Shown: positions 1 to 62,059 of the stretch, piece after piece | Position numbering within the stretch: position 1 is the stretch's first letter | Layout: each line of letters opens with the position of its first letter | Source: Acidobacteriota bacterium | GTDB lineage: Bacteria; Acidobacteriota; Vicinamibacteria; Vicinamibacterales; 2-12-FULL-66-21 | Length of the DNA: 62,059 nucleotides | Assembly: GCA_003222675.1 (NCBI GenBank) | Contig: QHWT01000047.1 | Span: forward strand, 1 to 62,059 | Direction: 5' to 3' | Position numbers and translations under genes: made by a program | Notes under the pieces: model-generated | Seen by the model: the letters and a program-made list of their open reading frames with translations, nothing else | What the model was told of the DNA's origin: nothing | The model's database searches: none

Positions 1-2529
<2,529 letters not shown>

Positions 2530-2535
2530 GCCGCG

Positions 2536-2544
2536 CTCCTGTCA
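2536..2544 (-). other. In-frame TGA inside rpoB followed by a Shine-Dalgarno-like AGGAG
   Basis: Read on the minus strand the codons are GTC GAC GAG TGA CAG GAG CGC GGC ATG ACC. Known beta subunits have Cys at the TGA position (E. coli has DVQECQIRGVTY). One base change, TGC or TGT to TGA, explains the interruption, and the frame is otherwise intact. AGGAG overlaps the two codons after the TGA and sits six bases before an in-frame ATG, an arrangement suited to termination-reinitiation. Downstream, TGACCT (2523-2528) can pair with AGGTCA (2502-2507) around a 15-nt loop that contains GU. That is only weakly SECIS-like. Confidence 0.8.
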
Positions 2545-2991
2545 CTCGTCGACGTCGTACTTCAGCTTCAAGCCGACGGTGTTGCCGCAGATGTCGCAGA
2601 CATCGCCCCGCGCCTCGTTCGGCTTGCCGCAGCGCGGACACAGCACCTCGTGCTCGCCATATGGATCCGCGACCAGCGTGTGGCCGCAGTTGGTGCACGG
2701 CTTCCGGAGGTGGTGCAGGCCGGAGAGCCGTCCGCACTTGCACTCCCAGTTTCCGATCGAATACTCGATGAACTCGAGCGACGAGTTCTCGCGGAAGTCG
2801 CTGATCGGAAAGACCGACTTGAACACCGACTGCAGGCCGGCGTCCTCGCGTTCCGAGGGCAGCCGGTTCATCTGCAGGAAGCGTTCGTACGACTTCTTCT
2901 GGATCTCGATCAGGTTCGGAATCGGAACCGTGGTCTTGATTTTGGAGAAGTCGATGCGTTCGCGATAGACGTTTTTGGGAAGGCTGTACAT
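2542..2991 (-). CDS. rpoB: RNA polymerase beta subunit, N-terminal piece with a Cys-rich zinc-ribbon-like insertion
   Basis: The first 149 codons of rpoB, ending at the in-frame TGA. Residues 10-80 match the start of beta ([37 protein letters not shown]). Between the usual EYSIG and the usual DVxEC segments sits a roughly 55-residue insert with four Cys pairs: C84/C86, C99/C102, C118/C121 and C132/C135. This pattern suggests two zinc sites. E. coli beta has only a few residues here. The insert is my reading of the spacing of conserved flanks; zinc binding is inferred. If the TGA truly stops translation, this piece would be a free N-terminal beta fragment made just before the main part. Confidence 0.9.
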
Positions 2992-2997
2992 GCTCTA

Positions 2998-3150
2998 AAA
3001 ACCCTCGGGATGCGGGGTGCGCCCCTCGACGTGGCTCGGGGCGGCCTGAGCCTGGTCGAACGGCCGGGATCCGGATGCGACTGATCGGGTTCCAGCCGCG
3101 ACGGGGTGCTTTCGCATCGCGCGTCCCGGATCCCGGACCCCGATACATGG
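2998..3150. repeat. rplL-rpoB spacer with short-word inverted repeat
   Basis: The spacer carries words of the type CGGGATGCGGGGTGCG near 3006-3022 and their complements, GTCCCGGATCCCGGACCCCG, near 3122-3142. The two arms surround about 100 bases. No ORF is supported here. The same word type recurs at 5718-5790. Confidence 0.5.
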
Positions 3151-3169
3151 AGGCGGCACGGCCGCCGAC

Positions 3170-3562
3170 TTACTTGATCTCGACCTTCGCGCCGACGTCC
3201 GCGAACTTCTTCTGAATCGCGGCCGCTTCGTCCTTCGGGATGCCTTCCTTGATCGGCTTCGGCGCTCCCTCGACGAGGTCCTTCGCTTCCTTCAGCCCGA
3301 GGCTGGTGACTTCGCGGACAACCTTGATGACGTTGATCTTGTTGGTGCCCACTTCGGTCAGCACCGCGGTGAACTCGGTCTTCTCCTCCGCGGGGGCCGC
3401 GCCGCCCGCCGCCGCGCCGCCGCCGGCCGGCATGGCCATCGGCATCGCCGCCGCCGCCGACACGCCCAACTCCTGCTCGAGCGCCTTCACGAGCTGCGAC
3501 AGCTCGAGCACCGAGATCCCCTTGATGTAGTCCACAACCTGCTGCTGATTCAGTTCGGCCAT
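3170..3562 (-). CDS. rplL: 50S ribosomal protein L7/L12
   Basis: Stalk protein of the large ribosomal subunit that recruits translation factors. The 130-residue product has an N-terminal dimerisation segment ([24 protein letters not shown]), an Ala/Gly/Met-rich hinge at about residues 36-58, and the conserved C-terminal domain. That domain includes [19 protein letters not shown] and [14 protein letters not shown] and ends in AKVEIK. Length is typical of the family. It lies between rplJ and rpoB as in most bacteria. The spacer to rplJ is unusually long and repeat-filled, so the pair is not tightly packed. Confidence 0.98.
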
Positions 3563-3575
3563 TCCTATCTCCCTG

Positions 3576-3785
3576 ACGATGAAAGCTTCCAGTTCCCAGC
3601 TTCCAGCTGCCAGCTGAAAGCCTCCAATGATTCCGCCGCTCGAATTCAGCTGCCAGCTTCCAGCTGCCAGCTGCTGAAGGCTGGCGGCTGGAAGCTGAAG
3701 GCTTCCGTCACGCTCGAATTTAGCTGCCAGCTCCCAGCTACCAGCTCCCAGCTGCTGAAGGCTGGCGGCTGGAAGCTGAAGATTT
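3576..3785. repeat. rplJ-rplL spacer: ~72-bp tandem duplication built from 7-nt CAGCTNC words
   Basis: Iterated words such as CAGCTTC, CAGCTGC and CAGCTCC run through this spacer. A unit beginning CTCGAATTCAGCTGCC near 3640 recurs as CTCGAATTTAGCTGCC near 3711, about 72 bp later. Both copies end in GCTGAAGGCTGGCGGCTG. Words on the two strands are complementary (CTTCCAGC against GCTGGAAG), so strong hairpins are possible inside the L10-L12 transcript. Confidence 0.7.
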
Positions 3786-3788
3786 CCG

Positions 3789-4316
3789 TCACGCTTCTGA
3801 TCTTTTCTTCTCGTACTGCACCAGCACGCTCATGAGATCGCGCGGCGCCGCATTGAGCACGCTCACGATTTGGACCATCGGCGCCTGCAGAACGAAGAGC
3901 AGCTTCGCGTAGAGCTCAGGTTTCCCAGGCAGCGCCGCGAGCTCGATGACTTCGCCAGGCCTGACCGCGCGTCCCTGGACCACTGCCGCCTTGATCTGCA
4001 GCGCCGGCTTGTCCTTCGCGAACGTCGTCAGCACCTTCGCGAGCGCGACCGGATCCTCGCCCGCGTAGGCGACGGCGGTGGTGCCGACGAAGTGCTCCGA
4101 CAACGGCTCGAATGGAGTGCCCTTGAGGGCGCGCTTCGCGAGCGTGTTCTTGACGACCTTGTAGCTCCCCCTCGCACCGCGCACCTGACGCCGCAGCTCC
4201 GTGACCTCGGGGACCTTCAGGCCCTTGTAGTCGACGACGATCGCGCTCTCTGTCGCCTTGAACGCGCGTTCGAGGTCCTGGAGCTCTTCTTCCTTGCTTG
4301 CTCTCGTGACAGCCAT
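3789..4316 (-). CDS. rplJ: 50S ribosomal protein L10
   Basis: Anchors L7/L12 dimers at the ribosomal stalk base and usually autoregulates its own operon. The 175-residue product starts [21 protein letters not shown]. It contains the family signatures [34 protein letters not shown] and [19 protein letters not shown], and the C-terminal helix [18 protein letters not shown] that binds L7/L12. Length is normal. It follows rplA after a 95-base repeat-bearing spacer. I could not identify a classic L10 leader by eye. Confidence 0.98.
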
Positions 4317-4329
4317 TTCGTGATCCTTG

Positions 4330-4408
4330 TCGGCTCAGGGCTTACGCCTCAGGGCTCCTCGGGCTCACCGCCTTCGGCGGCATGAGCCATGAGTCCCGAA
4401 CCATGAGC
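4330..4408. repeat. rplA-rplJ spacer with repeated CTCAGGGCT / GAGCCATGAG words
   Basis: The spacer reads as repeated short words (CTCAGGGCTTACGC, CTCAGGGCTCCTCGGG) followed by complementary-type words (GCATGAGCCATGAGTCCC, CATGAGCC). A compact CACCGCCTTCGGCGG hairpin sits between them. The same ATGAGTC/CTCAGG word set recurs at 10573-10664. Confidence 0.5.
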
Positions 4409-4411
4409 CAA

Positions 4412-5116
4412 CTAATGTTTCACCGTCTCCGTGACGTGCGTCGTGTCGATGGTAATCCCCGGACCCATTGTCGACGACATCGTCACGCTCTTGAGGTACT
4501 TGCCTTTCGCCGCGGCCGGCTTGGCCTTGACGATACTGTCGACCAGCGCGTGCGCGTTCTCGATCAGACTCTGCGGCGGGAACGAGACCTTGCCGAGCGG
4601 GGCGTGAATGATCCCTGTCTTATCGACGCGGAACTCCACTTTGCCTGCCTTGATCTCGCGCACCGCTTTCGCGATGTCCATCGTGACGGTACCGGTCTTC
4701 GGGTTGGGCATCAGGCCGCGGGGGCCGAGCACCTTCCCGAGCTTGCCGACGGCCCGCATCATGTCGGGCGTCGCGACGACGGCATCGAAGTCCATGAAGC
4801 CGCCCTGGATCTTCTCGACCATCTCCTCGCCGCCGATGTGATCGGCGCCGGCATCGGCCGCTTCCTTCTGCTTGTCGCCGCCGGCGATGGCGAGCACCTT
4901 CTTGCTCTTGCCGAGCCCGTGCGGCAGCACAACGGTGCCGCGCACCATCTGGTCGGCGTGCTTCGGATCGACGCCGAGGCGAAGCGCCAGCTCGACGGTC
5001 TCGTCGAACTTCGCGAACTTCACCTTCTGCATCAAGGGAACGGCCTCTTCGATCGTGTGTGGACGCTCGGGCACCGCCGCGCGGGCTGCGGCGAACTTCT
5101 TACCGCTCTTTGGCAT
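4412..5116 (-). CDS. rplA: 50S ribosomal protein L1
   Basis: L1 stalk protein involved in E-site tRNA release. The 234-residue product shows the conserved N-terminal [25 protein letters not shown], the central [40 protein letters not shown] (the L1 signature), [20 protein letters not shown], and the C-terminal [17 protein letters not shown]. It starts at an ATG at 5116 downstream of rplK. The spacer between them holds a GTGATTTG-word inverted repeat. Confidence 0.98.
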
Positions 5117-5159
5117 GTTGACCTCTCAGTGGTTCAGTCGGTTGCGCTACGCGCAGCCT

Positions 5160-5283
5160 CCCACTTTGTGATTTGGTGATCCCGTGATTTGGTGATTTCG
5201 TGATTGAGCTTCTCCGAAAGCGCGGGCGGTAGCCCGCGCGAAGCTGAATCACCAAATCACCGGATCATTAAATCACCCAATTC
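5160..5283. repeat. Inverted repeat of 8-nt GTGATTTG words around a GC hairpin
   Basis: The left arm iterates GTGATTTG-like words (GTGATTTGGTGATCCC, GTGATTTGGTGATTTC). The right arm iterates the complement (AATCACCAAATCACCGG, ATTAAATCACCC). The centre is a short GC hairpin, CGCGGGCGGTAGCCCGCG. Equivalent elements with the same word occur at 29076-29188 and 30523-30629, all next to ribosomal-protein or replication genes. The element fills the rplK-rplA spacer. Confidence 0.85.
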
Positions 5284-5285
5284 CA

Positions 5286-5711
5286 TTAGCCGATGACCTC
5301 GATGCCCATTGACCGCGCGGTGCCGGCCACCGACTTCATGGCCGCTTCGAGCGAGTCGCAATTCAAGTCCGGGAGCTTCGTCTTCGCGATGTCCTCGACC
5401 TGCTTCCGCGTCACGGTGCCGACCTTGTTCTTGTTCGGCTCCGCCGATCCCTTGGCCAGGTTCGCGGCGCGCTTGAGCAGAATCGAAGCGGGCGGCGTCT
5501 TGGTGATGAACGAGTAGGACCGGTCCGCGTAGACGGTGACGACGACAGGGATGATGAGCCCCTCGTCCTTGGACGTCCTCGCGTTGAAGTTCTTGCAGAA
5601 GTCCATAATATTGACGCCGTGCGGACCGAGGGCGGTTCCGACCGGCGGCGCCGGGGTGGCTTTCCCCGCCGCTATCTGGAGCTTCACCATTGCTTGTATT
5701 TTCTTCGCCAT
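5286..5711 (-). CDS. rplK: 50S ribosomal protein L11
   Basis: Ribosomal protein of the GTPase-associated centre. The start is set at the ATG at 5711, giving 141 residues beginning [13 protein letters not shown], the usual length. The frame stays open upstream to 5777, but that extra 22-residue stretch is encoded by the repeat element before the gene and looks nothing like L11. Conserved segments include [54 protein letters not shown], and a C-terminus close to ARSMGIEV. It lies directly downstream of nusG. Confidence 0.98.
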
Positions 5712-5717
5712 GATACC

Positions 5718-5790
5718 TACCGGGATCCGGGGCGCGGAGTCCGGGGTGCGGAACCCATCGGATCCCGCATCCCGCACCCCGCATCCCGAT
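5718..5790. repeat. nusG-rplK spacer: inverted GCATCCC / GGGGTGC words
   Basis: The left arm has GGGATCCGGGGCGCGG and GTCCGGGGTGCGG. The right arm has GGATCCCGCATCCCGC and ACCCCGCATCCCG. The period is 7 nt in the right arm. The element forms the whole spacer between nusG and the rplK start and inflates the apparent rplK reading frame upstream. Confidence 0.65.
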
Positions 5791-5792
5791 CT

Positions 5793-6344
5793 CTACAGCT
5801 TTTCCACCTGCAAAAAATCCAACTCCACCGGTGTGGCGCGACCGAAGATCGTGACCATCACCTTGAGCGTGTTGCGCTCGTTGTTGACCTCGTCAACCAC
5901 ACCGTTGAAGCTGGTGAACGGGCCTTCGTTGATGCGCACCTGGTCGCCCTTCTCGAATGAGTACTTCGGCTTCGGCTTCTCCGCGGCCTCGGTGACCTGG
6001 TTGAGGATCTGATCGACCTCTTCGCGCGTGAGCGGCGTTGGCTTGGCGCCGGCGCCGACAAAGCCCGTCACCTTCGGCGTGTTCTTCACGACGTGCCACG
6101 CGTGGTCGGACATGTGCATCTCGACCAGGATATAGCCCGGGAAGAACCGCTTCGAGCTGACGACCTTCTTGCCGCCGCGCATCTCCGCGACCTGCTCGGT
6201 CGGGATCAGGATTTCGCCGATTTCATTCTGCAGCCCGTACGCGTTGACGCGCTGCTCGAGCGATTCCTTCACCTTGTTCTCGAAGCCTGAGTAGGTGTGG
6301 ACGATGTACCACTGCTTGGTGCGATCGTCGGTCGTCGTGCTCAT
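5793..6344 (-). CDS. nusG: Transcription termination/antitermination factor NusG
   Basis: Elongation factor that binds the polymerase clamp and couples transcription with Rho or ribosomes. The chosen ATG at 6344 gives 183 residues starting [22 protein letters not shown]. The longer open frame to 6638 only runs back through secE in another frame. The NGN domain ([33 protein letters not shown]) is followed by the KOW domain ([19 protein letters not shown]) and ends [14 protein letters not shown]. The gene begins five bases after the secE stop, the classic secE-nusG pair. Confidence 0.97.
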
Positions 6345-6349
6345 GCCTT

Positions 6350-6616
6350 TTACGCTGCTCCGAACGCGCGGTACAGCCACCCGAGGGTCTTGTTCAACCC
6401 CAGGTCGACCAGCCAGAGATAGACGCCGAAGAAGATCGACGTCAGGATCACGACCACCGTGGTCGCGACCACTTCCTTCTGGCTCGGCCACGTGACTCGG
6501 CCCATCTCGTTGCGGACCTCGGAGAGGAAGCGCCGCGAGCGCCCCCACCATCCGGTCACGCTGTCGCGCGCGCGGCCACCAAATGAGTCCTGCTCGTCGG
6601 CTGTAACGGTTTTCAT
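6350..6616 (-). CDS. secE: Preprotein translocase subunit SecE
   Basis: Small membrane subunit of the SecYEG channel. The 88-residue protein has a hydrophilic N-terminus, the signature [20 protein letters not shown], and a single transmembrane helix ([20 protein letters not shown]) near the C-terminus. This is the usual single-helix form. It precedes nusG by five bases, and upstream lies a tandemly duplicated tRNA spacer. Confidence 0.97.
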
Positions 6617-6640
6617 TGATGTCGTCCGAGGTCTTCAATG

Positions 6641-6973
6641 GCGCTCGGGGCTTTCGGCCCCTCGCTTAAGCTCACTTCATTGCGCGGCCGCTTCGCCGGC
6701 GCGCTCCGCTCCGCTCGCGATCCTGCCTGTCTCTGCCTACTTACTCCACACTGGCAGGACAGGAGGGAATCGAACCCCCAACCCCCGGTTTTGCAGACCG
6801 GTGAGCATTACTGGCGCTCGGGACCGTCGGTCCCTCGCTTAGGCTCGCTTCTCTCGCTCGCCGCTTCGCCGGCGCGCTCCGCTCCGCTCGCGATCCTGCC
6901 TGTCTGTGCCTACTTACTCCACACTGGCAGGACAGGAGGGAATCGAACCCCCAACCCCCGGTTTTGGAGACCG
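6641..6973. repeat. Tandem duplication (~170 bp) of a tRNA 3' half plus GC-rich spacer
   Basis: Two copies run head to tail: about 6641-6805 and 6812-6973. Each has a GGCGCTCGGG...CCCTCGCTTA spacer, a GCTTCGCCGGCGCGCTCCG stretch, GATCCTGCCTGTCT, ACTTACTCCACAC and then tRNA sequence starting at the CCA end. Only the second copy continues into a complete tRNA-Trp. The first breaks off just past the anticodon stem. This accounts for the 308-base stretch between secE and tRNA-Trp; no protein gene is supported. Confidence 0.8.
6752..6805 (-). pseudogene. Truncated tRNA remnant (3' half of tRNA-Trp, anticodon changed to GCA)
   Basis: This stretch repeats the 3' half of the neighbouring tRNA-Trp: CCA end, acceptor strand, T arm, variable loop and anticodon arm. 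The D arm and 5' acceptor strand are missing. The anticodon loop reads CTGCAAA where the intact gene has CTCCAAA, so the anticodon would be GCA (Cys). Without the 5' half it cannot fold as a tRNA. Confidence 0.8.
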
Positions 6974-7000
6974 GTGCTCTGCCAATTGAGCTACTGTCCT
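6925..7000 (-). tRNA. tRNA-Trp (CCA)
   Basis: A 76-base gene. The 5' acceptor strand AGGACAG pairs with CTGTCCT, followed by G and an encoded CCA. D arm AGCTCAATTGGCAGAGC, anticodon loop CTCCAAA (anticodon CCA), and T arm with GGTTCGATTCC are all present. It lies between rpmG and secE. Confidence 0.95.
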
Positions 7001-7004
7001 TCTT

Positions 7005-7090
7005 TGGCGCTCGCGGTCGGCGCTACGCGCCGACTTCGCTCCGCCGCTCGCTTCATTCGCTCGCGCCTCCGCGCTCGCTCCGTTCCGCTC
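7005..7090. repeat. GGCGCTCG spacer repeat
   Basis: Begins TGGCGCTCGCGGTCGGCGC and continues as CCGACTTCGCTCCGCCGCTCGC. Nearly the same sequence is found at 8591-8690 upstream of tuf, and a related form starts the duplicated spacers at 6641 and 6812. It contains the palindrome GTCGGCGC-TAC-GCGCCGAC. No gene is supported. Confidence 0.7.
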
Positions 7091-7127
7091 CCACTTGAGA
7101 GAAGCTGCCAGCGTCAGCTGGCCACCA

Positions 7128-7193
7128 TTTAACCGACAACCGGCAACTGACAACTGGCAACTGGCAACTGGCAACTGGCAACTGGCAACTTCA
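7128..7193. repeat. Short tandem repeat of 7-nt GGCAACT
   Basis: At least five near-perfect GGCAACT units follow degenerate ones (CGACAACC, GGCAACTGACAACT). The period is exactly 7. The element sits just downstream of rpmG, between it and tRNA-Trp. Confidence 0.85.
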
Positions 7194-7201
7194 GCGGGCA
7201 C

Positions 7202-7351
7202 TTATTTCGTTTCACGGTGCCCGGTATGTTTCCGGCAGAAGCGGCAGTACTTGCTGAACTCGAGCCGCTCGCTCGTCTTCTTCTTGTTCTTGGTCGTGCT
7301 GTAGTTGCGACGTTTGCACTCGTTGCACGCCAGGGAAATGATGTCTCTCAT
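7202..7351 (-). CDS. rpmG: 50S ribosomal protein L33
   Basis: Small large-subunit protein of 49 residues, translated by hand from the ATG at 7351 to TAA at 7202-7204. It begins [19 protein letters not shown] and continues [19 protein letters not shown], ending [11 protein letters not shown]. CxxC pairs (CNEC and CRFC) mark the zinc-binding form of L33. Its order tuf-rpmG-(tRNA-Trp)-secE-nusG is conserved in many bacteria. It starts 15 bases after the tuf stop. Confidence 0.95.
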
Positions 7352-7366
7352 TGAAAAAACCCCGGC

Positions 7367-8566
<1,200 letters not shown>

Positions 8567-8589
8567 GTCGTTTGTACCGTCCTCGTTTT

Positions 8590-8875
8590 TTGGCGCTCGC
8601 GGTCGGCGCTCCGCGCCGACTTCGCTCCGCCGCTCGCTTAGGCTCGCTTCATTGCGCGGCCGCTCTGCCGGCCGCTCCATTCCGCTTCGCGCAACCGACC
8701 CTCGCAGCCTTACGGCTGCCTTGCCAACCGTAGCTCACGCGGTCGTCGGCAAGCATGAGCGAAGGTTGGCTTGCCATCCGTAGCTCGTGTCCCGTCACGA
8801 TCAGCCCACCGTCGCTCGCTCGCATCTTGCGCGAGCTATGGTGGGCATCCTTCGCCTGCATTCACGAGCGAAGGA
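8590..8875. repeat. tuf upstream spacer: GGCGCTCG repeat plus CCGTAGCTC / GAGCGAAGG inverted repeats
   Basis: 8591-8690 is a second copy of the 7005-7090 spacer repeat. From 8721 the sequence alternates CCAACCGTAGCTCA and TGAGCGAAGGTTGG, then CCATCCGTAGCTCG and GAGCGAAGGATGG, as complementary pairs. The last GAAGGATGG runs directly into the CCA end of tRNA-Thr. No ORF with protein-like composition was seen. A tuf promoter must lie here but I could not place one confidently. Confidence 0.6.
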
Positions 8876-8951
<76 letters not shown>

Positions 8952-8956
8952 TTTTA

Positions 8957-9170
8957 TCCGAGGGGCTGCGCCCCTCGGACTCCCCTACACGCTCACGGCG
9001 TTCGCTCGCGTCCCGCTCAAAGCAAATTCCTGTGCTCAAACACCGCCAACCGCAGCTCCGAACACTCTTTAAGGCGCGAGCACCGCGAGCTCCCCGCCAG
9101 AGCGGAGCGCGGCCCCCAGGCCGAGCGAGCGACGGCGTGGGGGAGTCCGAGGGGCGCTAGCCCCCTCGGG
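8957..9170. repeat. tRNA-Thr/tRNA-Gly spacer: inverted repeat ending in CCGAGGGGC words
   Basis: The left end has GAGGGGCTGCGCCCCTCGG followed by ACTCCCC. The right end has GGGGGAGTCCGAGGGGCGC and AGCCCCCTCGG, the reverse complement. The interior is GC-rich without a gene. The arms could fold the whole spacer. Confidence 0.6.
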
Positions 9171-9176
9171 AAATAT

Positions 9177-9251
9177 TGGAGCGGGAGACGGGGATCGAAC
9201 CCGCGACCAACAGCTTGGAAGGCTGTGACTCTACCACTGAGTTACTCCCGC
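9177..9251 (-). tRNA. tRNA-Gly (TCC)
   Basis: A 75-base gene. Acceptor GCGGGAG/CTCCCGC, then T and encoded CCA. D arm CTCAGTGGTAGAG, anticodon loop with TCC (CTTCCAA), T arm GGTTCGATCCC. Confidence 0.95.
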
Positions 9252-9334
9252 CTACGCGGCTCGCTGCTGCCGCCGAGTCGCCGCTACGGCGAGCAAACCC
9301 GCCAGGCTGCTAAAGTCTTTCGTGCGCATTTCGT

Positions 9335-9479
9335 GCGCCCAACCTTCGTATCCCTTTATGCCAGCGACGCTGGCCTGACCGAATCTTGGTGGTCCGCCTT
9401 CGCCCCAACGGCGCGACAGCCTTCGCTAATCGGGTGGCTTACCGAGCCGTAGCTCGGCGCGCCGGCGCCGAGCGAAGGC
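9335..9479. repeat. Inverted repeats of CCTTCG / GAGCGAAGG type abutting tRNA-Tyr
   Basis: Contains CCAACCTTCGTATCC, CAGCCTTCGCTAATCG, GAGCCGTAGCTCGGCGC and GCGCCGAGCGAAGGCTGG. The last copy ends exactly at the encoded CCA (TGG on this strand) of tRNA-Tyr, as the related copy does at tRNA-Thr. No gene is supported in the tRNA-Gly to tRNA-Tyr spacer. Confidence 0.6.
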
Positions 9480-9566
9480 TGGTGGCGAGGGAAGGACTCG
9501 AACCTTCGAAGGCGCTTGGCCGACAGATTTACAGTCTGCTGCGTTTGACCGCTTCGCTACCTCGCC
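9480..9566 (-). tRNA. tRNA-Tyr (GTA)
   Basis: An 87-base class II tRNA with a long variable arm. Acceptor GGCGAGG/CCTCGCC, D arm AGCGAAGCGGTCAAACGC, anticodon GTA within CTGTAAAT, long variable region, T arm GGTTCGAGTCC, encoded CCA. Confidence 0.94.
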
Positions 9567-9637
9567 GATGCGTTGTTTGGATTGTGCCCCGCAGCTCAAA
9601 ACGTGTCTGCCGTAGCTCGCAGGAAAGCTGAAGCTGA

Positions 9638-9714
9638 TGGAGCTGGCGAAGGGATTTGAACCCCCGACCGGCTGATTACAAATCAGCTGCTCTACCGGAC
9701 TGAGCTACGCCAGC
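9638..9714 (-). tRNA. tRNA-Thr (TGT)
   Basis: A 77-base gene. Acceptor GCTGGCG/CGCCAGC, then T and encoded CCA. D arm GCTCAGTCCGGTAGAGC, anticodon TGT in ATTTGTAAT, T arm GGTTCAAATCC. It is the first tRNA of the minus-strand set that leads into tuf. Confidence 0.94.
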
Positions 9715-9849
9715 CCAGACAAAAGATTATTAATAGCACGTGCCGTGCCAGCCACGCAAGCGCACCGGTACATCTCGCCGCACCCGAAAATGGCTGCCGC
9801 CAAACGGACGAGCTCGAAGCCGTTGAGCCTTGACACTTAGCATTTGACA

Positions 9850-10572
9850 TCAGGAGCGGCCCGCGCGCTGACGGACAGCCTCATATAATACCACACCCGC
9901 TGCGACCGATACGTTGAGGCTCCCGACCGAACCGTGCATCGGAATGGTAACAAGCCGATCGCAGCGTTCGCGGATCAGGCGACGAAGTCCAGTGCCCTCC
10001 GCGCCGAGCACAATTGCGGTCGGCAGGGTCCAGTCGACATCGGTATATGGTTCGGTGGCTTCGCCGGCCAGACCGACCGTCCAGACCTCGGCCTCCTTCA
10101 ATTCCTCGAGCGCGCGCGCGATGTTCACGACAGTCGCAATGCGGGCATACGCAAGCGCGCCGGCCGACGCTTTTCCCACCACGCCATCGAGCGCCGCCGA
10201 ATGCCGCGCCTGCCGGACAACACCGGTCGCGCCGGCCGCATCCGCCGTTCGCAGGATCGCGCCGACGTTGTGCGGATCTTCAATGCCGTCCAGGACCACA
10301 ATAAGGGGCGCGTTCGCGTGATTTCCGTCGACAAGCTCGCGCACACCATAGTCACGCGCATCCTCGACCTCCGCCACGACACCCTGGTGCACGCCCCCAC
10401 GCGCGGCGCGATCGAGAATCTGCGCCTCCACACGCTCGGCCGCCACATGCTGCGCGGCCGCGAGCGCGAGCATCTCGTCGATGCGCTTGTCGTGACGCGC
10501 GCTGATGCTCAGACGCGTGACGCGCTTCGCGCGCAGCGCTTCGAGAACAGGATTGATGCCGTAGATGATCAT
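9850..10572 (-). CDS. rlmB: 23S rRNA (guanosine-2'-O-)-methyltransferase RlmB (SpoU/TrmH family)
   Basis: SAM-dependent SPOUT methyltransferase that modifies G2251 in the 23S P loop, if the RlmB assignment is right. The 240-residue protein starts MIIYGINPVLEALRAKRV, typical of RlmB. The substrate-binding domain is followed by the knot motifs PLIVVLDGIEDPHNVGAILR, AIVLGAEGTGLRRLIRERCD and IPMHGSVGSLNVSVAAGVVL. These three SpoU motifs are intact. It lies downstream of gltX after an 89-base repeat-bearing spacer. Another TrmH-family 2'-O-methyltransferase is the alternative. Confidence 0.93.
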   Translation of the reverse strand: MIIYGINPVLEALRAKRVTRLSISARHDKRIDEMLALAAAQHVAAERVEAQILDRAARGGVHQGVVAEVEDARDYGVRELVDGNHANAPLIVVLDGIEDPHNVGAILRTADAAGATGVVRQARHSAALDGVVGKASAGALAYARIATVVNIARALEELKEAEVWTVGLAGEATEPYTDVDWTLPTAIVLGAEGTGLRRLIRERCDRLVTIPMHGSVGSLNVSVAAGVVLYEAVRQRAGRS

Positions 10573-10664
10573 GGCTCAGGGCTCATGACTTGTGCTCACG
10601 CCGGGTTGCGGCTAACGGCGTGGCTATAAAGCCATAAGCCAGCATCACCCTAAGTCCTGAGTCA
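10573..10664. repeat. gltX-rlmB spacer with ATGAGTC / CTCAGG words
   Basis: The left side reads GGCTCAGGGCTCATGACTTG, the right side CCTGAGTCATGAGTCATG, roughly complementary. Between them GGCTATAAAGCC and GCCGGGTTGCGGC form small hairpins. The right end overlaps the last codons of gltX. Confidence 0.55.
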
Positions 10665-12188
10665 TGAGTCATGCGTGGCAACGGCACCCGCAAACGCGCG
10701 GGCGCGCTCGGCGGCGCTCATGATCTTCGCGACGCCCGAGTCGGGCGGGAGCGCCGCGCCGCGATCCATCGCCGGTACCGCGAGATCGAGCTCGGGGCCG
10801 CCGCTCTCTCCTGTCAGCGCGACGCGGATCGGATGAAACAGCGCCCGCCCCTTCATGCCGGTCTTCTCCTTGACCTTGCTGGCGACCGCGCGAAACGCGT
10901 CCCGATCGAGGAGCGGAGTCGCGATGACGTCCGCGAGCGCGGCGATCACGTCGCGCGCGCCCGACTCGTGCAGCACTTCGACGACGTCGGGGCGGGCGAT
11001 CGCCGCACGCGCATCGTAGGCAAACAGGAACGCCACGCGGTCGGGAATCTCCTCGAGGCGATCGACGGAACCCACCGCCATGGCCAGGATCGATTCGATG
11101 TAAGCGAGCGCGGCATCCGACTTGCGGCGGATGAACCCGCGGGCCTGGAAATAGCGCGACGACTCCGCGGCAATCCGCGACGGGGCGGACGCCTTCATAT
11201 AATGACGATTCATCCACGCGAGCTTCTCGGGATCGAACACGCCCGCGCTGTGGCCGACGTTTTCGAGCGCAAAGCGGCGGGCGAGCTCCGCGAGCGGCAG
11301 CAGCTCCTCGGTGGTGCCGGCGCTCCCCGCGTCCGTCCGCGGAGACCAGCCAATCAATGCGAGACAATTCGTCAACGCCTCGGGGAGATACCCGCGCTCG
11401 CGGAACTCCGACACTGAGGTCGCGCCATGACGCTTCGAGAGCGGCGTGTGATCCGGACCCATGACCAGCGCGAGATGCGCAAACTTCGGCGTCGTAAACC
11501 CGAGCGCCCGATAGAGCAGCACCTGCCGCGGGGTGTTCGAAATGTGATCCTCGCCTCTGATTACATGCGTGATCTCCATCAGCGCATCGTCCACCACGAC
11601 CGCGAAGTTGTACGCCGGGCGGCCGTCGGAGCGAACGAGGATCGGATCCCCGATCACCTCCGTGTTGAACGTGACGTCCCCGCGCACGAGATCCTGGAAT
11701 GTCACGTCGACGCGCTCGGGCACTTTGAAGCGGATGACCGGCTTCTCTCCGGCTTCGAGCTTGCGGTGGACTTCCTCGGGCGGGAGGGCGCGGCACGTGC
11801 CGTGATAGCGCGGCGGTCGACCGGCCGCGAGGTCCGACTTGCGATCGGACTCGAGCTTCTGTGGTGAACAGAAACAATAGTACGCGTGACCGCCGCCGAC
11901 GAGCTCGTTCGCGTATGACGTGTACAGGTGCAGACGCTCTGATTGCCGGTACGGGCCGTGGGCGCCGCCGATATCGGGCCCTTCGTCCCATTCGAGCCCG
12001 AGCCAGCGCACGTCTTCGAGAATGCTGGCCTCGGATTCTTTCGTGGACCGCTCGGCGTCCGTGTCCTCGATGCGCAGGATGAATATGCCCTCGTGGCCGT
12101 GCGAGAGCAGCCAGTTGAAGAGCGCCGTGCGTGCGTTGCCGACGTGAAGCTGCCCGGTGGGGCTCGGCGCGAATCTGACTCGCATCAT
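10662..12188 (-). CDS. gltX: Glutamyl-tRNA synthetase (class I)
   Basis: Charges tRNA-Glu, and possibly tRNA-Gln in organisms using the transamidation route. The 508-residue protein begins MMRVRFAPSPTGQLHVGNAR, carrying the HIGH-type motif as HVGN. It has the zinc/tRNA-contact region, DGRPAYNFAVVVDDALM, IRGEDHISNTPRQVLLY, and the KMSKS-type motif as PLSKRHG. The C-terminal anticodon-binding helices follow (EKTGMKGRALFHPIRVAL). The last codons (ATHDS) overlap a repeat word. It is a full-length discriminating or non-discriminating type; the sequence alone does not say which. Confidence 0.97.
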   Translation of the reverse strand: MMRVRFAPSPTGQLHVGNARTALFNWLLSHGHEGIFILRIEDTDAERSTKESEASILEDVRWLGLEWDEGPDIGGAHGPYRQSERLHLYTSYANELVGGGHAYYCFCSPQKLESDRKSDLAAGRPPRYHGTCRALPPEEVHRKLEAGEKPVIRFKVPERVDVTFQDLVRGDVTFNTEVIGDPILVRSDGRPAYNFAVVVDDALMEITHVIRGEDHISNTPRQVLLYRALGFTTPKFAHLALVMGPDHTPLSKRHGATSVSEFRERGYLPEALTNCLALIGWSPRTDAGSAGTTEELLPLAELARRFALENVGHSAGVFDPEKLAWMNRHYMKASAPSRIAAESSRYFQARGFIRRKSDAALAYIESILAMAVGSVDRLEEIPDRVAFLFAYDARAAIARPDVVEVLHESGARDVIAALADVIATPLLDRDAFRAVASKVKEKTGMKGRALFHPIRVALTGESGGPELDLAVPAMDRGAALPPDSGVAKIMSAAERARAFAGAVATHDS

Positions 12189-12390
12189 TTAGAATTGCGC
12201 CGGGGCCCCACCCCCGGCGCCTGCCAGCGCTCGCGCTCGCTCGCGCCGATGGTTTGAGACAACCAGCTGCTTGGATAGGCGACTCTGCGGCGAACCGGCA
12301 CTGCCGGCGTCTGCCAGCGCTCGCGCTCGTCCTTCGAAGCTCCGCCGAAGGGTCGCTCCACGTTTGCGCTGCCGTTTCTGTACAGCGTAC
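12189..12390. repeat. ispDF-gltX spacer with a 19-nt direct repeat
   Basis: CTGCCAGCGCTCGCGCTCG occurs at 12221 and again at 12311, 90 bp apart. The rest is GC-rich, with GCCGGGGCCCCACCCCCGGC next to the gltX start. No ORF is convincing. Confidence 0.5.
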
Positions 12391-13545
12391 TCATCGCATA
12401 TCTCTCAGGAGGGCTACCGCATGCGCGGCGATGGCTTCGCCGCGGCCGACTGCATCAACGCCCTCGTTGGTCTTCCCCTTGATGCTGACGCGCGCGGGCT
12501 CGATGCCGAGCGCACCCGCGAGACCGACACGCATCGCCTCGATATAGTCTTGGATCTTCGGTGATTCCAGGATCACCGTCACGTCGATATTCGCGATCTC
12601 GAAACGCGCCGCGGCCACGAGTGCGACGGCATGACGCAGCAGCGCGATGCTCGACGCTCCTTTCCACCTGGGATCCGTGTCCGGAAAATGACGGCCGATG
12701 TCGCCGAGATTCGCGGCGCCGAGCACTGCGTCGGTCGACGCGTGACAGACAACGTCCGCATCCGAATGCCCCAGAGCGCCGCGCGGCGAAGGAATCGTCA
12801 CGCCGGCGAGCACCAGGCGCCGGCCGTCGACGAGGCGATGCAGATCGTATCCGGTGCCGACGCGCCCTGCAGTGCGGGCGGCGACGTGGCGGCGCGCAGC
12901 CGCGAGATCTTCCTCCGTTGTGATCTTCACATTCGCCGCCTCGCCTCGCACGACGTGGACGGGATAGCCTGCACGTTCCGCGAGCGCCGCTTCATCCGTC
13001 GCCTCGACGCCGGACCGTCCGACGGCGATGGCGGCGGCCAGCACGTCGCGCCGGAATCCCTGCGGCGTCTGCGCGAGAAAGATGGATTCGCGCGCCACGG
13101 TCTCGACGATGACGTCACGCTCGACACGCTTGACGGTGTCGCGCACCTCGAGGGCCGCAATCGCCGCTCCGTACCGGGCCGCGGCATCGATTGTCCGCGA
13201 AATCGTGTCGGCGCTCACGAACGGCCGCGCCGCGTCGTGAATCAACACGACATCCGCGCGATCGGGCACGCGTTCGAATGCGTTCGCGACCGAGTCCTGC
13301 CGCCGTTCGCCACCGGTTACCAGTCTCAGTTCGTGCTTCGTCGGACCGATGTAGTCAATGGCCCCGCCGTCGACCAGCGATGCGGGCATCACAACGATGA
13401 CGTCCGAGATCGCTGGATGCGTGTCGAACGCCGCGACGCTGCGCGCCAGCATGGAACGGCCACCGACGTCCAGCAATTGCTTCGGAATCGCCGACCCGAG
13501 ACGTGAACCTGAGCCGGCAGCAGCAATGATGGCGGTCACGTGCAT
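12391..13545 (-). CDS. ispDF: Bifunctional IspD/IspF (MEP cytidylyltransferase / MECDP synthase)
   Basis: Fusion of two non-consecutive steps of the MEP isoprenoid pathway. Residues 1 to about 222 are IspD: ITAIIAAAGSGSRLGSAIPKQ nucleotide-binding loop, VLIHDAARPFVS, and TPQGFRRD. Residues about 223-384 are IspF: GRVGTGYDLHRL, LGHSDADVVCHASTDAVLGA (metal-binding Asp/His), HFPDTDPRWKGASS, and KTNEGVDAVGRGEAIAAHA. The intervening enzyme, IspE, is encoded separately at 33275-34154 and is disrupted. Fusions of this kind occur in several phyla. The start at 13545 gives the normal IspD N-terminus. Confidence 0.97.
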   Translation of the reverse strand: MHVTAIIAAAGSGSRLGSAIPKQLLDVGGRSMLARSVAAFDTHPAISDVIVVMPASLVDGGAIDYIGPTKHELRLVTGGERRQDSVANAFERVPDRADVVLIHDAARPFVSADTISRTIDAAARYGAAIAALEVRDTVKRVERDVIVETVARESIFLAQTPQGFRRDVLAAAIAVGRSGVEATDEAALAERAGYPVHVVRGEAANVKITTEEDLAAARRHVAARTAGRVGTGYDLHRLVDGRRLVLAGVTIPSPRGALGHSDADVVCHASTDAVLGAANLGDIGRHFPDTDPRWKGASSIALLRHAVALVAAARFEIANIDVTVILESPKIQDYIEAMRVGLAGALGIEPARVSIKGKTNEGVDAVGRGEAIAAHAVALLRDMR

Positions 13546-13822
13546 GTCAGAACTGATGATTATAGCCGCCCCGCCTTCGCCGCTGGGTGGCTTCGGCGCG
13601 GCAGGCTCCGCCTCCGCTCGCGCGCAGACGAGACGGGCTCCGGCGAGGCGCCCGCCCGACTTCGCTTCGCGAAGGGCGAGTGGCTTCCGCTTCAGGCGGG
13701 CCCCTTAGTCGAAAGTACGCACCTCGTACGGTTCCACTACGATCTGAATCGGCCCAGGCCCGCCTGCGGGCGTTCACCACCCGATGCAACGAGGTACGTA
13801 GGTTGCCTCTTGCCTCGATGCC
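13546..13822. other. Divergent intergenic region between ispDF and the PIG-L gene
   Basis: A 277-base spacer between divergent genes, so promoters for both are expected. It has GC-rich inverted segments (CTTCGCTTCGCGAAG; GTACGCACCTCGTACGG near 13708 and CAACGAGGTACGTAGG near 13788) and a GGCCCAGGCCCGCCTGCGGGC stretch. I saw no convincing -35/-10 pair and no small gene. Confidence 0.4.
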
Positions 13823-14665
13823 GTGGTTCCTGTCGAGTTGCTGCGTCCGGCGTCGCGGCTGTTGATCATCGCGGCGCATCCTGACGACGAGACTTTAGGC
13901 GCCGGCGGCCTGATGTGTTTGCTGCAGCGGCAGCGCGACACAACGGTTGCGATTGCGCATCTCACCGACGGCGCGCCACAAGACATGCACGACGCGACAG
14001 CGGCCGGCTTTCGAGACCCCGGTGCCTACGCACACGCAAGACGCAGGGAACTGAACGCTGCCCTCGAGCAGTTGCCTGACGGTACCCCGGAGTTGTATGC
14101 CCTCGGCTTCCGCGATCAGGAAGTCGCACACGGGCTCCTCGACGCCGTGGCGGTCGTTCGCGGCGTCGTTGAAACGTTCAGACCCACTATCGTGATGACG
14201 CATCCGTACGAAGGAGGGCATCCCGATCACGATGCCGCAGCGTTTGCGGCGTACGCGGCGCTCAGCGGCCCGGCCGCGCCGAAACCTCCGCCACGCCTCC
14301 TCGAAATGACGTCGTACTACTGGACAGGAGACATCTTGCATTCGGGCAAGTTCCTCCCGTCTGCCGAACCGGAGACGACGCTTCACCTGTCGCGGGAAGT
14401 GCTGGCGATCAAGCAGCGGATGCTGCGGTGTTTCACGTCGCAGCGCCGAATAATCGACGCGCTCAACGTGCGGGAGGATGAGCGCTTTCGGCCCGCGCCA
14501 CACTACGAGTTCCGCCGTCCTCCGGCGGCACCCGGCTGCATTTTTTATGAACGTTTCAACTGGGGCCTGGATAGCGCCACGTGGTGCGAGTACGCCGAAG
14601 CGGCGTTGAAAGCCCTGCACATCGCGCCGATCGACGTCTGCCGGACGGCGCAGCTATGGCTCTGA
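13823..14665 (+). CDS. PIG-L/LmbE-family N-acetyl-sugar deacetylase
   Basis: Zinc-dependent deacetylase of the LmbE/PIG-L family, which removes N-acetyl groups from GlcNAc-containing small molecules. Residues 17-23 are AAHPDDE, the metal-binding signature, and a later THPYEGGHPDHDA supplies the second metal His. Length (280 residues) is usual. It overlaps the next gene, a GT4 glycosyltransferase, by 10 bases, and a GNAT-fold acyltransferase follows with ATGA overlap, so the three are translationally coupled. Such trios resemble glycosyl-thiol or glycoconjugate pathways (a GT4 plus PIG-L pair makes bacillithiol). The substrate here cannot be told from sequence. Confidence 0.9.
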   Translation: MVPVELLRPASRLLIIAAHPDDETLGAGGLMCLLQRQRDTTVAIAHLTDGAPQDMHDATAAGFRDPGAYAHARRRELNAALEQLPDGTPELYALGFRDQEVAHGLLDAVAVVRGVVETFRPTIVMTHPYEGGHPDHDAAAFAAYAALSGPAAPKPPPRLLEMTSYYWTGDILHSGKFLPSAEPETTLHLSREVLAIKQRMLRCFTSQRRIIDALNVREDERFRPAPHYEFRRPPAAPGCIFYERFNWGLDSATWCEYAEAALKALHIAPIDVCRTAQLWL

Positions 14666-15708
14666 CCGTTGTCAGCGTCGCCTATCCGTTCGCGACAGCT
14701 GGCCCTGACGCGGTGGGCGGCGCCGAGCAGGTCCTGGCCGCTGTCGATTCCGCGCTCGTGCGCGCCGGGCACCGATCGATCGTCATCGCGCAGGACGGAT
14801 CGCGGACGGACGGGACGCTCGTCCCAATTCCTCCGCACAAGGGCATCGTCGACAGCGCCGCGTATTCATCGATTCATCAGCACGTCCGCAACGCGATCGC
14901 GCACACGCTCGATCGCTGGCCCGTGGACGTGTTCCACTTCCATGGAGTCGACTTCGATGCGTATCTGCCGCCTGACGGGACCGCGGCGCTTGCCACGCTG
15001 CACCTGCCTGTCGACTGGTATCGGCAGACAGCGCTGCGGCCCGCGCGGCCCCGCACGGTGCTGGCGTGCGTCTCGGAAACACAGCGCCGCGCGCTTGGCG
15101 CACGTGCCGACAACGTCCTCGTCGTGCCGAACGGCGTCGCGATCGACGAGCGCCGCGCGTCCGATCGGCGGGAGCCGTTCGCTCTCGCGCTCGGACGCGT
15201 CTGTCCCGAGAAAGGGTACGAGCACGCGCTCGACGCCGCGCGCCTCGCCGGCTGTCCGCTGCTCCTGGCGGGGCGCATCTTTCCGTATGACCTTCATCAG
15301 CGCTATTTCAACGAGAAGATTGCGCCACGCCTCGATGAGAACCGCAGGTTCATCGGACCGGTGGTCGGTGACGCGAAGCGGCGGCTGCTGCGGCGGGGGC
15401 GCTGCCTGCTGGTCCCGAGCGTTGTCGCGGAGACCAGTTCGCTTGTCGCGATGGAGGCGCTCGCGGCCGGGACGCCGGTCGTGGCCTTTCCGCGCGGCGC
15501 GCTCGCGGAACTGATCGAGGACGGAGTCACGGGATTCCTCGTCCGGAGCGTGCCGGAAATGGCCGACGCGATCCTACGAACCGATTGCCTCGATCGTGAC
15601 GCATGCATCGCGACGGCACGCGCGCGGTTCTCGGAAACGCGGATGATCGATCGGTATGTCAGCGTGTTTCGCGCCCTGGCGTCGGGCGGCTCGGCAGACG
15701 CGTCATGA
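14656..15708 (+). CDS. Glycosyltransferase family 4 protein
   Basis: GT-B fold retaining glycosyltransferase of 350 residues, starting MALTVVSVAYPFATAGPDAV with the glycine-rich acceptor loop GGAEQVL. The C-terminal donor-binding half shows NVLVVPNGV, LGRVCPEKGYEHAL, and the family signature VPSVVAETSSLVAMEALAAGTPVVAF, then DGVTGFLV. The ATG at 14656 overlaps the PIG-L stop. The frame runs back to 14581 but those codons overlap the upstream gene. Donor and acceptor sugars are unknown. Position between a deacetylase and an acyltransferase suggests all three act on one glycosylated small molecule or glycan. Confidence 0.9.
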   Translation: MALTVVSVAYPFATAGPDAVGGAEQVLAAVDSALVRAGHRSIVIAQDGSRTDGTLVPIPPHKGIVDSAAYSSIHQHVRNAIAHTLDRWPVDVFHFHGVDFDAYLPPDGTAALATLHLPVDWYRQTALRPARPRTVLACVSETQRRALGARADNVLVVPNGVAIDERRASDRREPFALALGRVCPEKGYEHALDAARLAGCPLLLAGRIFPYDLHQRYFNEKIAPRLDENRRFIGPVVGDAKRRLLRRGRCLLVPSVVAETSSLVAMEALAAGTPVVAFPRGALAELIEDGVTGFLVRSVPEMADAILRTDCLDRDACIATARARFSETRMIDRYVSVFRALASGGSADAS

Positions 15709-16715
15709 TCGACGTCATCACCAGGCAGGAGGCGATGGATGCGCTCGCGCCGCAGTTGCGCGAGCTCTGGCTGAGATCGGCGAATCCCACGATCTTCACC
15801 TCGCCTGAATGGATCAGCGCGTGGTGGTCGTGTTTCGGCACCGGCGAGTTGCACGCACTCGTTCAGCGCGACGACGGAGCGCTCGTGACGTTCGCGCCGT
15901 TCTTCGTCCATCGCGGCGCCAGCAACGAGCCAGAGCTGACGCTGATCGGCATCGGCAACTCCGATTACCTCGACGTGATGGCGACGAGCCGGCACAACGT
16001 CACGGCCGTCATGCGGGAGATCCTCGGCTGGTCGGTGCGTCACAAGATTCGACGCGCTGAATGGCCTCAGCTGCGCGCCGACGCCACGCTTGCGGAGGCC
16101 GAACTCCCGGCCGGATGGGGTTGCACGTTGCACGATTCGGCGCCGAGTCCCGTGGTTGCCCTGCCTTGGACCGACAGCGCCTTCGATCGTCAGATATCGC
16201 CGAAGCTGCGCAAGAACCTGCGCCACGCGCGGCGCGCGGCGACGGCCCGTGGATCCGTGTGGTTCGAGCACGCATCGGGCGAGGCCGTCGAGCATGCGAT
16301 CGAGACGCTCTTCGCGCTGCATGCCGCGCGATGGCGGGCGACAGGTCAACGCGGCGTGCTTGAGGATCCCGCGGTCCAGCGCTTTCATCACGCGGTCGCG
16401 CGCGCCGCCGATGCATCCGGCATGCTTCGATTGATCCGGCTGTCGATTGGGGGGGAAACGGCGGGCGTGCTCTACGGGTTCACGACGCCGGCGGGCGCCT
16501 GTTACTACATCGGGGGGATGAATCCCGCGATGGCCAGCTTGAGCCCTGGCGTGCTCCTCATCAGAGAAGCCATCCATCGCGCGATCGACGAGGGGGCAGT
16601 CGAGTTCGATTTTCTCGCCGGCCGCGAGGTTTACAAGTATCGATGGGGCGCGCGCGATCGACGCATATTCCACTGCCGCCTGCGGCACCATTCGAATCGA
16701 GGACCTTCCACCTGA
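15705..16715 (+). CDS. GNAT-fold acyltransferase (CelD/BioF2-like)
   Basis: Predicted N-acyltransferase of 336 residues. The start MIDVITRQEAMDALAPQLRE at 15705 overlaps the GT4 stop (ATGA). Features match the CelD/BioF2-like group: FTSPEWISAWW near the N-terminus, KLRKNLRHARRAA in the middle, and a C-terminal domain with GETAGVLYGFTTPAGACYYIG, LSPGVLLIREAIHRAIDEG and VEFDFLAGREVYKYRWG. In related clusters these proteins acylate amino sugars or cell-wall components. The last codons and stop lie inside a perfect 7-bp hairpin (16707-16722). Confidence 0.82.
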   Translation: MIDVITRQEAMDALAPQLRELWLRSANPTIFTSPEWISAWWSCFGTGELHALVQRDDGALVTFAPFFVHRGASNEPELTLIGIGNSDYLDVMATSRHNVTAVMREILGWSVRHKIRRAEWPQLRADATLAEAELPAGWGCTLHDSAPSPVVALPWTDSAFDRQISPKLRKNLRHARRAATARGSVWFEHASGEAVEHAIETLFALHAARWRATGQRGVLEDPAVQRFHHAVARAADASGMLRLIRLSIGGETAGVLYGFTTPAGACYYIGGMNPAMASLSPGVLLIREAIHRAIDEGAVEFDFLAGREVYKYRWGARDRRIFHCRLRHHSNRGPST

Positions 16716-16722
16716 AGGTGGA
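16707..16722. terminator. Hairpin at the convergent acyltransferase/plsC end
   Basis: TCCACCT-GA-AGGTGGA is a perfect inverted repeat that contains the acyltransferase stop codon. A second related hairpin, CTTCCACC-TTTA-GGCGGAAG, lies at 16749-16768. There is no T-run, so this is more like a REP-type hairpin at a convergent junction than a standard intrinsic terminator. Confidence 0.4.
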
Positions 16723-16756
16723 GCTACCTGAGTTGTGGCGCGCGTGGCTTCCACCT

Positions 16757-17608
16757 TTAGGCGGAAGAATCTGCGCTCGCCATGGATTCATCGAGCGATG
16801 CGCGCACATGTTCCCGCACGCGGTCCGCCAGCGCGCGGACAGCGTGGCGCGCGACGCCGGATGTGTCGATGGGCTCGTGTACGGTGACGGTTACGTCGCC
16901 GGGGCAGACCATCAGCCGCCCTTTCTGCATGACATGCCGGCTCCCCGAGATGCTGATCGGCACGACCGGCACACCCGACTCCAGCGCGAGCACGAACGAT
17001 CCTCCCTTGAAGCGCGCAACCGCTCCGTCCACGCTGCGCGTCCCTTCGGGGAAGACGATCAGAGAATGATGCTCCCCCACGAGCCGGGCCATCTTCTTGA
17101 TGACGCCGGCGCCCGGCCGCGATCGATCGACGAGCAGATGTCCCGTCCGCTGCAGGTGCCATCCGAGAAAGGGGATCTTCCCGAGCGAGTCCTTCGCGAC
17201 AATGCGCAGTTGATACGGAAGCGCGGCGAAGACGATTGGAATGTCGTAGATGCTCTGGTGGTTCGCGGCGAAGACGTAGCTGCGCGACGGATCGATTCGC
17301 ACGAGGCCATTGACGTGCACCCGCACCCCCGTCGTCTTCAGAATCAGGCGCGCCCACGCGCGCGCACACTTATGACCGAAATTACCGCCAGGGTCGAAAA
17401 TGGTGGACAGGAGCGAAACTGTTCCGAGAACGACCGTGTACAGGCTGACGGCAGGTATGAGGTACAGGACAGTCCGCCAGAGGTGAAACCGAGTCAATGT
17501 AAGAAGAATGCTGAGGGCCAGCAGAAATGAACGCTCGTCAACATCAAAGGCTGAAGGTTGAATGCCGAGAGGCTCGTCCTTCGGCATTCGGCGCTCAACA
17601 TTCGGCAT
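16757..17608 (-). CDS. plsC: 1-acyl-sn-glycerol-3-phosphate acyltransferase
   Basis: Membrane acyltransferase that makes phosphatidic acid. The catalytic block NHQSIYD is at residues 116-122 and the glycerophosphate-binding FPEGTRS at about 186-192, with KGGSFVLALESGVPVVPI after it. Two hydrophobic N-terminal segments (residues about 28-70) fit membrane attachment. The start is uncertain. The first 22 codons (MPNVERRMPKDEPLGIQ and on) are written in the ATTCGGC-word repeat that fills the spacer and need not be translated. Convergent with the acyltransferase gene. Confidence 0.92.
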   Translation of the reverse strand: MPNVERRMPKDEPLGIQPSAFDVDERSFLLALSILLTLTRFHLWRTVLYLIPAVSLYTVVLGTVSLLSTIFDPGGNFGHKCARAWARLILKTTGVRVHVNGLVRIDPSRSYVFAANHQSIYDIPIVFAALPYQLRIVAKDSLGKIPFLGWHLQRTGHLLVDRSRPGAGVIKKMARLVGEHHSLIVFPEGTRSVDGAVARFKGGSFVLALESGVPVVPISISGSRHVMQKGRLMVCPGDVTVTVHEPIDTSGVARHAVRALADRVREHVRASLDESMASADSSA

Positions 17609-17626
17609 TGGCGTGATTCGCCGTTC

Positions 17627-17645
<19 letters not shown>
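17560..17645. repeat. CATTCGGC-word element overlapping the plsC start and the PIN/TRAM gene end
   Basis: Repeated words GGCATTCGGC, CAACATTCGGCATTGG and GGCATTCGGCATTC occur on this strand, preceded near 17550-17570 by GAAGGTTGAATGCCGAGAGG as a complementary arm. The element forms the junction and encodes both the last residues of the PIN/TRAM protein (ARMPNAK) and the first of the plsC frame (MPNVERRMPK). Confidence 0.6.
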
Positions 17646-18694
<1,049 letters not shown>

Positions 18695-18774
18695 GGGGGC
18701 TCCGGATATGAAAAGACCATCATACCCTGTGGTGTCAGGGCTTTAGTCTGTGCTGTCCTGCTTTGCCGGACCCC

Positions 18775-20034
18775 TCATTTTGGCCACCCGCTCTGTGGCA
18801 GCCCCGGTTCGATCTTCAGCGCGTTCTTGTAATACAGCTTCTTCAGAACATCGTCCGGCAGGCTCATGCCATACATCTTCCAGAATGCGTGATAGCCGCG
18901 GTAATAGTCGAAGTACTCATCCTTGGTCTCGAACACGCGCCAATAGTACGGATATTCGGACGGCTCGTACGTGTCCTTCCCGAACATGATGCGGTCCTGA
19001 TACTTCGTGAAGAATTCGGCCGAGCCCCGCGGCTGCCGGCCAAACTCATACAGCACCGCGGCCACGTCGAAATAGAGATTCGGAAGCGTATCGAGCAGCT
19101 TCGCCGCGCGCTGCAGATCGTTTGCGTACCACGCGAAGTGCGCAGCAATGAACCGCGTGTTCGGGTGCTTCGCGAACATGTGGTCGCGCTCTTTCATGAG
19201 TTGCTCGAAGCTCGGGTAGCGGCCCGGCGGGCTCTGGCGGCTGGGAAAGATGTTCAGTTCCAGCCAGCGCTCGTTGTGATTATCGACGGGCGAGAAAAAC
19301 TCCTGCGGCTCCGCGGTATGAATAATGACGGGGATGTTCAGCTTTCCCGCGAGGTCCCAGACGGGATCGAGGTCGGCATCGTCAACGGCGAGGCGCGATC
19401 CGTCGCCCTTCTTGTTTCGCAGGCCGAGTTCCTTGAAGACCTTCAATCCGATCGCCCCGTTCCTGACGGACTGCTCGAGGTCGGCGAGCGCCTTGTCCTT
19501 CCATCCCGGGCCGCCCGCCCCTTCCCAGTTCACATTCGCGAACACGCGGAAACGATCCTTGAAGGGGCTGCTGTTGATCCCGTCGACCTTCTGCTTGATC
19601 TGCGCGGGATCGAACCCGCCGGACAGATCGACGAGGACTCGCAGGTTGAGCGCGTCCATTTCCTTCACGCGCTCCTCCATACCGTCGACGCGCGAGGTTC
19701 CGTGCGTGTGGACGTCGACGACAGGGAACTTCGCGCGCGGGACGAGGTGCTCCTGCGCGACGACAGTCGATCGCGGGCGGTAGTCGACGATGCTGGGCGC
19801 GGCCTGGGCGGGCTCCATGCACCGGAGGTGACGAAACTCGGTCATGCCAGGCGGGCATTCCTGCCCTTCCTCGATCGGCGTGCCCTGTCCGCCCCGTCCG
19901 CCGCCTTGTCCACGGCCGCCCCCCTGCGCTTGCCCGGCGGGCGTGGCGCTCTGCGGCGGTTGCGCGATCAGCGACCCGCCCGCGACCGCCAGCGAAATCC
20001 CCAGGATCAAATAGTGCGTCGAAAGCCGCATCAA
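18775..20034 (-). CDS. Secreted amidohydrolase-family protein
   Basis: TIM-barrel metal-dependent hydrolase of the amidohydrolase-2 type (419 residues). An N-terminal signal peptide (LILGISLAVAGGSLIAQ) is followed by a Gly/Gln-rich linker (about 33-51). The core has VVDVHTHG at 107-112 (metal-binding HxH), VIIHTAEPQEFFSP, FIAAHFAW, IMFGKDTYEPSEYPYYWRVF, and a C-terminal LYYKNALKIEPGLP. Export suggests a periplasmic substrate, but the sequence does not show which. Acidobacteriota carry many such genes. It is divergent from mtnB, with a REP array between them. Confidence 0.82.
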   Translation of the reverse strand: MMRLSTHYLILGISLAVAGGSLIAQPPQSATPAGQAQGGGRGQGGGRGGQGTPIEEGQECPPGMTEFRHLRCMEPAQAAPSIVDYRPRSTVVAQEHLVPRAKFPVVDVHTHGTSRVDGMEERVKEMDALNLRVLVDLSGGFDPAQIKQKVDGINSSPFKDRFRVFANVNWEGAGGPGWKDKALADLEQSVRNGAIGLKVFKELGLRNKKGDGSRLAVDDADLDPVWDLAGKLNIPVIIHTAEPQEFFSPVDNHNERWLELNIFPSRQSPPGRYPSFEQLMKERDHMFAKHPNTRFIAAHFAWYANDLQRAAKLLDTLPNLYFDVAAVLYEFGRQPRGSAEFFTKYQDRIMFGKDTYEPSEYPYYWRVFETKDEYFDYYRGYHAFWKMYGMSLPDDVLKKLYYKNALKIEPGLPQSGWPK

Positions 20035-20127
20035 ACCTCCGGAACGAGTATGTGCAAGATTAGTGTAAGCCGGTCTGACAGCCTCCGCTAAAGCTACGGC
20101 GGTCCGCCGAAGCGTTGCGCGAAGGGG

Positions 20128-20280
20128 GAAGACCCGGCCTACAATGCACGTGTAGGCCGCCTCCTTAGACGCGGAATGCGTCGCCGGGTCTGAAGACCCG
20201 GCCTACAATGCACCGTGTAGGCTGCCTCTTTAGAGGCGGCATGTGTCGCCGGGTCTGAAGACCCGGCCTACAATCTGCGT
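20128..20280. repeat. REP array: three 64-65 bp units with CCGGGTCTGAAGACCCGG hairpins
   Basis: Complete hairpins GCCGGGTCTGAAGACCCGGC lie at 20183-20202 and 20248-20267, preceded by a half unit starting GAAGACCCGGCCTAC at 20128. Between hairpins lie GTGTAGGCCGCCTCC and GTGTAGGCTGCCTC segments. The period is 64-65. The family recurs singly at 31270, 40472, 48059 and 61998. The array fills most of the divergent region before mtnB. Confidence 0.9.
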
Positions 20281-20307
20281 GTGGGGCGCCTCTTTACGTT
20301 GCAGGCC

Positions 20308-20964
20308 ATGAACAATCCGTTCGACGAAGCTGCCCGGCTCCTCGCGGACGTCGGGCGGCGGTGCGATGCGCGTGGATGGGTCCTCGGCACGAGCGGCAAC
20401 TTCAGCGCGGTGCTCGGCCGCGCGCCGCTGCGCATTGCCATCACGCGAAGCGGAACGCACAAGGGCGACCTGACGGCCGCCGACATCCTCGAGATCGCTG
20501 ATGAAGGGATCGTCGTCAGGGGCACAGGCGTTCCGTCCGCGGAGGCGCGACTCCACCTCGAGATCGTATGCGCCCGGAATGCGGGCGCTGTCCTGCACAC
20601 GCATTCGGTCTGGAGCACGTTCCTCTCGGACCGGTGCGCCGATCGCGGCGGCGTCGCGATCGAAGGCTACGAGATGCTGAAGGGGTTGTCGGGTGTCCTC
20701 ACTCACGAGCATCGGGAATGGATTCCGGTGCTCGACAACGACCAGAACATGGCGCGGCTCGGAGGGGTCGTCCGGGAGCTGCTCGCGGGGTGGCCCGACT
20801 GCCACGCCTTTCTGCTTCGACGTCACGGGCTGTACACGTGGGGCGCCACGCTCCAGGATGCAATCCGTCACGTCGAGATCGTCGAATTCCTGCTCGAGAG
20901 CGTGGCGCGCGCGGAGTACAGCGGCCAGCCGAAGTCAGAGGAGGTTGCACCATGGCGATCGTGA
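20308..20964 (+). CDS. mtnB: Methylthioribulose-1-phosphate dehydratase
   Basis: Methionine salvage enzyme, zinc-dependent class II aldolase fold. From the ATG at 20308 the product has 218 residues. The zinc and substrate motifs are [40 protein letters not shown] and [15 protein letters not shown] at 20281 would add nine residues from the REP array and is less likely. The stop overlaps the mtnD start by 13 bases, and mtnC follows, so the three form one operon. mtnA and mtnK are not in the window. Confidence 0.95.
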
Positions 20965-21530
20965 AGATACCCGCGGAGGACGTGACGCTTCGCGCGGACG
21001 CCGATGTCACCGCGTTTCTCGCCGCGCACGGCATCGAGTACGAGCGATGGCTGCCCGAACACGCCGTCGCAGCGGATGCCTCGTCCGACACGCTCCTCGC
21101 CGCTTACGGACGTGAGATCGACAGGTTGAAAGCGCGCGGCGGGTACGTCACGGCCGATGTCATCGACGTGAAGCCGGACACGCCGAACCTGGACATGATG
21201 CTCGCAAAGTTCAGCCGCGAGCACTTCCACGATGAAGATGAAGTGCGTTTCATCATCGAAGGGCGCGGGCTCTTCCACATCCATCCGCGGACCGGATCGG
21301 TTTTCGCGATCGAAGTCGAAGCCGGCGATCTTATCCGCGTCCCGCGCGGCACGCACCATTGGTTCGACTTGTGCGCCGAACGGCACATCCGCGCGATCCG
21401 ACTGTTCCAGGACGTGTCGGGATGGACGCCGCATTACACCGACAGCGGCGTCGATAAAGGGTTTCAACCCTTGTGCTTCGGGCCGGCTTACGTGCCGGCG
21501 GGATCGCCTGCGATCGACGCCGCAAAGTAG
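20952..21530 (+). CDS. mtnD: Acireductone dioxygenase
   Basis: Cupin metalloenzyme that cleaves acireductone in methionine salvage (Fe form to ketoacid and formate, Ni form off-pathway). The 192-residue product begins [14 protein letters not shown]. Metal ligands are visible as H91, H93 and E97 ([18 protein letters not shown]) and the later His in [11 protein letters not shown]. The ATG at 20952 lies inside the end of mtnB, a strong overlap indicating translational coupling. Longer upstream extensions of the frame are antigenic to mtnB and were rejected. Confidence 0.96.
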
Positions 21531-21570
21531 GGGCCCCGGCGCCGCCGCAGGCCGTTCGCGAGAACGAAGA

Positions 21571-22293
21571 ATGCCCGCTCCGGCCGTTCACGCCATCATC
21601 CTCGATATCGAAGGCACCACCACGCCAATCGCGTTCGTGACGACGAGGCTGTTTCCGTACGCCCGCACACATCTCACGTCGTACCTGAACTCACATCGGG
21701 CTGCCTGCGCCGATGTCATCGATCGCCTTCGCGCGGAACATCATCAGGAGGCCGACGAGTCCCCGCCGTCGTGGTCCGATGCGCCTGAAGAGGCGCGCAT
21801 CCGGTCGGCTACCGAGTACGTCGACTGGCTGATGGATCGCGATCGCAAGTCGCCGGCGCTCAAAGAGCTGCAGGGCAGGATCTGGAAAGACGGTTACCGC
21901 AGCGGGGAATTGATCGGCGAAGTCTTTCCCGACGTTCCGGTCGCGCTCGGGCGCTGGCACCGGCTGGGGATTCCCGTCGGCATCTTTTCATCCGGCAGCG
22001 TGCTGGCGCAGCAGTTGTTGTTCAGACATTCCGCGGCCGGCGATCTCACGCGATTCCTGCGATGGCACTTCGACACCGCCGTTGGTGCGAAGGGAGAGCC
22101 GGAGAGCTACAGGCGCATTGCGTCCGCTGTCGATGCGGCACCCGAGCAGATCCTGTTCGTTTCCGATATTGTCCGCGAGCTCGATGCGGCGCGCGCGGCA
22201 GGCATGCAGACCCGCCTGTCCGAGCGCCCTGGCAATGCCACCCCGCCGAAGCACCATCATCCCGTCGTTCGAACGTTTGACCAAATCCCGTAG
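21571..22293 (+). CDS. mtnC: Enolase-phosphatase E1
   Basis: Bifunctional HAD-superfamily enzyme converting diketomethylthiopentyl-1-phosphate to acireductone. The 240-residue protein begins MPAPAVHAIILDIEGTTTPI (HAD motif I, DxE form). It continues with FVTTRLFPYAR, the cap region, FSSGSVLAQQLLF (motif II), and EPESYRRIA...ILFVSDIVRELDAARAAG (motif IV). It is 40 bases after mtnD. The stop TAG (22291-22293) is supplied by the outer arm of the REP element that separates it from the convergent permease. Confidence 0.96.
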   Translation: MPAPAVHAIILDIEGTTTPIAFVTTRLFPYARTHLTSYLNSHRAACADVIDRLRAEHHQEADESPPSWSDAPEEARIRSATEYVDWLMDRDRKSPALKELQGRIWKDGYRSGELIGEVFPDVPVALGRWHRLGIPVGIFSSGSVLAQQLLFRHSAAGDLTRFLRWHFDTAVGAKGEPESYRRIASAVDAAPEQILFVSDIVRELDAARAAGMQTRLSERPGNATPPKHHHPVVRTFDQIP

Positions 22294-22349
22294 CGCAGCC
22301 CTTCAGGGCTGCTCGTGTCTGGCGAAGCAGGCCTAAAGGCCTGCGCTAC
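22290..22349. repeat. Double-hairpin REP element supplying both convergent stop codons
   Basis: The outer arms are GTAGCGCAG (22290-22298) and CTGCGCTAC (22341-22349). Inside are two hairpins, GCAGCCCTTCAGGGCTGC (22295-22312) and GCAGGCCTAAAGGCCTGC (22327-22344). The TAG in the left arm ends mtnC and the TAG on the other strand in the right arm ends the permease. It probably also acts as a bidirectional transcript end. Confidence 0.85.
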
Positions 22350-23959
22350 GAATGATCCACCCCTTCTTCCGTCGTCCACTTCGCAGTAATGAACAACAAC
22401 GCCATTGCGGTATAGCCGAACACGAACGGCCAGGCGGGCGACAGCTTCAGAGTCGTGTCCGCGTCGGACCACTGGTAGGAGTGCATCAGGCCGGTCGCTG
22501 ACAGCAGCGCCGCGCAGAGACACCACGTCGCGGCCACGGTCCACCGCCGCTCGATCACGCCAACGACGGCAGCGGACAGCAGCATTGCGGTAAAGAGAAA
22601 TCCCTGTTCGAGCGCGAACGCGCCGGCGATCCAGACGTCGTTCTTCTGAAACTCGGCGACGAGCGCGTCGGTGAAGCCGCGCGCGGGTCCGCCAAGGCCG
22701 GCCGCGCGCAGGCCGTTCTTCGCGAGCAGCGCGCCCCATGCGCCGATGCCCGGCAGCAGGCCGACGACAACGGCGGGGGTGTGCGCCCGCGGCGTGGCAT
22801 CGAATGCCTGCGCGACGATCATCATGCCGATCCACAGCACGATCGCCATTCCGGCATCGATCGGGATCGCCCACGCGATCCAGGCGAGCGTGCCCGTGAG
22901 GCAGATCGCGGTAACGAAGGCGCCGTTCAACATCGAGTATCCCGCGCGCGCGCCAAGCGCCTTCCATCCCGGGTGCCCGATATAGATCGTCGTCGGGAAT
23001 GCCGATCCGAACAGCGCCGCGGCGACGCTGCCGAAGCCGTTGATCGTCAGCGAGCGTCGCGTGTCGTACGGATCGCCCGCGGCTTCCGCGGACTCGATGT
23101 TCTGAAGCGATCCCAGGACGTTGAAGAGGCCCATCGCCACGATCACAGAGAAATACGGCAGGAGATGTCCGCCGCCGATCGCGGCGAGCAGGTCACTGAC
23201 GATCGGCACCGGCACGTGCAGCGCGGCGCCCGACGGACGAGCGCCGACCGGCGCGATTCCCGTGAGCCACGCCAACAACGTGCCGAGCGACACTGCGAGC
23301 ACTCCGCCTGGCAGGCGCCCTTTGAACCGCACGCGGCCGAAATACGTCAGCATCACGATCGCGAGCGTCGTGAGGCCGACGATCGGTCGCGCAAACGTGC
23401 GGAACAGGAAGCCAAGCGAGATGAAGCTCAGTGCTATGCCAGCCAGCGTCGAGAGCAGCGCCGCCCGAGGCGTCGCCTTGCGGACGCGCTCGGCGATCGG
23501 CGCGCATGCGAGCTCGATGACGCCCGAGCAGAACGTCGCGAAGAGGCCGGCCTGCCATGCAACACGCGCGGGATCCGCGGCACCCGCCGCAATCGCGAGC
23601 GCCTTCGCCGGCAGCATGACCAGGAACACGTGCGCGAACAGCGACACGGTGTTGATCCCATACGGCAGCGCGCAGACGTCGGTGCGTCCCGTGCGTTCGG
23701 CCAGGCGCTTCGCCTGCATGGCGTATGCGACATTCCCGAGCAGGATCGAGATCGCCGCCCCCGGCAGGATGTGCCCGTAGACGAGATCCGCGGAGAAGCC
23801 GAGCACGCCGCGGCACAGCGTGTCGATGAGCAGCAGCTGAACGAGGTTGTCGATGGCCAGGCCGAAGAAGCCGTCCACGTCTCCGCGGACAAGCCAAGGC
23901 AATCGTTCATCCCTGATCCCTGATCCTGGATCCCTCATCAACAATCCTGAATCGTTCAT
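22346..23959 (-). CDS. NCS2-type (xanthine/uracil/adenine-like) permease
   Basis: Inner-membrane transporter with about 12-14 hydrophobic helices across 537 residues. It fits the NCS2/AzgA-like group: an early FGLAIDNLVQLLLIDTLC, GHILPGAAISILLGNVAYA, RTDVCALPYGINTVSLFA, a central FSVIVAMGLFNVLGSLQNIESAEAAGD and FPTTIYIGHPGWKALGARAGYS. The likely substrate is a nucleobase, but no specificity residue can be assigned. The first ~18 codons ([18 protein letters not shown]) are written in a GATCCCTGATCC-word repeat, so the true start may be internal, for example a GTG near codon 28. Confidence 0.85.
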   Translation of the reverse strand: MNDSGLLMRDPGSGIRDERLPWLVRGDVDGFFGLAIDNLVQLLLIDTLCRGVLGFSADLVYGHILPGAAISILLGNVAYAMQAKRLAERTGRTDVCALPYGINTVSLFAHVFLVMLPAKALAIAAGAADPARVAWQAGLFATFCSGVIELACAPIAERVRKATPRAALLSTLAGIALSFISLGFLFRTFARPIVGLTTLAIVMLTYFGRVRFKGRLPGGVLAVSLGTLLAWLTGIAPVGARPSGAALHVPVPIVSDLLAAIGGGHLLPYFSVIVAMGLFNVLGSLQNIESAEAAGDPYDTRRSLTINGFGSVAAALFGSAFPTTIYIGHPGWKALGARAGYSMLNGAFVTAICLTGTLAWIAWAIPIDAGMAIVLWIGMMIVAQAFDATPRAHTPAVVVGLLPGIGAWGALLAKNGLRAAGLGGPARGFTDALVAEFQKNDVWIAGAFALEQGFLFTAMLLSAAVVGVIERRWTVAATWCLCAALLSATGLMHSYQWSDADTTLKLSPAWPFVFGYTAMALLFITAKWTTEEGVDHS

Positions 23960-24098
23960 CGTCAGTCTTCAATCCGCGGCGCGGTCAGGGAATTCTGGAT
24001 CAGAATGCCCCATTGATCATCGAGGGCATGATCAAGGATCGGCGATAGGCGATTGCGGATAACGATCAGGGATCCCGGATCAGGGATCAGGGATTGGC
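23900..24098. repeat. GATCCCT / AGGGATC word element between the permease and Gfo/Idh genes
   Basis: The left arm has TTCATCCCTGATCCCTGATCC and GGATCCCTCATC. The right arm has GATCAGGGATCCCGGATCAGG and GATCAGGGATTGGCG. The words have 7-8 nt periods and the arms are complementary. Internal words (TGATCATCGAGG, GCGATAGGCGATTGCGG) also repeat. The arms run into both flanking coding regions. Confidence 0.75.
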
Positions 24099-25055
24099 GA
24101 TTCCGTAGATCGCAGCCTCGAGCCGATTGACCTCGAGACCGATCTCGCCCGTGACGAGCGGAGCGCGCCGCTCGGCGACCGCGGAAATGAAGTCGTCAAC
24201 GAGCGGTTGATGATGGTTGGGATTGGATGGATGGTGCTCGGTCCGCCCGCCCGCAGCATCGCGGACGATCATGGTGCCCATGCCGAGCGCGGGGATTGAG
24301 ATCGTTCCCGAGGTTGCGAAGATTTCCACGCTGTCGCGGCGCTCCGACGGCGCCCACGAGACCGATAACGCGGCGTGCACGCCGGATCGAAATCGGAAGA
24401 GCGCCGTGGCCGTGTCGTCGATGTCGCGATCGATCTTCAACCGGCCGACCCAGGCGGTGACGCCGCAGACATGGCCAAAGAGCCGCAGCAACATCTCGAT
24501 CCGATGGCAACCCATGTCCATCATCGGACCGCCGCCCGCTCGCGCGCGGTCGCCGAGCCATCCGCGCGGATCGTCGACGGCGGGATCGAACGGGGAGAAC
24601 AGCAGCACGTGCGCAATGACAGGCCGTCCGATCTCACCCGACGAAAGAATTTCCTGCACCCGGCGCACGACCGGAAAGAACCCGCGGTAATACGCAATGC
24701 CGAGCGTGACGCCCCGTGTGCGGCACGCGTCGATCATCCGCTGGCACTCGTCGACACTGAGCGCCATCGGCTTCTCGCACAACACGTGCTTGCCCGCTTC
24801 CGCCGCCGCGACCGTCTGCTGGCAGTGCACGTCAGGCGGCGTCGCGATATACACCGCATTCACATCCCGGTCCTGGACCAGATCCTGCCAGCGCGTATAG
24901 GTCCGCTCGACACGGTGCGTCGCGGCGAAGGCCGCAAGCCGCGCCGCGTCGGCACGCGCGATCGCCAGCAGTTCGCTGCCTGCCGCCGTGCGGAGCGCCG
25001 GGGCCACCATCCGGTGCGCAATATCTCCGCAGCCGATTAACCCCCATCGCAGCAC
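24087..25055 (-). CDS. Gfo/Idh/MocA-family oxidoreductase
   Basis: NAD(P)-dependent dehydrogenase of sugar or inositol type, 322 residues. The Rossmann start LRWGLIGCGDIAHRMVAPAL has the GxGxxA pattern. AVYIATPPDVH and the catalytic-region signature KHVLCEKPMALS follow, then the C-terminal beta-sheet domain with MMDMGCHRIEMLLRLFG. Substrate is unknown; family members act on diverse sugars. It lies downstream of radA by 16 bases, so may be cotranscribed with radA, alr and dnaB. Confidence 0.92.
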   Translation of the reverse strand: MLRWGLIGCGDIAHRMVAPALRTAAGSELLAIARADAARLAAFAATHRVERTYTRWQDLVQDRDVNAVYIATPPDVHCQQTVAAAEAGKHVLCEKPMALSVDECQRMIDACRTRGVTLGIAYYRGFFPVVRRVQEILSSGEIGRPVIAHVLLFSPFDPAVDDPRGWLGDRARAGGGPMMDMGCHRIEMLLRLFGHVCGVTAWVGRLKIDRDIDDTATALFRFRSGVHAALSVSWAPSERRDSVEIFATSGTISIPALGMGTMIVRDAAGGRTEHHPSNPNHHQPLVDDFISAVAERRAPLVTGEIGLEVNRLEAAIYGIANP

Positions 25056-25071
25056 GTGTGCAGTCCTCCGA

Positions 25072-26466
25072 TTACCAATCCATCAATTGATCGAGCGCTT
25101 CACCCACTGTCTTGACGGGAATCAGCTCGCAGCCATCCGGCGCTTCGTCGGGAGCACAGTTGCCGAATGGAACGATGATGCGCGTGAAGCCCATTTGCGC
25201 TGCTTCGCGAAGCCGCAACGCCGCCTGGCTGGTTCCGCGGATTTCGCCCGCGAGACCGACTTCACCGAAGACGGCGGTCCCCTGTCGAATCGGTCGATTG
25301 CGCATGCTCGAGGCGACGGCGCCGACGACAGCGAGGTCGGCGGCCGGTTCCTCGATCGTCATGCCACCCGCGACATTGATGAAGACGTCTTCGCCCATCA
25401 AGTTCAGGCCCGCGCGCTTCTCGAGAACGGCGAGCAGCAGCGACAGGCGGTTCTGATCGATGCCGCTCGCCATCCGCCGCGCGTTGCCATACGAACTGGT
25501 GCTGACGAGTGCCTGTACTTCGACCAGCAGCGGTCGCGATCCTTCCATGCAGCACAACACCGCGGAGCCCGGCGCGTTCGCCGGACGCTCCGCGAGAAAC
25601 AACGCCGAAGGATTCGGCACCGCTTTGAGGCCTTTGCCCGTCATCTCGAATACGCCGAGCTCGCTGACGGCTCCGAACCGGTTCTTCACGGCGCGCACGA
25701 CACGATGCGAATGGTGCTTCTCGCCTTCGAAGTACAGCACGGTGTCGACGATGTGCTCGAGCGCTTTCGGACCGGCGAGGTTGCCGTCCTTCGTAACGTG
25801 TCCAACCAGGAACGTCGGGATGTTCTGCCCCTTCGCGGCAAACAGCAGCTGCGTCGCCGCCTCGCGAACTTGCCCGATGCTGCCGGGCGCCGACTGAAAC
25901 TTCAACGAAAAGACCGTCTGCACCGAGTCGATGATGATCAGCGCGGGCCGCAGCCGAGCGATTTCCTCGAGGATCCGTTCGAGACACGTCTCCGCGAGCA
26001 GATACAAGGGCGCGCGCGCGACGCCAAGCCGTTCGCCGCGCGACTTGATCTGGTGCTCGGATTCTTCTCCCGAGCTGTAAAGGACCGGCCCGGTCGTGTT
26101 CGCGAAGTGGGACGCGGCCTGCAGCAGCAGCGTGGACTTGCCGATCCCGGGCTCGCCGCCAATCAGGACCAGCGAACCCGGCACCACTCCGCCGCCAAGA
26201 ACGCGATCGAACTCGCCGATGCCGGTCGAGAGCCGCTCCGATACGACCGTGTCAATTTCTTCGTACAGCCGCGGTCCCGCGGTGGCAGCAAGTGCATACC
26301 TGGACCCGGCGCTCGCCGCCGCAGCGCCCGCGCCCGCAATCGCCGGAACGGGGCGCTCCTCCACGAGCGAGTTCCAGGCGCCGCACTCCGCGCAACGCCC
26401 GAGCCACTTGGAGCTTTGTGCCCCGCATTCCTGGCAGCAGAAGACAGTGATCGACTTACGGCTCAT
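25072..26466 (-). CDS. radA: DNA repair protein RadA
   Basis: RecA-like ATPase that promotes branch migration in recombination. The 464-residue protein has the N-terminal zinc finger (FCCQECG ... GRCAECGAW), Walker A GGEPGIGKST, Walker B region PALIIIDSVQTV, the family-specific KNRFG motif, and a C-terminal Lon-protease-like domain (EDVFINVAGGMTIEEPAADLAV; PIRQGTAVFGEVGLAGEIR). All motifs are intact. It starts three bases after the alr stop. Confidence 0.97.
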   Translation of the reverse strand: MSRKSITVFCCQECGAQSSKWLGRCAECGAWNSLVEERPVPAIAGAGAAAASAGSRYALAATAGPRLYEEIDTVVSERLSTGIGEFDRVLGGGVVPGSLVLIGGEPGIGKSTLLLQAASHFANTTGPVLYSSGEESEHQIKSRGERLGVARAPLYLLAETCLERILEEIARLRPALIIIDSVQTVFSLKFQSAPGSIGQVREAATQLLFAAKGQNIPTFLVGHVTKDGNLAGPKALEHIVDTVLYFEGEKHHSHRVVRAVKNRFGAVSELGVFEMTGKGLKAVPNPSALFLAERPANAPGSAVLCCMEGSRPLLVEVQALVSTSSYGNARRMASGIDQNRLSLLLAVLEKRAGLNLMGEDVFINVAGGMTIEEPAADLAVVGAVASSMRNRPIRQGTAVFGEVGLAGEIRGTSQAALRLREAAQMGFTRIIVPFGNCAPDEAPDGCELIPVKTVGEALDQLMDW

Positions 26467-26469
26467 GAC

Positions 26470-27720
26470 TCATGACCCAGGGTTATATACGCGTTCAATC
26501 CTTGTACCGACTCTGCAGAGCAATTCGTACGGAATGGTGCCAATCGCGGCGGCGATCTCCCGGACGCCGATCGACTCGTTTCCCTGCTCTCCGACGATCA
26601 CGACCTCGTCTCCTGCCGACACCTCCATTCCCGTGACGTCGACCGTCGTCATGTCCATGCACACCGAGCCGACGATCGGGACGCGCCGTCCGCGGACGAG
26701 CATGCAGCCGCGCCCGGCGAGGCGGCGATCCAGACCGTCCGCGTAGCCGGCGGGCACGACCGCGATCGTCGTCGGCCGGTCGACCACCGTCCTGAGGCCG
26801 TAGCCGGTGCCTTCGCCCGGGCGCATGCCTTTCACATGCACGATACGGCTGTGGAGTGACAGGGCAGGTCGCAGCGTCAGCGTGGACGAGAGAGGCGGCG
26901 GAACGACGCCATAAAGAAGGAGGCCGGGGCGGACGAAGTCGTACCAGACACGCTCGTCGCGGAGCAGCGCCGCGCTGTTGGCCGCGTGGCGCCACTTGGG
27001 ATGGATCCCGAGGCCCGCGATCGTCTCGCACGCCTGCTCGAAACGCTTGTGTTGTTGCGCAAACGCCGGATGCTCGGGCTCGTCGGCGGTGGCGAAATGC
27101 GTGTGCACCGCGTCGATCGCAAGATGCGGGCTCGCGGCGATCTCGGGCAGGGTCCGTTCGAGATTGTCGTGCCGGAAGCCGAGGCGGTTCATGCCGGTGT
27201 CGATCTTGAGATGACAGTGGAGCGGTGTGTAACCCGACGACCGGGGTCTGACCCCAGTCGCGGAGGTCGCCGGGGTCTGACCCCGGTCCGGTGTGTAATC
27301 CGACGTCCGGGGTCTGACCCCGGACGCCTTAGTGCCCGGGGTCTGACCCCAGCGCGCGGCGGCCATCGCCAGCGCGCGGGCGGCGGACGGCGTGGAGATC
27401 GTGGGCGTCAGATCGTGCTCGAAAACGCCGTGCAGATCGCTGATACCGAGCGCGCCGAACACGAGGATCGCGATCCGCACGCCCGCCTTGCGCAGGACAA
27501 TGCCTTCTTCGATGTCGGCGCACGCGAGCATCGCGGCGCCCGCGCGCTCGAGCGCGAGTCCTACCTCGCTCGCGCCATGGCCGTACGCGTTGGCTTTGAC
27601 GACGGCGATGATTCGAGGTGCGGGGCGCGGGGTGCGGGGCGACGAAACCAGAGCCGATATCGCACGCAGGTTTGCCTCGATGGCGCCGAGATCGACGATC
27701 GCGCGTGTGTGCCGGACCAC
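26470..27720 (-). CDS. alr: Alanine racemase with repeat-encoded in-frame insertions
   Basis: PLP enzyme making D-alanine for peptidoglycan. The 416-residue frame starts with GTG at 27720, directly after the dnaB stop. The PLP lysine motif AVVKANAYGHG, LKIDTGMNRLGF, and the second-domain GEGTGYGLRTV (catalytic Tyr) and GSVCMDMTTVDVT are present. About 42 residues between ARW and LHCHLKIDTG come from four copies of GGGGTCTGACCCC (27226-27350), reading as GQTPGTKASGVRPRT-type units. A shorter insert (SSPRTPRPAPR, near 27620-27650) precedes the PLP motif. Both keep frame, and the family is normally 360-380 residues. Both inserts sit at surface loops by position. Confidence 0.95.
   Translation of the reverse strand: MVRHTRAIVDLGAIEANLRAISALVSSPRTPRPAPRIIAVVKANAYGHGASEVGLALERAGAAMLACADIEEGIVLRKAGVRIAILVFGALGISDLHGVFEHDLTPTISTPSAARALAMAAARWGQTPGTKASGVRPRTSDYTPDRGQTPATSATGVRPRSSGYTPLHCHLKIDTGMNRLGFRHDNLERTLPEIAASPHLAIDAVHTHFATADEPEHPAFAQQHKRFEQACETIAGLGIHPKWRHAANSAALLRDERVWYDFVRPGLLLYGVVPPPLSSTLTLRPALSLHSRIVHVKGMRPGEGTGYGLRTVVDRPTTIAVVPAGYADGLDRRLAGRGCMLVRGRRVPIVGSVCMDMTTVDVTGMEVSAGDEVVIVGEQGNESIGVREIAAAIGTIPYELLCRVGTRIERVYNPGS
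27226..27350. repeat. Four GGGGTCTGACCCC palindromes inside alr
   Basis: Copies lie at 27243-27255, 27272-27284, 27309-27321 and 27338-27350. Flanking pieces repeat as two ~65-bp units (GGTGTGTAACCCGACGACC and GGTGTGTAATCCGACGTCC). The whole block is in frame in alr. It is a hairpin family distinct from the GTAGG...CCTAC elements. Confidence 0.92.
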
Positions 27721-29064
27721 TTACATCGGCTGGTGGTTTTCGAACTTGGTGAACTGGGTCAGGAACGTCAGGCGCACGCTGCCGATCGGGCCATTGCGGT
27801 GCTTGCCGATGATGATCTCCGCAGTGCCCGCCTCTTCCGGCTTGGTCTCTTCCTTGTCGTAGACCTCGGCGCGATAGATGAACATGACGAGATCGGCGTC
27901 CTGTTCGAGTGCGCCCGATTCCCGGAGGTCGGACAATTGCGGCCGATGGGCGGTCCGCGACTCTGGCGCGCGGCTCAACTGCGAGAGCGCGATGATCGGC
28001 ATGCTCAGCTCCTTCGCCAGAATCTTCACCGAGCGCGAGATCGACGTCAGCTCCTGCTGCCGGCTCTCGAAGCGGCCGCGTCCCTGCATCAACTGGATGT
28101 AGTCGACGATCACCAGGTCCAGCGTGTGCGCGGCGGCAAGCCGGCGGCACTTCGCCCGCATCTCCAACAGCCCGATGCCCGGCGTGTCGTCGATGTAGAT
28201 CGGCAGATCGGCGAGCGTGCCGAGCGCGTGCGACAGCTTGCCGTAGTCCTTTTCCGTCAGATAGCCGGTGCGGAACTTGTGCGCGTCAATCATCGCCTCG
28301 GACGTGAGGAGACGCAGGAACAGCTGTTCCTTCGACATCTCGAGGCTGAAGATGCCGACCGTCTTCCCCTTCTTCGCGGCGTTCTGCGCGACGTTGAGGA
28401 CGAAGCTCGTCTTCCCCATCGCGGGACGCGCCGCGAGGATGATCATGTCCGATGGCTGGAACCCCGCCGTCAGCGCGTCCAGGTCCTGGAAGCCGCTCGG
28501 GACCCCGGTGATCGCATTCCGCTGTTCCTGCAGCTTTTCGATCGTCGCGAAGCTGCTCTGGACCAGGTCGCGCAGCGGCGTGAAGCCGGCGCTGATGCGC
28601 CCTTCCGCGATCTCGAAGATCGCCTTCTCGGCGCCGTCGAGGATCAGGTCGGCGTCTTCCTCCGCCTGGTACGCCTCGGACAGGATCCGATTCGCGGAAT
28701 GAATCAGGTTGCGAAGAGTCGCCTTCTCTTTGACGATGCGCGCATAGTGCTCGATGTTGGCGCTGCGTGGCACGCCGTCTGCCAGCGACGCGATATAGGC
28801 CGGACCCCCGACTTCATCGAGCTCCCCGGCGCGCTGTAATTCTTCCTTAAGCGTGACCAGATCGATGGCATCGCCGCGCTCGCTGAGCACGACCATTTTG
28901 TCGAAGATGCGGCGGTGGGCGTCGCGAAAGAAATCGCGCGCGTCGATGAGTTCGGCGGCGTTGTTGAACGCGTCGTTGTGGATCAGGACTGCGCCGAGAA
29001 CGGATTTCTCGGCTTCGAGATTATGGGGAAGCGTGCGCTCGGGCGCAGTGGCGACTTCGGGCAT
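27721..29064 (-). CDS. dnaB: Replicative DNA helicase
   Basis: Hexameric helicase of the replication fork, 447 residues. The N-terminal domain (LPHNLEAEKSVLGAVLIHNDAF ... RIFDKMVVLSERG) is followed by the linker and the RecA-like C-terminal domain. Walker A is ARPAMGKTSF; Walker B is DLVIVDYIQLM; the C-terminal motifs are ALSQLSRAPE and DLRESGALEQDADLVMFIYR, and IIGKHRNGPIGSVRLTF. No intein. It lies downstream of rplI in the common rpsF-rpsR-rplI-dnaB order. The alr GTG start abuts its stop. Confidence 0.98.
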   Translation of the reverse strand: MPEVATAPERTLPHNLEAEKSVLGAVLIHNDAFNNAAELIDARDFFRDAHRRIFDKMVVLSERGDAIDLVTLKEELQRAGELDEVGGPAYIASLADGVPRSANIEHYARIVKEKATLRNLIHSANRILSEAYQAEEDADLILDGAEKAIFEIAEGRISAGFTPLRDLVQSSFATIEKLQEQRNAITGVPSGFQDLDALTAGFQPSDMIILAARPAMGKTSFVLNVAQNAAKKGKTVGIFSLEMSKEQLFLRLLTSEAMIDAHKFRTGYLTEKDYGKLSHALGTLADLPIYIDDTPGIGLLEMRAKCRRLAAAHTLDLVIVDYIQLMQGRGRFESRQQELTSISRSVKILAKELSMPIIALSQLSRAPESRTAHRPQLSDLRESGALEQDADLVMFIYRAEVYDKEETKPEEAGTAEIIIGKHRNGPIGSVRLTFLTQFTKFENHQPM

Positions 29065-29075
29065 TCGACCGCTAC

Positions 29076-29188
29076 TGATTTGGTGATTGCGATTTGCCGA
29101 CTCAGTAAATTTTTGGGCTTTGGTGATCGAGGATACACGATCACCAAAGCCTGCGGATCACCAAATCATCAAATCCCAGATCACAAAG
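29076..29188. repeat. Inverted repeat of GTGATTTG words in the rplI-dnaB spacer
   Basis: The left arm has TGATTTGGTGATTGCGATTTG. A central perfect hairpin follows (CTTTGGTGATCG ... CGATCACCAAAG). The right arm has GATCACCAAATCATCAAATCC. It uses the same word as 5160-5283 and 30523-30629 with a different centre. Confidence 0.85.
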
Positions 29189-29199
29189 TCGCGAGATCG

Positions 29200-29649
29200 T
29201 CAGCGTTGTTCCGCCACGACCTTGACTTTCACTTGCGCGGTCACGTCGCGATGGATCTTCACGGGCACCATCGTCTCGCCAAGCGTCTTCAATGGATCGT
29301 GGAGTTGAATCTTGCGCTTGTCGATCTCGAAACCCTTCGCGTGCAAGGCGTGCGCGATGTCGGCGGAGGTGACGGATCCATAGAGCGTGGCGTTCTCGCC
29401 GACACGGCGCGCGATCTCGATCTCGAGCTGCCCGAGCCGCTGCGCAATCGCGTCCGCCTGTCCGCGCTCCTCGGCATCGCGCACCTCGGCGAGCTTCTTC
29501 TCGCGCTCGATCTGACGCTTGTTGTTGTCAGTCACCGCAAGCGCAAGTTTCCGCGGCAACAGGAAATTGCGCGCGTACCCCTCGGCGACCTTCACCACGT
29601 CGCCGCGGCGGCCGAGGTTATCGATATGTTCTCTGAGAATGACTTCCAT
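29200..29649 (-). CDS. rplI: 50S ribosomal protein L9
   Basis: Large-subunit protein with two domains joined by a long helix, 149 residues. It starts MEVILREHIDNLGRRGDVVKV and has the family signature EGYARNFLLPRKLALAVT. The connecting helix and a C-terminal domain with NATLYGSVTSADIAHAL and VPVKIHRDVTAQVKVKV follow. Third gene of rpsF-rpsR-rplI-dnaB. Confidence 0.98.
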   Translation of the reverse strand: MEVILREHIDNLGRRGDVVKVAEGYARNFLLPRKLALAVTDNNKRQIEREKKLAEVRDAEERGQADAIAQRLGQLEIEIARRVGENATLYGSVTSADIAHALHAKGFEIDKRKIQLHDPLKTLGETMVPVKIHRDVTAQVKVKVVAEQR

Positions 29650-29654
29650 AAAGC

Positions 29655-29727
29655 CTCTGGTTGTTCGCAGTCTGCAGTAGGCGGTATGCGGGGGGCAGTC
29701 TGCTTACGGCTTGCCGCCTACGGCCGG
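29655..29727. repeat. rpsR-rplI spacer with GCAGTCTGC and GCCTACGGC words
   Basis: GCAGTCTGCAGTAGGCGGTATGC is followed by GGCAGTCTGCTTACGGC and TTGCCGCCTACGGCCGG. Words repeat directly and as complements (GTAGGCGG against CCGCCTAC). It is another unit of the short-word spacer class. Confidence 0.55.
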
Positions 29728-30024
29728 CTAGTCCGTCACATATGGAATGAGCGCGAGCTGACGCGCGCGCGAGATCGCCGTCTGCAGCGCGCGCTGGTGC
29801 TTGGCGCAGGTGCCCGAGATCCGGCGCGGCTGGATCTTGCCCCGCTCCGGAATGAACGGCATCAGCAGCCGTACGTCCTTGTAGTTGATGTAATCGATCT
29901 TGTCCGCGCAGAACTTGCAGACACGGCGCCGGCGGAAGAACCCGCCGCGCGGACGTCCTTCGGCTTTGCCCTTGTCGCCGCTCTTCGCGCCGCGTCCGCC
30001 GCGGCCTCCGCGTTCTTCGCTCAT
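29728..30024 (-). CDS. rpsR: 30S ribosomal protein S18
   Basis: Small-subunit protein, partner of S6. The 98-residue product has a Gly/Arg-rich N-terminal tail of about 25 residues, then [41 protein letters not shown] and [23 protein letters not shown] zinc-type CxxC is retained (CKFC, with a later Cys-x3-His). The ATG overlaps the rpsF stop by four bases. Confidence 0.98.
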
Positions 30025-30485
30025 CGCTGGACCTCCGCCCCTTCCATACCCATCCGATCTTCGTCCTGGTCGTCGTGCGGCTCGCCGCGCCGCTCAGACG
30101 GGGACGGCTCCGGCGGCAGCCCTCGCGCGGTGCGCCGGCGCGCCTGCGTCGCCTTGCGCTCGTCGCGCAGCCGCTCCGCGACGCGCAGGTCGTCGTCAAC
30201 CCGCACCGCCAGGTGACGGATGACCGCGTCGGTCACGCGCAACCGGCGATCGATCTCCTTCATCAACTCGCCGGACCCGGTGATGGTCTCGACGACATAC
30301 GTGCCCTCGCGGTGGTGGCCGATCTCGTAGGCCAGCTTGCGCCGGCCCCAGTTCTCGGTCTTGTCGAGGCTACCGGTGAAGCGCTGGACGATCTGCTCGA
30401 CCTGGGTGTGCAGGTCCGCAACCTCCTGCTCGCTCGTCTCCGGCGCGACGATGTAGACGAGCTCGTACTGTCTGCTCTGACTCAT
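30021..30485 (-). CDS. rpsF: 30S ribosomal protein S6
   Basis: Small-subunit protein of 154 residues. The ferredoxin-like core begins [21 protein letters not shown] and includes [25 protein letters not shown] and [19 protein letters not shown] charged C-terminal tail of about 45 residues ([20 protein letters not shown]) is longer than in E. coli and low in complexity. First gene of the S6-S18-L9-DnaB set; overlaps rpsR by four bases. Confidence 0.97.
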
Positions 30486-30522
30486 GGCTCTCCTTATGGA
30501 CTGAACGGAGACGTCCGGATGG

Positions 30523-30629
30523 GGTGATTTGGTGATTTGGTCATTTGGTGATTTCGCATCGCACGCGCTACCGCGCGTGCTTTCAAAAACACATTCACCA
30601 AATCACCGGATCACGAAATCACCAAATCC
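30523..30629. repeat. Inverted repeat of GTGATTTG words upstream of rpsF
   Basis: The left arm is GTGATTTGGTGATTTGGTC then ATTTGGTGATTTCG. The centre is GCACGCGCTACCGCGCGTGC, a GC hairpin. The right arm is ATTCACCAAATCACCGG then ATCACGAAATCACCAAATCC. It is the cleanest of the three copies. Located in the 174-base pth-rpsF spacer, so it would lie in the rpsF leader or between transcripts. Confidence 0.88.
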
Positions 30630-30659
30630 CATCGTCTCAAGGAGACGTTTGGTTGGCCG

Positions 30660-31256
30660 CTAGGAAGTGCCTTCGCTCTCGGTCGCCCTATCGTCTTTCC
30701 TGTTGAATGCGTTCATCACCGCGAGTATTCCGTCGGTAATGAACATCTCGGCGGCATCGGCTGCGCGCCTCACCGCCTCCTCGATGGTCGGCCGCTCGGC
30801 CGCCTCGATCTTTCCGAGCACGTGATCCGCGAGGTTCCGCCTCGTGTTGCCGCGCCCGACGCCGATCCTCAGCCGCGGGAACGCTTCTGTTCCAAGCGAG
30901 GCGATGATCGACTTCAACCCGTTGTGCCCGCCCGCCGATCCCGATGGACGCGCCCGCAGCCGGCCCATTTCGAGCTGCGCTTCGTCGACGATGACCAGCA
31001 GGTCGGCGACCTCGATCTTATAGAACTGGACCAGTCCGACGATCGCCTGGCCGCTCAGATTCATGAACGTGAGCGGCTTGGCGAGCACCGCCCCACCGCT
31101 CTGCCACTTCACCGACAGCGCGTCGATGCCGCGCGGCGCCGACTCCCATGCCAGATGCTGCCGCTCCGCCAGCAGCTGCACCGCCGCGAAGCCGACGTTG
31201 TGCCGCGTTTCGTGGTATTTCTTGCCGGGATTCCCTAAACCAACAACGAGCTTCAT
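30660..31256 (-). CDS. pth: Peptidyl-tRNA hydrolase
   Basis: Releases stalled peptides from tRNA. The 198-residue protein starts MKLVVGLGNPGKKYHETRHN, with the catalytic His in TRHNVGF. It continues LAKPLTFMNLSGQAIVGLVQFYKI, LLVIVDEAQLEMGRLR, GSAGGHNGLKSIIASLGTEAFPRLRIGVG and YVLGKIE-type helix (DHVLGKIEAAER). The aspartate of the usual LVIHDDLDL is kept as D in VIVDEAQL. Order rplY-pth is the common one. Confidence 0.97.
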   Translation of the reverse strand: MKLVVGLGNPGKKYHETRHNVGFAAVQLLAERQHLAWESAPRGIDALSVKWQSGGAVLAKPLTFMNLSGQAIVGLVQFYKIEVADLLVIVDEAQLEMGRLRARPSGSAGGHNGLKSIIASLGTEAFPRLRIGVGRGNTRRNLADHVLGKIEAAERPTIEEAVRRAADAAEMFITDGILAVMNAFNRKDDRATESEGTS

Positions 31257-31269
31257 GCGGCACGCTGAT

Positions 31270-31294
31270 GCCGGGTCTGAAGACCCGGCCTACA
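31270..31294. repeat. Single REP hairpin between rplY and pth
   Basis: GCCGGGTCTGAAGACCCGGC at 31270-31289, followed by CTACA. Same family as the array at 20128-20280. Confidence 0.85.
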
Positions 31295-31319
31295 AATCGC
31301 CTCGCGCGGGCCGCAGGCG

Positions 31320-31991
31320 CTACTTCTCTTCCTCTTCCTTCTTGCCCTTCTTGATGACCTCGGGCTCCGCTGCGGCAGCCGGTGCGGCCGCGGTTGCGGC
31401 GGCGGCTTCAGCCGGCGCAGGCTCCTCCTCGGCCTTCACGGTGACGACGTGCACGATCATCATGTCGGGCTCGCTGATCGCCTTCCACTTCGCGTCCGCC
31501 TGCAGGTCGCGCACGCGGATGCCCTGGTGCATCATCAGCTCGCTGACATCGACATCGATGTGCTCCGGAATGTCGCCCGGCAGACACTCGACCTCGAGCT
31601 CGCGGTTGACAAAGTCGACGATGCCCCCCTGCTGCTTGACGCCCTTGGGCTCGCCCTTGAGGAGGATCGGCACCGTGACCGTGATCGCCTTGTCCATGGC
31701 GACGGCGTAGAAGTCGGCGTGCAGCAGCTTGTGATCGATCGGATCGAGCTGGTACTCCTTCACGAGCACCTTGCCCCCCGCGAGTTCGACCCCCTGCAGG
31801 CCGATCAGCGTGTTGACGCCCGACTCGGAGTGCAGGATGCGCAGCAGGAGTTTCGGGTCCACCGCGATCTCCACCGCCGTGTTCTTCCCTGCTCCGTAGA
31901 CGACGGCAGGGATTCGTCCCGACGCGCGCAGCCGGCGCGCCTCGTTCTTGCCGCGTCCTTCGCGCTTCTCTACCTGTAATGTCGCGTCCAT
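31320..31991 (-). CDS. rplY: 50S ribosomal protein L25 (CTC/TL5 form)
   Basis: 5S rRNA-binding protein of 223 residues, the long two-domain form. The N-terminal domain has REGRGKNEARRLRASGRIPAVVYG and VLVKEYQLDPIDHKLLHADFY. The C-terminal TL5-like domain has VPILLKGEPKGVKQQGGIVDFVNREL, VECLPGDIPEHIDVDVSELMMHQGIRV. An Ala/Glu/Lys-rich tail (residues about 190-223) ends KKGKKEEEEK. Position prs-rplY-pth is widely conserved. Confidence 0.97.
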   Translation of the reverse strand: MDATLQVEKREGRGKNEARRLRASGRIPAVVYGAGKNTAVEIAVDPKLLLRILHSESGVNTLIGLQGVELAGGKVLVKEYQLDPIDHKLLHADFYAVAMDKAITVTVPILLKGEPKGVKQQGGIVDFVNRELEVECLPGDIPEHIDVDVSELMMHQGIRVRDLQADAKWKAISEPDMMIVHVVTVKAEEEPAPAEAAAATAAAPAAAAEPEVIKKGKKEEEEK

Positions 31992-31992
31992 A

Positions 31993-32023
31993 TCAGCTCC
32001 CAGCTCCCAGCTTCCAGCTGGAG
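31993..32023. repeat. Short CAGCTCC-word repeat between prs and rplY
   Basis: TCAGCTCCCAGCTCCCAGC followed by TTCCAGCTGGAGG. Three to four 7-nt CAGCTNC words, the same word set as in the rplJ-rplL spacer. Confidence 0.75.
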
Positions 32024-32025
32024 GC

Positions 32026-32973
32026 TCACACGAATAGCGAAGAAACCGATGTTTCCTCGTGAATACTCCGAATCGCCTGCCCGAGAAGCCGCGCCACCGA
32101 GAGCTGCTTGATCTTCTTGCAGCACTTCGCCTTCTCGCTGCTCAGCGGGATCGTATTGGTGATGATCACCTGGTCGAGCGGCGCCGCCTCGAGCCGCTCG
32201 ATCGCCGGGCCCGACAACACGCCGTGCACCGCGCACGCGAACACGCGCGCCGCACCGTTCGCTTTGAGCGCGTTGGCCGCCTTCACGATCGTTCCCGCGG
32301 TGTCGATGATGTCGTCCTGCAGGATGCACGTCCTGCCGCCGACATCGCCGATCACGTTCATGACCTCCGCCGTGCCGTCTTCCGTGCGCCGCTTGTCGAT
32401 GATCGCCAGTTCGGCGTCGAGGCGCTTCGCATAGGCGCGCGCGCGCTCGGCGCCGCCGGCATCCGGCGAGACGATCGTCAGGTCCTCCGCATCGAGGCGC
32501 GACAGGTAATCGATGATCACCGGCGCCGCGAACAGGTGATCCACCGGGATGTCGAAGAAGCCCTGGATCTGTGCCTTGTGCAAATCCATCGTCAACACCC
32601 GGTTGGCGCCCGCCGCGCTGAGCACGTTCGCCATCAGCTTGGCCGAGATCGGGACGCGCGGCTTGTCCTTCCGGTCCTGCCTGGCGTACCCGTAGTACGG
32701 AATCACGGCCGTGATGCGCGAGGCCGACGAGCGCTTGAACGCGTCGATCATCACGCACAGCTCGACGATGTGGCGGTCGACGTCGGCGCAGGTCGGCTGC
32801 ACGATGAAGACGTCGGTGCCGCGGATGTTCTCGTCGATCTGGAACGAGACTTCGGTGTCGGGAAACCGCTGCAGGCGTGCATGTCCGAGCGGCACCTGCA
32901 GGAATTCCGCGATCTCTTCGGTCAATGCGCGGTGCGCGCTGCCGGAAAAGATTTTGAGCTGCCCGCCGTTCAT
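32026..32973 (-). CDS. prs: Ribose-phosphate pyrophosphokinase
   Basis: Makes PRPP from ribose-5-phosphate and ATP. The ATG at 32973 gives 315 residues starting MNGGQLKIFSGSAHRALTEE. ATP/Mg motifs include VIPYYGYARQDRK, AGANRVLTMDLHKAQIQGFFD, DLTIVSPDAGGAERARAYAK, and the PRPP loop DDIIDTAGTIVKAA. The open frame extends upstream to 33078 but the extra residues do not match the family. Order ispE-(tRNA-Gln)-prs-rplY-pth parallels lolB-ispE-prs in Proteobacteria. Confidence 0.97.
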   Translation of the reverse strand: MNGGQLKIFSGSAHRALTEEIAEFLQVPLGHARLQRFPDTEVSFQIDENIRGTDVFIVQPTCADVDRHIVELCVMIDAFKRSSASRITAVIPYYGYARQDRKDKPRVPISAKLMANVLSAAGANRVLTMDLHKAQIQGFFDIPVDHLFAAPVIIDYLSRLDAEDLTIVSPDAGGAERARAYAKRLDAELAIIDKRRTEDGTAEVMNVIGDVGGRTCILQDDIIDTAGTIVKAANALKANGAARVFACAVHGVLSGPAIERLEAAPLDQVIITNTIPLSSEKAKCCKKIKQLSVARLLGQAIRSIHEETSVSSLFV

Positions 32974-33089
32974 GCGCCCTGTTGCTCCGATTAGCGGATG
33001 ACTGCGCTGATGCGTCGGTGAGACGGTCTGTTGTGACATCAGTCGGTCAATCCACCAGCCGCGGGGTCGTCCGTCCACTCACGCCGAAC

Positions 33090-33164
33090 TGGTTGGGGCG
33101 GGAGGATTCGAACCTCCGAATACGGGATCCAAAGTCCCGCGCCTTACCGCTTGGCCACGCCCCA
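33090..33164 (-). tRNA. tRNA-Gln (TTG)
   Basis: A 75-base gene. Acceptor TGGGGCG/CGCCCCA, D arm GCCAAGCGGTAAGGC, anticodon TTG in loop CTTTGGA, T arm GGTTCGAATCC, discriminator A and encoded CCA. The T1-A72 type first pair is typical of bacterial tRNA-Gln. Located between ispE and prs. Confidence 0.95.
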
Positions 33165-33274
33165 TCATCCTGCCACGGGGCTACCGCCGGCCCAATCGCT
33201 TCGCCTGAACAGGGAAAGGACACACGAAGGCATGACCCGCGGGCACATCCGCAAAGGATTCAGTGTAGCAGGAC

Positions 33275-34154
33275 TCAGCATCGCCGGGCAACCTGGCGAG
33301 CAGCCACGGGCCGGGCTCGCCGCTCGTGCTCGGCACGCGTGAGCGTGCGGGTGAGCAGAGCCCGCGCGCCCCCCTTTGAGAGCGGCCGGATCGCGCGTTC
33401 CGCCGCCGCACGGCCGCGGAAGAGGCCGAAGACGGCCGACCCGCTGCCGGACATCGCGGCCGCGATCGCGCCGAGTTCCTTCAGCTGAACCTTAAGGGCG
33501 AAGATCTCCGGATGGCGCCGGACGACAGGCGGCTCGAGATCGTTGATCATCTGCGCCGCGCGGCTCGGCCACGGGACGGGGAGCAACTGCAGCTCGCGCA
33601 CCTCGCGCACTCCCGCGCCGCGGTCTTCGTCGTACCACGCGTACGCTTCGGCCGTGGAAACGCCAAAGGGAGGACGAACGATCACGAGGAACCAAACCGA
33701 GCGCGGTGCCGCCGGAGAGGAAGAACGGAACATCGGCGCCGATCGTCGTGCTGAGTTCGCGCAGCAGGGTCATCGGCGCACCGCCCCAGAGCCGCGCGAG
33801 CGCGACGAGCGCCGCCGCGGCATCGGCGCTTCCGCCGCCAAGTCCCGCTTCGAGGGGAATCTTCTTGTCGATCGCGACCGTCGTATCGCGCACGTCGCCG
33901 GCGCGTCCGAGCGCGGTCCACAGGGCGGCGGCGCTCGTCCAGATCAAGTTGCTCGCATCGAGCGGGACGTTTGGCGTGCGGCACCTGATTGTGAAGGGGC
34001 CAGGAGTCTCCGCGCACACGAGCGTGTCGTGCAGCTCGATCGTCTGGAATACCGTCCGGAGCTCGTGATAACCGTCCGACCGGACACCGAGGACCCGGAG
34101 ATCGAGATTGACCTTGGCGTGTGCGCGGACGGTGAGTTTGGGAGTGCGCTTCAT
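33275..34154 (-). pseudogene. ispE: 4-diphosphocytidyl-2-C-methyl-D-erythritol kinase, disrupted by a deletion/frameshift
   Basis: GHMP kinase of the MEP pathway. The upstream piece (ATG at 34154) carries RAHAKVNLDLRVLGVRSDGYHEL, the ATP loop PLEAGLGGGSADAAAALVAL, and IGADVPFFLSGGTALG. At about 33696-33700 the reading passes to another frame, which continues VWFLVIVRPPFGVSTAEAYAWY, then NDLEPPVV and the GHMP C-terminal motif AAMSGSGSAVFGLF. Between GTALG and WFLV, homologues have roughly a dozen more residues (a GRGE-type segment), so bases are missing and not only the frame is shifted. Reading the upstream frame on gives an aberrant end at 33492. Either a real lesion or an assembly error; the enzyme is normally essential. 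Confidence 0.85.
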
Positions 34155-34176
34155 TTATGGCACATGCGCGGTCGAG

Positions 34177-34509
34177 AACGGAGGTTCACGAAGGGAACGG
34201 ATCCTAAAGCGAAGCAACGAAGGCAACGGAGGGAACGAAGGAAAGAGTCCGACGCGAGACTCGAGGCAGGTATGCGCCGCGCCGCGCTTCGCGCGGCAGG
34301 AGGTCTCGCGAGATCTCGGATACGAACAAGGGCTGCGCATGTGTTTGCTCGTATCCGAGATCTCGCGTGACCTCCGGTGGGCCGGCCGCAGATTCCAGCG
34401 GGCCGGCCGCGGCGCATTTTCAGCTGGAAACGCGCGAAGGCGTTTCTTCGTTCGTCTTCGTTTCCTCCGTTGCTTCGTTTGAAGATCCGTTTCCTTCGTA
34501 TTTCTTCGG
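34177..34509. repeat. Nested inverted-repeat element between the LolB-like gene and ispE
   Basis: The outer arms use AACGAAGG-type words (left: AACGAAGGCAACGGAGGG, GAACGAAGGAAAG; right: CTTCGTTCGTCTTCG, TTTCCTCCGTTGCTTCG). Inside is a perfect 19-bp inverted pair: 34307-34325 (CGCGAGATCTCGGATACGA) against 34349-34367, with a 23-base loop. GGGCCGGCCGC occurs twice further right. No gene is supported in this 366-base spacer. Confidence 0.85.
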
Positions 34510-34520
34510 CTCACGCCGGC

Positions 34521-35324
34521 TTAGCTCCCACCAAGCGGCCCCGCTCTTCTCAACTCTTCCAGCGTGAGCGGGATTGCGCGCGGCGGGATCTCCGCCTCGA
34601 AGACCTTCGCATCGAGCGGCGTATTGATCTCCACCTGCGACAGCCGCAGCGTCAGGTCGGCGGACACACGGCCGCCTGCCTGTGCGCGCAGGCGAATCGT
34701 GGACGGCCGGCCGGTCGCGTAGTCGGCGTAAGCGACGGTGAGTGGCCCGCGCATTGCCCCCGCCATCTGCCACGCGCCATCTCCACGACGCAGAAACGCC
34801 GTGCCATCCGCGATGGCGATGGACACAAGGTCGCTGACGAATTGCTGGCCGCTCGCGGGCTCACCTGGTGACAGCCCGCATCCGGTGACGGCGCGGCGCA
34901 GCGCATCCGGCCCGAGGGGCACGCCGGCGAGCGCGTCGACAATCTGATCCGGGGGCGCATCGGCGAGCACGCGCTCGTCGCGCTGGAGCACGAGCGTGCC
35001 GTGACTTCCGTCAGCGGTGAGCACGAAGACCGGACGCCCGAACGGCGCGACGCCTTCGAGACGTGCCTTCGCGGGCGCAGCGAAGCCGGCGTCGATCCGG
35101 CCGCGCAGCTTGGTGGCCGCGGCCTTGCCCGACAGCGACATCGACGCCGTGAACGTCTTGATGCCGGCGCACGACGCGGTCGCCTGCTGGTAGGCGGATG
35201 CGAAGTCGGGAAACGGCATTCCGCCGGCGGTGGGAAACGCCGGCGGGCGTGGCGTGGCGCAGGCGGCCGCGAAACACAACACGACGAGGCACGTGCCTGC
35301 CCTCCGACTCGTGCCTGCCTGCAT
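34521..35324 (-). CDS. LolB-like outer-membrane lipoprotein
   Basis: A 267-residue predicted lipoprotein. The signal peptide ends in LCFAAAC, so the lipid-bearing Cys is C22. The body has FTASMSLSGKAAATKLRGRIDAGF and ARLEGVAPFGRPVFVLTADG, followed by APPDQIVDALAGVPLGPDAL and a C-terminal DARLSQVEINTPLDAKVFEAEIPP-type strand. This fold order (LolA/LolB, DUF4292-like) carries hydrophobic ligands such as lipoproteins. The gene sits just upstream of ispE, as lolB does in E. coli, which supports the idea. The sequence similarity is weak, so the name is tentative. Its ATG shares one base with the TPR gene stop (TAATG). Confidence 0.75.
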   Translation of the reverse strand: MQAGTSRRAGTCLVVLCFAAACATPRPPAFPTAGGMPFPDFASAYQQATASCAGIKTFTASMSLSGKAAATKLRGRIDAGFAAPAKARLEGVAPFGRPVFVLTADGSHGTLVLQRDERVLADAPPDQIVDALAGVPLGPDALRRAVTGCGLSPGEPASGQQFVSDLVSIAIADGTAFLRRGDGAWQMAGAMRGPLTVAYADYATGRPSTIRLRAQAGGRVSADLTLRLSQVEINTPLDAKVFEAEIPPRAIPLTLEELRRAGPLGGS

Positions 35325-36901
35325 TACTTCGGCGCTTTGCGCGCAGCGTCGATTTTCTTCTGAATCTTCGCGCGATCGATCGAGTCACCGTCGCCGGCGA
35401 GCGCCGCCTGCCACGCGGCTATCGCATCGTTCCGACGCTGCTGTTTCAGGCGCAGATCGCCGAGATGATCCTGGATGACGGAATTCTTCGGCAGGCCCGC
35501 TGCCGCTTTCGTCAGCGGCGCGTCGGCGAGATCGAGTTTCCCCTGCTGCACGTACGCCCATCCAAGGCTGTCGAGATATGACGGGTTGTCGGGCTCTACC
35601 TTCAGCGCGCGTTGAATGAGCGACACGGCTTCATCCAGCTTCGTGCCGCGTTCCGCGAGCATGTAGCCGAGATAGTTGAGCGTGTTCGCGTCGAGCGGAT
35701 CTTTGGTCAGAAGATCGCGGAACATGCGCTCGGCTTCCGTCTGGCGGCCGGAGCGATCGAGTGCGGCGCCCAGCTGATACCGCACGGTGGCGTTGTCGGG
35801 GGCGCGGTCCGAAGCATCCTTTAACGCGGCGACCGCCTCGTCGTTGCGATTGAGCTGCAGCAGTGCGCTGCCCTGAAGGCCGAGCAGCAGCGCAACCTGG
35901 CTCGCCTTCGATGCGCCCGCGGCCCGCAGCCGCTCGATTTCCGGTTTCAAAAGATCCAGGACGTCCTGATAGCGCTCGCGGGCCTGCAGCACCTGCGCCT
36001 GTATGTAGATTCCGCGCACGTCTTCCGCGCTCGCCTCGCGCAGCTCGCGCGCGGCCGCGTCTGCCGCGTCGAGCTCGCGCGCGTTCAACAGCGAGAAGCC
36101 GCGCCGCGCGATGAGTTCCGCGTTGCGCGGATTCAGTTTCTGCGCCTCGGCCCACGCCTCAGCTGCTTCGTGAAACTTGCGTTGACGGTCGTAGACCTCG
36201 GCGAGTCGCGCCCGCGCCCGAAAGGAGTCGGGCTCGTTCCGCAACACGTCGTTCAACGTCGCGACGGCGTCCTCGCCGTGACCGGCCGCGCTCTCGGCGT
36301 CGGCGAGGAGCAGCCAGCCCTCGGTATAGCTGGGTTGTTCGTCGACGATGCGTCGCAGCAGCGGAATGGCGTCGGTGGGGCGATCGCGATCGATGTAGAG
36401 ACGCGCAAGGGCAAGGTCGATCGACAGATCGCCGCTTCCCTCGCCGCGCGCGATCTCGAGCGCGGCGATCGCCTTGCCCGGATACGACGCGGGATCGTCG
36501 CCGGGACGCAGGACCTTCTTCTGATCCACAACGGCGGCGAGCACCGAGCCGAGAATCCTGTTGGCTTCGCGGTTCTTCGGATCGATCGTCAGCGCCTGCT
36601 CAGCGGCCTCGACCGCCTCGCGCGCGCGATCCTGGCGCGCGTAGAGCGCGGCCAGCTCGGCGCGCACCTCAGCGCTCTTCGGATCGACGGCGATCCCCTG
36701 CTTCAACGCAGCGATCGCCTCGTCGACTTTGCCTTCCCCTTCGTAGAAACGCGCGAGCAGGAAGTAGTAGCTCGCGTCCCGCGTTTCGGTCCATTGATCG
36801 ACGGGCGCCGGCGGCTGAGCGCCGGCCGCGGGACGCTGCGGAGACGCAGCGCTCGAGAGCGTGAGGCAGAGCAGAAGAGGCAGAGGTACCGGCATCTCCA
36901 C
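35324..36901 (-). CDS. Exported TPR-repeat protein
   Basis: A 525-residue protein with an N-terminal signal peptide (LPLLLCLTLSSAASPQRPAAG) and about 11-13 tetratricopeptide repeats, for example YYFLLARFYEGEGKVDEAIA, EANRILGSVL, ALKVEPDNPSYLDSLGWAYVQQGKLD and NAIAAWQAAL-type ends. TPR arrays act as scaffolds; no catalytic domain is seen. The start is GTG at 36901 or, more likely, ATG at 36895. It is coupled (TAATG) to the LolB-like gene, suggesting a joint envelope role. Its promoter overlaps that of the divergent Trm112-like gene. Confidence 0.88.
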   Translation of the reverse strand: MEMPVPLPLLLCLTLSSAASPQRPAAGAQPPAPVDQWTETRDASYYFLLARFYEGEGKVDEAIAALKQGIAVDPKSAEVRAELAALYARQDRAREAVEAAEQALTIDPKNREANRILGSVLAAVVDQKKVLRPGDDPASYPGKAIAALEIARGEGSGDLSIDLALARLYIDRDRPTDAIPLLRRIVDEQPSYTEGWLLLADAESAAGHGEDAVATLNDVLRNEPDSFRARARLAEVYDRQRKFHEAAEAWAEAQKLNPRNAELIARRGFSLLNARELDAADAAARELREASAEDVRGIYIQAQVLQARERYQDVLDLLKPEIERLRAAGASKASQVALLLGLQGSALLQLNRNDEAVAALKDASDRAPDNATVRYQLGAALDRSGRQTEAERMFRDLLTKDPLDANTLNYLGYMLAERGTKLDEAVSLIQRALKVEPDNPSYLDSLGWAYVQQGKLDLADAPLTKAAAGLPKNSVIQDHLGDLRLKQQRRNDAIAAWQAALAGDGDSIDRAKIQKKIDAARKAPK

Positions 36902-36902
36902 T

Positions 36903-36915
36903 GACTATAATAGTC
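36903..36915. promoter_or_regulatory. Palindromic bidirectional -10 box in a 17-base divergent gap
   Basis: GACTATAATAGTC is self-complementary apart from its centre. On the plus strand TATAAT (36906-36911) ends seven bases before the Trm112-like ATG at 36919. On the minus strand TATTAT (36912-36907) ends five bases before the TPR GTG at 36901 and eleven before the ATG at 36895. Both transcripts would be nearly leaderless. No clear -35 boxes were found. Confidence 0.55.
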
Positions 36916-36918
36916 CCG

Positions 36919-37089
36919 ATGGCCGTTGACCCAGAGCTCCTCGAGATTCTCGCGTGCCCGAACTGCAAGACGAAGGTTGAACTCGTGAAAGGGGGCACCG
37001 CGCTGAAGTGTCCACAGTGCCGGCGCGTCTATCCGATCAAGGACGACATCCCGGTGATGCTCATCGACGAAGCCACTATCGAGAACTGA
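36919..37089 (+). CDS. Trm112-like/UPF0434 small zinc protein
   Basis: A 56-residue protein found by manual translation. It starts MAVDPELLEILACPNCKTKV and has a second CPQC pair (ALKCPQCRRVYPIKDDIPVM), ending EATIEN. The CPxC...CPxC arrangement and the YPIxDDIPVML motif are diagnostic of the Trm112/YcaR family, which activates methyltransferases or forms small zinc folds. No methyltransferase is adjacent. It heads the plus-strand surface-glycan genes but is separated from the GT9 gene by a repeat element. The transcript may be leaderless. Confidence 0.9.
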   Translation: MAVDPELLEILACPNCKTKVELVKGGTALKCPQCRRVYPIKDDIPVMLIDEATIEN

Positions 37090-37094
37090 CGCGT

Positions 37095-37185
37095 GTCAAT
37101 GTTCAACGCGCAATATGCAATGGTCAAGGGTTCGACGTGAGCTGGTCCACGCGTTCCTGCATTGACCATTGGACGTTGAACATTC
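37095..37185. repeat. TCAATGT-word inverted repeat before the GT9 gene
   Basis: The left arm has GTCAATGTTCAACGCGCAATA and TGCAATGGTCAAGG. The right arm has GCATTGACCATTGGACG and TTGAACATTC. The same word recurs at 60588-60662 in the nuo cluster. Confidence 0.8.
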
Positions 37186-37201
37186 TTCACGAGCGTAGCG
37201 A

Positions 37202-38266
37202 GTGAAGATCCTGTTGCTCAGACTGCGGCTGATAGGTGACGTGGTGTTCACGACGCCGGTCATCCGCGCGCTGCGGCGGGCGTACCCGGATGGGCGTCTC
37301 GCGTATCTCGTCGAGCAGGACGCGGCGCCTGTCGTGATCAACAATCCCCACCTCGATGAGGTGATCGTCGTCGCGCGGAGGCGCGGCGCGAGGCGGCTGC
37401 TCGACGATCTCTCGCTCGTCCGACGGCTGCGGCGCGAGCGGTTCGATGTGGCGATCGACATGCACGGCGGGCCCCGCAGCGCGTGGCTGACCTGGGCGAG
37501 CGGCGCGCGCGAACGCATCGGATACGACATCCGCGGCCGCGCCTGGATGTACACGCGGATCGTGCCGCGCGCGCGCGATCTGCGACCCCGGCACTCGGTA
37601 TTGAACCAGTGGGATCTGCTCGAGGCGCTGCCGGGCCGGCCGCGCGAGCTCGCGGATCCCGAGCGGGACGCCGTGGAAATGGCGCTCGACGCCAGCGCCG
37701 ATGCGCGCATGCGCACGCGTCTCGAACGGGCCGGCGTCGGCGCAGCTGACGAAGTGATCGTCGTCCACGTGAGCGCGGGGAACCCGTTCCGGCGGTGGCC
37801 GGAAGCCTTCTTCGCCGATCTCGTGACGACACTGGCGGCTCGGGGAACCTCGCGGCGGATCGTGCTGAGCTCGGGTCCGTCGGATCGTGAGGCCGCCGTG
37901 CGTATCGCGACGGCCGCGCGCAATCGGCTCGGCGCGCTGCGCGATCGAGTCGTGGATCTCGGAGAGTTCGACCTGCAGGAGCTGCGCGCGCTCGTCGGAC
38001 TGAGCCGGCTGTTCGTCGGCGGCGACAGCGGCCCGCTGCACATCGCGGCGTCGACGCCCACGCCTATCGTCGGCATCTACGGGCCGACGCTTGCGGCGCG
38101 GTCGGCGCCATGGCGGACCGCCGGGGCGCGCACGATCTCGGTAGAGAAGCAGGACCTGCCGTGCCGGCCATGCAATCAACGGACCTGCGTGCCGGGCGAT
38201 TTTCGATGCCTGACTACCTTGACGCCGGATACGGTGATCGCGGCGGCCGAGCGCGCGCTCGCATGA
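37202..38266 (+). CDS. Glycosyltransferase family 9 (heptosyltransferase-like)
   Basis: GT-B glycosyltransferase of 354 residues, starting at a GTG: MKILLLRLRLIGDVVFTTPV, the GT9 N-terminal signature. The domain continues DEVIVVARRRGARR, FDVAIDMHGGPRSAWLTWAS, and a C-terminal nucleotide-sugar site VHVSAGNPFRRWP, LFVGGDSGPLHIAASTPTPIVGIYGPT, and CRPCNQRTCVPGDFRCL, whose Cys set occurs in WaaQ/RfaQ-type enzymes. Likely adds heptose to the lipid A core. It overlaps the next gene by ATGA. The heptose kinase gene two genes on supports an LPS core role. Confidence 0.92.
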   Translation: MKILLLRLRLIGDVVFTTPVIRALRRAYPDGRLAYLVEQDAAPVVINNPHLDEVIVVARRRGARRLLDDLSLVRRLRRERFDVAIDMHGGPRSAWLTWASGARERIGYDIRGRAWMYTRIVPRARDLRPRHSVLNQWDLLEALPGRPRELADPERDAVEMALDASADARMRTRLERAGVGAADEVIVVHVSAGNPFRRWPEAFFADLVTTLAARGTSRRIVLSSGPSDREAAVRIATAARNRLGALRDRVVDLGEFDLQELRALVGLSRLFVGGDSGPLHIAASTPTPIVGIYGPTLAARSAPWRTAGARTISVEKQDLPCRPCNQRTCVPGDFRCLTTLTPDTVIAAAERALA

Positions 38267-39504
38267 GCGCCGAGAAGATGTGGCCGGCGCCCTCGGTCGG
38301 GCGGCCGGACGCGGCCGGCGACGCCGTACTGCCCTCGGATCCGCTCGAGCGCGCGGCGTGTGTCGCGCTGCTCGCTTTTGCCGGCGCGATGCAGGTCTCA
38401 ATCGCCGCCGCCGACATCCTGCTGACGATTACCGCCGTGCTCTGGATCGCTCTGGTGATGAGGAACCGCGAGCGGATCGAGGTGCCGAGGATGTTCTGGG
38501 CGCTGGCGGCATACGCGGCCGCCACGCTCGTCGCGGCGATCTTCTCCGTCGATCCGCGCGTCAGCCTCATCGACTCCAAGCAACTCGTCCTGCTGATCAT
38601 TGTCCCGATCATTTACCGGCTGCTGCCGGGCAAATTGAGCCTGACCGCCGTCGACGTCGTGATCACCGTTGGCGCGCTCAGCGCAACGTGGGGAATCATC
38701 CAGTACCTGATCCTCAATTACGACGATCTCGGACGCCGGCCGCAGGGCGCCCTCGGCCTTTACATGACGTACTCCGGCCTGTTGATGCTGGTGACGTGCG
38801 CCGCCGTGGCGCGCCTGATGTTCGCGAAACATCATCGCCAGTGGGCCGCGCTGGTCATGCCGGCGCTCGTGCTCGCGCTGGCGTTCACCTTCACGCGCAG
38901 CGCGTGGGTCGGCTCGTGCGTGGGCGTCGGCGTGCTCTTGCTGTTGCGCGATTTCCGGCTGATTGCGCTGCTGCCGGTAGCGTTTGGCATCTTCCTCACG
39001 GTCGCCCCCACGAAGCTGACGGCGAGGCTCTACTCCACGTTCAGCCTGACCGATCCATCGAACGTCGACCGGGTCGCGATGATGAAGTCGGGCTTTCGGA
39101 TCATCAAGGACGATCCGCTGACCGGCGTCGGGCCCGACATGATCATCCAGGTGTATCCGCACTATCGCGACAAGACGGCGGTCAACCAGTTGAACCCGCA
39201 CCTGCACAACGTGCCACTGCAGATTGCGGCGGAGCGCGGCGTGCCCGCGCTTGCCGTGTGGCTCTGGTTCATCGTGTCGCTGCTGCGTGATTTCCTCCGG
39301 CGCCGCCGTGAGGCGTTTCCGTCGCTCTCGAACGCCGGCATCGCCGTAATCGCGGCGATGCTCGCGGCCGGATTGTTCGAATACAACTTCGGCGACTCCG
39401 AGTTCCTGATGCTGTTCCTCGTCCTCGTGACGCTGCCCTACGCGGCGGAGCGCGCCCCACGCGTCGCCGCCGCGCCCATCGTCCATGCCCGCCGCGCCGG
39501 CTGA
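38263..39504 (+). CDS. O-antigen ligase-like membrane protein (Wzy_C)
   Basis: Polytopic membrane protein of 413 residues with about 10-12 helices, starting MSAEKMWPAPSVGRPDAAGD at 38263. The family core is a large periplasmic loop after helix ~8, here about residues 250-320: FTRSAWVGSCVGVGVLLL then DPLTGVGPDMIIQVYPHYR and HLHNVPLQIAAERGVPALAVWL. The H-x-H-N motif is typical of O-antigen ligases and related polymerases. It probably joins glycan to lipid A core or polymerises glycan. Overlaps its neighbours on both sides. Confidence 0.88.
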   Translation: MSAEKMWPAPSVGRPDAAGDAVLPSDPLERAACVALLAFAGAMQVSIAAADILLTITAVLWIALVMRNRERIEVPRMFWALAAYAAATLVAAIFSVDPRVSLIDSKQLVLLIIVPIIYRLLPGKLSLTAVDVVITVGALSATWGIIQYLILNYDDLGRRPQGALGLYMTYSGLLMLVTCAAVARLMFAKHHRQWAALVMPALVLALAFTFTRSAWVGSCVGVGVLLLLRDFRLIALLPVAFGIFLTVAPTKLTARLYSTFSLTDPSNVDRVAMMKSGFRIIKDDPLTGVGPDMIIQVYPHYRDKTAVNQLNPHLHNVPLQIAAERGVPALAVWLWFIVSLLRDFLRRRREAFPSLSNAGIAVIAAMLAAGLFEYNFGDSEFLMLFLVLVTLPYAAERAPRVAAAPIVHARRAG

Positions 39505-40462
39505 TCTCCCCACGCTGCTCGAACGCGCGCGCGGGCGCGCGGTGCTCATTGTCGGCGACCTGATGCTCGACCATTTCGTCATCGGGCGAGTCGAGCGCAT
39601 TTCGCCGGAGGCGCCGGTACCGGTGGTCCAGTTCGATCACGAGGAGTACCGTCTGGGCGGCGCGGCAAACGTCGCGCACAACGTGGCGGCGCTCGGCGGC
39701 CGCGTCGAGATCGCGGGACTCGTGGGATCGGACGAGCCTGCCACGCGGCTCCTGGCCGACCTCGCGCGCATCGGTATCGACACGGCGTCGATCGTGACGG
39801 ACCCGTCGCGGTGCACGACACGCAAGCTGCGTGTGGTGACGACGAGGAACCAGCAGGTCGCGCGGGTCGACTATGAGTGCGACAGGGAGATCACCGGTCC
39901 GCTCGAGGACGTGATGCTGCGGAAGGTGCACGAAGCGGTCGCGCGCGCCGCAATCGTCCTGATTTCGGATTACCAGAAGGGGACCGTCACGCGCCGGGTC
40001 GCCGCGAGGGCGATCGAGAGCGCACGCGCGGCAGGCATCCCCTCGCTCATCGATCCAAAGGTCCCGCACATCGACTATTACGCCGGGGCCTCGCTGATCA
40101 CGCCGAATCACCACGAAGCGGAGGCGATCACGCTGATGCGCATCCGCAACGCGGAGGACGCGCGCGGGGCCGCCGAGCGCTTCCGCGAACGTGCCCGGTG
40201 CGAAAGCGTGCTCATCACGCGCGGCGAGCACGGCATGTGGCTCCTCGGGCCGGACGGGGAATTCGATCTGCCGGCCGAGACGCGCGAGGTGTCCGACGTC
40301 ACGGGAGCGGGAGATACGGTGATCGCAACGATCGCGCTAGGCCTCGCGGCCGGGGGAACGCTCCAGGACGCGGCGCGCCTGGCGAACCGCGCCGCCGGCC
40401 TTGCCGTCAGCAGATTCGGGCCTACTGCCATCACCGCCGAGGAATTGCGGACATCGCTGTGA
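39485..40462 (+). CDS. rfaE1: D-glycero-beta-D-manno-heptose-7-phosphate kinase (RfaE domain I only)
   Basis: PfkB-family sugar kinase of 325 residues. Signatures are GDLMLDHFVIGRVERISPEAPVPVV, YRLGGAANVAHNVAALGG and VTGAGDTVIATIALGLAAG (catalytic GAGD). It lacks the cytidylyltransferase half of E. coli HldE, so this is the single-domain HldA type and hldC must be elsewhere. Overlaps the preceding ligase gene by 20 bases. It makes the precursor for ADP-heptose used by GT9 enzymes like the one at 37202. Confidence 0.93.
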   Translation: MPAAPADLPTLLERARGRAVLIVGDLMLDHFVIGRVERISPEAPVPVVQFDHEEYRLGGAANVAHNVAALGGRVEIAGLVGSDEPATRLLADLARIGIDTASIVTDPSRCTTRKLRVVTTRNQQVARVDYECDREITGPLEDVMLRKVHEAVARAAIVLISDYQKGTVTRRVAARAIESARAAGIPSLIDPKVPHIDYYAGASLITPNHHEAEAITLMRIRNAEDARGAAERFRERARCESVLITRGEHGMWLLGPDGEFDLPAETREVSDVTGAGDTVIATIALGLAAGGTLQDAARLANRAAGLAVSRFGPTAITAEELRTSL

Positions 40463-40471
40463 TCTGAACTC

Positions 40472-40523
40472 GTAGGGCGGACCTTCAGGTCCGCCGCGCG
40501 GCGGGTCTAAAGACCCGCCCTAC
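40472..40523. repeat. Double-hairpin REP element after the heptose kinase gene
   Basis: GTAGG at the left and CCTAC at the right enclose two hairpins: GCGGACCTTCAGGTCCGC (40478-40495) and GGCGGGTCTAAAGACCCGCC (40500-40519). It separates the convergent heptose kinase and GT-A genes. Confidence 0.88.
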
Positions 40524-40538
40524 TCTTCCGGTTGAAGA

Positions 40539-41363
40539 TCACTTGTTCAGCCAGCGAGCGATTTTCTCGACTCGTGTTGGCCGCACTTCTGCGGGCAGAT
40601 CGATCGGCTGCTCGCGATAACGCTCGGCAGCATCCTTCACCGATATCCCTTCGATGAACGCGTCCGCCAGGCGACGGGAGATCTCGGCGTCGTAGCCGGC
40701 CTTGTTCCCCCAGTAGTGCACGAACCACGGCTCGGCGGGACAAAGACGTCCCGTGCGGCCGAACACAATCCCCGCGACGAGTTGCTCGGTGGCGAAATGA
40801 CGGACGCCGGCCGACGCCATGTCGTCGTACAGCTGCAGCGCGGCGTCGACGAGCGCGCGATCGGCAGAGCGCGCGGCGAGCACGCCCGAGTTCCACATCG
40901 CGTCTTCCTCGCGCACCTGCCAGGCGCCAAACGTGCGACCCCTGAGTTGCTCCCATAACGCTCGATTGCCGCGCCGCGCCGTGCGGCCGAGATCGTATTC
41001 GTGCTTGTGCAGGAAGAGGTCCCCCGCGTGCAGCCGCTCGACGAACGGCGCGAGGTTCTGGCGGGCAAGCACGTCGGAATCAAGCAATACGATTGCCCCG
41101 CTCTCGGGCCACGCCGTCCGCGCGAGCGCCAGCTTCTGGCGCATCGAGAAGCCTTCGGCACCGCGCCATCCGCTCAGCAGCGCCGCATCGAGATACGCAA
41201 TCTCAACGCGCGTGCCGAACCACACGAAATATTCGGGCCGATCGGTCGCGACGACGAGCTCGCAGGGCCCGGGCGCGTGCGCCACGAGCGAGACCAGCAG
41301 CATCAATGACTGCCGATAGATGCCAGGCGCGTCGCCGTATGCGAGAGTGACGTAGCGAACCAT
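40539..41363 (-). CDS. GT-A-fold glycosyltransferase-like protein
   Basis: The chosen start is the ATG at 41363, giving about 274 residues beginning MVRYVTLAYGDAPGIYRQSL; 41369 and the repeat-encoded 41423 are alternatives. The pattern fits a GT8/GT-A-like nucleotide-diphosphosugar transferase: an N-terminal Rossmann-like sheet, GAIVLLDSDVLARQN (a DSD motif like DxD), later EEDAMWNSGVLAARS, and HFATEQLVAGIVF and VHYWGNKAGYD. I cannot say which sugar. It lies between the heptose kinase gene and a GT83-like gene on the minus strand. Confidence 0.75.
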   Translation of the reverse strand: MVRYVTLAYGDAPGIYRQSLMLLVSLVAHAPGPCELVVATDRPEYFVWFGTRVEIAYLDAALLSGWRGAEGFSMRQKLALARTAWPESGAIVLLDSDVLARQNLAPFVERLHAGDLFLHKHEYDLGRTARRGNRALWEQLRGRTFGAWQVREEDAMWNSGVLAARSADRALVDAALQLYDDMASAGVRHFATEQLVAGIVFGRTGRLCPAEPWFVHYWGNKAGYDAEISRRLADAFIEGISVKDAAERYREQPIDLPAEVRPTRVEKIARWLNK

Positions 41364-41380
41364 CGCCATTTGTGAATCTT

Positions 41381-41486
41381 GTAATCCGATAATTGAGTAA
41401 TCCGATAATTGAGTAATCGGCAATTACCTGATCGTCCAATTACCCAATTACCCAATTACCCAATTACGCCGATTCGCCAATTACTC
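41381..41486. repeat. CAATTACC / GTAATTG word element
   Basis: The left part has GTAATCCGATAATTGAGTAA repeated. The right part has at least four CAATTACC units at 8-nt spacing (CCAATTACCCAATTACCC). The words are complementary (ATTGAGTAAT against CAATTACC). The same word recurs at 53183-53245. Confidence 0.88.
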
Positions 41487-41488
41487 CA

Positions 41489-43336
41489 TCACCTGCATTG
41501 GTTCGTGATCAGCAGCAGCTCCGGGAGCGGCTGCCGCGCGAGCACGGTGCGAAGCTTGACATCGAACGTCTGGCGCCGCTCGATGACGCAGGTGCGCGCG
41601 CCGATGGCGGGCTGCAGCGCCTGGTAGTCGTCTGCGGAAAGCACGGCATACACGCGTCGGTTGGAGAGCACGGCCGTCACGAACGGCTGCTCTTCGAAGT
41701 ACTGATCGACATGGCGGCGCAGGTAATAGACCATGCTGGGGAGCGCGACCTGATAGTGCGCCACGAGGTCCCCCGGCTGCAGCCGCTGCTCGAGCACGCG
41801 GCTCAGTGCGGGCACCGGCTTGTACCGCTCGAAATCGGGGAGAACGCGGACGACGAATGCCCAGTCGACGGCGACCATCGCGGCGAGGAGCGTGAGCGCG
41901 GCGGCCGCGGGCTTGCGGGCAGCGGCAAGCGCGAGCGCTCCGAGACCGCCCGCCAGTCCGCAGGCGCCGACCACGAGCGATCCGTGCAGCGCATAGACGC
42001 GGCCCGCGGTTTCGAACAGCCACAAGACCGCGCCGCTGGCCAGCGTCAGCAGGATGGCGGCCGCGAGCAGCGTGCCGCGCACCCATCCGCGCCAGCGTTG
42101 ATCGGAAACCCCGCGCGCGATCACCGCGCCGCCGAGCGCCGCCACGGCGGCAACGATGGGAAAGATGTAGAGGTCCTGCTTGCCGGCGGAGAACGAGAAG
42201 AAGCCCACGATGGCGCCGATCCAGCACCAGAGAAGCGTCGCGATCCGGTGGCTCTCGCGATACGTCCAGGCTGCCGCGGCGACGAGGAATAACGACCACG
42301 GAAACGAGTCGGTCAGCACGACCGGCAGATAGAACCACGGCCCTCGATGCTGAAGGACGCCGAAACCGGACGTGTAGCGCTCGAGGTTCTCGCTGATGAC
42401 GAACGAGCGGATGTACATCCAGCCGTGCTCGTGGTGCAGCGCGGCGTACCACGGGACAACGATCGCGGCGACGATCACGATGCCGATAGGAATCATCATG
42501 TCGCGGATGCGTCGGAGCTCACGATGCACCGCAAGATAGATGAAGAAGGCGAGGCCAGGCAGCACCACCGCCACCGGACCTTTCGTCAGCACGCCCAGGC
42601 CGACCGCTACGTACATCAACGCGAGAAACAGCCGGCGCCGCTCCGGGTAGCGTTCGCTGAGCGCGAAAAACACCAGCGTCAGCGACATGAAGGCGGTGAT
42701 CCAGATGTCGATGAAGATCCGCCGCGCAAACATCACGAGCCGTGGCGCCGCCGCAAGTCCGGCCGCCGCCCAGAGACCGGCGGAATCGCGAATCCCTGAT
42801 CCCTGATCCGGGATCCCTGATCCTTCATCGCGCATCGCGGATCCCGTATCCTGCATCCCGGTCCGCGCTCCGCGCCCAGTATCCTGCATCCCGGTCCGCG
42901 CTCCGCGCCCAGTATCCTGCATCCCGCTCCGCGCTCCGCGCCCCGCATCCCGCGTCCCGGCTCCCCTCAACCGGCCTCCGTCAACCGTCAACCGTCCGAG
43001 CACGTACGCGCACCCGATGATTACCATCGCGCCAAGCGCCATCGGGATGCGCTGCGCCGTCACAGATACGCCAAACAACCCGTAGAACAGCGCGACGATC
43101 CAGTAGCTCAGGACCGGCTTGTTGAACCGCGGCAGATAGTTGAACGTCGGGTTGATGAAGTCGTGCGATTCGAGCATCTCGCGCGGCGTCTCGACGTAGA
43201 ACGCCTCGTTCGCGTCCCAGATCGATTCCGTGCCGAGATGGACGAAGTAGATCGCGATAACCAGCGCGAGCAGCGCCGGCAGCGCGAATCGGCGCAGGCC
43301 CGTTCTTCGGCCTGCCCTCGACCAGGCTCGGGCCAC
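41489..43336 (-). CDS. ArnT/PMT-like glycosyltransferase (GT83 type) with a repeat-encoded insert
   Basis: Integral membrane glycosyltransferase using polyprenyl-phosphate sugars, 615 residues with about 12 helices. The catalytic acidic loop after the first helix is [20 protein letters not shown], then [11 protein letters not shown] distal periplasmic domain (about residues 480-615) is usual for ArnT relatives. Between helices about 3 and 4 (residues about 117-178) there is a hydrophilic stretch with three [10 protein letters not shown] units of 11 residues and further DPGSGI-type pieces. Normal family members have a short loop there, so the stretch is an in-frame gain. Possible role: attaching a sugar to lipid A or a glycan. 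Confidence 0.85.
42795..42966. repeat. 33-bp tandem repeats and GATCCCT words inside the GT83-like gene
   Basis: Three 33-bp units (GTATCCTGCATCCCGGTCCG...) lie between about 42846 and 42944, next to GATCCCTGATCCGGGATCC words at 42792-42830. All are in frame. The second word set is the one used at 23900-24098. Confidence 0.88.
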
Positions 43337-43367
43337 GGAAGGCGGAAGCCACGTGGCAGGAGAAGAA

Positions 43368-44957
43368 TCAGTGGCGGAAATGGCGTCGCCCCGTAAAGAC
43401 CATCGCCAGGCCGTGCTCGTCGGCGGCAGCGATCACCTCGGCGTCGCGGACCGATCCGCCGGGCTGCACGATGGCGGTCGCGCCCGCTTGCGCGATCGCG
43501 TCGAGGCCATCGCGGAACGGGAAGAATGCGTCCGATGCGGCCACGGATCCCTTGAGCGACCCCGCTCCGGTCGACTGCCCCGCTTTCATGACGGCAACTT
43601 TCACAGCATCCACGCGGCTCATTTGCCCCGCGCCGACCGCCAGCGTGCGATCGGCGCCGGTGAAGATCACCGCGTTCGACTTTACGTGTGCGCACACGCG
43701 CCAAGCAAAGCGCAGCGCGGTCCACTCCTCGGCCGTCGGTTGACGCTTCGTGACCACGCGGATGGTCGCCGAACCAGTCGTCGATTCAGCCTGCGACGGC
43801 AGCGGCCAGGGATCGGCCGCCTCGGTCACGCGATCCGACTGCTGGGTCAGCGTCCCGCCGAGAATCGACCGGAGATCGACCCATCTCGCGCGGCGAACCA
43901 CCTCGAACGACGCGGTCACAATCCGCATGTTGGCCTTCGTCGCAAGGATCGGCCGCGCCTCGGCCTCGATCAATGGCGCGATCACGGCCTCGATGAAGGT
44001 CGCGGTGACTGCCCGCGCGGTGTCCGTGTCGATCGGCCGATTCAGGCCGACGATCCCGCCGAACGCCGACAACGGGTCCGCTTCGCGGGCGCGGACGTAC
44101 GCCTCGGTGATCGTTCGGCCAGTCGCGACGCCGCACGGGTTCGTGTGCTTGATCACGACGCCGGCCGGCTCGGTGAACTCCAGCGCGATGCGCACCGCCG
44201 CATCGAGATCGAGGAGATTCGTGTACGACAACTCCTTGCCTTGATGCACCTGCCAGGGCTCGCTGCCGTCCGCGTCCGGCAGCGTGTGCCATGCCGCCTT
44301 CTGGTGCGGATTCTCTCCGTATCTCAATTCCTTGCGCAGAGAGTCCGGCTTCTGGCGACGGACAAAATCTCCGTCGTGCACCTGAATCGAGTTCAGTGTG
44401 TTTGCGATCAGCGCATCGAACTCCGCCGTGTGCGCGAACGCCTTCTTCATCAGCTCGAACTTGAAGCCGAGCGACGGTCCTCCTTTGGCGGACAACTGCT
44501 CGAGCGTCTTCCGATAGTCCGCGGGATCGACCACCACCATGACGTCGCGGAAATTCTTTCCCGCGGCGCGGAGCAGCGACGGCCCGCCAATGTCGATCTG
44601 TTCGAGAAGCTCGTCGAACGAGGTCTCAGGGTTCTCCGCGGCCCTGCCAAACGGATAGAGGTTCACGACGACGAGATCGACCGGCTCGATTCCCTGAGAC
44701 GCGATCGCCGCGAGGTCATCTGCCCGATGACGGCGTGCCAGGATGCCGCCATGAATCTTCGGATGCAGCGTCTTGAGGCGGCCATCCATCATTTCCGGAA
44801 ACCCAGTCACATCCGACACGTTCGTGACGGCCAGACCGGCCTCGGCGAGGGTCTTCGCGGTGCCTCCCGTCGAGATGAGCTGGACACCGTGTGACACCAA
44901 TCCCCGGGCCAGATCCACCAGGCCGGTCTTATCGGAAACACTCAGAATTGCGCGCAT
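43368..44957 (-). CDS. purH: Bifunctional AICAR transformylase/IMP cyclohydrolase
   Basis: Last two steps of de novo purine synthesis, 529 residues. The N-terminal MGS-like IMPCH domain: [64 protein letters not shown], and NIGGPS-type [15 protein letters not shown]. The AICAR domain: [54 protein letters not shown] and FTGRRHFRH. All landmarks intact and length normal. It is divergent from cspA. Confidence 0.97.
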
Positions 44958-44971
44958 ATTGTGGGATTTTC

Positions 44972-45001
44972 TTGACTTAGCGGCCGTGGTCCCCTTACTA
45001 T
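44972..45001 (+). promoter_or_regulatory. Predicted cspA promoter
   Basis: TTGACT at 44972-44977 and TACTAT at 44996-45001 with an 18-base spacer. A start site near 45008 would give a leader of about 122 bases before the cspA ATG at 45130. Confidence 0.55.
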
Positions 45002-45008
45002 TTCATCG

Positions 45009-45061
45009 GCGCTGGCGGGCCAGCGTCGTAAGCCGAGGCCGCGCTCTCGCGGTCTTTTTTT
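45009..45061 (+). terminator. Hairpins with a T-run in the cspA leader (possible attenuator)
   Basis: CGCTGGCGGGCCAGCG (about 45010-45025) is a hairpin. A second, GGCCGCGCTCTCGCGGTC (45038-45054), is followed by seven Ts (45055-45061), the form of an intrinsic terminator. It lies after the predicted start site and about 70 bases before the cspA ATG, on the cspA strand. Either a leader attenuator or the end of a ~50-base small RNA. Confidence 0.6.
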
Positions 45062-45129
45062 ATGTCCGGGGGTCAGGTTAGCCACGGCACGCGCCCGGCT
45101 CCACCATAGCAACAGGCAGGAACAGTACG

Positions 45130-45336
45130 ATGCGTATCACAGGCAAGGTCAAGTGGTTCAACAACGCCAAGGGTTACGGTTTCATTGAGCGCGACGGCGG
45201 GAGCGACGTGTTCGTTCACTTCTCAGCGGTCCAGGGCAATGGTTTCCGGACGCTCGAAGAAGGACAGGCAGTCGAGTTCGAAATCGTTGACGGCCCCAAG
45301 GGCCCGCAGGCCGGCAACGTCACCAAAGCCAGCTAG
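45130..45336 (+). CDS. Cold-shock domain protein
   Basis: A 68-residue single-CSD protein, beginning [20 protein letters not shown] and containing RNP1 (KGYGFI) and RNP2 (VFVHFSAV), ending [14 protein letters not shown]. Such proteins bind single-stranded RNA and can melt terminator hairpins. Monocistronic, with its own promoter and a terminator-bearing leader. Symbol not given because CspA-type paralogues cannot be told apart. Confidence 0.96.
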
Positions 45337-45360
45337 TCCCCGAAAGGGGGCCGGGGGACG

Positions 45361-45951
45361 TCATTCTCCCTTCGCCCCCTTCATTCCCCGCACCGTAAAG
45401 TTCACCTTTCCATCCTTCATCGCCACGCGGAACGCGACCTCGGGATTCCCCTCATCGCGCAGCTTGCCCACCTGGTCCTTGACCAGCGCGGCGAAGCGGT
45501 GAAACGGCACGACATCCTCCCCTGCCTCGCGCCGTGCGTCCATCAATGAATCGTACAGCGAGTGGAGCTTGTCCATCTCGCGCATTGGATCCTTGAACGC
45601 GGTCACGTGCAGTACCTTCGCATCGGGATCCTTCGCCGGTTTCGCGACCTGCTTCGGCGGTGGCTGCGCGAACGGGCCTGGCCGTCCTTCCTCGCGCGCC
45701 CGCAACCCGCGGTCCCAGAGGTCCACGAATTTCTGGTAGCGCGTCGACAGCATGTCGAAGCGGAAGCGATCGACCGCCGCCTGGATGTGCGCGCGTCCCC
45801 ACCGCTTGATCAACGCGTCGACGCGGCCGCGCGTTTCCCAGGGCGGACGCGGCAGCCGTCCCGAGAAGAACATGTTGTACTCCGCCTCGAGCTTCTTCAG
45901 CTCCGCCTCGAGAGTCTGTAAATCTTTCTGGACCTCGGTCGGCTCCGCCAC
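45361..45951 (-). CDS. Conserved protein of unknown function (resembles MXAN_5187 C-terminal domain proteins)
   Basis: A 196-residue soluble protein. Residues 1-30 form a charged coiled-coil-like helix (VQKDLQTLEAELKKLEAEYN), then FFSGRLPRPPWETRGRVDALIKRW and FRFDMLSTRYQKFVDLWDRG, a Pro-rich linker at about 92-105, and a C-terminal segment (FAALVKDQVGKLRDEGNPEV then AFRVAMKDGKVNFTVRG). The latter recalls the C-terminal domain of MXAN_5187-type proteins of delta-proteobacteria, by memory only. No function can be given. Convergent with cspA and just downstream of another unknown gene. Confidence 0.8.
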   Translation of the reverse strand: MAEPTEVQKDLQTLEAELKKLEAEYNMFFSGRLPRPPWETRGRVDALIKRWGRAHIQAAVDRFRFDMLSTRYQKFVDLWDRGLRAREEGRPGPFAQPPPKQVAKPAKDPDAKVLHVTAFKDPMREMDKLHSLYDSLMDARREAGEDVVPFHRFAALVKDQVGKLRDEGNPEVAFRVAMKDGKVNFTVRGMKGAKGE

Positions 45952-45955
45952 CGCA

Positions 45956-46390
45956 TCACCTGATCAGAAACCAGATCAGCGGGAGCCAGAGCTCGCGCGC
46001 GTACGGCACCGGGCGATCGTCGATCAACACCTCCGTCGCGTCGTAGCGTCCGACGATCTCGAACAGATCGCGCAGGCGGATGGCATCCTGCGGAAAGAAG
46101 CGCGCGCGGTGACGCAGGCGATCGCCGTCACCCAGTTCGCGGTACTCCGATGATGCGCGCGCCATCTCCACCGCGCGGGTGTAATCCGATGCGTCGAATT
46201 TGGGAAACTCGATCGTGACGGAAAACGGCAGCTTCGGCGTGCCGAACAGCGCCTCGCTCAGCTCGGGGCTGAGCGCCGCGAGCTCCTCGTCCGCGGGCTG
46301 CTCTGGCAGATCCACGTACGGCCAGAACCGCTCGACGGGCCGGTAGTCGGGCACCGGGACGGAGGGCGGAATATTGAGGTCTGACGCCAT
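45956..46390 (-). CDS. Conserved hypothetical protein
   Basis: Not recognised. From the ATG at 46390 the product has 144 residues (frame open to 46438, adding 16 residues). It starts MASDLNIPPSVPVPDYRPVE. It has FWPYVDLPEQPADEELAALS, LPFSVTIEFPKFDASDYTRA and DLFEIVGRYDATEVLIDDRPVP with many acidic residues, and ends ARELWLPLIWFLIR, a short hydrophobic tail. Four bases separate it from the next gene, so the two unknown genes form one unit. Codon usage looks like real coding sequence. Confidence 0.7.
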   Translation of the reverse strand: MASDLNIPPSVPVPDYRPVERFWPYVDLPEQPADEELAALSPELSEALFGTPKLPFSVTIEFPKFDASDYTRAVEMARASSEYRELGDGDRLRHRARFFPQDAIRLRDLFEIVGRYDATEVLIDDRPVPYARELWLPLIWFLIR

Positions 46391-46457
46391 GGGTGATGCG
46401 GGAAACGTGATGGTATCCTGAACGCCAGCGAGCGGCAAGACACCTGAGTTGCGGATT

Positions 46458-46665
46458 ACTCAGAGGGCACGGAGACCACGGAGATTCGTCATCTTGACAA
46501 TCACAATGTTGTCTTTTCTCTGTAGAACAAACGCGCGAAAACGTGTTTTCCTGACAAGAATGCGTTTGTTCTACTAGATCGGCGGGCCCACAGGTCCCGC
46601 TAGCGCGGATGCGCCACGGGTTTGGTTGCGGCGCAGCCGCGCTGTGGCCTCCGTGGCCTCTGAGT
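46458..46665. repeat. Nested inverted repeat upstream of selA
   Basis: The outer arms are ACTCAGAGGGCACGGAGACC (46458 on) and GTGGCCTCCGTGGCCTCTGAGT (46643-46665). Inner perfect 12-bp arms are TAGAACAAACGC (46523-46534) and GCGTTTGTTCTA (46562-46573). The word CGGAGACCA repeats in the left arm and its complement in the right. It fills most of the 298-base divergent spacer before selA. Confidence 0.8.
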
Positions 46666-46688
46666 AGAACGCGGTTCTCCGTCCTCCA

Positions 46689-48062
46689 ATGTCCGACTTC
46701 CGCGTTATTCCCTCAATCGAGCAGCTGCGTCAGCGCGACGCGATGCGCACGCTCGAAACGCGCTACGGCCGGGCGGCGCTGGTCGATGCGCTGCGGGCGG
46801 AAACTGCCGCGCTGCGAGATCACCTCGGCGCCGGCAACGTGGCGGCGGTGACAACCGGGGAGGCGATCGACACGATCGAGCGTGGTGCGGCCACGCGGCT
46901 GCGCGCATCGATGCGTCCGTCGCTGACCGGCGTGATCAATGCGACCGGCGTCATCATTCACACGAACCTCGGACGCGCGCCGCTGTCGCGCGCTGCCGCC
47001 GCACGGATCGCGGCGATTGCCACGGGCTACACCAACCTCGAATACGATCTTGCGCGCGGCACGCGCGGTCGCCGCGACGCGCACGCCACGCATCTCCTCA
47101 CACGCCTCACCGGCGCCGGCGCTGCCGTCGTCGTCAACAACAACGCCGCCGCCACGATGCTGCTGCTGGCGGCGCTGGCGAACGGACGCGAGGTCCTCAT
47201 CTCGCGCGGCGAGCTCGTCGAGATTGGCGGCGGCTTCCGCGTGCCCGACGTGATGGCGCAGTCGGGCGCCATTCTCCGGGAAGTCGGGACGACGAACCGG
47301 ACGCGGATTGCCGACTTTGCCGCGGCGATCAGCGACCGCACCGCGCTCATCCTGCGCGTGCACCCGTCGAACTTCCGCATCGAGGGCTTCACGGAACGCC
47401 CGTCGCTGGCGGATCTCGTGTCGCTCGGACGCCGCTTCAACGTGCCGATCGCCGAGGATCTGGGGAGCGGATGGTTTGGGTGGCCCGATCGGGCTGACTT
47501 GCCTCGCCCGCTCGCGGATGAGCCAATCGTCTCCGACAGCATCGAGGCGGGGGCGGATCTCGTCAGCTTCAGCGGCGACAAGCTGCTCGGCGGGCCGCAG
47601 GCCGGCATCATCGCCGGCCGTGCCGAGGCGATTGCGCGGATCGCGAGGCATCCCTTGATGCGTGCCCTGCGCGTCGACAAGCTCACCTACGCGGCGCTCG
47701 AGGCCACGCTCGAAGCGCACGCGATCGGCCGGCGCGAAGAGGTGCCGGTCATCCGGATGCTGGGATTGAGCGTCGCCGAGATCGGCGCGCGCGCGGATGC
47801 GCTCGCGGCTTCACTCGCCGCCAACGGCTGGCACGCGCGCGTCATCGACGGCGTGTCCACGATCGGTGGCGGCAGCGCCCCGGGCGCGGAGCTCCCCACG
47901 CGACTCGTGCAACTCGAACGCGACGGGCTGTCGGCAGATCAAATCGAGGAGCGGCTCCGCTCGTCGGATCCGCCCGTCATCGCGCGCATTCAGGACGACC
48001 ACGTCGTGCTGGATCTGCGAACGGTGCTGCCGGAACAAGACAAGATACTGGCGAATCTGTAG
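46689..48062 (+). CDS. selA: L-seryl-tRNA(Sec) selenium transferase
   Basis: PLP enzyme that turns seryl-tRNA(Sec) into selenocysteyl-tRNA(Sec). The 457-residue protein has the N-terminal RVIPSIEQLRQRDAMRTLE and VINATGVIIHTNLGRAPLS, NLEYDLARGTRGRRDAH, VVVNNNAAATMLLLAAL, EVGTTNRTRIADF, RVHPSNFRIEGFTE and the PLP-lysine motif SFSGDKLLGGPQAG. Full length. selB, selD and selC (tRNA-Sec) are not in the window. Its presence means the organism probably makes selenoproteins. The stop TAG (48060-48062) is part of a REP arm (GTAGG). Confidence 0.95.
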   Translation: MSDFRVIPSIEQLRQRDAMRTLETRYGRAALVDALRAETAALRDHLGAGNVAAVTTGEAIDTIERGAATRLRASMRPSLTGVINATGVIIHTNLGRAPLSRAAAARIAAIATGYTNLEYDLARGTRGRRDAHATHLLTRLTGAGAAVVVNNNAAATMLLLAALANGREVLISRGELVEIGGGFRVPDVMAQSGAILREVGTTNRTRIADFAAAISDRTALILRVHPSNFRIEGFTERPSLADLVSLGRRFNVPIAEDLGSGWFGWPDRADLPRPLADEPIVSDSIEAGADLVSFSGDKLLGGPQAGIIAGRAEAIARIARHPLMRALRVDKLTYAALEATLEAHAIGRREEVPVIRMLGLSVAEIGARADALAASLAANGWHARVIDGVSTIGGGSAPGAELPTRLVQLERDGLSADQIEERLRSSDPPVIARIQDDHVVLDLRTVLPEQDKILANL

Positions 48063-48118
48063 GCCGGGTCTTTAGACCCGGCTCGTTCGGACGCGGCGGG
48101 TCTGAAGACCCGCCCTAC
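48059..48118. repeat. Double-hairpin REP element after selA
   Basis: Starts GTAGGCCGGGTCTTTAGACC (48059 on), the first hairpin, and ends with GGCGGGTCTGAAGACCCGCC then CTAC (48118). The TAG is the selA stop codon. It separates convergent selA and the TonB receptor gene. Confidence 0.88.
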
Positions 48119-48144
48119 TCGTGCACGCGTGTCGAGATCATGTC

Positions 48145-51100
48145 CTACCAATTGAAGCGCAACACCAGTTGGACCGTCCGGCGAGTGTCCTGACCCGTCA
48201 AGGCCGTCAACTGGTACGGCGCCAGCGTCGTGCCGAACAAACCGTTGGTGATGCCGGCCACCGGCGTGAAGTTCGGATGGTTGAGTGCGTTCAAGAGCTC
48301 CGCGGCGAGCTCGATGTTGGTCCGCCCCACGATCGTTGTGCGCTTCGAGAACCGGATGTCGTGCTGCTGGAACATCGGTCCCGTTACGACCAGCGAACCG
48401 GTGCCGCAGTCGCCGAAGCTGTTTGTCGCGGCGGCGGACGACGGGACGTTATTCACGTTTGTCATCGGCTGCGCGACCTCGATGCAGTCCGGTCCGTTCG
48501 GCGGTGCGAAGTAGCGGCCCGACGGCGCCGCGCCTGCATAGCCGGTTGGCGACGTGGCGCTCACGTTCCACGCGAGGATCGTGTTGTCGACCACGTCTTG
48601 GGGCCACATGTACACCTGCTTGCCGGCATCATCGAACCGCAGCTTGAACATCTTCTCGACGTCGCGGGGCGACATGCCGGCCAGGCGGACATTGCCGAGA
48701 TCGATGAGACGTCCGCTCTGGAGCCGCGACGCGACACCGATCTGCCATCCGCCGATGACACGATCGATGAGGCCGTTCGCGCCGCCTCCCCAGCGGCGGC
48801 CGCGGCCGAACGGCAGATCGTACACCACGTTCGACTTGAACTGGTGCGTGAGGTCTCCCGGGTCGCCGGCGCTGCGCAACATCCGCAGCGGCCGTCGTAA
48901 GGAGGTGAACACGCTGTTCTCGCCGTTGCCGAGCACGTAGCTCAATTGGAACTGCAGTCCCTGCGCGTAGCGCCGGCGCAATTCCATTTGCAGCGCGTTG
49001 TACTTCGTCCTATCCAGATTCGTCCTGACGTTCGCGCCGCCCAGCAACTCCGGATTGGCGACAAAATAATTCGGTGTCAATCCGGCCGCTGCCGCATTGG
49101 CCCGGAACGTTGCGCTTCCCATGAGGCCGTTCGATCCGGGGTTCGCGAAGTTGTACGGCTGCGGGTTGAACGGCGCGAGGAATCCAAGGAACGTGGCATT
49201 CGTCCAGTTCGCGCCGGTGTACAACGCGGCGTTCCCGGCGTTTGCCGCCCGCTGCGCGTTGAAAAACGCGAGAAACGACGGCAGTGGCACCGTCCCGGGC
49301 GCTCCGGTGTACGCGAAGTTGTTCTGACAACCCAGGGTTGTGATGCCACCGATGCAACCGGCGCCGGGGCCCGCGGCAATGTTCGCTTTCAGGTTCGCTT
49401 GCGCCTGCCGGAACTCCTGCAGGAAGCCGTTTTCGACGATGTTGTACTCGTTGTAGTTGAGGGTGTTCCAGCCCGCGTATCCCCGTGTGCCAACGTAGCG
49501 GACTTCGACGGCCATGCTCTTGCCGAGCGATCGTGTGATGCCCGCCTGCCAGGAGTCGGCGTACGGCACCTGAATATTCGGATCGAATCCGCTGATGCTG
49601 TTCGTGATGCTGCCGACCAACGGGTACACCGGCGTGTCATTGAATGCCGGGGGGCCGAGCCGGAACGCATCACGGAACAGAACGGGCACGGACCCACCGT
49701 TGACGAGGTTGCCGGTGCTATCGTTCCGCGTCACCGGTCCCTGGATTGTCACGCCGGGATTGTTGGCGAAGAGTCCCGTGAAGTCATTCAGCCCGCCGCG
49801 GCTGAACGAGCGCGTGTAGCCGCCGCGCACGACGAAGTCGTCCGCCCCCATCAGTTTGCCGAGGATCCCTGGACGCGCGCGCGGAGTCCATGCGAGGCCG
49901 GCGCTTGGCGCGACGTTGTTGTAGTCAACCTTGTACGCCTCGCTTCCCGCCGTCAACTGCTGGAACACCGGATGCACTCCCGGCAGATTCCCTGCCTGGA
50001 ACAGATTGCAGGAGTTGCTGGACGCGGCCCCCGACAGGCCGCAGATGTTGGTGATGTCGCCGAACGTGTAGCTGCTGTTCAACGGATAGAACGGGCGCTG
50101 GATGTCGTACCGCAGGCCCACATTCAGCGTGAGGTTCTGCCGGAGACGCCATTGATCCTGCAGGTAGCCGCCGAACTCCCGCAAGCGGCCACGCTGCATG
50201 CCGGTACCCTCGTACACGTACTTGCCGCTCGACTCGTCGATCCGCGCATCCGCGCCGATCTGCGTGACGCGGCCGGTGAGGAACGCGTAGAGATTCTGTG
50301 CGGCAGTCAGATTCGCCGCCGACGCGCCGGGGAAATTCGCGGCATTGAACAGACCCAGCGCAGGATCGGTGTTCAGCATGCCCGTCGTGATCGTCGGCAC
50401 GAGGCTCGAGTTCTTCGCCCAGATCGAGAACTGCGTGAACGACCCTCCCATCGAGATGCTGTGGGCGCCTTTCAGCCAGGTCACCGTGTCCTCGATGAGC
50501 ACGCTCGTCGCGTTACGCGACTGCGGTGAAGGCACGGCGCCGGCCGCCGTCAACGCGGAGCCAATCGTCGGGAAGTTCAGGTGAAACCCCTGTGTGTTCG
50601 CAAGCGTTCCGTTGAACATCTCGAGGTTCAGCTCGGGGAAAAACAACACCGGGGCGCCGCTGTAACCCACGCGCGCCTCGTTCACCAGATCGTGCCCGAG
50701 CGTCGAGCGAAGCGAGTTGCTGAAGCCGATGCGCTTCGACGCCTGGCCGGCATCAACAGGGAAATCGGGGAAGAACGCCTCGCGGTTGTTCAGCGTGTCC
50801 GGGAAATCGGTGAACTTCTGGTAGTTGAACGCGCTGCTGAAGCGGTGGGCGTCCGTGAAGTTGTAATCGATGCGGGCAGTCGGGAACCGGCGGACCGACT
50901 CGACTTGAACGTTGTAGGTGAAGCGCTGCAGGTTGGCATCAACGTCCGCGATCGAGCCAGTCGAACCGGAGGCGCTGCGGATATCGCCCAGCAGCTTTCC
51001 AATGGTCGGATCCGCTGTCGCGATGTGCCCGTTCGCGGCTGCGAGCGCGAGCAGGTTGACCTGCTGCGTGACGCCGTTCACGGTGTACCGGTAGATCCCC

Positions 51101-52107
51101 TGCTGGGCGAGCGGATTGAGAATCGTGCGATTGCGCGTCACGTCGCTCGGCTGATGGAACTCCTCGTAGTTCACGAAGAAGAACGCCTTGTTGCGGCCGT
51201 TGAATCTCGGCAGCATGATCGGCCCGCCGACGCGGAAGCCGGCCTGATCCTGTTTCAGCTTCGGCTTCGCCACGCCGTCGCGATTGTTGAACCACGTATT
51301 GGCGTTCAGCCCGTCGCGCCGATAGTAGTCGTAGCCGCTTCCCGTGAACGAATTCGTGCCCGAGCGCGTCACGAACTTGACCTGCACCGCTCCCTGCCCG
51401 GCGCTGTCGGCACCCTGCGCCGCGGTCGTCACCGTCACTTCTTCGATCGCGTCGAGACGCGGGCTGACGATCGCGAAGAATCCATCGGTGCTCCTCAGGG
51501 TGTTGTCCTGCACGTTGACGCCGTCGAGCGTGATGTTGATCGTGCCGCGCGGGAGGCCGTTGATGGTCGCCTGCCGGTTGCCGTTCACCGTCGAGACGCC
51601 AGGCAGGAAGTTGACGAAGTCCATGGCGCTGCGGCTGGTCAGCGGCAGCTTGGTGATCTGATTCGTGTTGATCGTCGAGGACACGGTTGACGACTGCGTC
51701 TGGACGATCTCCGACGTGGAACTGACCGTCACCTGTTCGGTGACGCCGCCGATCTCGAGCGACGCCTTCACATTTGCGCCAGCGCCCGACGTCAACACGA
51801 CGTCATTGATGACCACGGTCTTGAAGCCAGGCAACGACACGGTCACGACGTACGTCCCGACATTCAGGCTCGGAATTGAAAAGGCCCCTTCACCATTGGT
51901 GACGGCCCTCTGCGTGACGCCGGTAGCAGTATGTTTGACAGCGACGTCGGCGCCCGGAAGCACGGCCCCGGAACCGTCGACGACCGTTCCACTCAGCGTC
52001 GATGTTGTGCCGCCCTGGCCATACACACGGCTGCTGCCCATGGCAAGGACGGCGAGCAGGCACACGAAGGCTACCCGATACACACGTCGGCTCATCGAAT
52101 CCCCCAT
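48145..52107 (-). CDS. TonB-dependent receptor with N-terminal carboxypeptidase-regulatory-like domain (Oar-like)
   Basis: Outer-membrane beta-barrel importer of about 1320 residues. The start is the ATG at 52107 or 52095 (MSRRVYRVAFVCLLAVLAMG, signal peptide); the longer frame to 52431 is spacer. After the signal comes a carboxypeptidase-regulatory-like domain (TLSGTVVDGSGAVLPGADVA ... LPGFKTVVINDVVLTSG). The plug follows (LPLTSRSAMDFVNFLPGVST, INITLDGVNVQDNT, then VTTAAQGADSAGQGAVQVKF), and a long barrel ends in QLVLRFNW with a terminal aromatic residue. Such proteins are abundant in Acidobacteriota; the ligand is unknown. No SusD-like partner or TonB gene is adjacent. Confidence 0.94.
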   Translation of the reverse strand: MGDSMSRRVYRVAFVCLLAVLAMGSSRVYGQGGTTSTLSGTVVDGSGAVLPGADVAVKHTATGVTQRAVTNGEGAFSIPSLNVGTYVVTVSLPGFKTVVINDVVLTSGAGANVKASLEIGGVTEQVTVSSTSEIVQTQSSTVSSTINTNQITKLPLTSRSAMDFVNFLPGVSTVNGNRQATINGLPRGTINITLDGVNVQDNTLRSTDGFFAIVSPRLDAIEEVTVTTAAQGADSAGQGAVQVKFVTRSGTNSFTGSGYDYYRRDGLNANTWFNNRDGVAKPKLKQDQAGFRVGGPIMLPRFNGRNKAFFFVNYEEFHQPSDVTRNRTILNPLAQQGIYRYTVNGVTQQVNLLALAAANGHIATADPTIGKLLGDIRSASGSTGSIADVDANLQRFTYNVQVESVRRFPTARIDYNFTDAHRFSSAFNYQKFTDFPDTLNNREAFFPDFPVDAGQASKRIGFSNSLRSTLGHDLVNEARVGYSGAPVLFFPELNLEMFNGTLANTQGFHLNFPTIGSALTAAGAVPSPQSRNATSVLIEDTVTWLKGAHSISMGGSFTQFSIWAKNSSLVPTITTGMLNTDPALGLFNAANFPGASAANLTAAQNLYAFLTGRVTQIGADARIDESSGKYVYEGTGMQRGRLREFGGYLQDQWRLRQNLTLNVGLRYDIQRPFYPLNSSYTFGDITNICGLSGAASSNSCNLFQAGNLPGVHPVFQQLTAGSEAYKVDYNNVAPSAGLAWTPRARPGILGKLMGADDFVVRGGYTRSFSRGGLNDFTGLFANNPGVTIQGPVTRNDSTGNLVNGGSVPVLFRDAFRLGPPAFNDTPVYPLVGSITNSISGFDPNIQVPYADSWQAGITRSLGKSMAVEVRYVGTRGYAGWNTLNYNEYNIVENGFLQEFRQAQANLKANIAAGPGAGCIGGITTLGCQNNFAYTGAPGTVPLPSFLAFFNAQRAANAGNAALYTGANWTNATFLGFLAPFNPQPYNFANPGSNGLMGSATFRANAAAAGLTPNYFVANPELLGGANVRTNLDRTKYNALQMELRRRYAQGLQFQLSYVLGNGENSVFTSLRRPLRMLRSAGDPGDLTHQFKSNVVYDLPFGRGRRWGGGANGLIDRVIGGWQIGVASRLQSGRLIDLGNVRLAGMSPRDVEKMFKLRFDDAGKQVYMWPQDVVDNTILAWNVSATSPTGYAGAAPSGRYFAPPNGPDCIEVAQPMTNVNNVPSSAAATNSFGDCGTGSLVVTGPMFQQHDIRFSKRTTIVGRTNIELAAELLNALNHPNFTPVAGITNGLFGTTLAPYQLTALTGQDTRRTVQLVLRFNW

Positions 52108-52297
52108 CGTCAATCCTGATTCCTGCTGACGCACGTCGACGTACACGCCGGAACCGGAGACCAAGACGTCGCCAGCGAGGGTCTTACGCCGATTGCATCC
52201 AGTGGGTATACAGACGGCACGGCGTCGGCGGGACCGCTGACGCCACTCGAGGGGCTCCCTCCTCACCCGCGAGTCGCACAATGCCGCGTCGGCCGGA

Positions 52298-52326
52298 ACG
52301 TTACGCCCATACGCGGGAACCGTCAA
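52298..52326 (-). promoter_or_regulatory. Predicted promoter of the TonB receptor gene
   Basis: On the minus strand TTGACG (52326-52321) and TAACGT (52303-52298) with a 17-base spacer. A start site near 52291 leaves a 184-base leader to the ATG at 52107. The 296-base spacer to the DDAH-like gene holds no other gene or obvious repeat element. Confidence 0.45.
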
Positions 52327-52403
52327 GACGGGCGAGTACGATGAGTTTTGAGAATGGATCCCGCGGGCGAAATGGAAGAGAACCCAGACGCCGGAGCCGC
52401 GCG

Positions 52404-53168
52404 TCAGGCTCTCAGGATAATGCTGCAGCACGTCAGTGCGCCTTCGGCTTTCGCCACTTCGGTCGCGTCCAACGCTTCAACCCTTATCCCGTGCGCCTCG
52501 AGTCGCGCGCGAGTGCGCGGATATGCGGTCGCGCAAAGCGTCATGTCGCCGACTTGCAAGACGTTCGCGGCCATCGGCTCAGACGGGTCGACATGGATCA
52601 GCTGGACGCCGTCGAATGCCGCCGGCTCGACCAAGTCTGGATTCAGAACGAGCGTCTCCGGCGCCGCGAGAGTTACCGCGGACTTCAGGTGCAGGCAGCC
52701 GCGCACGGGGATCGCGATCACGGTATAGCCGAAGCGCGATAGCAGCGCCGCAAGCTGACGCGCAGCATCCGCGTTCGTCCGTGCGGACGCTCCGATGTAC
52801 ACACGCCGTCGGTCCACCAGCACGTCCCCGCCGTCCAGCGTGGCGGGTCCGTCGATGAACCGAACGTCGCGATAGGCACTGAGCGCATCCACGACCGACG
52901 GCACTTCGGCGCGCCGCGACTCCGCCCCCGGGCGGGCGATCACGGCCACCTCGTCGAACACGACCGCCGCGTCCTCGACGAACACAGAGTCGGGGAGATC
53001 GGGAAGTTCGGGAAGATGCTCGACCCGGCACCCGAGCCGCACAAGCGCGCGCTCGTAAGCGCCGTGCTGCTCGATCGCGCGCGCAAAATCGATCGGTTCG
53101 CGCGAGACGTGAGTCAGCTCGCAGCGATCGATGCTCGGCGGGACGCCGCGCGTCAGCGCGATGAACAT
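52404..53168 (-). CDS. Dimethylarginine dimethylaminohydrolase-like (DDAH family) protein
   Basis: Member of the guanidine-modifying superfamily (pentein fold), 254 residues. It begins MFIALTRGVPPSIDRCELTH. Family motifs are DLPDSVFVEDAAVVF (substrate Asp/Glu loop), GPATLDGGDVLV, RGCLHLKSAVTLA (catalytic His in HLKS) and AEGALTCCSIIL with the catalytic Cys at about C247. The nearest function is DDAH (citrulline plus dimethylamine from methylated arginine), but related enzymes act on arginine or other guanidines. Upstream of the TonB receptor gene on the same strand. Confidence 0.85.
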   Translation of the reverse strand: MFIALTRGVPPSIDRCELTHVSREPIDFARAIEQHGAYERALVRLGCRVEHLPELPDLPDSVFVEDAAVVFDEVAVIARPGAESRRAEVPSVVDALSAYRDVRFIDGPATLDGGDVLVDRRRVYIGASARTNADAARQLAALLSRFGYTVIAIPVRGCLHLKSAVTLAAPETLVLNPDLVEPAAFDGVQLIHVDPSEPMAANVLQVGDMTLCATAYPRTRARLEAHGIRVEALDATEVAKAEGALTCCSIILRA

Positions 53169-53182
53169 CGGGACATTTGTGA

Positions 53183-53245
53183 ATCGGGTAATTCAGTAAT
53201 TGAAATTACCCAATTACCCAATTACCCGATTACCCGATTACCCGA
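53183..53245. repeat. CAATTACC-word element between nuoN and the DDAH-like gene
   Basis: GGGTAATTCAGTAATTGAAATT is followed by four to five ATTACCC(A/G) units at 8-nt spacing (CCAATTACCCAATTACCC, CGATTACCCGATTACCC). Same word as 41381-41486. Confidence 0.88.
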
Positions 53246-54673
53246 TTAAACAATAGCCTTGACCGATTCCACCGCGTACTCGATGACGCGCGTGGGAAGC
53301 ACACCGAGATAGAACGTGGCGAGCATGGCGAGCGCAAGGCCCGCCATCGCCGGCCCGCTCACGCGCGGGCGCGCCGGGGCCGCCGCCTCCTCCGTCATGT
53401 ACATCATCACCACGATGCGCAGGTAGAAGAACACGGACACCACGCTCGAGAGCACGCCGATGATGGCCAGCGAGTAGTATCCGTCCCGGACCGCGGCGGC
53501 GAAGATGTACCACTTGCCGATGAACCCGGCTGTCGGCGGGAAGCCGCCGAGCGACAGCAGGAACACCGTCATGAGACCCGCCAGCCCGGGGCGTGCTCTC
53601 CAGAGTCCGGCAAAGTCGCGAAGTTGATCGTGCGGATGCTCCGCCGTGCCGAGCAGCGCGACGATGCCGAGTGCGCCGATGTTTGCCACGGCATAGACGA
53701 GCAGGTAGAACAGGACGGCGGCCTTTCCGTCCTCGCTCGCGGCGACGATGCCGAGGAGCAGGTAGCCAGCGTGCGCGATGCTGGAATACGCGAGCATCCG
53801 CTTGACATTGCTCTGCAGCACGCCGACGACGGTGCCGACGATCATCGTCGCGCCGGCGATCACGGCCAGCACCGGCACCCAGTGTCCCTCGAGCGGCTGG
53901 AGCGTGGAGAGGAACACGCGCACGAACGCGCCGAACGCCGCGGCCTTCACCCCGGTCGACATGAACGCCGTCACGATCGTCGGCGCCCCCTCGTACGCGT
54001 CCGGCGTCCACATGTGAAACGGCACTGCCGAGATCTTGAACGCAAACCCCACAGCCAGCAGCGCGACTGCCAGCATCGCGAGCGTGGCGTGCGGCGCCGA
54101 CGCCATGGCCTTGCCGACCTCGTCGAGCCGCGTCGAGCCGGCAATCGTGAACGCGAACGCGATCCCATAGAGGAAAAACGCGCTCGAGAACGCGCCGAGG
54201 AGGAAGTATTTGAACGCGGCCTCCGCGCCCTCGGCGCTTTCGCGACGAATACCGGTCAGCACGTACACCGCGAGCGACAGCACCTCGAGCGCCAGAAAGA
54301 TGACGAGCAGATCGGTGGCCGCGACCATCAGCATCATCCCGCTGATCGCAAACAGCGTCAGCGCGTAATATTCGCCGCCCGGGATATCTTCGCGCTCCAC
54401 GACATCATTCGAAAACACCATCGTCAACACGCCGATGATGCAGAGGATGATGTTGATGAACAGCGCGAAGTTGTCGGCGCGGACGACCCCGAAGCTCTGC
54501 GCGTCCTTGTCCCAGAGAAAATACGACGCCGCGCCCGCGCCGACGAGGCCGATGAGGCCAAGCCCCGCGATCGGCATGCGTTCGCCCGGCTGGCGGAACG
54601 CCTCCGCCAGCATGGCGGCCGCCGCCGACAAGACGACGATCAGTATCGGGATGATGGCCGGTAGATTGTTCAT
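53246..54673 (-). CDS. nuoN: NADH-quinone oxidoreductase subunit N
   Basis: Membrane-arm antiporter-like subunit of complex I. From the ATG at 54673 the product has 475 residues (MNNLPAIIPILIVVLSAAAA) with about 14 helices. Landmarks: EYYALTLFAISGMMLMVAATDLLVIFLALEVLS, FKYFLLGAFSSAFFLYGIAF, the proton-channel Lys region VPFHMWTPDAYEGAPTIVTAF, and NVKRMLAYSSIAHAGYLLLG. The frame to 54955 is open only through repeat sequence. Its ATG overlaps the nuoM stop by one base (TGATG). Confidence 0.97.
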   Translation of the reverse strand: MNNLPAIIPILIVVLSAAAAMLAEAFRQPGERMPIAGLGLIGLVGAGAASYFLWDKDAQSFGVVRADNFALFINIILCIIGVLTMVFSNDVVEREDIPGGEYYALTLFAISGMMLMVAATDLLVIFLALEVLSLAVYVLTGIRRESAEGAEAAFKYFLLGAFSSAFFLYGIAFAFTIAGSTRLDEVGKAMASAPHATLAMLAVALLAVGFAFKISAVPFHMWTPDAYEGAPTIVTAFMSTGVKAAAFGAFVRVFLSTLQPLEGHWVPVLAVIAGATMIVGTVVGVLQSNVKRMLAYSSIAHAGYLLLGIVAASEDGKAAVLFYLLVYAVANIGALGIVALLGTAEHPHDQLRDFAGLWRARPGLAGLMTVFLLSLGGFPPTAGFIGKWYIFAAAVRDGYYSLAIIGVLSSVVSVFFYLRIVVMMYMTEEAAAPARPRVSGPAMAGLALAMLATFYLGVLPTRVIEYAVESVKAIV

Positions 54674-56322
54674 CAGCGTTGTCCGATGCGCGAGGAGCGA
54701 GGGCCGAGGGCCGAGGGCCGAGATCCGAGGGTCGAGATCAGAGGGCTGTCGGCCGCGGGCCGCGGGGCGAGGGTCGAAGACTCGTCTGACGCCCGGAGCC
54801 CGGAGCCGGGAGACCGCGTCGATGCCGCCGCCGGCAGCGTTCCATGGATCCGATCCACGACCCGGACCACCGCCGGCTCCATCGGCTTCAAGAACACGCC
54901 CGGAAATATGCCCATGGCGATCGCCGTCGCGATCGTCGGGATCATGATCGCCCACTCACGCGGCGAGAGGTCAGGAAGCCGCCGGTTCTCTTCGTTCGTG
55001 ACGTCGCCGTAGTTCACGCGTTGAAACATCCAGAGCATGTAAACGGCCGAGAGGATCACTCCCGTCGCGGCAATCGCCGCGACCTTCGGGTGCCAGCGGA
55101 ACGCGCCGAGAAGAATCAGGAACTCACCGATGAAGCCATTCATCCCGGGCAGCGCGATCGACGACAGCGTGATCAGCAGGAATGCGGCGACCAGGCGCGG
55201 CATCACCGCCTTCAGCCCACCATATTCGGAGATGAGCCGCGTGTGCCGCCGGTCCGACAACATGCCGACGATGATGAAGAGGCCGCCCGTGCTGACACCG
55301 TGATTCAGCATCTGGTAGACCGCGCCCTGGACGCCGTTGACGTTGACGGCGCACAGGCCCAGCACGACGAAGCCGAGGTGGCTGACGCTCGAGTACGCCA
55401 CCAGCTTCTTCATGTCCGGCTGCACCATCGCGACGAGGGCGCCGTAGACGATGCCGACCACCGCAAGCGCCGCAATGTACGGCGCGAACTCGGCGGCGGC
55501 GGTCGGGAACAGCGGGAATGCGAAGCGGAGCAACCCGTAAGTGCCCATCTTCAGCATCACGCCCGCGAGGATGACGGAGCCCGCCGTCGGCGCCTCGACG
55601 TGTGCGTCTGGGAGCCACGTATGAAACGGAAAGAGCGGCACCTTGATCACGAACGCCAGCGTGAACGCGAGGAAGAACCATGTCTCCATCGTTCGCGACA
55701 ATGCGGTGCCGTAGAGTTGCAGCAGATCGAAGCTGAGCGTCCCGGTGGACGAGGCGTGCGCGTAGCCCAGGCCGATGATCGCGACGAGCATCAGGATGCT
55801 GCCGACCATCGTGTAGAGGATGAACTTCACCGCGGCGTAGATGCGCCGCTCGTAGCCCCAGATCCCGATGAGGAAATACATCGGGATGAGCACGGCATCC
55901 CAGAAGATGTAAAAGAGGAACAGGTCGAGCGAGACGAACACGCCGAGCATTGCCGTCTCGAGCACGAGCATGAAGAACGAGAACAGCTTCACGCTCTCGT
56001 GCACCGACTGCCATGACGTGAGCAGCGCGAGCGGCGTCAAGAACCCGGTCAGCACGACGAGAAACAGGCTGATGCCGTCCACGCCGAGGTGATACGAGAT
56101 GCCGAACTGCGGCAGCCACTCGTGTTGCTCGACGAACTGGAATTCGGCCGTCGACGCGTTGAACTGCATCCAGAGCCACAGCGTCGAAGCGAACGAGACG
56201 AGCGACACGGCGAGCGCCGCATAGCGCACGATCGGCTCGCGCTCAGCACGATCCCCGCGGCCGCCCAGCAGCAATACCAGGACGGCGCCCACGAGCGGGA
56301 GAAACACAATCGTTGAAAGCAT
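54673..56322 (-). CDS. nuoM: NADH-quinone oxidoreductase subunit M with a repeat-encoded C-terminal tail
   Basis: Proton-pumping membrane subunit, 549 residues. Family motifs: YHLGVDGISLFLVVLTGFLTPL, FYIFWDAVLIPMYFLIGIWG, FKVPLFPFHTWLPDAHVEAPT (as VIKVPLFPFH), MLKMGTYGLLRFAFPLFP, DMKKLVAYSSVSHLGFVVLG and LPGMNGFIGEFLIL. The normal end is near VVRVVDRIHG (about residue 500). The last ~48 residues (LPAAASTRSPGSGLRASDESS and on) are read from GCGAGGGCCGAGGG-type words and are absent from homologues. The tail ends at the TGA overlapping nuoN. Confidence 0.97.
   Translation of the reverse strand: MLSTIVFLPLVGAVLVLLLGGRGDRAEREPIVRYAALAVSLVSFASTLWLWMQFNASTAEFQFVEQHEWLPQFGISYHLGVDGISLFLVVLTGFLTPLALLTSWQSVHESVKLFSFFMLVLETAMLGVFVSLDLFLFYIFWDAVLIPMYFLIGIWGYERRIYAAVKFILYTMVGSILMLVAIIGLGYAHASSTGTLSFDLLQLYGTALSRTMETWFFLAFTLAFVIKVPLFPFHTWLPDAHVEAPTAGSVILAGVMLKMGTYGLLRFAFPLFPTAAAEFAPYIAALAVVGIVYGALVAMVQPDMKKLVAYSSVSHLGFVVLGLCAVNVNGVQGAVYQMLNHGVSTGGLFIIVGMLSDRRHTRLISEYGGLKAVMPRLVAAFLLITLSSIALPGMNGFIGEFLILLGAFRWHPKVAAIAATGVILSAVYMLWMFQRVNYGDVTNEENRRLPDLSPREWAIMIPTIATAIAMGIFPGVFLKPMEPAVVRVVDRIHGTLPAAASTRSPGSGLRASDESSTLAPRPAADSPLISTLGSRPSALGPRSSRIGQR
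54690..54790. repeat. CGAGGGC-word repeat encoding the nuoM tail
   Basis: GCGAGGGCCGAGGGCCGAGG and GAGATCCGAGGGTCGAGATC at 7-nt word spacing, then GGCGAGGGTCGAAGACTCG. In frame in nuoM. Related to the GACCTCG element at 56341-56468. Confidence 0.85.
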
Positions 56323-56340
56323 CAGTGCCTATCTGTCGAT

Positions 56341-56468
56341 GCGCGAGGGCCGAGGCCCGAGGCCCGCCGAAACACGCGAGCCACGGTGCTGAGATTCATC
56401 GCTCTTCGGACTTTGGACTTCCGACCTCGGACCTCGGACCTCGGACCTCGGACCTCGGACCTCGGACG
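56341..56468. repeat. GACCTCG-word repeat in the nuoL-nuoM spacer
   Basis: The left arm has GCGAGGGCCGAGGCCCGAGG. The right arm has six to seven GGACCTC-type units in exact 7-nt tandem (TCGGACCTCGGACCTCGG), preceded by TTCGGACTTTGGACTTCCG. It fills the whole spacer up to the nuoL stop. Confidence 0.92.
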
Positions 56469-58586
56469 TCATCTCATCAAATACCACCCCAGGATCAACA
56501 CGACCCCCAGGAACAACGACGCCGCGTATGCGCGGATTGAGCCGGTCTGCAGCCGGCGGAGGCTGCCACTGGCGCCCCGCACCGCGGCGCCCACGCCATT
56601 GACCGCGCCATCGATCAGCGCCGCGTCCGCTCCCTTCCAGAGCAGTAGCGTGGAGCCCTGCTTGATCGGCTGCACGATCGCCGCATCGTAGAGCTCGTCG
56701 ACGTGGTACTTGTTCAAGAGCAGCCGGTAGACCGGTGCCGCACTCTGCGCGACCCGCTCGGACGCCCCACGGTTCGGAAGCCAGAAGTACACCGCGAGAC
56801 CGATGCCCGCGACGGCCACGCCAAGCGACACGGCCATCAAAATGAGCTCGGTTCCGGTGTCGGCGGTCTCATGCGGCTCGACCCGGCCCAGCGCGACGAA
56901 TTCGCCCGGCGGCGGCGCGATCTGGAACTCGGAATTCGCCGGTGCGGTCGCGTGCGCCTCGAACGACGGGGCGAGAAACGCCTCGATTTCGTTGCTGCCG
57001 CCGAGCGCGTGGGGAATCCCGACGATTCCCGCGGCGATCGATCCAATCGCAAGCACAATCAGCACGATCGCCATCGCCGGCGGGGCGTCGTGCAGATGTG
57101 CCGCATGCCCGTGATCCACGTGGGCACGCGCGTGTCCGGGATCGGGGGTCCGGGGTGCGGGGGGCGACGAATGCGCCGCCGCATGTGCTCCATGCAGGTC
57201 GCCGGCGGCTGCCTGGGCCGCAGGTTCCTCCTCTTCCGGATGCTCCGGCGGCGCGTCATGCCGGCGTTCACCGTGGAAGGCGAGGAAGACGAGGCGGAAC
57301 ATGTAGGTCGCGGTAAGGAACGCGGTGAGCAGGCCGATTGCCCACATCACGGTCCTGCCCGACGAGAACGTTCTGAACAGAATTTCGTCCTTGCTGAAGA
57401 ATCCGGAGAGCGGAAAGATTCCGGCGATCGCGAGCGCGCCGATCACGAACGTCCAGTAGGTGATCGGCAGCCCCTTCTTCAATCCGCCCATGTTGCGCAG
57501 GTCCTGCTCGCCGGCGAGCGCGTGAATCACGGCGCCGGATCCGAGGAAGAGCAAGGCCTTGAAGAACGCGTGCGTGTAGAGATGAAAGATGCCGGCCGCA
57601 TAGGCGCCGACGCCCATCGCCAGGAACATGTATCCGAGCTGCGAGACGGTCGAGTACGCGAGCACGCGCTTGATGTCGTTCTGCACGAGGCCGATCGTGC
57701 CGGCCATGAGCGCCGTCGCGACGCCGATCCCTGCGACAATCGCGAGCGTGTACGGCGCGTGCGTGAAGAGCACCGCGTTCCGGCCGATCATGTAGACGCC
57801 CGCCGTCACCATCGTCGCCGCGTGAATCAGCGCCGAGACGGGTGTCGGCCCTTCCATCGCATCCGGCAGCCATACGTACAATGGAATCTGCGCCGACTTG
57901 CCCGTTGCGCCGAGAAACAGCAGCAGCGTGGCGATCGTGAGCACGCCCCACCCGGCCTCCGGCGCCCTCATGGCCACCTTCGAGGCGACCTCCTGGAAGT
58001 CGAGCGTCGAGAACGTCGCGAACAGCAGCAGCATCCCGAGGAGGAAACCAAAGTCGCCGATGCGATTGACGACGAACGCCTTCTTGCCCGCGTCGGCCGC
58101 CGATTTCTTGCGGAACCAGAAGCCGATGAGCAGGTACGAACAGAGTCCCACGCCCTCCCAGCCCACGAACATCACGGGGAAGTTCGCGCCGAGCACGAGC
58201 ACGAGCATGAACGCGGCGAAGAGGTTCAGGTACGAGAAGTAGCGCGCGTATTCGCTGTCAGTCTCCTCGTGCATGTAGGCGGTCGAGTAGATGTGGATCA
58301 GCGAGCCGATGCCGGTGACCACCAGGATCATCACCGACGCGAGCGGATCGAGGCGCAGCGCGAACGGAATCTGGAAGTCGCCCGAGGTGATCCAGCTGAA
58401 GACCGTCTGCTGGATCGCGTGGTCGACTCCACGCGACGCCGTAAGCGCCGACATCAAGGACACGACAAACGACGCGACCATCACCAGGCACGCGATGCCG
58501 CCCGACACAACCTTCGGCAGCCGGCGCCCGAGAAAGGCGTTGATGAGGAAGCCCACGAGGGGCAAAAGCGGAATCAGCAGCAGCAT
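56469..58586 (-). CDS. nuoL: NADH-quinone oxidoreductase subunit L
   Basis: Large antiporter-like membrane subunit with the long lateral helix, 705 residues. Landmarks: MLLLIPLLPLVGFLINAFLG, VGIGSLIHIYSTAYMHEETD-type loop, EGVGLCSYLLIGFW, AFVVNRIGDFGFLLGM, KSAQIPLYVWLPDAMEGPTPVSALIHAATMVTAGVYM, and NDIKRVLAYSTVSQLGYMFLAMG. The loop after helix ~13 (about residues 455-500) is His/Pro/Glu-rich and includes SSPPAPRTPDPGHARAHVDH, partly matching the CCGGATC/GGGGTGC word type, so it may also be repeat-derived. Helix HL region near the C-terminus is present. Confidence 0.97.
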   Translation of the reverse strand: MLLLIPLLPLVGFLINAFLGRRLPKVVSGGIACLVMVASFVVSLMSALTASRGVDHAIQQTVFSWITSGDFQIPFALRLDPLASVMILVVTGIGSLIHIYSTAYMHEETDSEYARYFSYLNLFAAFMLVLVLGANFPVMFVGWEGVGLCSYLLIGFWFRKKSAADAGKKAFVVNRIGDFGFLLGMLLLFATFSTLDFQEVASKVAMRAPEAGWGVLTIATLLLFLGATGKSAQIPLYVWLPDAMEGPTPVSALIHAATMVTAGVYMIGRNAVLFTHAPYTLAIVAGIGVATALMAGTIGLVQNDIKRVLAYSTVSQLGYMFLAMGVGAYAAGIFHLYTHAFFKALLFLGSGAVIHALAGEQDLRNMGGLKKGLPITYWTFVIGALAIAGIFPLSGFFSKDEILFRTFSSGRTVMWAIGLLTAFLTATYMFRLVFLAFHGERRHDAPPEHPEEEEPAAQAAAGDLHGAHAAAHSSPPAPRTPDPGHARAHVDHGHAAHLHDAPPAMAIVLIVLAIGSIAAGIVGIPHALGGSNEIEAFLAPSFEAHATAPANSEFQIAPPPGEFVALGRVEPHETADTGTELILMAVSLGVAVAGIGLAVYFWLPNRGASERVAQSAAPVYRLLLNKYHVDELYDAAIVQPIKQGSTLLLWKGADAALIDGAVNGVGAAVRGASGSLRRLQTGSIRAYAASLFLGVVLILGWYLMR

Positions 58587-58593
58587 CGTCTAT

Positions 58594-58673
58594 TGAATCG
58601 AAGGCTCGAAGGCGCAACAAAACAATTTGGTTCTCCTTCGATTCCTTCGGCTCCCCTTCGACCCTTCGATTGA
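58594..58673. repeat. GAAGG / CCTTCG word inverted repeat between nuoK and nuoL
   Basis: The left arm is TGAATCGAAGGCTCGAAGG. The right arm is CTCCTTCGATTCCTTCGG and CCCCTTCGACCCTTCGATTG. The loop includes CAACAAAACAATTTGG. Words of 7-8 nt, arms complementary. Confidence 0.82.
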
Positions 58674-58683
58674 AAAAGCAGCA

Positions 58684-58986
58684 TCACCATCTCAGCGTCG
58701 TGAATGCGTCAGGGCTCAACGTCTCCCGATGCCGGAACAACGAAATCACCAGCGCGAGTCCCACGGCGGCCTCGGCGGCCGCGACGGTCATGACGAAGAA
58801 CGTGATGATCTGCCCGTCGACCGTCCCGAGATAGCGCCCCACGGCGACGAACGTCAGGTTGACGGCGTTCAGCATGATCTCGATCGATAGCAGAATCGTG
58901 ATCAGGTTGCGGCGCAGGAACACGCCGGCCGTGCCGATCGAAAAGAGGATGCCCGAGAGCACCAGGAAATGATTCAGCGACAGCAC
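58684..58986 (-). CDS. nuoK: NADH-quinone oxidoreductase subunit K
   Basis: Small membrane subunit of 100 residues with three helices. MLSLNHFLVLSGILFSIGTA, GVFLRRNLITILLSIEIMLNAVNLTFV (with the conserved Glu residues) and FVMTVAAAEAAVGLALVISLFR. It begins one base after the nuoJ stop region and precedes nuoL. Confidence 0.97.
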   Translation of the reverse strand: MLSLNHFLVLSGILFSIGTAGVFLRRNLITILLSIEIMLNAVNLTFVAVGRYLGTVDGQIITFFVMTVAAAEAAVGLALVISLFRHRETLSPDAFTTLRW

Positions 58987-58987
58987 G

Positions 58988-59497
58988 TCACGCCTCCTTC
59001 CGCGCGATGACTACGGCGCCCACCATCGCGACGAGAATGAGAACCGACGTCACTTCAAAGGCAAATGCGTGGGTCGTGAAAATGCCGGCCCCGATGCGCG
59101 CGACGGAACTGATCGACCCGGTGAGGCCGGGATCGTTGCTGAACACCGTCGGGCTGATGCGCGAGAACGCCCAGATGGCCTCCGCCGCAAGCGCGAGCGA
59201 CAGGACCACCGCGACCTTCATCCCGTGCGGCCCGAGCGTCGGCGGGACGACCTCGTCCTCGGTGTGCGCGTTCAGCAGCATCACGACGAAGAGGAACAGC
59301 ACCATGATCGCCCCCGCATACACGATGATCTGCGTGACGGCGGTGAACGGCGCGTCGAGAAGGACGTAGAGGCCCGAGAGCGCGCCGAACGACACGATGA
59401 GCAGCATCACACTGTGCATGGGGTTGCGCTGCCCGATGACGAGCAGCGAGGCAACGACCGCGATGGCAGCGAAGACGTAGAACGCAATAACATCCAT
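58988..59497 (-). CDS. nuoJ: NADH-quinone oxidoreductase subunit J
   Basis: Membrane subunit of 169 residues with five helices. MDVIAFYVFAAIAVVASLLV, NPMHSVMLLIVSFGALSGLYVLLDAPFTAVTQIIVYAGAIMVLFLFVVMLLN, the last stretch being the diagnostic NuoJ motif. C-terminal helix TSVLILVAMVGAVVIARKEA. Between nuoH and nuoK; nuoI is missing from its usual place before nuoJ. Confidence 0.96.
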   Translation of the reverse strand: MDVIAFYVFAAIAVVASLLVIGQRNPMHSVMLLIVSFGALSGLYVLLDAPFTAVTQIIVYAGAIMVLFLFVVMLLNAHTEDEVVPPTLGPHGMKVAVVLSLALAAEAIWAFSRISPTVFSNDPGLTGSISSVARIGAGIFTTHAFAFEVTSVLILVAMVGAVVIARKEA

Positions 59498-59536
59498 GAG
59501 CCGTCAGCCTCAGCAGGCTGCTGAAAAAACGCAGCC

Positions 59537-60571
59537 TCATCCCAGCCAGATCACCAGCGCGGCCGTCACGATGAGATTGACAATGGCGACCGGCAGCAGG
59601 TACTTCCACCCGAACTCCATCAACTGGTCGTACCGATATCGCGGCAGCGTCCACCGCATCCACACGTAGAAGAAGAGCAGCGCGAGCGTCTTGATCAGGA
59701 ACCAGATCCATCCGAGCCAGTCAGGGAGGAACGGGCCAAGCCACCCTCCGAGGTACAGGCTCGTGGCCACCGCCGAGACCGTCACCATGTTCACGTACTC
59801 GGCGAGAAAGAAGAGGCCGAAGCTCATGCTGCTGTACTCGGTGTGATAGCCCGCGACGAGCTCCTGCTCTGCTTCAGGAAAGTCGAACGGCGCGCGGTTC
59901 GTTTCGGCCACACCTGCGGTGAAGAAAATCAGAAATCCGAGCGGCTGCAGGAATAGGTACCACCGCGGGATCAGGTGCCACCAGTAGCCGGACTGGTTCA
60001 TCACGACCTCGCGCAGCGAAAGCGAGCCGGCCAGCATTACGACTGCCGCGAGCGCCAGGCCGTACGAGATTTCGTAGCTGATCATCTGCGCCGACGAGCG
60101 GAGGCCGCCGAGCAGCGAGTACTTGCTGTTCGAGCTCCAGCCGGCAAGCACGATTCCGTACACGCCCATCGACGTGATCGCGAACACGACGAGGATGCCG
60201 ACGTTGACGTCCGTCACCTCGAGCCGCAGCGGTGGGTCCAGCAGCCCGAACAGCGTGATCTGCGTGCCGAACGGGACGACCGAGAATGCCGTCAGCGCGG
60301 CCGCGACGGAGATGATCGGCGCGAGTAAAAAAAGCAGCTTGTCGGCGGCCTTCGGGACCAGCTCCTCCTTCAGCAGTAGCTTGAACACATCGGCGAACGG
60401 CTGCAGCAATCCTTCGAACCCGACCCGATTGGGCCCGAGCCGGTCCTGGATGTAGGCGCAGACCTTCCGCTCCATCCAGACCATGAATGCCGAGGAGAGC
60501 ACCAGCATGTTCATCACGGCGAAGATGAGCACGAGGTGGGCGATGACGGTCGGGGTGATGAATGCTGGCAT
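59537..60571 (-). CDS. nuoH: NADH-quinone oxidoreductase subunit H
   Basis: Quinone-site membrane subunit. From the ATG at 60571 the product has 344 residues (MPAFITPTVIAHLVLIFAVM). Landmarks: VWMERKVCAYIQDRLGPNRVGFEGLLQPFADVFKLLLKE, GVYGIVLAGWSSNSKYSLLGGLRSSAQMISYE, NRAPFDFPEAEQELVAGYHTEYSS and the C-terminal RWTLPRYRYDQLMEFGWKYLLP. The open frame to 60613 adds 14 repeat-encoded residues. It directly follows nuoF, whereas nuoG is normally between them. Confidence 0.97.
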   Translation of the reverse strand: MPAFITPTVIAHLVLIFAVMNMLVLSSAFMVWMERKVCAYIQDRLGPNRVGFEGLLQPFADVFKLLLKEELVPKAADKLLFLLAPIISVAAALTAFSVVPFGTQITLFGLLDPPLRLEVTDVNVGILVVFAITSMGVYGIVLAGWSSNSKYSLLGGLRSSAQMISYEISYGLALAAVVMLAGSLSLREVVMNQSGYWWHLIPRWYLFLQPLGFLIFFTAGVAETNRAPFDFPEAEQELVAGYHTEYSSMSFGLFFLAEYVNMVTVSAVATSLYLGGWLGPFLPDWLGWIWFLIKTLALLFFYVWMRWTLPRYRYDQLMEFGWKYLLPVAIVNLIVTAALVIWLG

Positions 60572-60587
60572 ATCGGCTTGATCGCCT

Positions 60588-60662
60588 GTCAATGGCCAAT
60601 GATCAATGTTCAATGCTCAAGAAGATCGACTTGGACATTGAGCACTTCGCATTGAACATTGA
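60588..60662. repeat. TCAATGT / ACATTGA word inverted repeat in the nuoF-nuoH spacer
   Basis: The left arm has CAATGGCCAATGATCAATG and TTCAATGCTCAAG. The right arm has GGACATTGAGCACTTCG and CATTGAACATTGA. It stands where nuoG would usually be. Same word as at 37095-37185. Confidence 0.85.
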
Positions 60663-60682
60663 CGCCTCTCGCGAAGCCATCG

Positions 60683-61981
60683 TCAGTGAGCGACCTCTGC
60701 GACACCCTTCGCGCGCCAGTCGGCCGGCACGGTGCAGCGCCCTTCGCGAATGTGCGCCTCGTATTCGCCGCGGAAATGCTTCAGCGTCGTCAGCGGCGGC
60801 GTCGCCTCGGCATCGCCGAAGGCGCAGAGCGTCTTGCCGGCGATGTTGTTCGATATGCTCGTCAGCAGCTCGAGGTCGCGCATCTGCCCCTCGCCACGCT
60901 CGATGCGCGCGAGGATCTTCCAGAGCCAGTCGCCCCCCTCGCGACACGGCGTGCACTTGCCGCACGACTCGTGCTTGTAGAAGTGCATCAGGTTCATCGC
61001 CGCCCAGACCATGCAGGTCGTCTCGTCCATGACGATCATGCCGGCGGAACCGAGCATCGAGCCGGCCTTCTGCACGCTGTCGAAGCTGGCGGGAATGTCG
61101 AGTTGATCCGGAAGCAGGATCGGAACCGACGATCCGCCGGGGATCACCGCCTTGAGCTGGTGCCCCTCGCGGATGCCGCCGGCGCGATCGAAGATCAACT
61201 CCTTGATCGTCGTGTTCATCGACGCTTCATAGACGCCCGGCTTCTTCACGTGGCCGCTGATGCAGTACAGCTTCGGCCCGCCGTTCTTCTCGGGACCGAG
61301 CTTCGCGAACCACTCGGCGCCGTTGATCATGATGCACGGCAGGTTACAGAGCGTCTCCACGTTGTTCACCGCGGTCGGGCAGTCGTACAGACCCTGCACG
61401 GCCGGAAACGGCGGCTTGATGCGCGGCTGGGCGCGCTTGCCCTCGAGCGACTCGATGAGCGCCGTCTCTTCACCCGCCTCGTACGCGCCGGCGCCGCGGT
61501 GGATCACGATGTCGCAGTCCCACCCGCTGCCCATAACGTTCCTGCCGGCATAACCCTGTGCGTAGGCCTTCGCGAGCTCCGACTCCAGCACCTTCTGCAC
61601 GTGATAGAACTCGCCGCGAATGTAGATGTAGGCCATCTTCGCGCCGATCGCCCAGCAGCCGATGAGACACCCTTCGAAGAGCAGGTGCGGATTGCGCTCC
61701 ATGAGCACGTGATCCTTGAACGTGCCCGGCTCGCTCTCGTCCGCGTTGCAGGCGATGTACTTCGGCTTCGGCGTTTTCTTGTCGACGAACTGAAACTTCA
61801 TTCCCGTCGGGAAGCCCGCGCCGCCGCGCCCGCGCAGCCCCGACGCCTTCACCATTTCAATGATGTCGTTCGGCTGGGTCGCCAGCGCCTTTCTCAACCC
61901 TTGATACCCCTCGTGCTTGAGAAAGAAATCGAGCGTGTAGCTGTTTGATTCCTGAATGTATCGCGTGAGGATGGGTTCCAT
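60683..61981 (-). CDS. nuoF: NADH-quinone oxidoreductase subunit F
   Basis: NADH- and FMN-binding peripheral subunit, 432 residues. MEPILTRYIQESNSYTLDFF start, the NADH-binding ASGLRGRGGAGFPTGMKFQF, FMN-site region YIACNADESEPGTFKDH, PTAVNNVETLCNLPCI, and the 4Fe-4S motif SCGKCTPCREG with a downstream Cys in KTLCAFGDAEATP. Full length. First nuo gene read in the window on the minus strand; nuoE would be expected just outside. nuoG and nuoI are not between nuoF and nuoJ. Confidence 0.97.
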   Translation of the reverse strand: MEPILTRYIQESNSYTLDFFLKHEGYQGLRKALATQPNDIIEMVKASGLRGRGGAGFPTGMKFQFVDKKTPKPKYIACNADESEPGTFKDHVLMERNPHLLFEGCLIGCWAIGAKMAYIYIRGEFYHVQKVLESELAKAYAQGYAGRNVMGSGWDCDIVIHRGAGAYEAGEETALIESLEGKRAQPRIKPPFPAVQGLYDCPTAVNNVETLCNLPCIMINGAEWFAKLGPEKNGGPKLYCISGHVKKPGVYEASMNTTIKELIFDRAGGIREGHQLKAVIPGGSSVPILLPDQLDIPASFDSVQKAGSMLGSAGMIVMDETTCMVWAAMNLMHFYKHESCGKCTPCREGGDWLWKILARIERGEGQMRDLELLTSISNNIAGKTLCAFGDAEATPPLTTLKHFRGEYEAHIREGRCTVPADWRAKGVAEVAH

Positions 61982-61997
61982 CTAAATCGATTCCCCA

Positions 61998-62021
61998 GTA
62001 GGCCCGACCTTCAGGTCGGGC
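61998..62021. repeat. REP-type hairpin upstream of nuoF
   Basis: GTAGGCCCGACCTTCAGGTCGG then GC. The hairpin GCCCGACCTTCAGGTCGGGC spans 62002-62021 and belongs to the GTAGG-arm family. The last 38 bases of the window show no gene start. Confidence 0.8.
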
Positions 62022-62059
62022 GTGTTCGAATCAGCAAGATAGCTGGCTCGAAGCACGCC

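What the first reader, a model, noticed from the sequence alone, without database searches (positions are those of the whole stretch)
26470..27720. Palindromic repeats read in frame inside alanine racemase
Four GGGGTCTGACCCC palindromes (27243-27350) encode ~42 extra residues between a helix and the LKIDTGMNRLG strand of Alr. A second small insert lies before the PLP lysine motif. Both keep frame and the enzyme motifs are intact. This shows that repeat elements can enter essential genes as tolerated peptide loops.
Basis: partly seen in the sequence, partly recalled or inferred. Interest (0 to 1): 0.66.

Follow-up and report, generated by a model that had tools for sequence, protein, structure and literature searches.

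The report
Repeated palindromes inside alanine racemase gene
A short repeated DNA palindrome, probably mobile, is read into the gene for the cell-wall enzyme alanine racemase as a loop of 39 extra residues, and different palindromes sit in the same few loops of that enzyme in related bacteria, so one enzyme shows where a protein can take in foreign DNA.

Summary
The main observation is real. Window alr (26470-27720, minus) holds four exact GGGGTCTGACCCC palindromes, two tandem 66-nt units in frame, adding 39 residues between helix 111-126 and the KIDTGMNRLG strand. The "second small insert" is not supported. The palindrome is a dispersed repeat: 42 exact copies in 24 places of this genome (Acidobacteria, judged by named relatives), reversed control 0. 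The same unit, one palindrome of four imperfect, flanks a Y1 (RAYT/TIRYT-type) transposase gene as inverted repeats. In 12 of 24 places it lies in frame inside or between conserved domains. The fold is predicted intact (pLDDT 91; residues 131-160 about 45-53). No other alanine racemase was found.

New here: at the same junction two family members carry different genome-wide palindromes (G001, G010), while 133 of 136 readable genomes have no insert of 4 or more residues. Across the order, 61 inserts of 8 or more residues, many not independent, map at or beside four helix-to-strand junctions. Strong inverted repeats are enriched at two of these (10 against about 0.1 expected; elsewhere 4 against 4.4). 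In-frame palindromes are known (Rickettsia RPE, intragenic REPs); new is recurrent entry of different families into one enzyme's loops. Activity and expression are untested.

The parts
26470..27720 (-). alr, alanine racemase, 416 codons, GTG start, with an in-frame palindromic insert
   Evidence: Ala_racemase_N 9-274 (5.9e-59) and Ala_racemase_C 286-412 (1.5e-44); Foldseek best hit 4y2w alanine racemase
27223..27339 (-). insert of 39 codons (residues 128-166) against the empty G008 allele; the exact ends are ambiguous by a few codons
   Evidence: ref position 125, net 39 aa; residues 131-135 and 138-150 pLDDT below 50
27223..27288 (+). repeat unit 1: GTGTGTAA tag, palindrome, 16 nt, palindrome
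   Evidence: (D1, spacing 66)
27289..27354 (+). repeat unit 2, tandem copy, 53 of 66 identical to unit 1
27243..27255 (+). palindrome GGGGTCTGACCCC copy 1
27272..27284 (+). palindrome copy 2
27309..27321 (+). palindrome copy 3
27338..27350 (+). palindrome copy 4
27614..27641 (-). GC-rich 14-nt direct repeat in the loop before the PLP lysine; a copy of an abundant low-complexity repeat, adding about 2 residues against G008 by my reading
   Evidence: (D5)
27721..29064 (-). dnaB, immediately upstream on the same strand (context)
25072..26466 (-). radA-like gene (name recalled; Pfam shows KaiC/AAA, Zn ribbon, ChlI, Lon_C), immediately downstream on the same strand; used as the length control

Best explanation
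The palindromes are copies of the terminal repeat of a small IS200-like (Y1, RAYT/TIRYT-type) mobile element still present in this genome. A 66-nt terminal unit (22 codons, no fixed stop in any of the three frames on the coding strand used here) entered alr at the junction between a helix and the next barrel strand and was then tandemly duplicated; 66 is a multiple of three, so the frame was kept. The 39 added residues form a disordered loop on the face of the barrel that does not bear the active site, so the enzyme keeps working and selection does not remove the insert. The same filter (open frame, helix-to-strand junction) explains why other palindromes have settled in the same few junctions of Alr in relatives. 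Shown: the sequence, the repeat family, the flanked transposase gene, empty alleles, different palindromes at the same junction, placement of longer inserts at or beside helix-to-strand junctions, the predicted fold. Inferred: transposase-driven mobility, the order of insertion and duplication, remoteness from the active site, retained activity.
For: 42 exact copies in 24 places of the genome, reversed control 0. 34 tag-plus-palindrome matches within 3 mismatches, control 0. A Y1_Tnp gene at C50 flanked on both sides, in inverted orientation, by the tag/palindrome/16 nt/palindrome unit found in alr, one palindrome of the four being imperfect. The unit's invariant parts carry no stop in 3 of 3 antisense frames and in 1 of 3 sense frames; in the 12 places inside or between conserved domains I read 9 antisense, 1 sense and 2 mixed. 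In a thiolase 36 residues lie between blocks that end at residue 190 and start at residue 191 of 3goa (the second block starts inside the last palindrome, so the edge is approximate). No insert of 4 or more residues at the alr site in G003, G005, G006, G007, G008 or in the 128 readable genomes outside the family. G010 and G001 carry there copies of other repeats, with 100 and 140 pattern matches in their genomes, controls 0. AlphaFold2 mean pLDDT 91.3, residues 131-160 about 45-53. dN 0.134 / dS 0.656 against G001.
Against: No enzyme assay, peptide or transcript. The assembly could not be checked with reads. No relative read holds this same repeat at this site, so the insertion itself is seen once. 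Transposase mobility on these repeats is not shown, and the genome has a second Y1_Tnp gene (C9) whose flanks I did not examine. Residue changes unique to this Alr against G001 are 23/16, 24/21 and 22/20 with three outgroups: slightly more in each case, untested. In the Ser/Thr kinase the palindrome-coded stretch stands in the activation loop without lengthening it against PknB, so simple insertion does not describe every case. In G008 only 2 of 17 places had domains on both sides, so frequent intradomain placement is not general.
Confidence: 0.85

Rival explanations
1. The insert has been recruited: the peptide loop or the mRNA hairpins now serve a function (for example tuning Alr activity, partner binding or translation) and are kept by positive selection.
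For: Three different palindromes at one junction in three family members, and repeated decoration of the same enzyme, would also fit a benefit. In a kinase the palindrome-coded peptide stands in the activation loop.
Against: Inserted sequences differ between relatives in sequence and length; 133 of 136 readable genomes have none at this junction; the AlphaFold2 model gives no structure to the loop.
Confidence: 0.08
2. Assembly or binning artefact: repeat copies were wrongly joined into alr.
For: The genome is a draft in 152 contigs, and short repeats can mislead assembly.
Against: The 66-nt units are short, differ from each other (53 of 66 identical) and from other copies; they lie inside a 211-kb contig with alr directly between dnaB and the radA-like gene; the repeat lies in frame in other genes with different flanks.
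Confidence: 0.05
3. The insert arose by local replication slippage of GC-rich DNA, not from a dispersed repeat.
For: Two tandem units; other alr loops in the order hold low-complexity inserts and, in G007, repeats of the gene's own HAANSAA segment.
Against: The unit matches, tag included, a dispersed repeat and the flanks of a transposase gene; the palindromes have no counterpart in the empty alleles printed. Slippage can explain only the second copy.
Confidence: 0.03
4. The gene is decaying and the insert is a mark of its loss of function.
For: None beyond the insert itself and a slight, untested excess of residue changes on this branch (23/16, 24/21, 22/20).
Against: Full-length frame, conserved motifs, dN/dS about 0.2; no other alanine racemase among the PF01168 hits, which by my reading are a D-threonine-aldolase-like protein, a YggS-like protein and a LysA-like protein.
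Confidence: 0.02

Closest known systems
[quoted passage not shown]
   Same: Palindromic repeats read in frame inside unrelated genes, giving extra peptides predicted compatible with function (described in PMC10969869, passages seen; the original papers by Ogata were not read, one is not held).
   Different: RPEs are about 150 bp. The unit here is 66 nt with a GGGGTC-GACCCC core and flanks a Y1 transposase gene. No sequence comparison with RPEs was made.
Intragenic GTAG/CGTC REPs (PMC3733652, 2013)
   Same: Short tagged palindromes, more than half of the inserts dimers or grouped, inside ORFs; the paper also notes different REPs at about the same site of recB in Xanthomonas campestris and oryzae (section 15 read). 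The G001 alr insert looks like this kind (GTAG followed by a palindrome).
   Different: The window unit has a GTGTGTAA tag, not GTAG or CGTC. The words 'alanine racemase' do not occur in that paper's main text; its additional files were not seen.
TIRYT elements (TIR-associated tyrosine transposases), same paper
   Same: IS200-like transposase gene flanked by inverted repeats; the motif GGGGWSAS shared by some of them fits GGGGTCAG (window) and GGGGACAG (G010) (section 16 read). One sharply defined group of these transposases is from Acidobacteria.
   Different: Section 16 does not describe TIR repeats inside coding sequence; the additional files were not seen.

Membership tests
RAYT/TIRYT-associated palindromic repeat | short palindrome dispersed in many copies | tested here: met
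   42 exact copies in 24 places, reversed control 0
RAYT/TIRYT-associated palindromic repeat | flanks a Y1/HUH transposase gene as inverted repeats | tested here: met
   PF01797 hit at C50:75551-75817, 2e-10; both flanks carry the unit in inverted orientation, one palindrome imperfect. HUH-like NHWH and a Tyr further on read by eye in the ORF. The second PF01797 gene (C9) was not examined
RAYT/TIRYT-associated palindromic repeat | GGGGWSAS motif of some TIRYT ends | tested here: met
   GGGGTCAG fits by inspection; motif
GTAG-class REP | GTAG-type tetranucleotide at one end | tested here: not met
   window unit carries GTGTGTAA instead
RAYT/TIRYT-associated palindromic repeat | mobilised by the transposase | not testable with these tools
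   needs experiment
Protein-coding palindromic element (RPE-like) | repeat lies in frame in genes whose relatives lack it | tested here: met
   alr; thiolase against 3goa; other genes: in frame by Pfam, empty relatives not fetched for them
Rickettsia palindromic element proper | sequence similarity to an RPE family | not tested
   no RPE sequence was compared
Alanine racemase | both Alr domains, PLP-lysine region and fold | tested here: met
   (TM 0.83/0.88 to 4y2w)
Alanine racemase | racemase activity | not testable with these tools
   needs assay

The most novel reading that the evidence does not exclude
Alanine racemase is a recurrent acceptor of unrelated mobile palindromes: within one bacterial order, different palindromic families have independently entered the same helix-to-strand junctions of its barrel, three of them at one junction within one family. 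This would be a natural loop-insertion scan of an essential enzyme, and some of the inserted peptides may have been put to use.
Probability: 0.6. Interest if true: 0.68.

Novelty: new variant of a known kind. Interest (0 to 1): 0.56.

Why it matters
Coding palindromes are best known from Rickettsia. Here an Acidobacteria genome has a transposase-linked repeat in frame in a dozen enzymes and other proteins, and its order shows repeated entries of different palindromes at the same junctions of alanine racemase. That makes an old question (which protein sites accept foreign peptides, and whether such inserts are ever put to use) directly testable: the same enzyme exists with no insert, with three different inserts at one site, and with others at two further sites.

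Tried and rejected
Alternative alr elsewhere: rejected; the other PF01168 hits read as D-threonine-aldolase-like, YggS-like and LysA-like (names from my reading of the sequences, not from a family search, because the NCBIfam scan failed and was not repeated). The second insert as a true insert: rejected. Chance palindromes: rejected for strong inverted repeats. A looser cut-off (stem 10, span below 110) gave 88 observed against 55.4 expected from codon shuffles, so many of those are chance. In one search (loops up to 12 nt only) 12 of 64 inserts of 7 or more residues had a stem of at least 8; for these at most 1 of 100 base shuffles, but up to about 10% of other windows of the same gene, did as well. 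So most alr inserts in the order are not shown to be palindromic; many, above all a 10-residue insert shared by many genomes of family f2 in loop A, look like ordinary inherited loop variation. Literature: no paper holding GGGGTCTGACCCC; in the 15 listed of 127 none holds both alanine racemase and a palindromic-repeat term; in the 15 listed of 79 none holds both a Vicinamibacteria genus name and a palindromic-repeat term. Gene context in G008 as a test of generality: 2 of 17 places had domains on both sides, and one of these (L294) rests on a second domain stretch whose position was not printed.

Rows dropped: 143 of 162 order genomes had an Alr match. I read 138; the five not fetched (G025, G035, G044, G053, G160) were the weakest matches. 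Some of the 138 are partial: 129, 136 and 136 cover loops A, B and C. The RadA control used 132 near-full-length rows; partial, end-clipped and paralogous rows were left out by hand. Of the 24 repeat places 20 were scanned with Pfam; L012, L018, L019 and L028 were not. The output was cut, so part of L026/L027 was seen only through its references and later calls.

Full report
What is in the window. The alr gene (26470-27720, minus strand, between dnaB and a radA-like gene) has both Alr domains. Four exact copies of GGGGTCTGACCCC lie at 27243-27350, as two tandem 66-nt units. Against the empty allele of relative G008 the gene has one insert of 4 or more residues: 39 residues, 128-166. The loop before the PLP lysine holds a GC-rich repeat but no such insert.

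What the repeat is. The genome (7.16 Mb, 152 contigs, 99.9% complete) has 42 exact copies in 24 places and none of the reversed control. A longer form with a GTGTGTAA tag gives 34 matches within three mismatches, control 0. At contig 50 a Y1_Tnp gene is flanked on both sides, in inverted orientation, by tag, palindrome, 16 nt, palindrome: the same unit as in alr, with one palindrome of the four imperfect. A second Y1_Tnp gene at C9 was not examined. The GGGGTCAG end fits the GGGGWSAS motif reported for some TIRYT elements. 26 of 60 genomes (the window's own among them) have the 13-mer, with the reversed control 0 or 1 on each strand of each.

Where the copies lie. Of 24 places I scanned open frames of 20 with Pfam. 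In 12 the repeat lies inside a domain or between two conserved domains in one frame: alr, thiolase, an AMP-binding/PP-binding/acyltransferase fusion, an FG-GAP/UnbV protein, PriA, Lnt, a polysaccharide deacetylase, a Trans_reg_C/PD40 protein, a phage-integrase-family recombinase, a kinase, an ArsA-ArsA fusion and UreD. Three more (a CarboxypepD_reg/TonB-plug protein, a beta-lactamase-family protein, AMMECR1) are probable, shortly before the matched domain part. Nine are unsupported; two of them are the transposase's own ends and four (these two, L012, L028) were not scanned. In the thiolase 36 residues lie between blocks ending at 190 and starting at 191 of 3goa, the second block starting inside the last palindrome; in the recombinase the insert lies between two blocks aligned to XerD. 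In the kinase the coded peptide stands in the activation loop with no added length against PknB. The printed solved-structure alignments of PriA, UreD, Lnt and AMMECR1 did not cross the insert (one unprinted Lnt match, 5n6m, spans it). The unit's invariant parts carry no stop in 3 of 3 antisense frames and in 1 of 3 sense frames. By my reading, in the 12 places 9 are antisense, 1 sense and 2 mixed, as expected if random insertions are filtered by open frame.

Is the enzyme intact. AlphaFold2 with 62 sequences gives mean pLDDT 91.3 and pTM 0.90; the insert lies between helix 111-126 and strand 167-174, with block means of about 45-53 for residues 131-160. Foldseek's best hit is an alanine racemase (4y2w, TM 0.83/0.88). 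dN 0.134, dS 0.656 against G001; changes unique to this branch against G001 are 23/16, 24/21 and 22/20 with three outgroups, a slight excess that I did not test. No other alanine racemase was seen among the PF01168 hits.

The same enzyme in relatives. Of 162 order genomes 143 have an Alr match at E up to 1e-40 and I read 138, from loci and stretches. At the window's junction (loop B) 136 are readable and 3 have inserts of 4 or more residues, all in the window's family: G000, G001, G010; five other family members and 128 of 128 others have none. The G010 insert is a copy of AAAGGGGACAGTCCCCGTTTT: 100 matches within three mismatches in G010 (many sites are counted on both strands), 0 or 1 in five other genomes, control 0. 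The G001 insert is a GTAG-palindrome: 140 matches in G001, 97 in G000, 142 in G003, 3 in G010, 2 in G005, 0 in G008, control 0. So three different dispersed repeats sit at one junction. In G072, of another family, the window's own palindrome, present 57 times in that genome, lies in the alr loop before the PLP lysine. Mapped on the model, the 61 inserts of 8 or more residues lie at or beside four helix-to-strand junctions: 34 at H25-E36; 23 at or around H236-E243, 11 of them placed by the alignment inside the neighbouring helix or strand; 3 at H126-E167; 1 at H59-E64. None maps clearly to a strand-to-helix loop. These are not 61 events: a 10-residue loop A insert, for one, is shared by many genomes of family f2. 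In barrels of this kind the active site lies at the strand-to-helix loops (recalled), so these junctions would be on the other face (inference).

How much of this is palindromic. Perfect inverted repeats of stem 12 or more (span below 110): 10 in loops A and C of eight genomes against about 0.1 from codon shuffles, and 4 elsewhere against 4.4; the longest stems are 36, 30 and 26. Whether these are dispersed repeats in their genomes was tested only for G072. Loop B repeats have shorter stems and rest on their genome-wide copy numbers. Most of the 64 inserts of 7 or more residues show no strong palindrome. As a length control, the radA-like gene has 1 of 132 near-full-length copies with 15 or more net residues, while 23 of 138 Alr genes have 15 or more summed inserted residues; the two measures differ, since one is net and the other sums inserts, and one control gene cannot show that Alr is exceptional.

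Against what is known. In-frame palindromes are known from Rickettsia (PMC10969869, passages) and, as intragenic REPs, from several species; the 2013 paper reports different REPs at about the same site of recB in two Xanthomonas species (PMC3733652, sections 15 and 16 read). So the kind is known. I found no report of this repeat or of palindromes in alanine racemase in the library searched (listings, capped), which misses most subscription journals.

Verdict. The wider finding is the recurrence: different palindromes at the same junctions of one enzyme. Whether this reflects toleration only or also a target preference or use is open.

Noticed in passing
L262 (G007 alr): The conserved HAANSAA segment of Alr is tandemly repeated (three copies in all), adding 30 residues in frame just before the conserved strand.
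   Followed up: partly
L029 (G000:C117): In a Ser/Thr kinase the palindrome-coded peptide LGSDPGRPITHMAG stands where the activation loop should be, with no added length against PknB.
   Followed up: partly
L037 around 1940-2060 (G000:C50): The transposase's right terminal repeat appears to run into the start of a purN-like frame (name recalled), so that protein may begin with repeat-coded residues (read by eye).
   Followed up: no
L036 (G000:C9:10742-11080): A second Y1_Tnp gene lies in this genome; its flanks were not examined.
   Followed up: no
window 27614-27641: A GC-rich 14-nt repeat (CGCCCCGCACCCCG) is abundant in the genome: 79 near-copies of a 22-mer against 11 for the reversed control.
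   Followed up: partly
G001, G000 and G003 genomes: A GTAG/GTGG-tagged palindrome (such as GTGGCTTCCGCCTTCAGGCGGAAG) gives 140, 97 and 142 matches there and 2, 0 and 3 in G005, G008 and G010.
   Followed up: no
L273 (G111 alr), L259 (G013 alr), L206 (G071 alr): Perfect inverted repeats with stems of 36, 30 and 26 bp lie inside alr coding sequence; whether these are repeated in their genomes was not tested.
   Followed up: no
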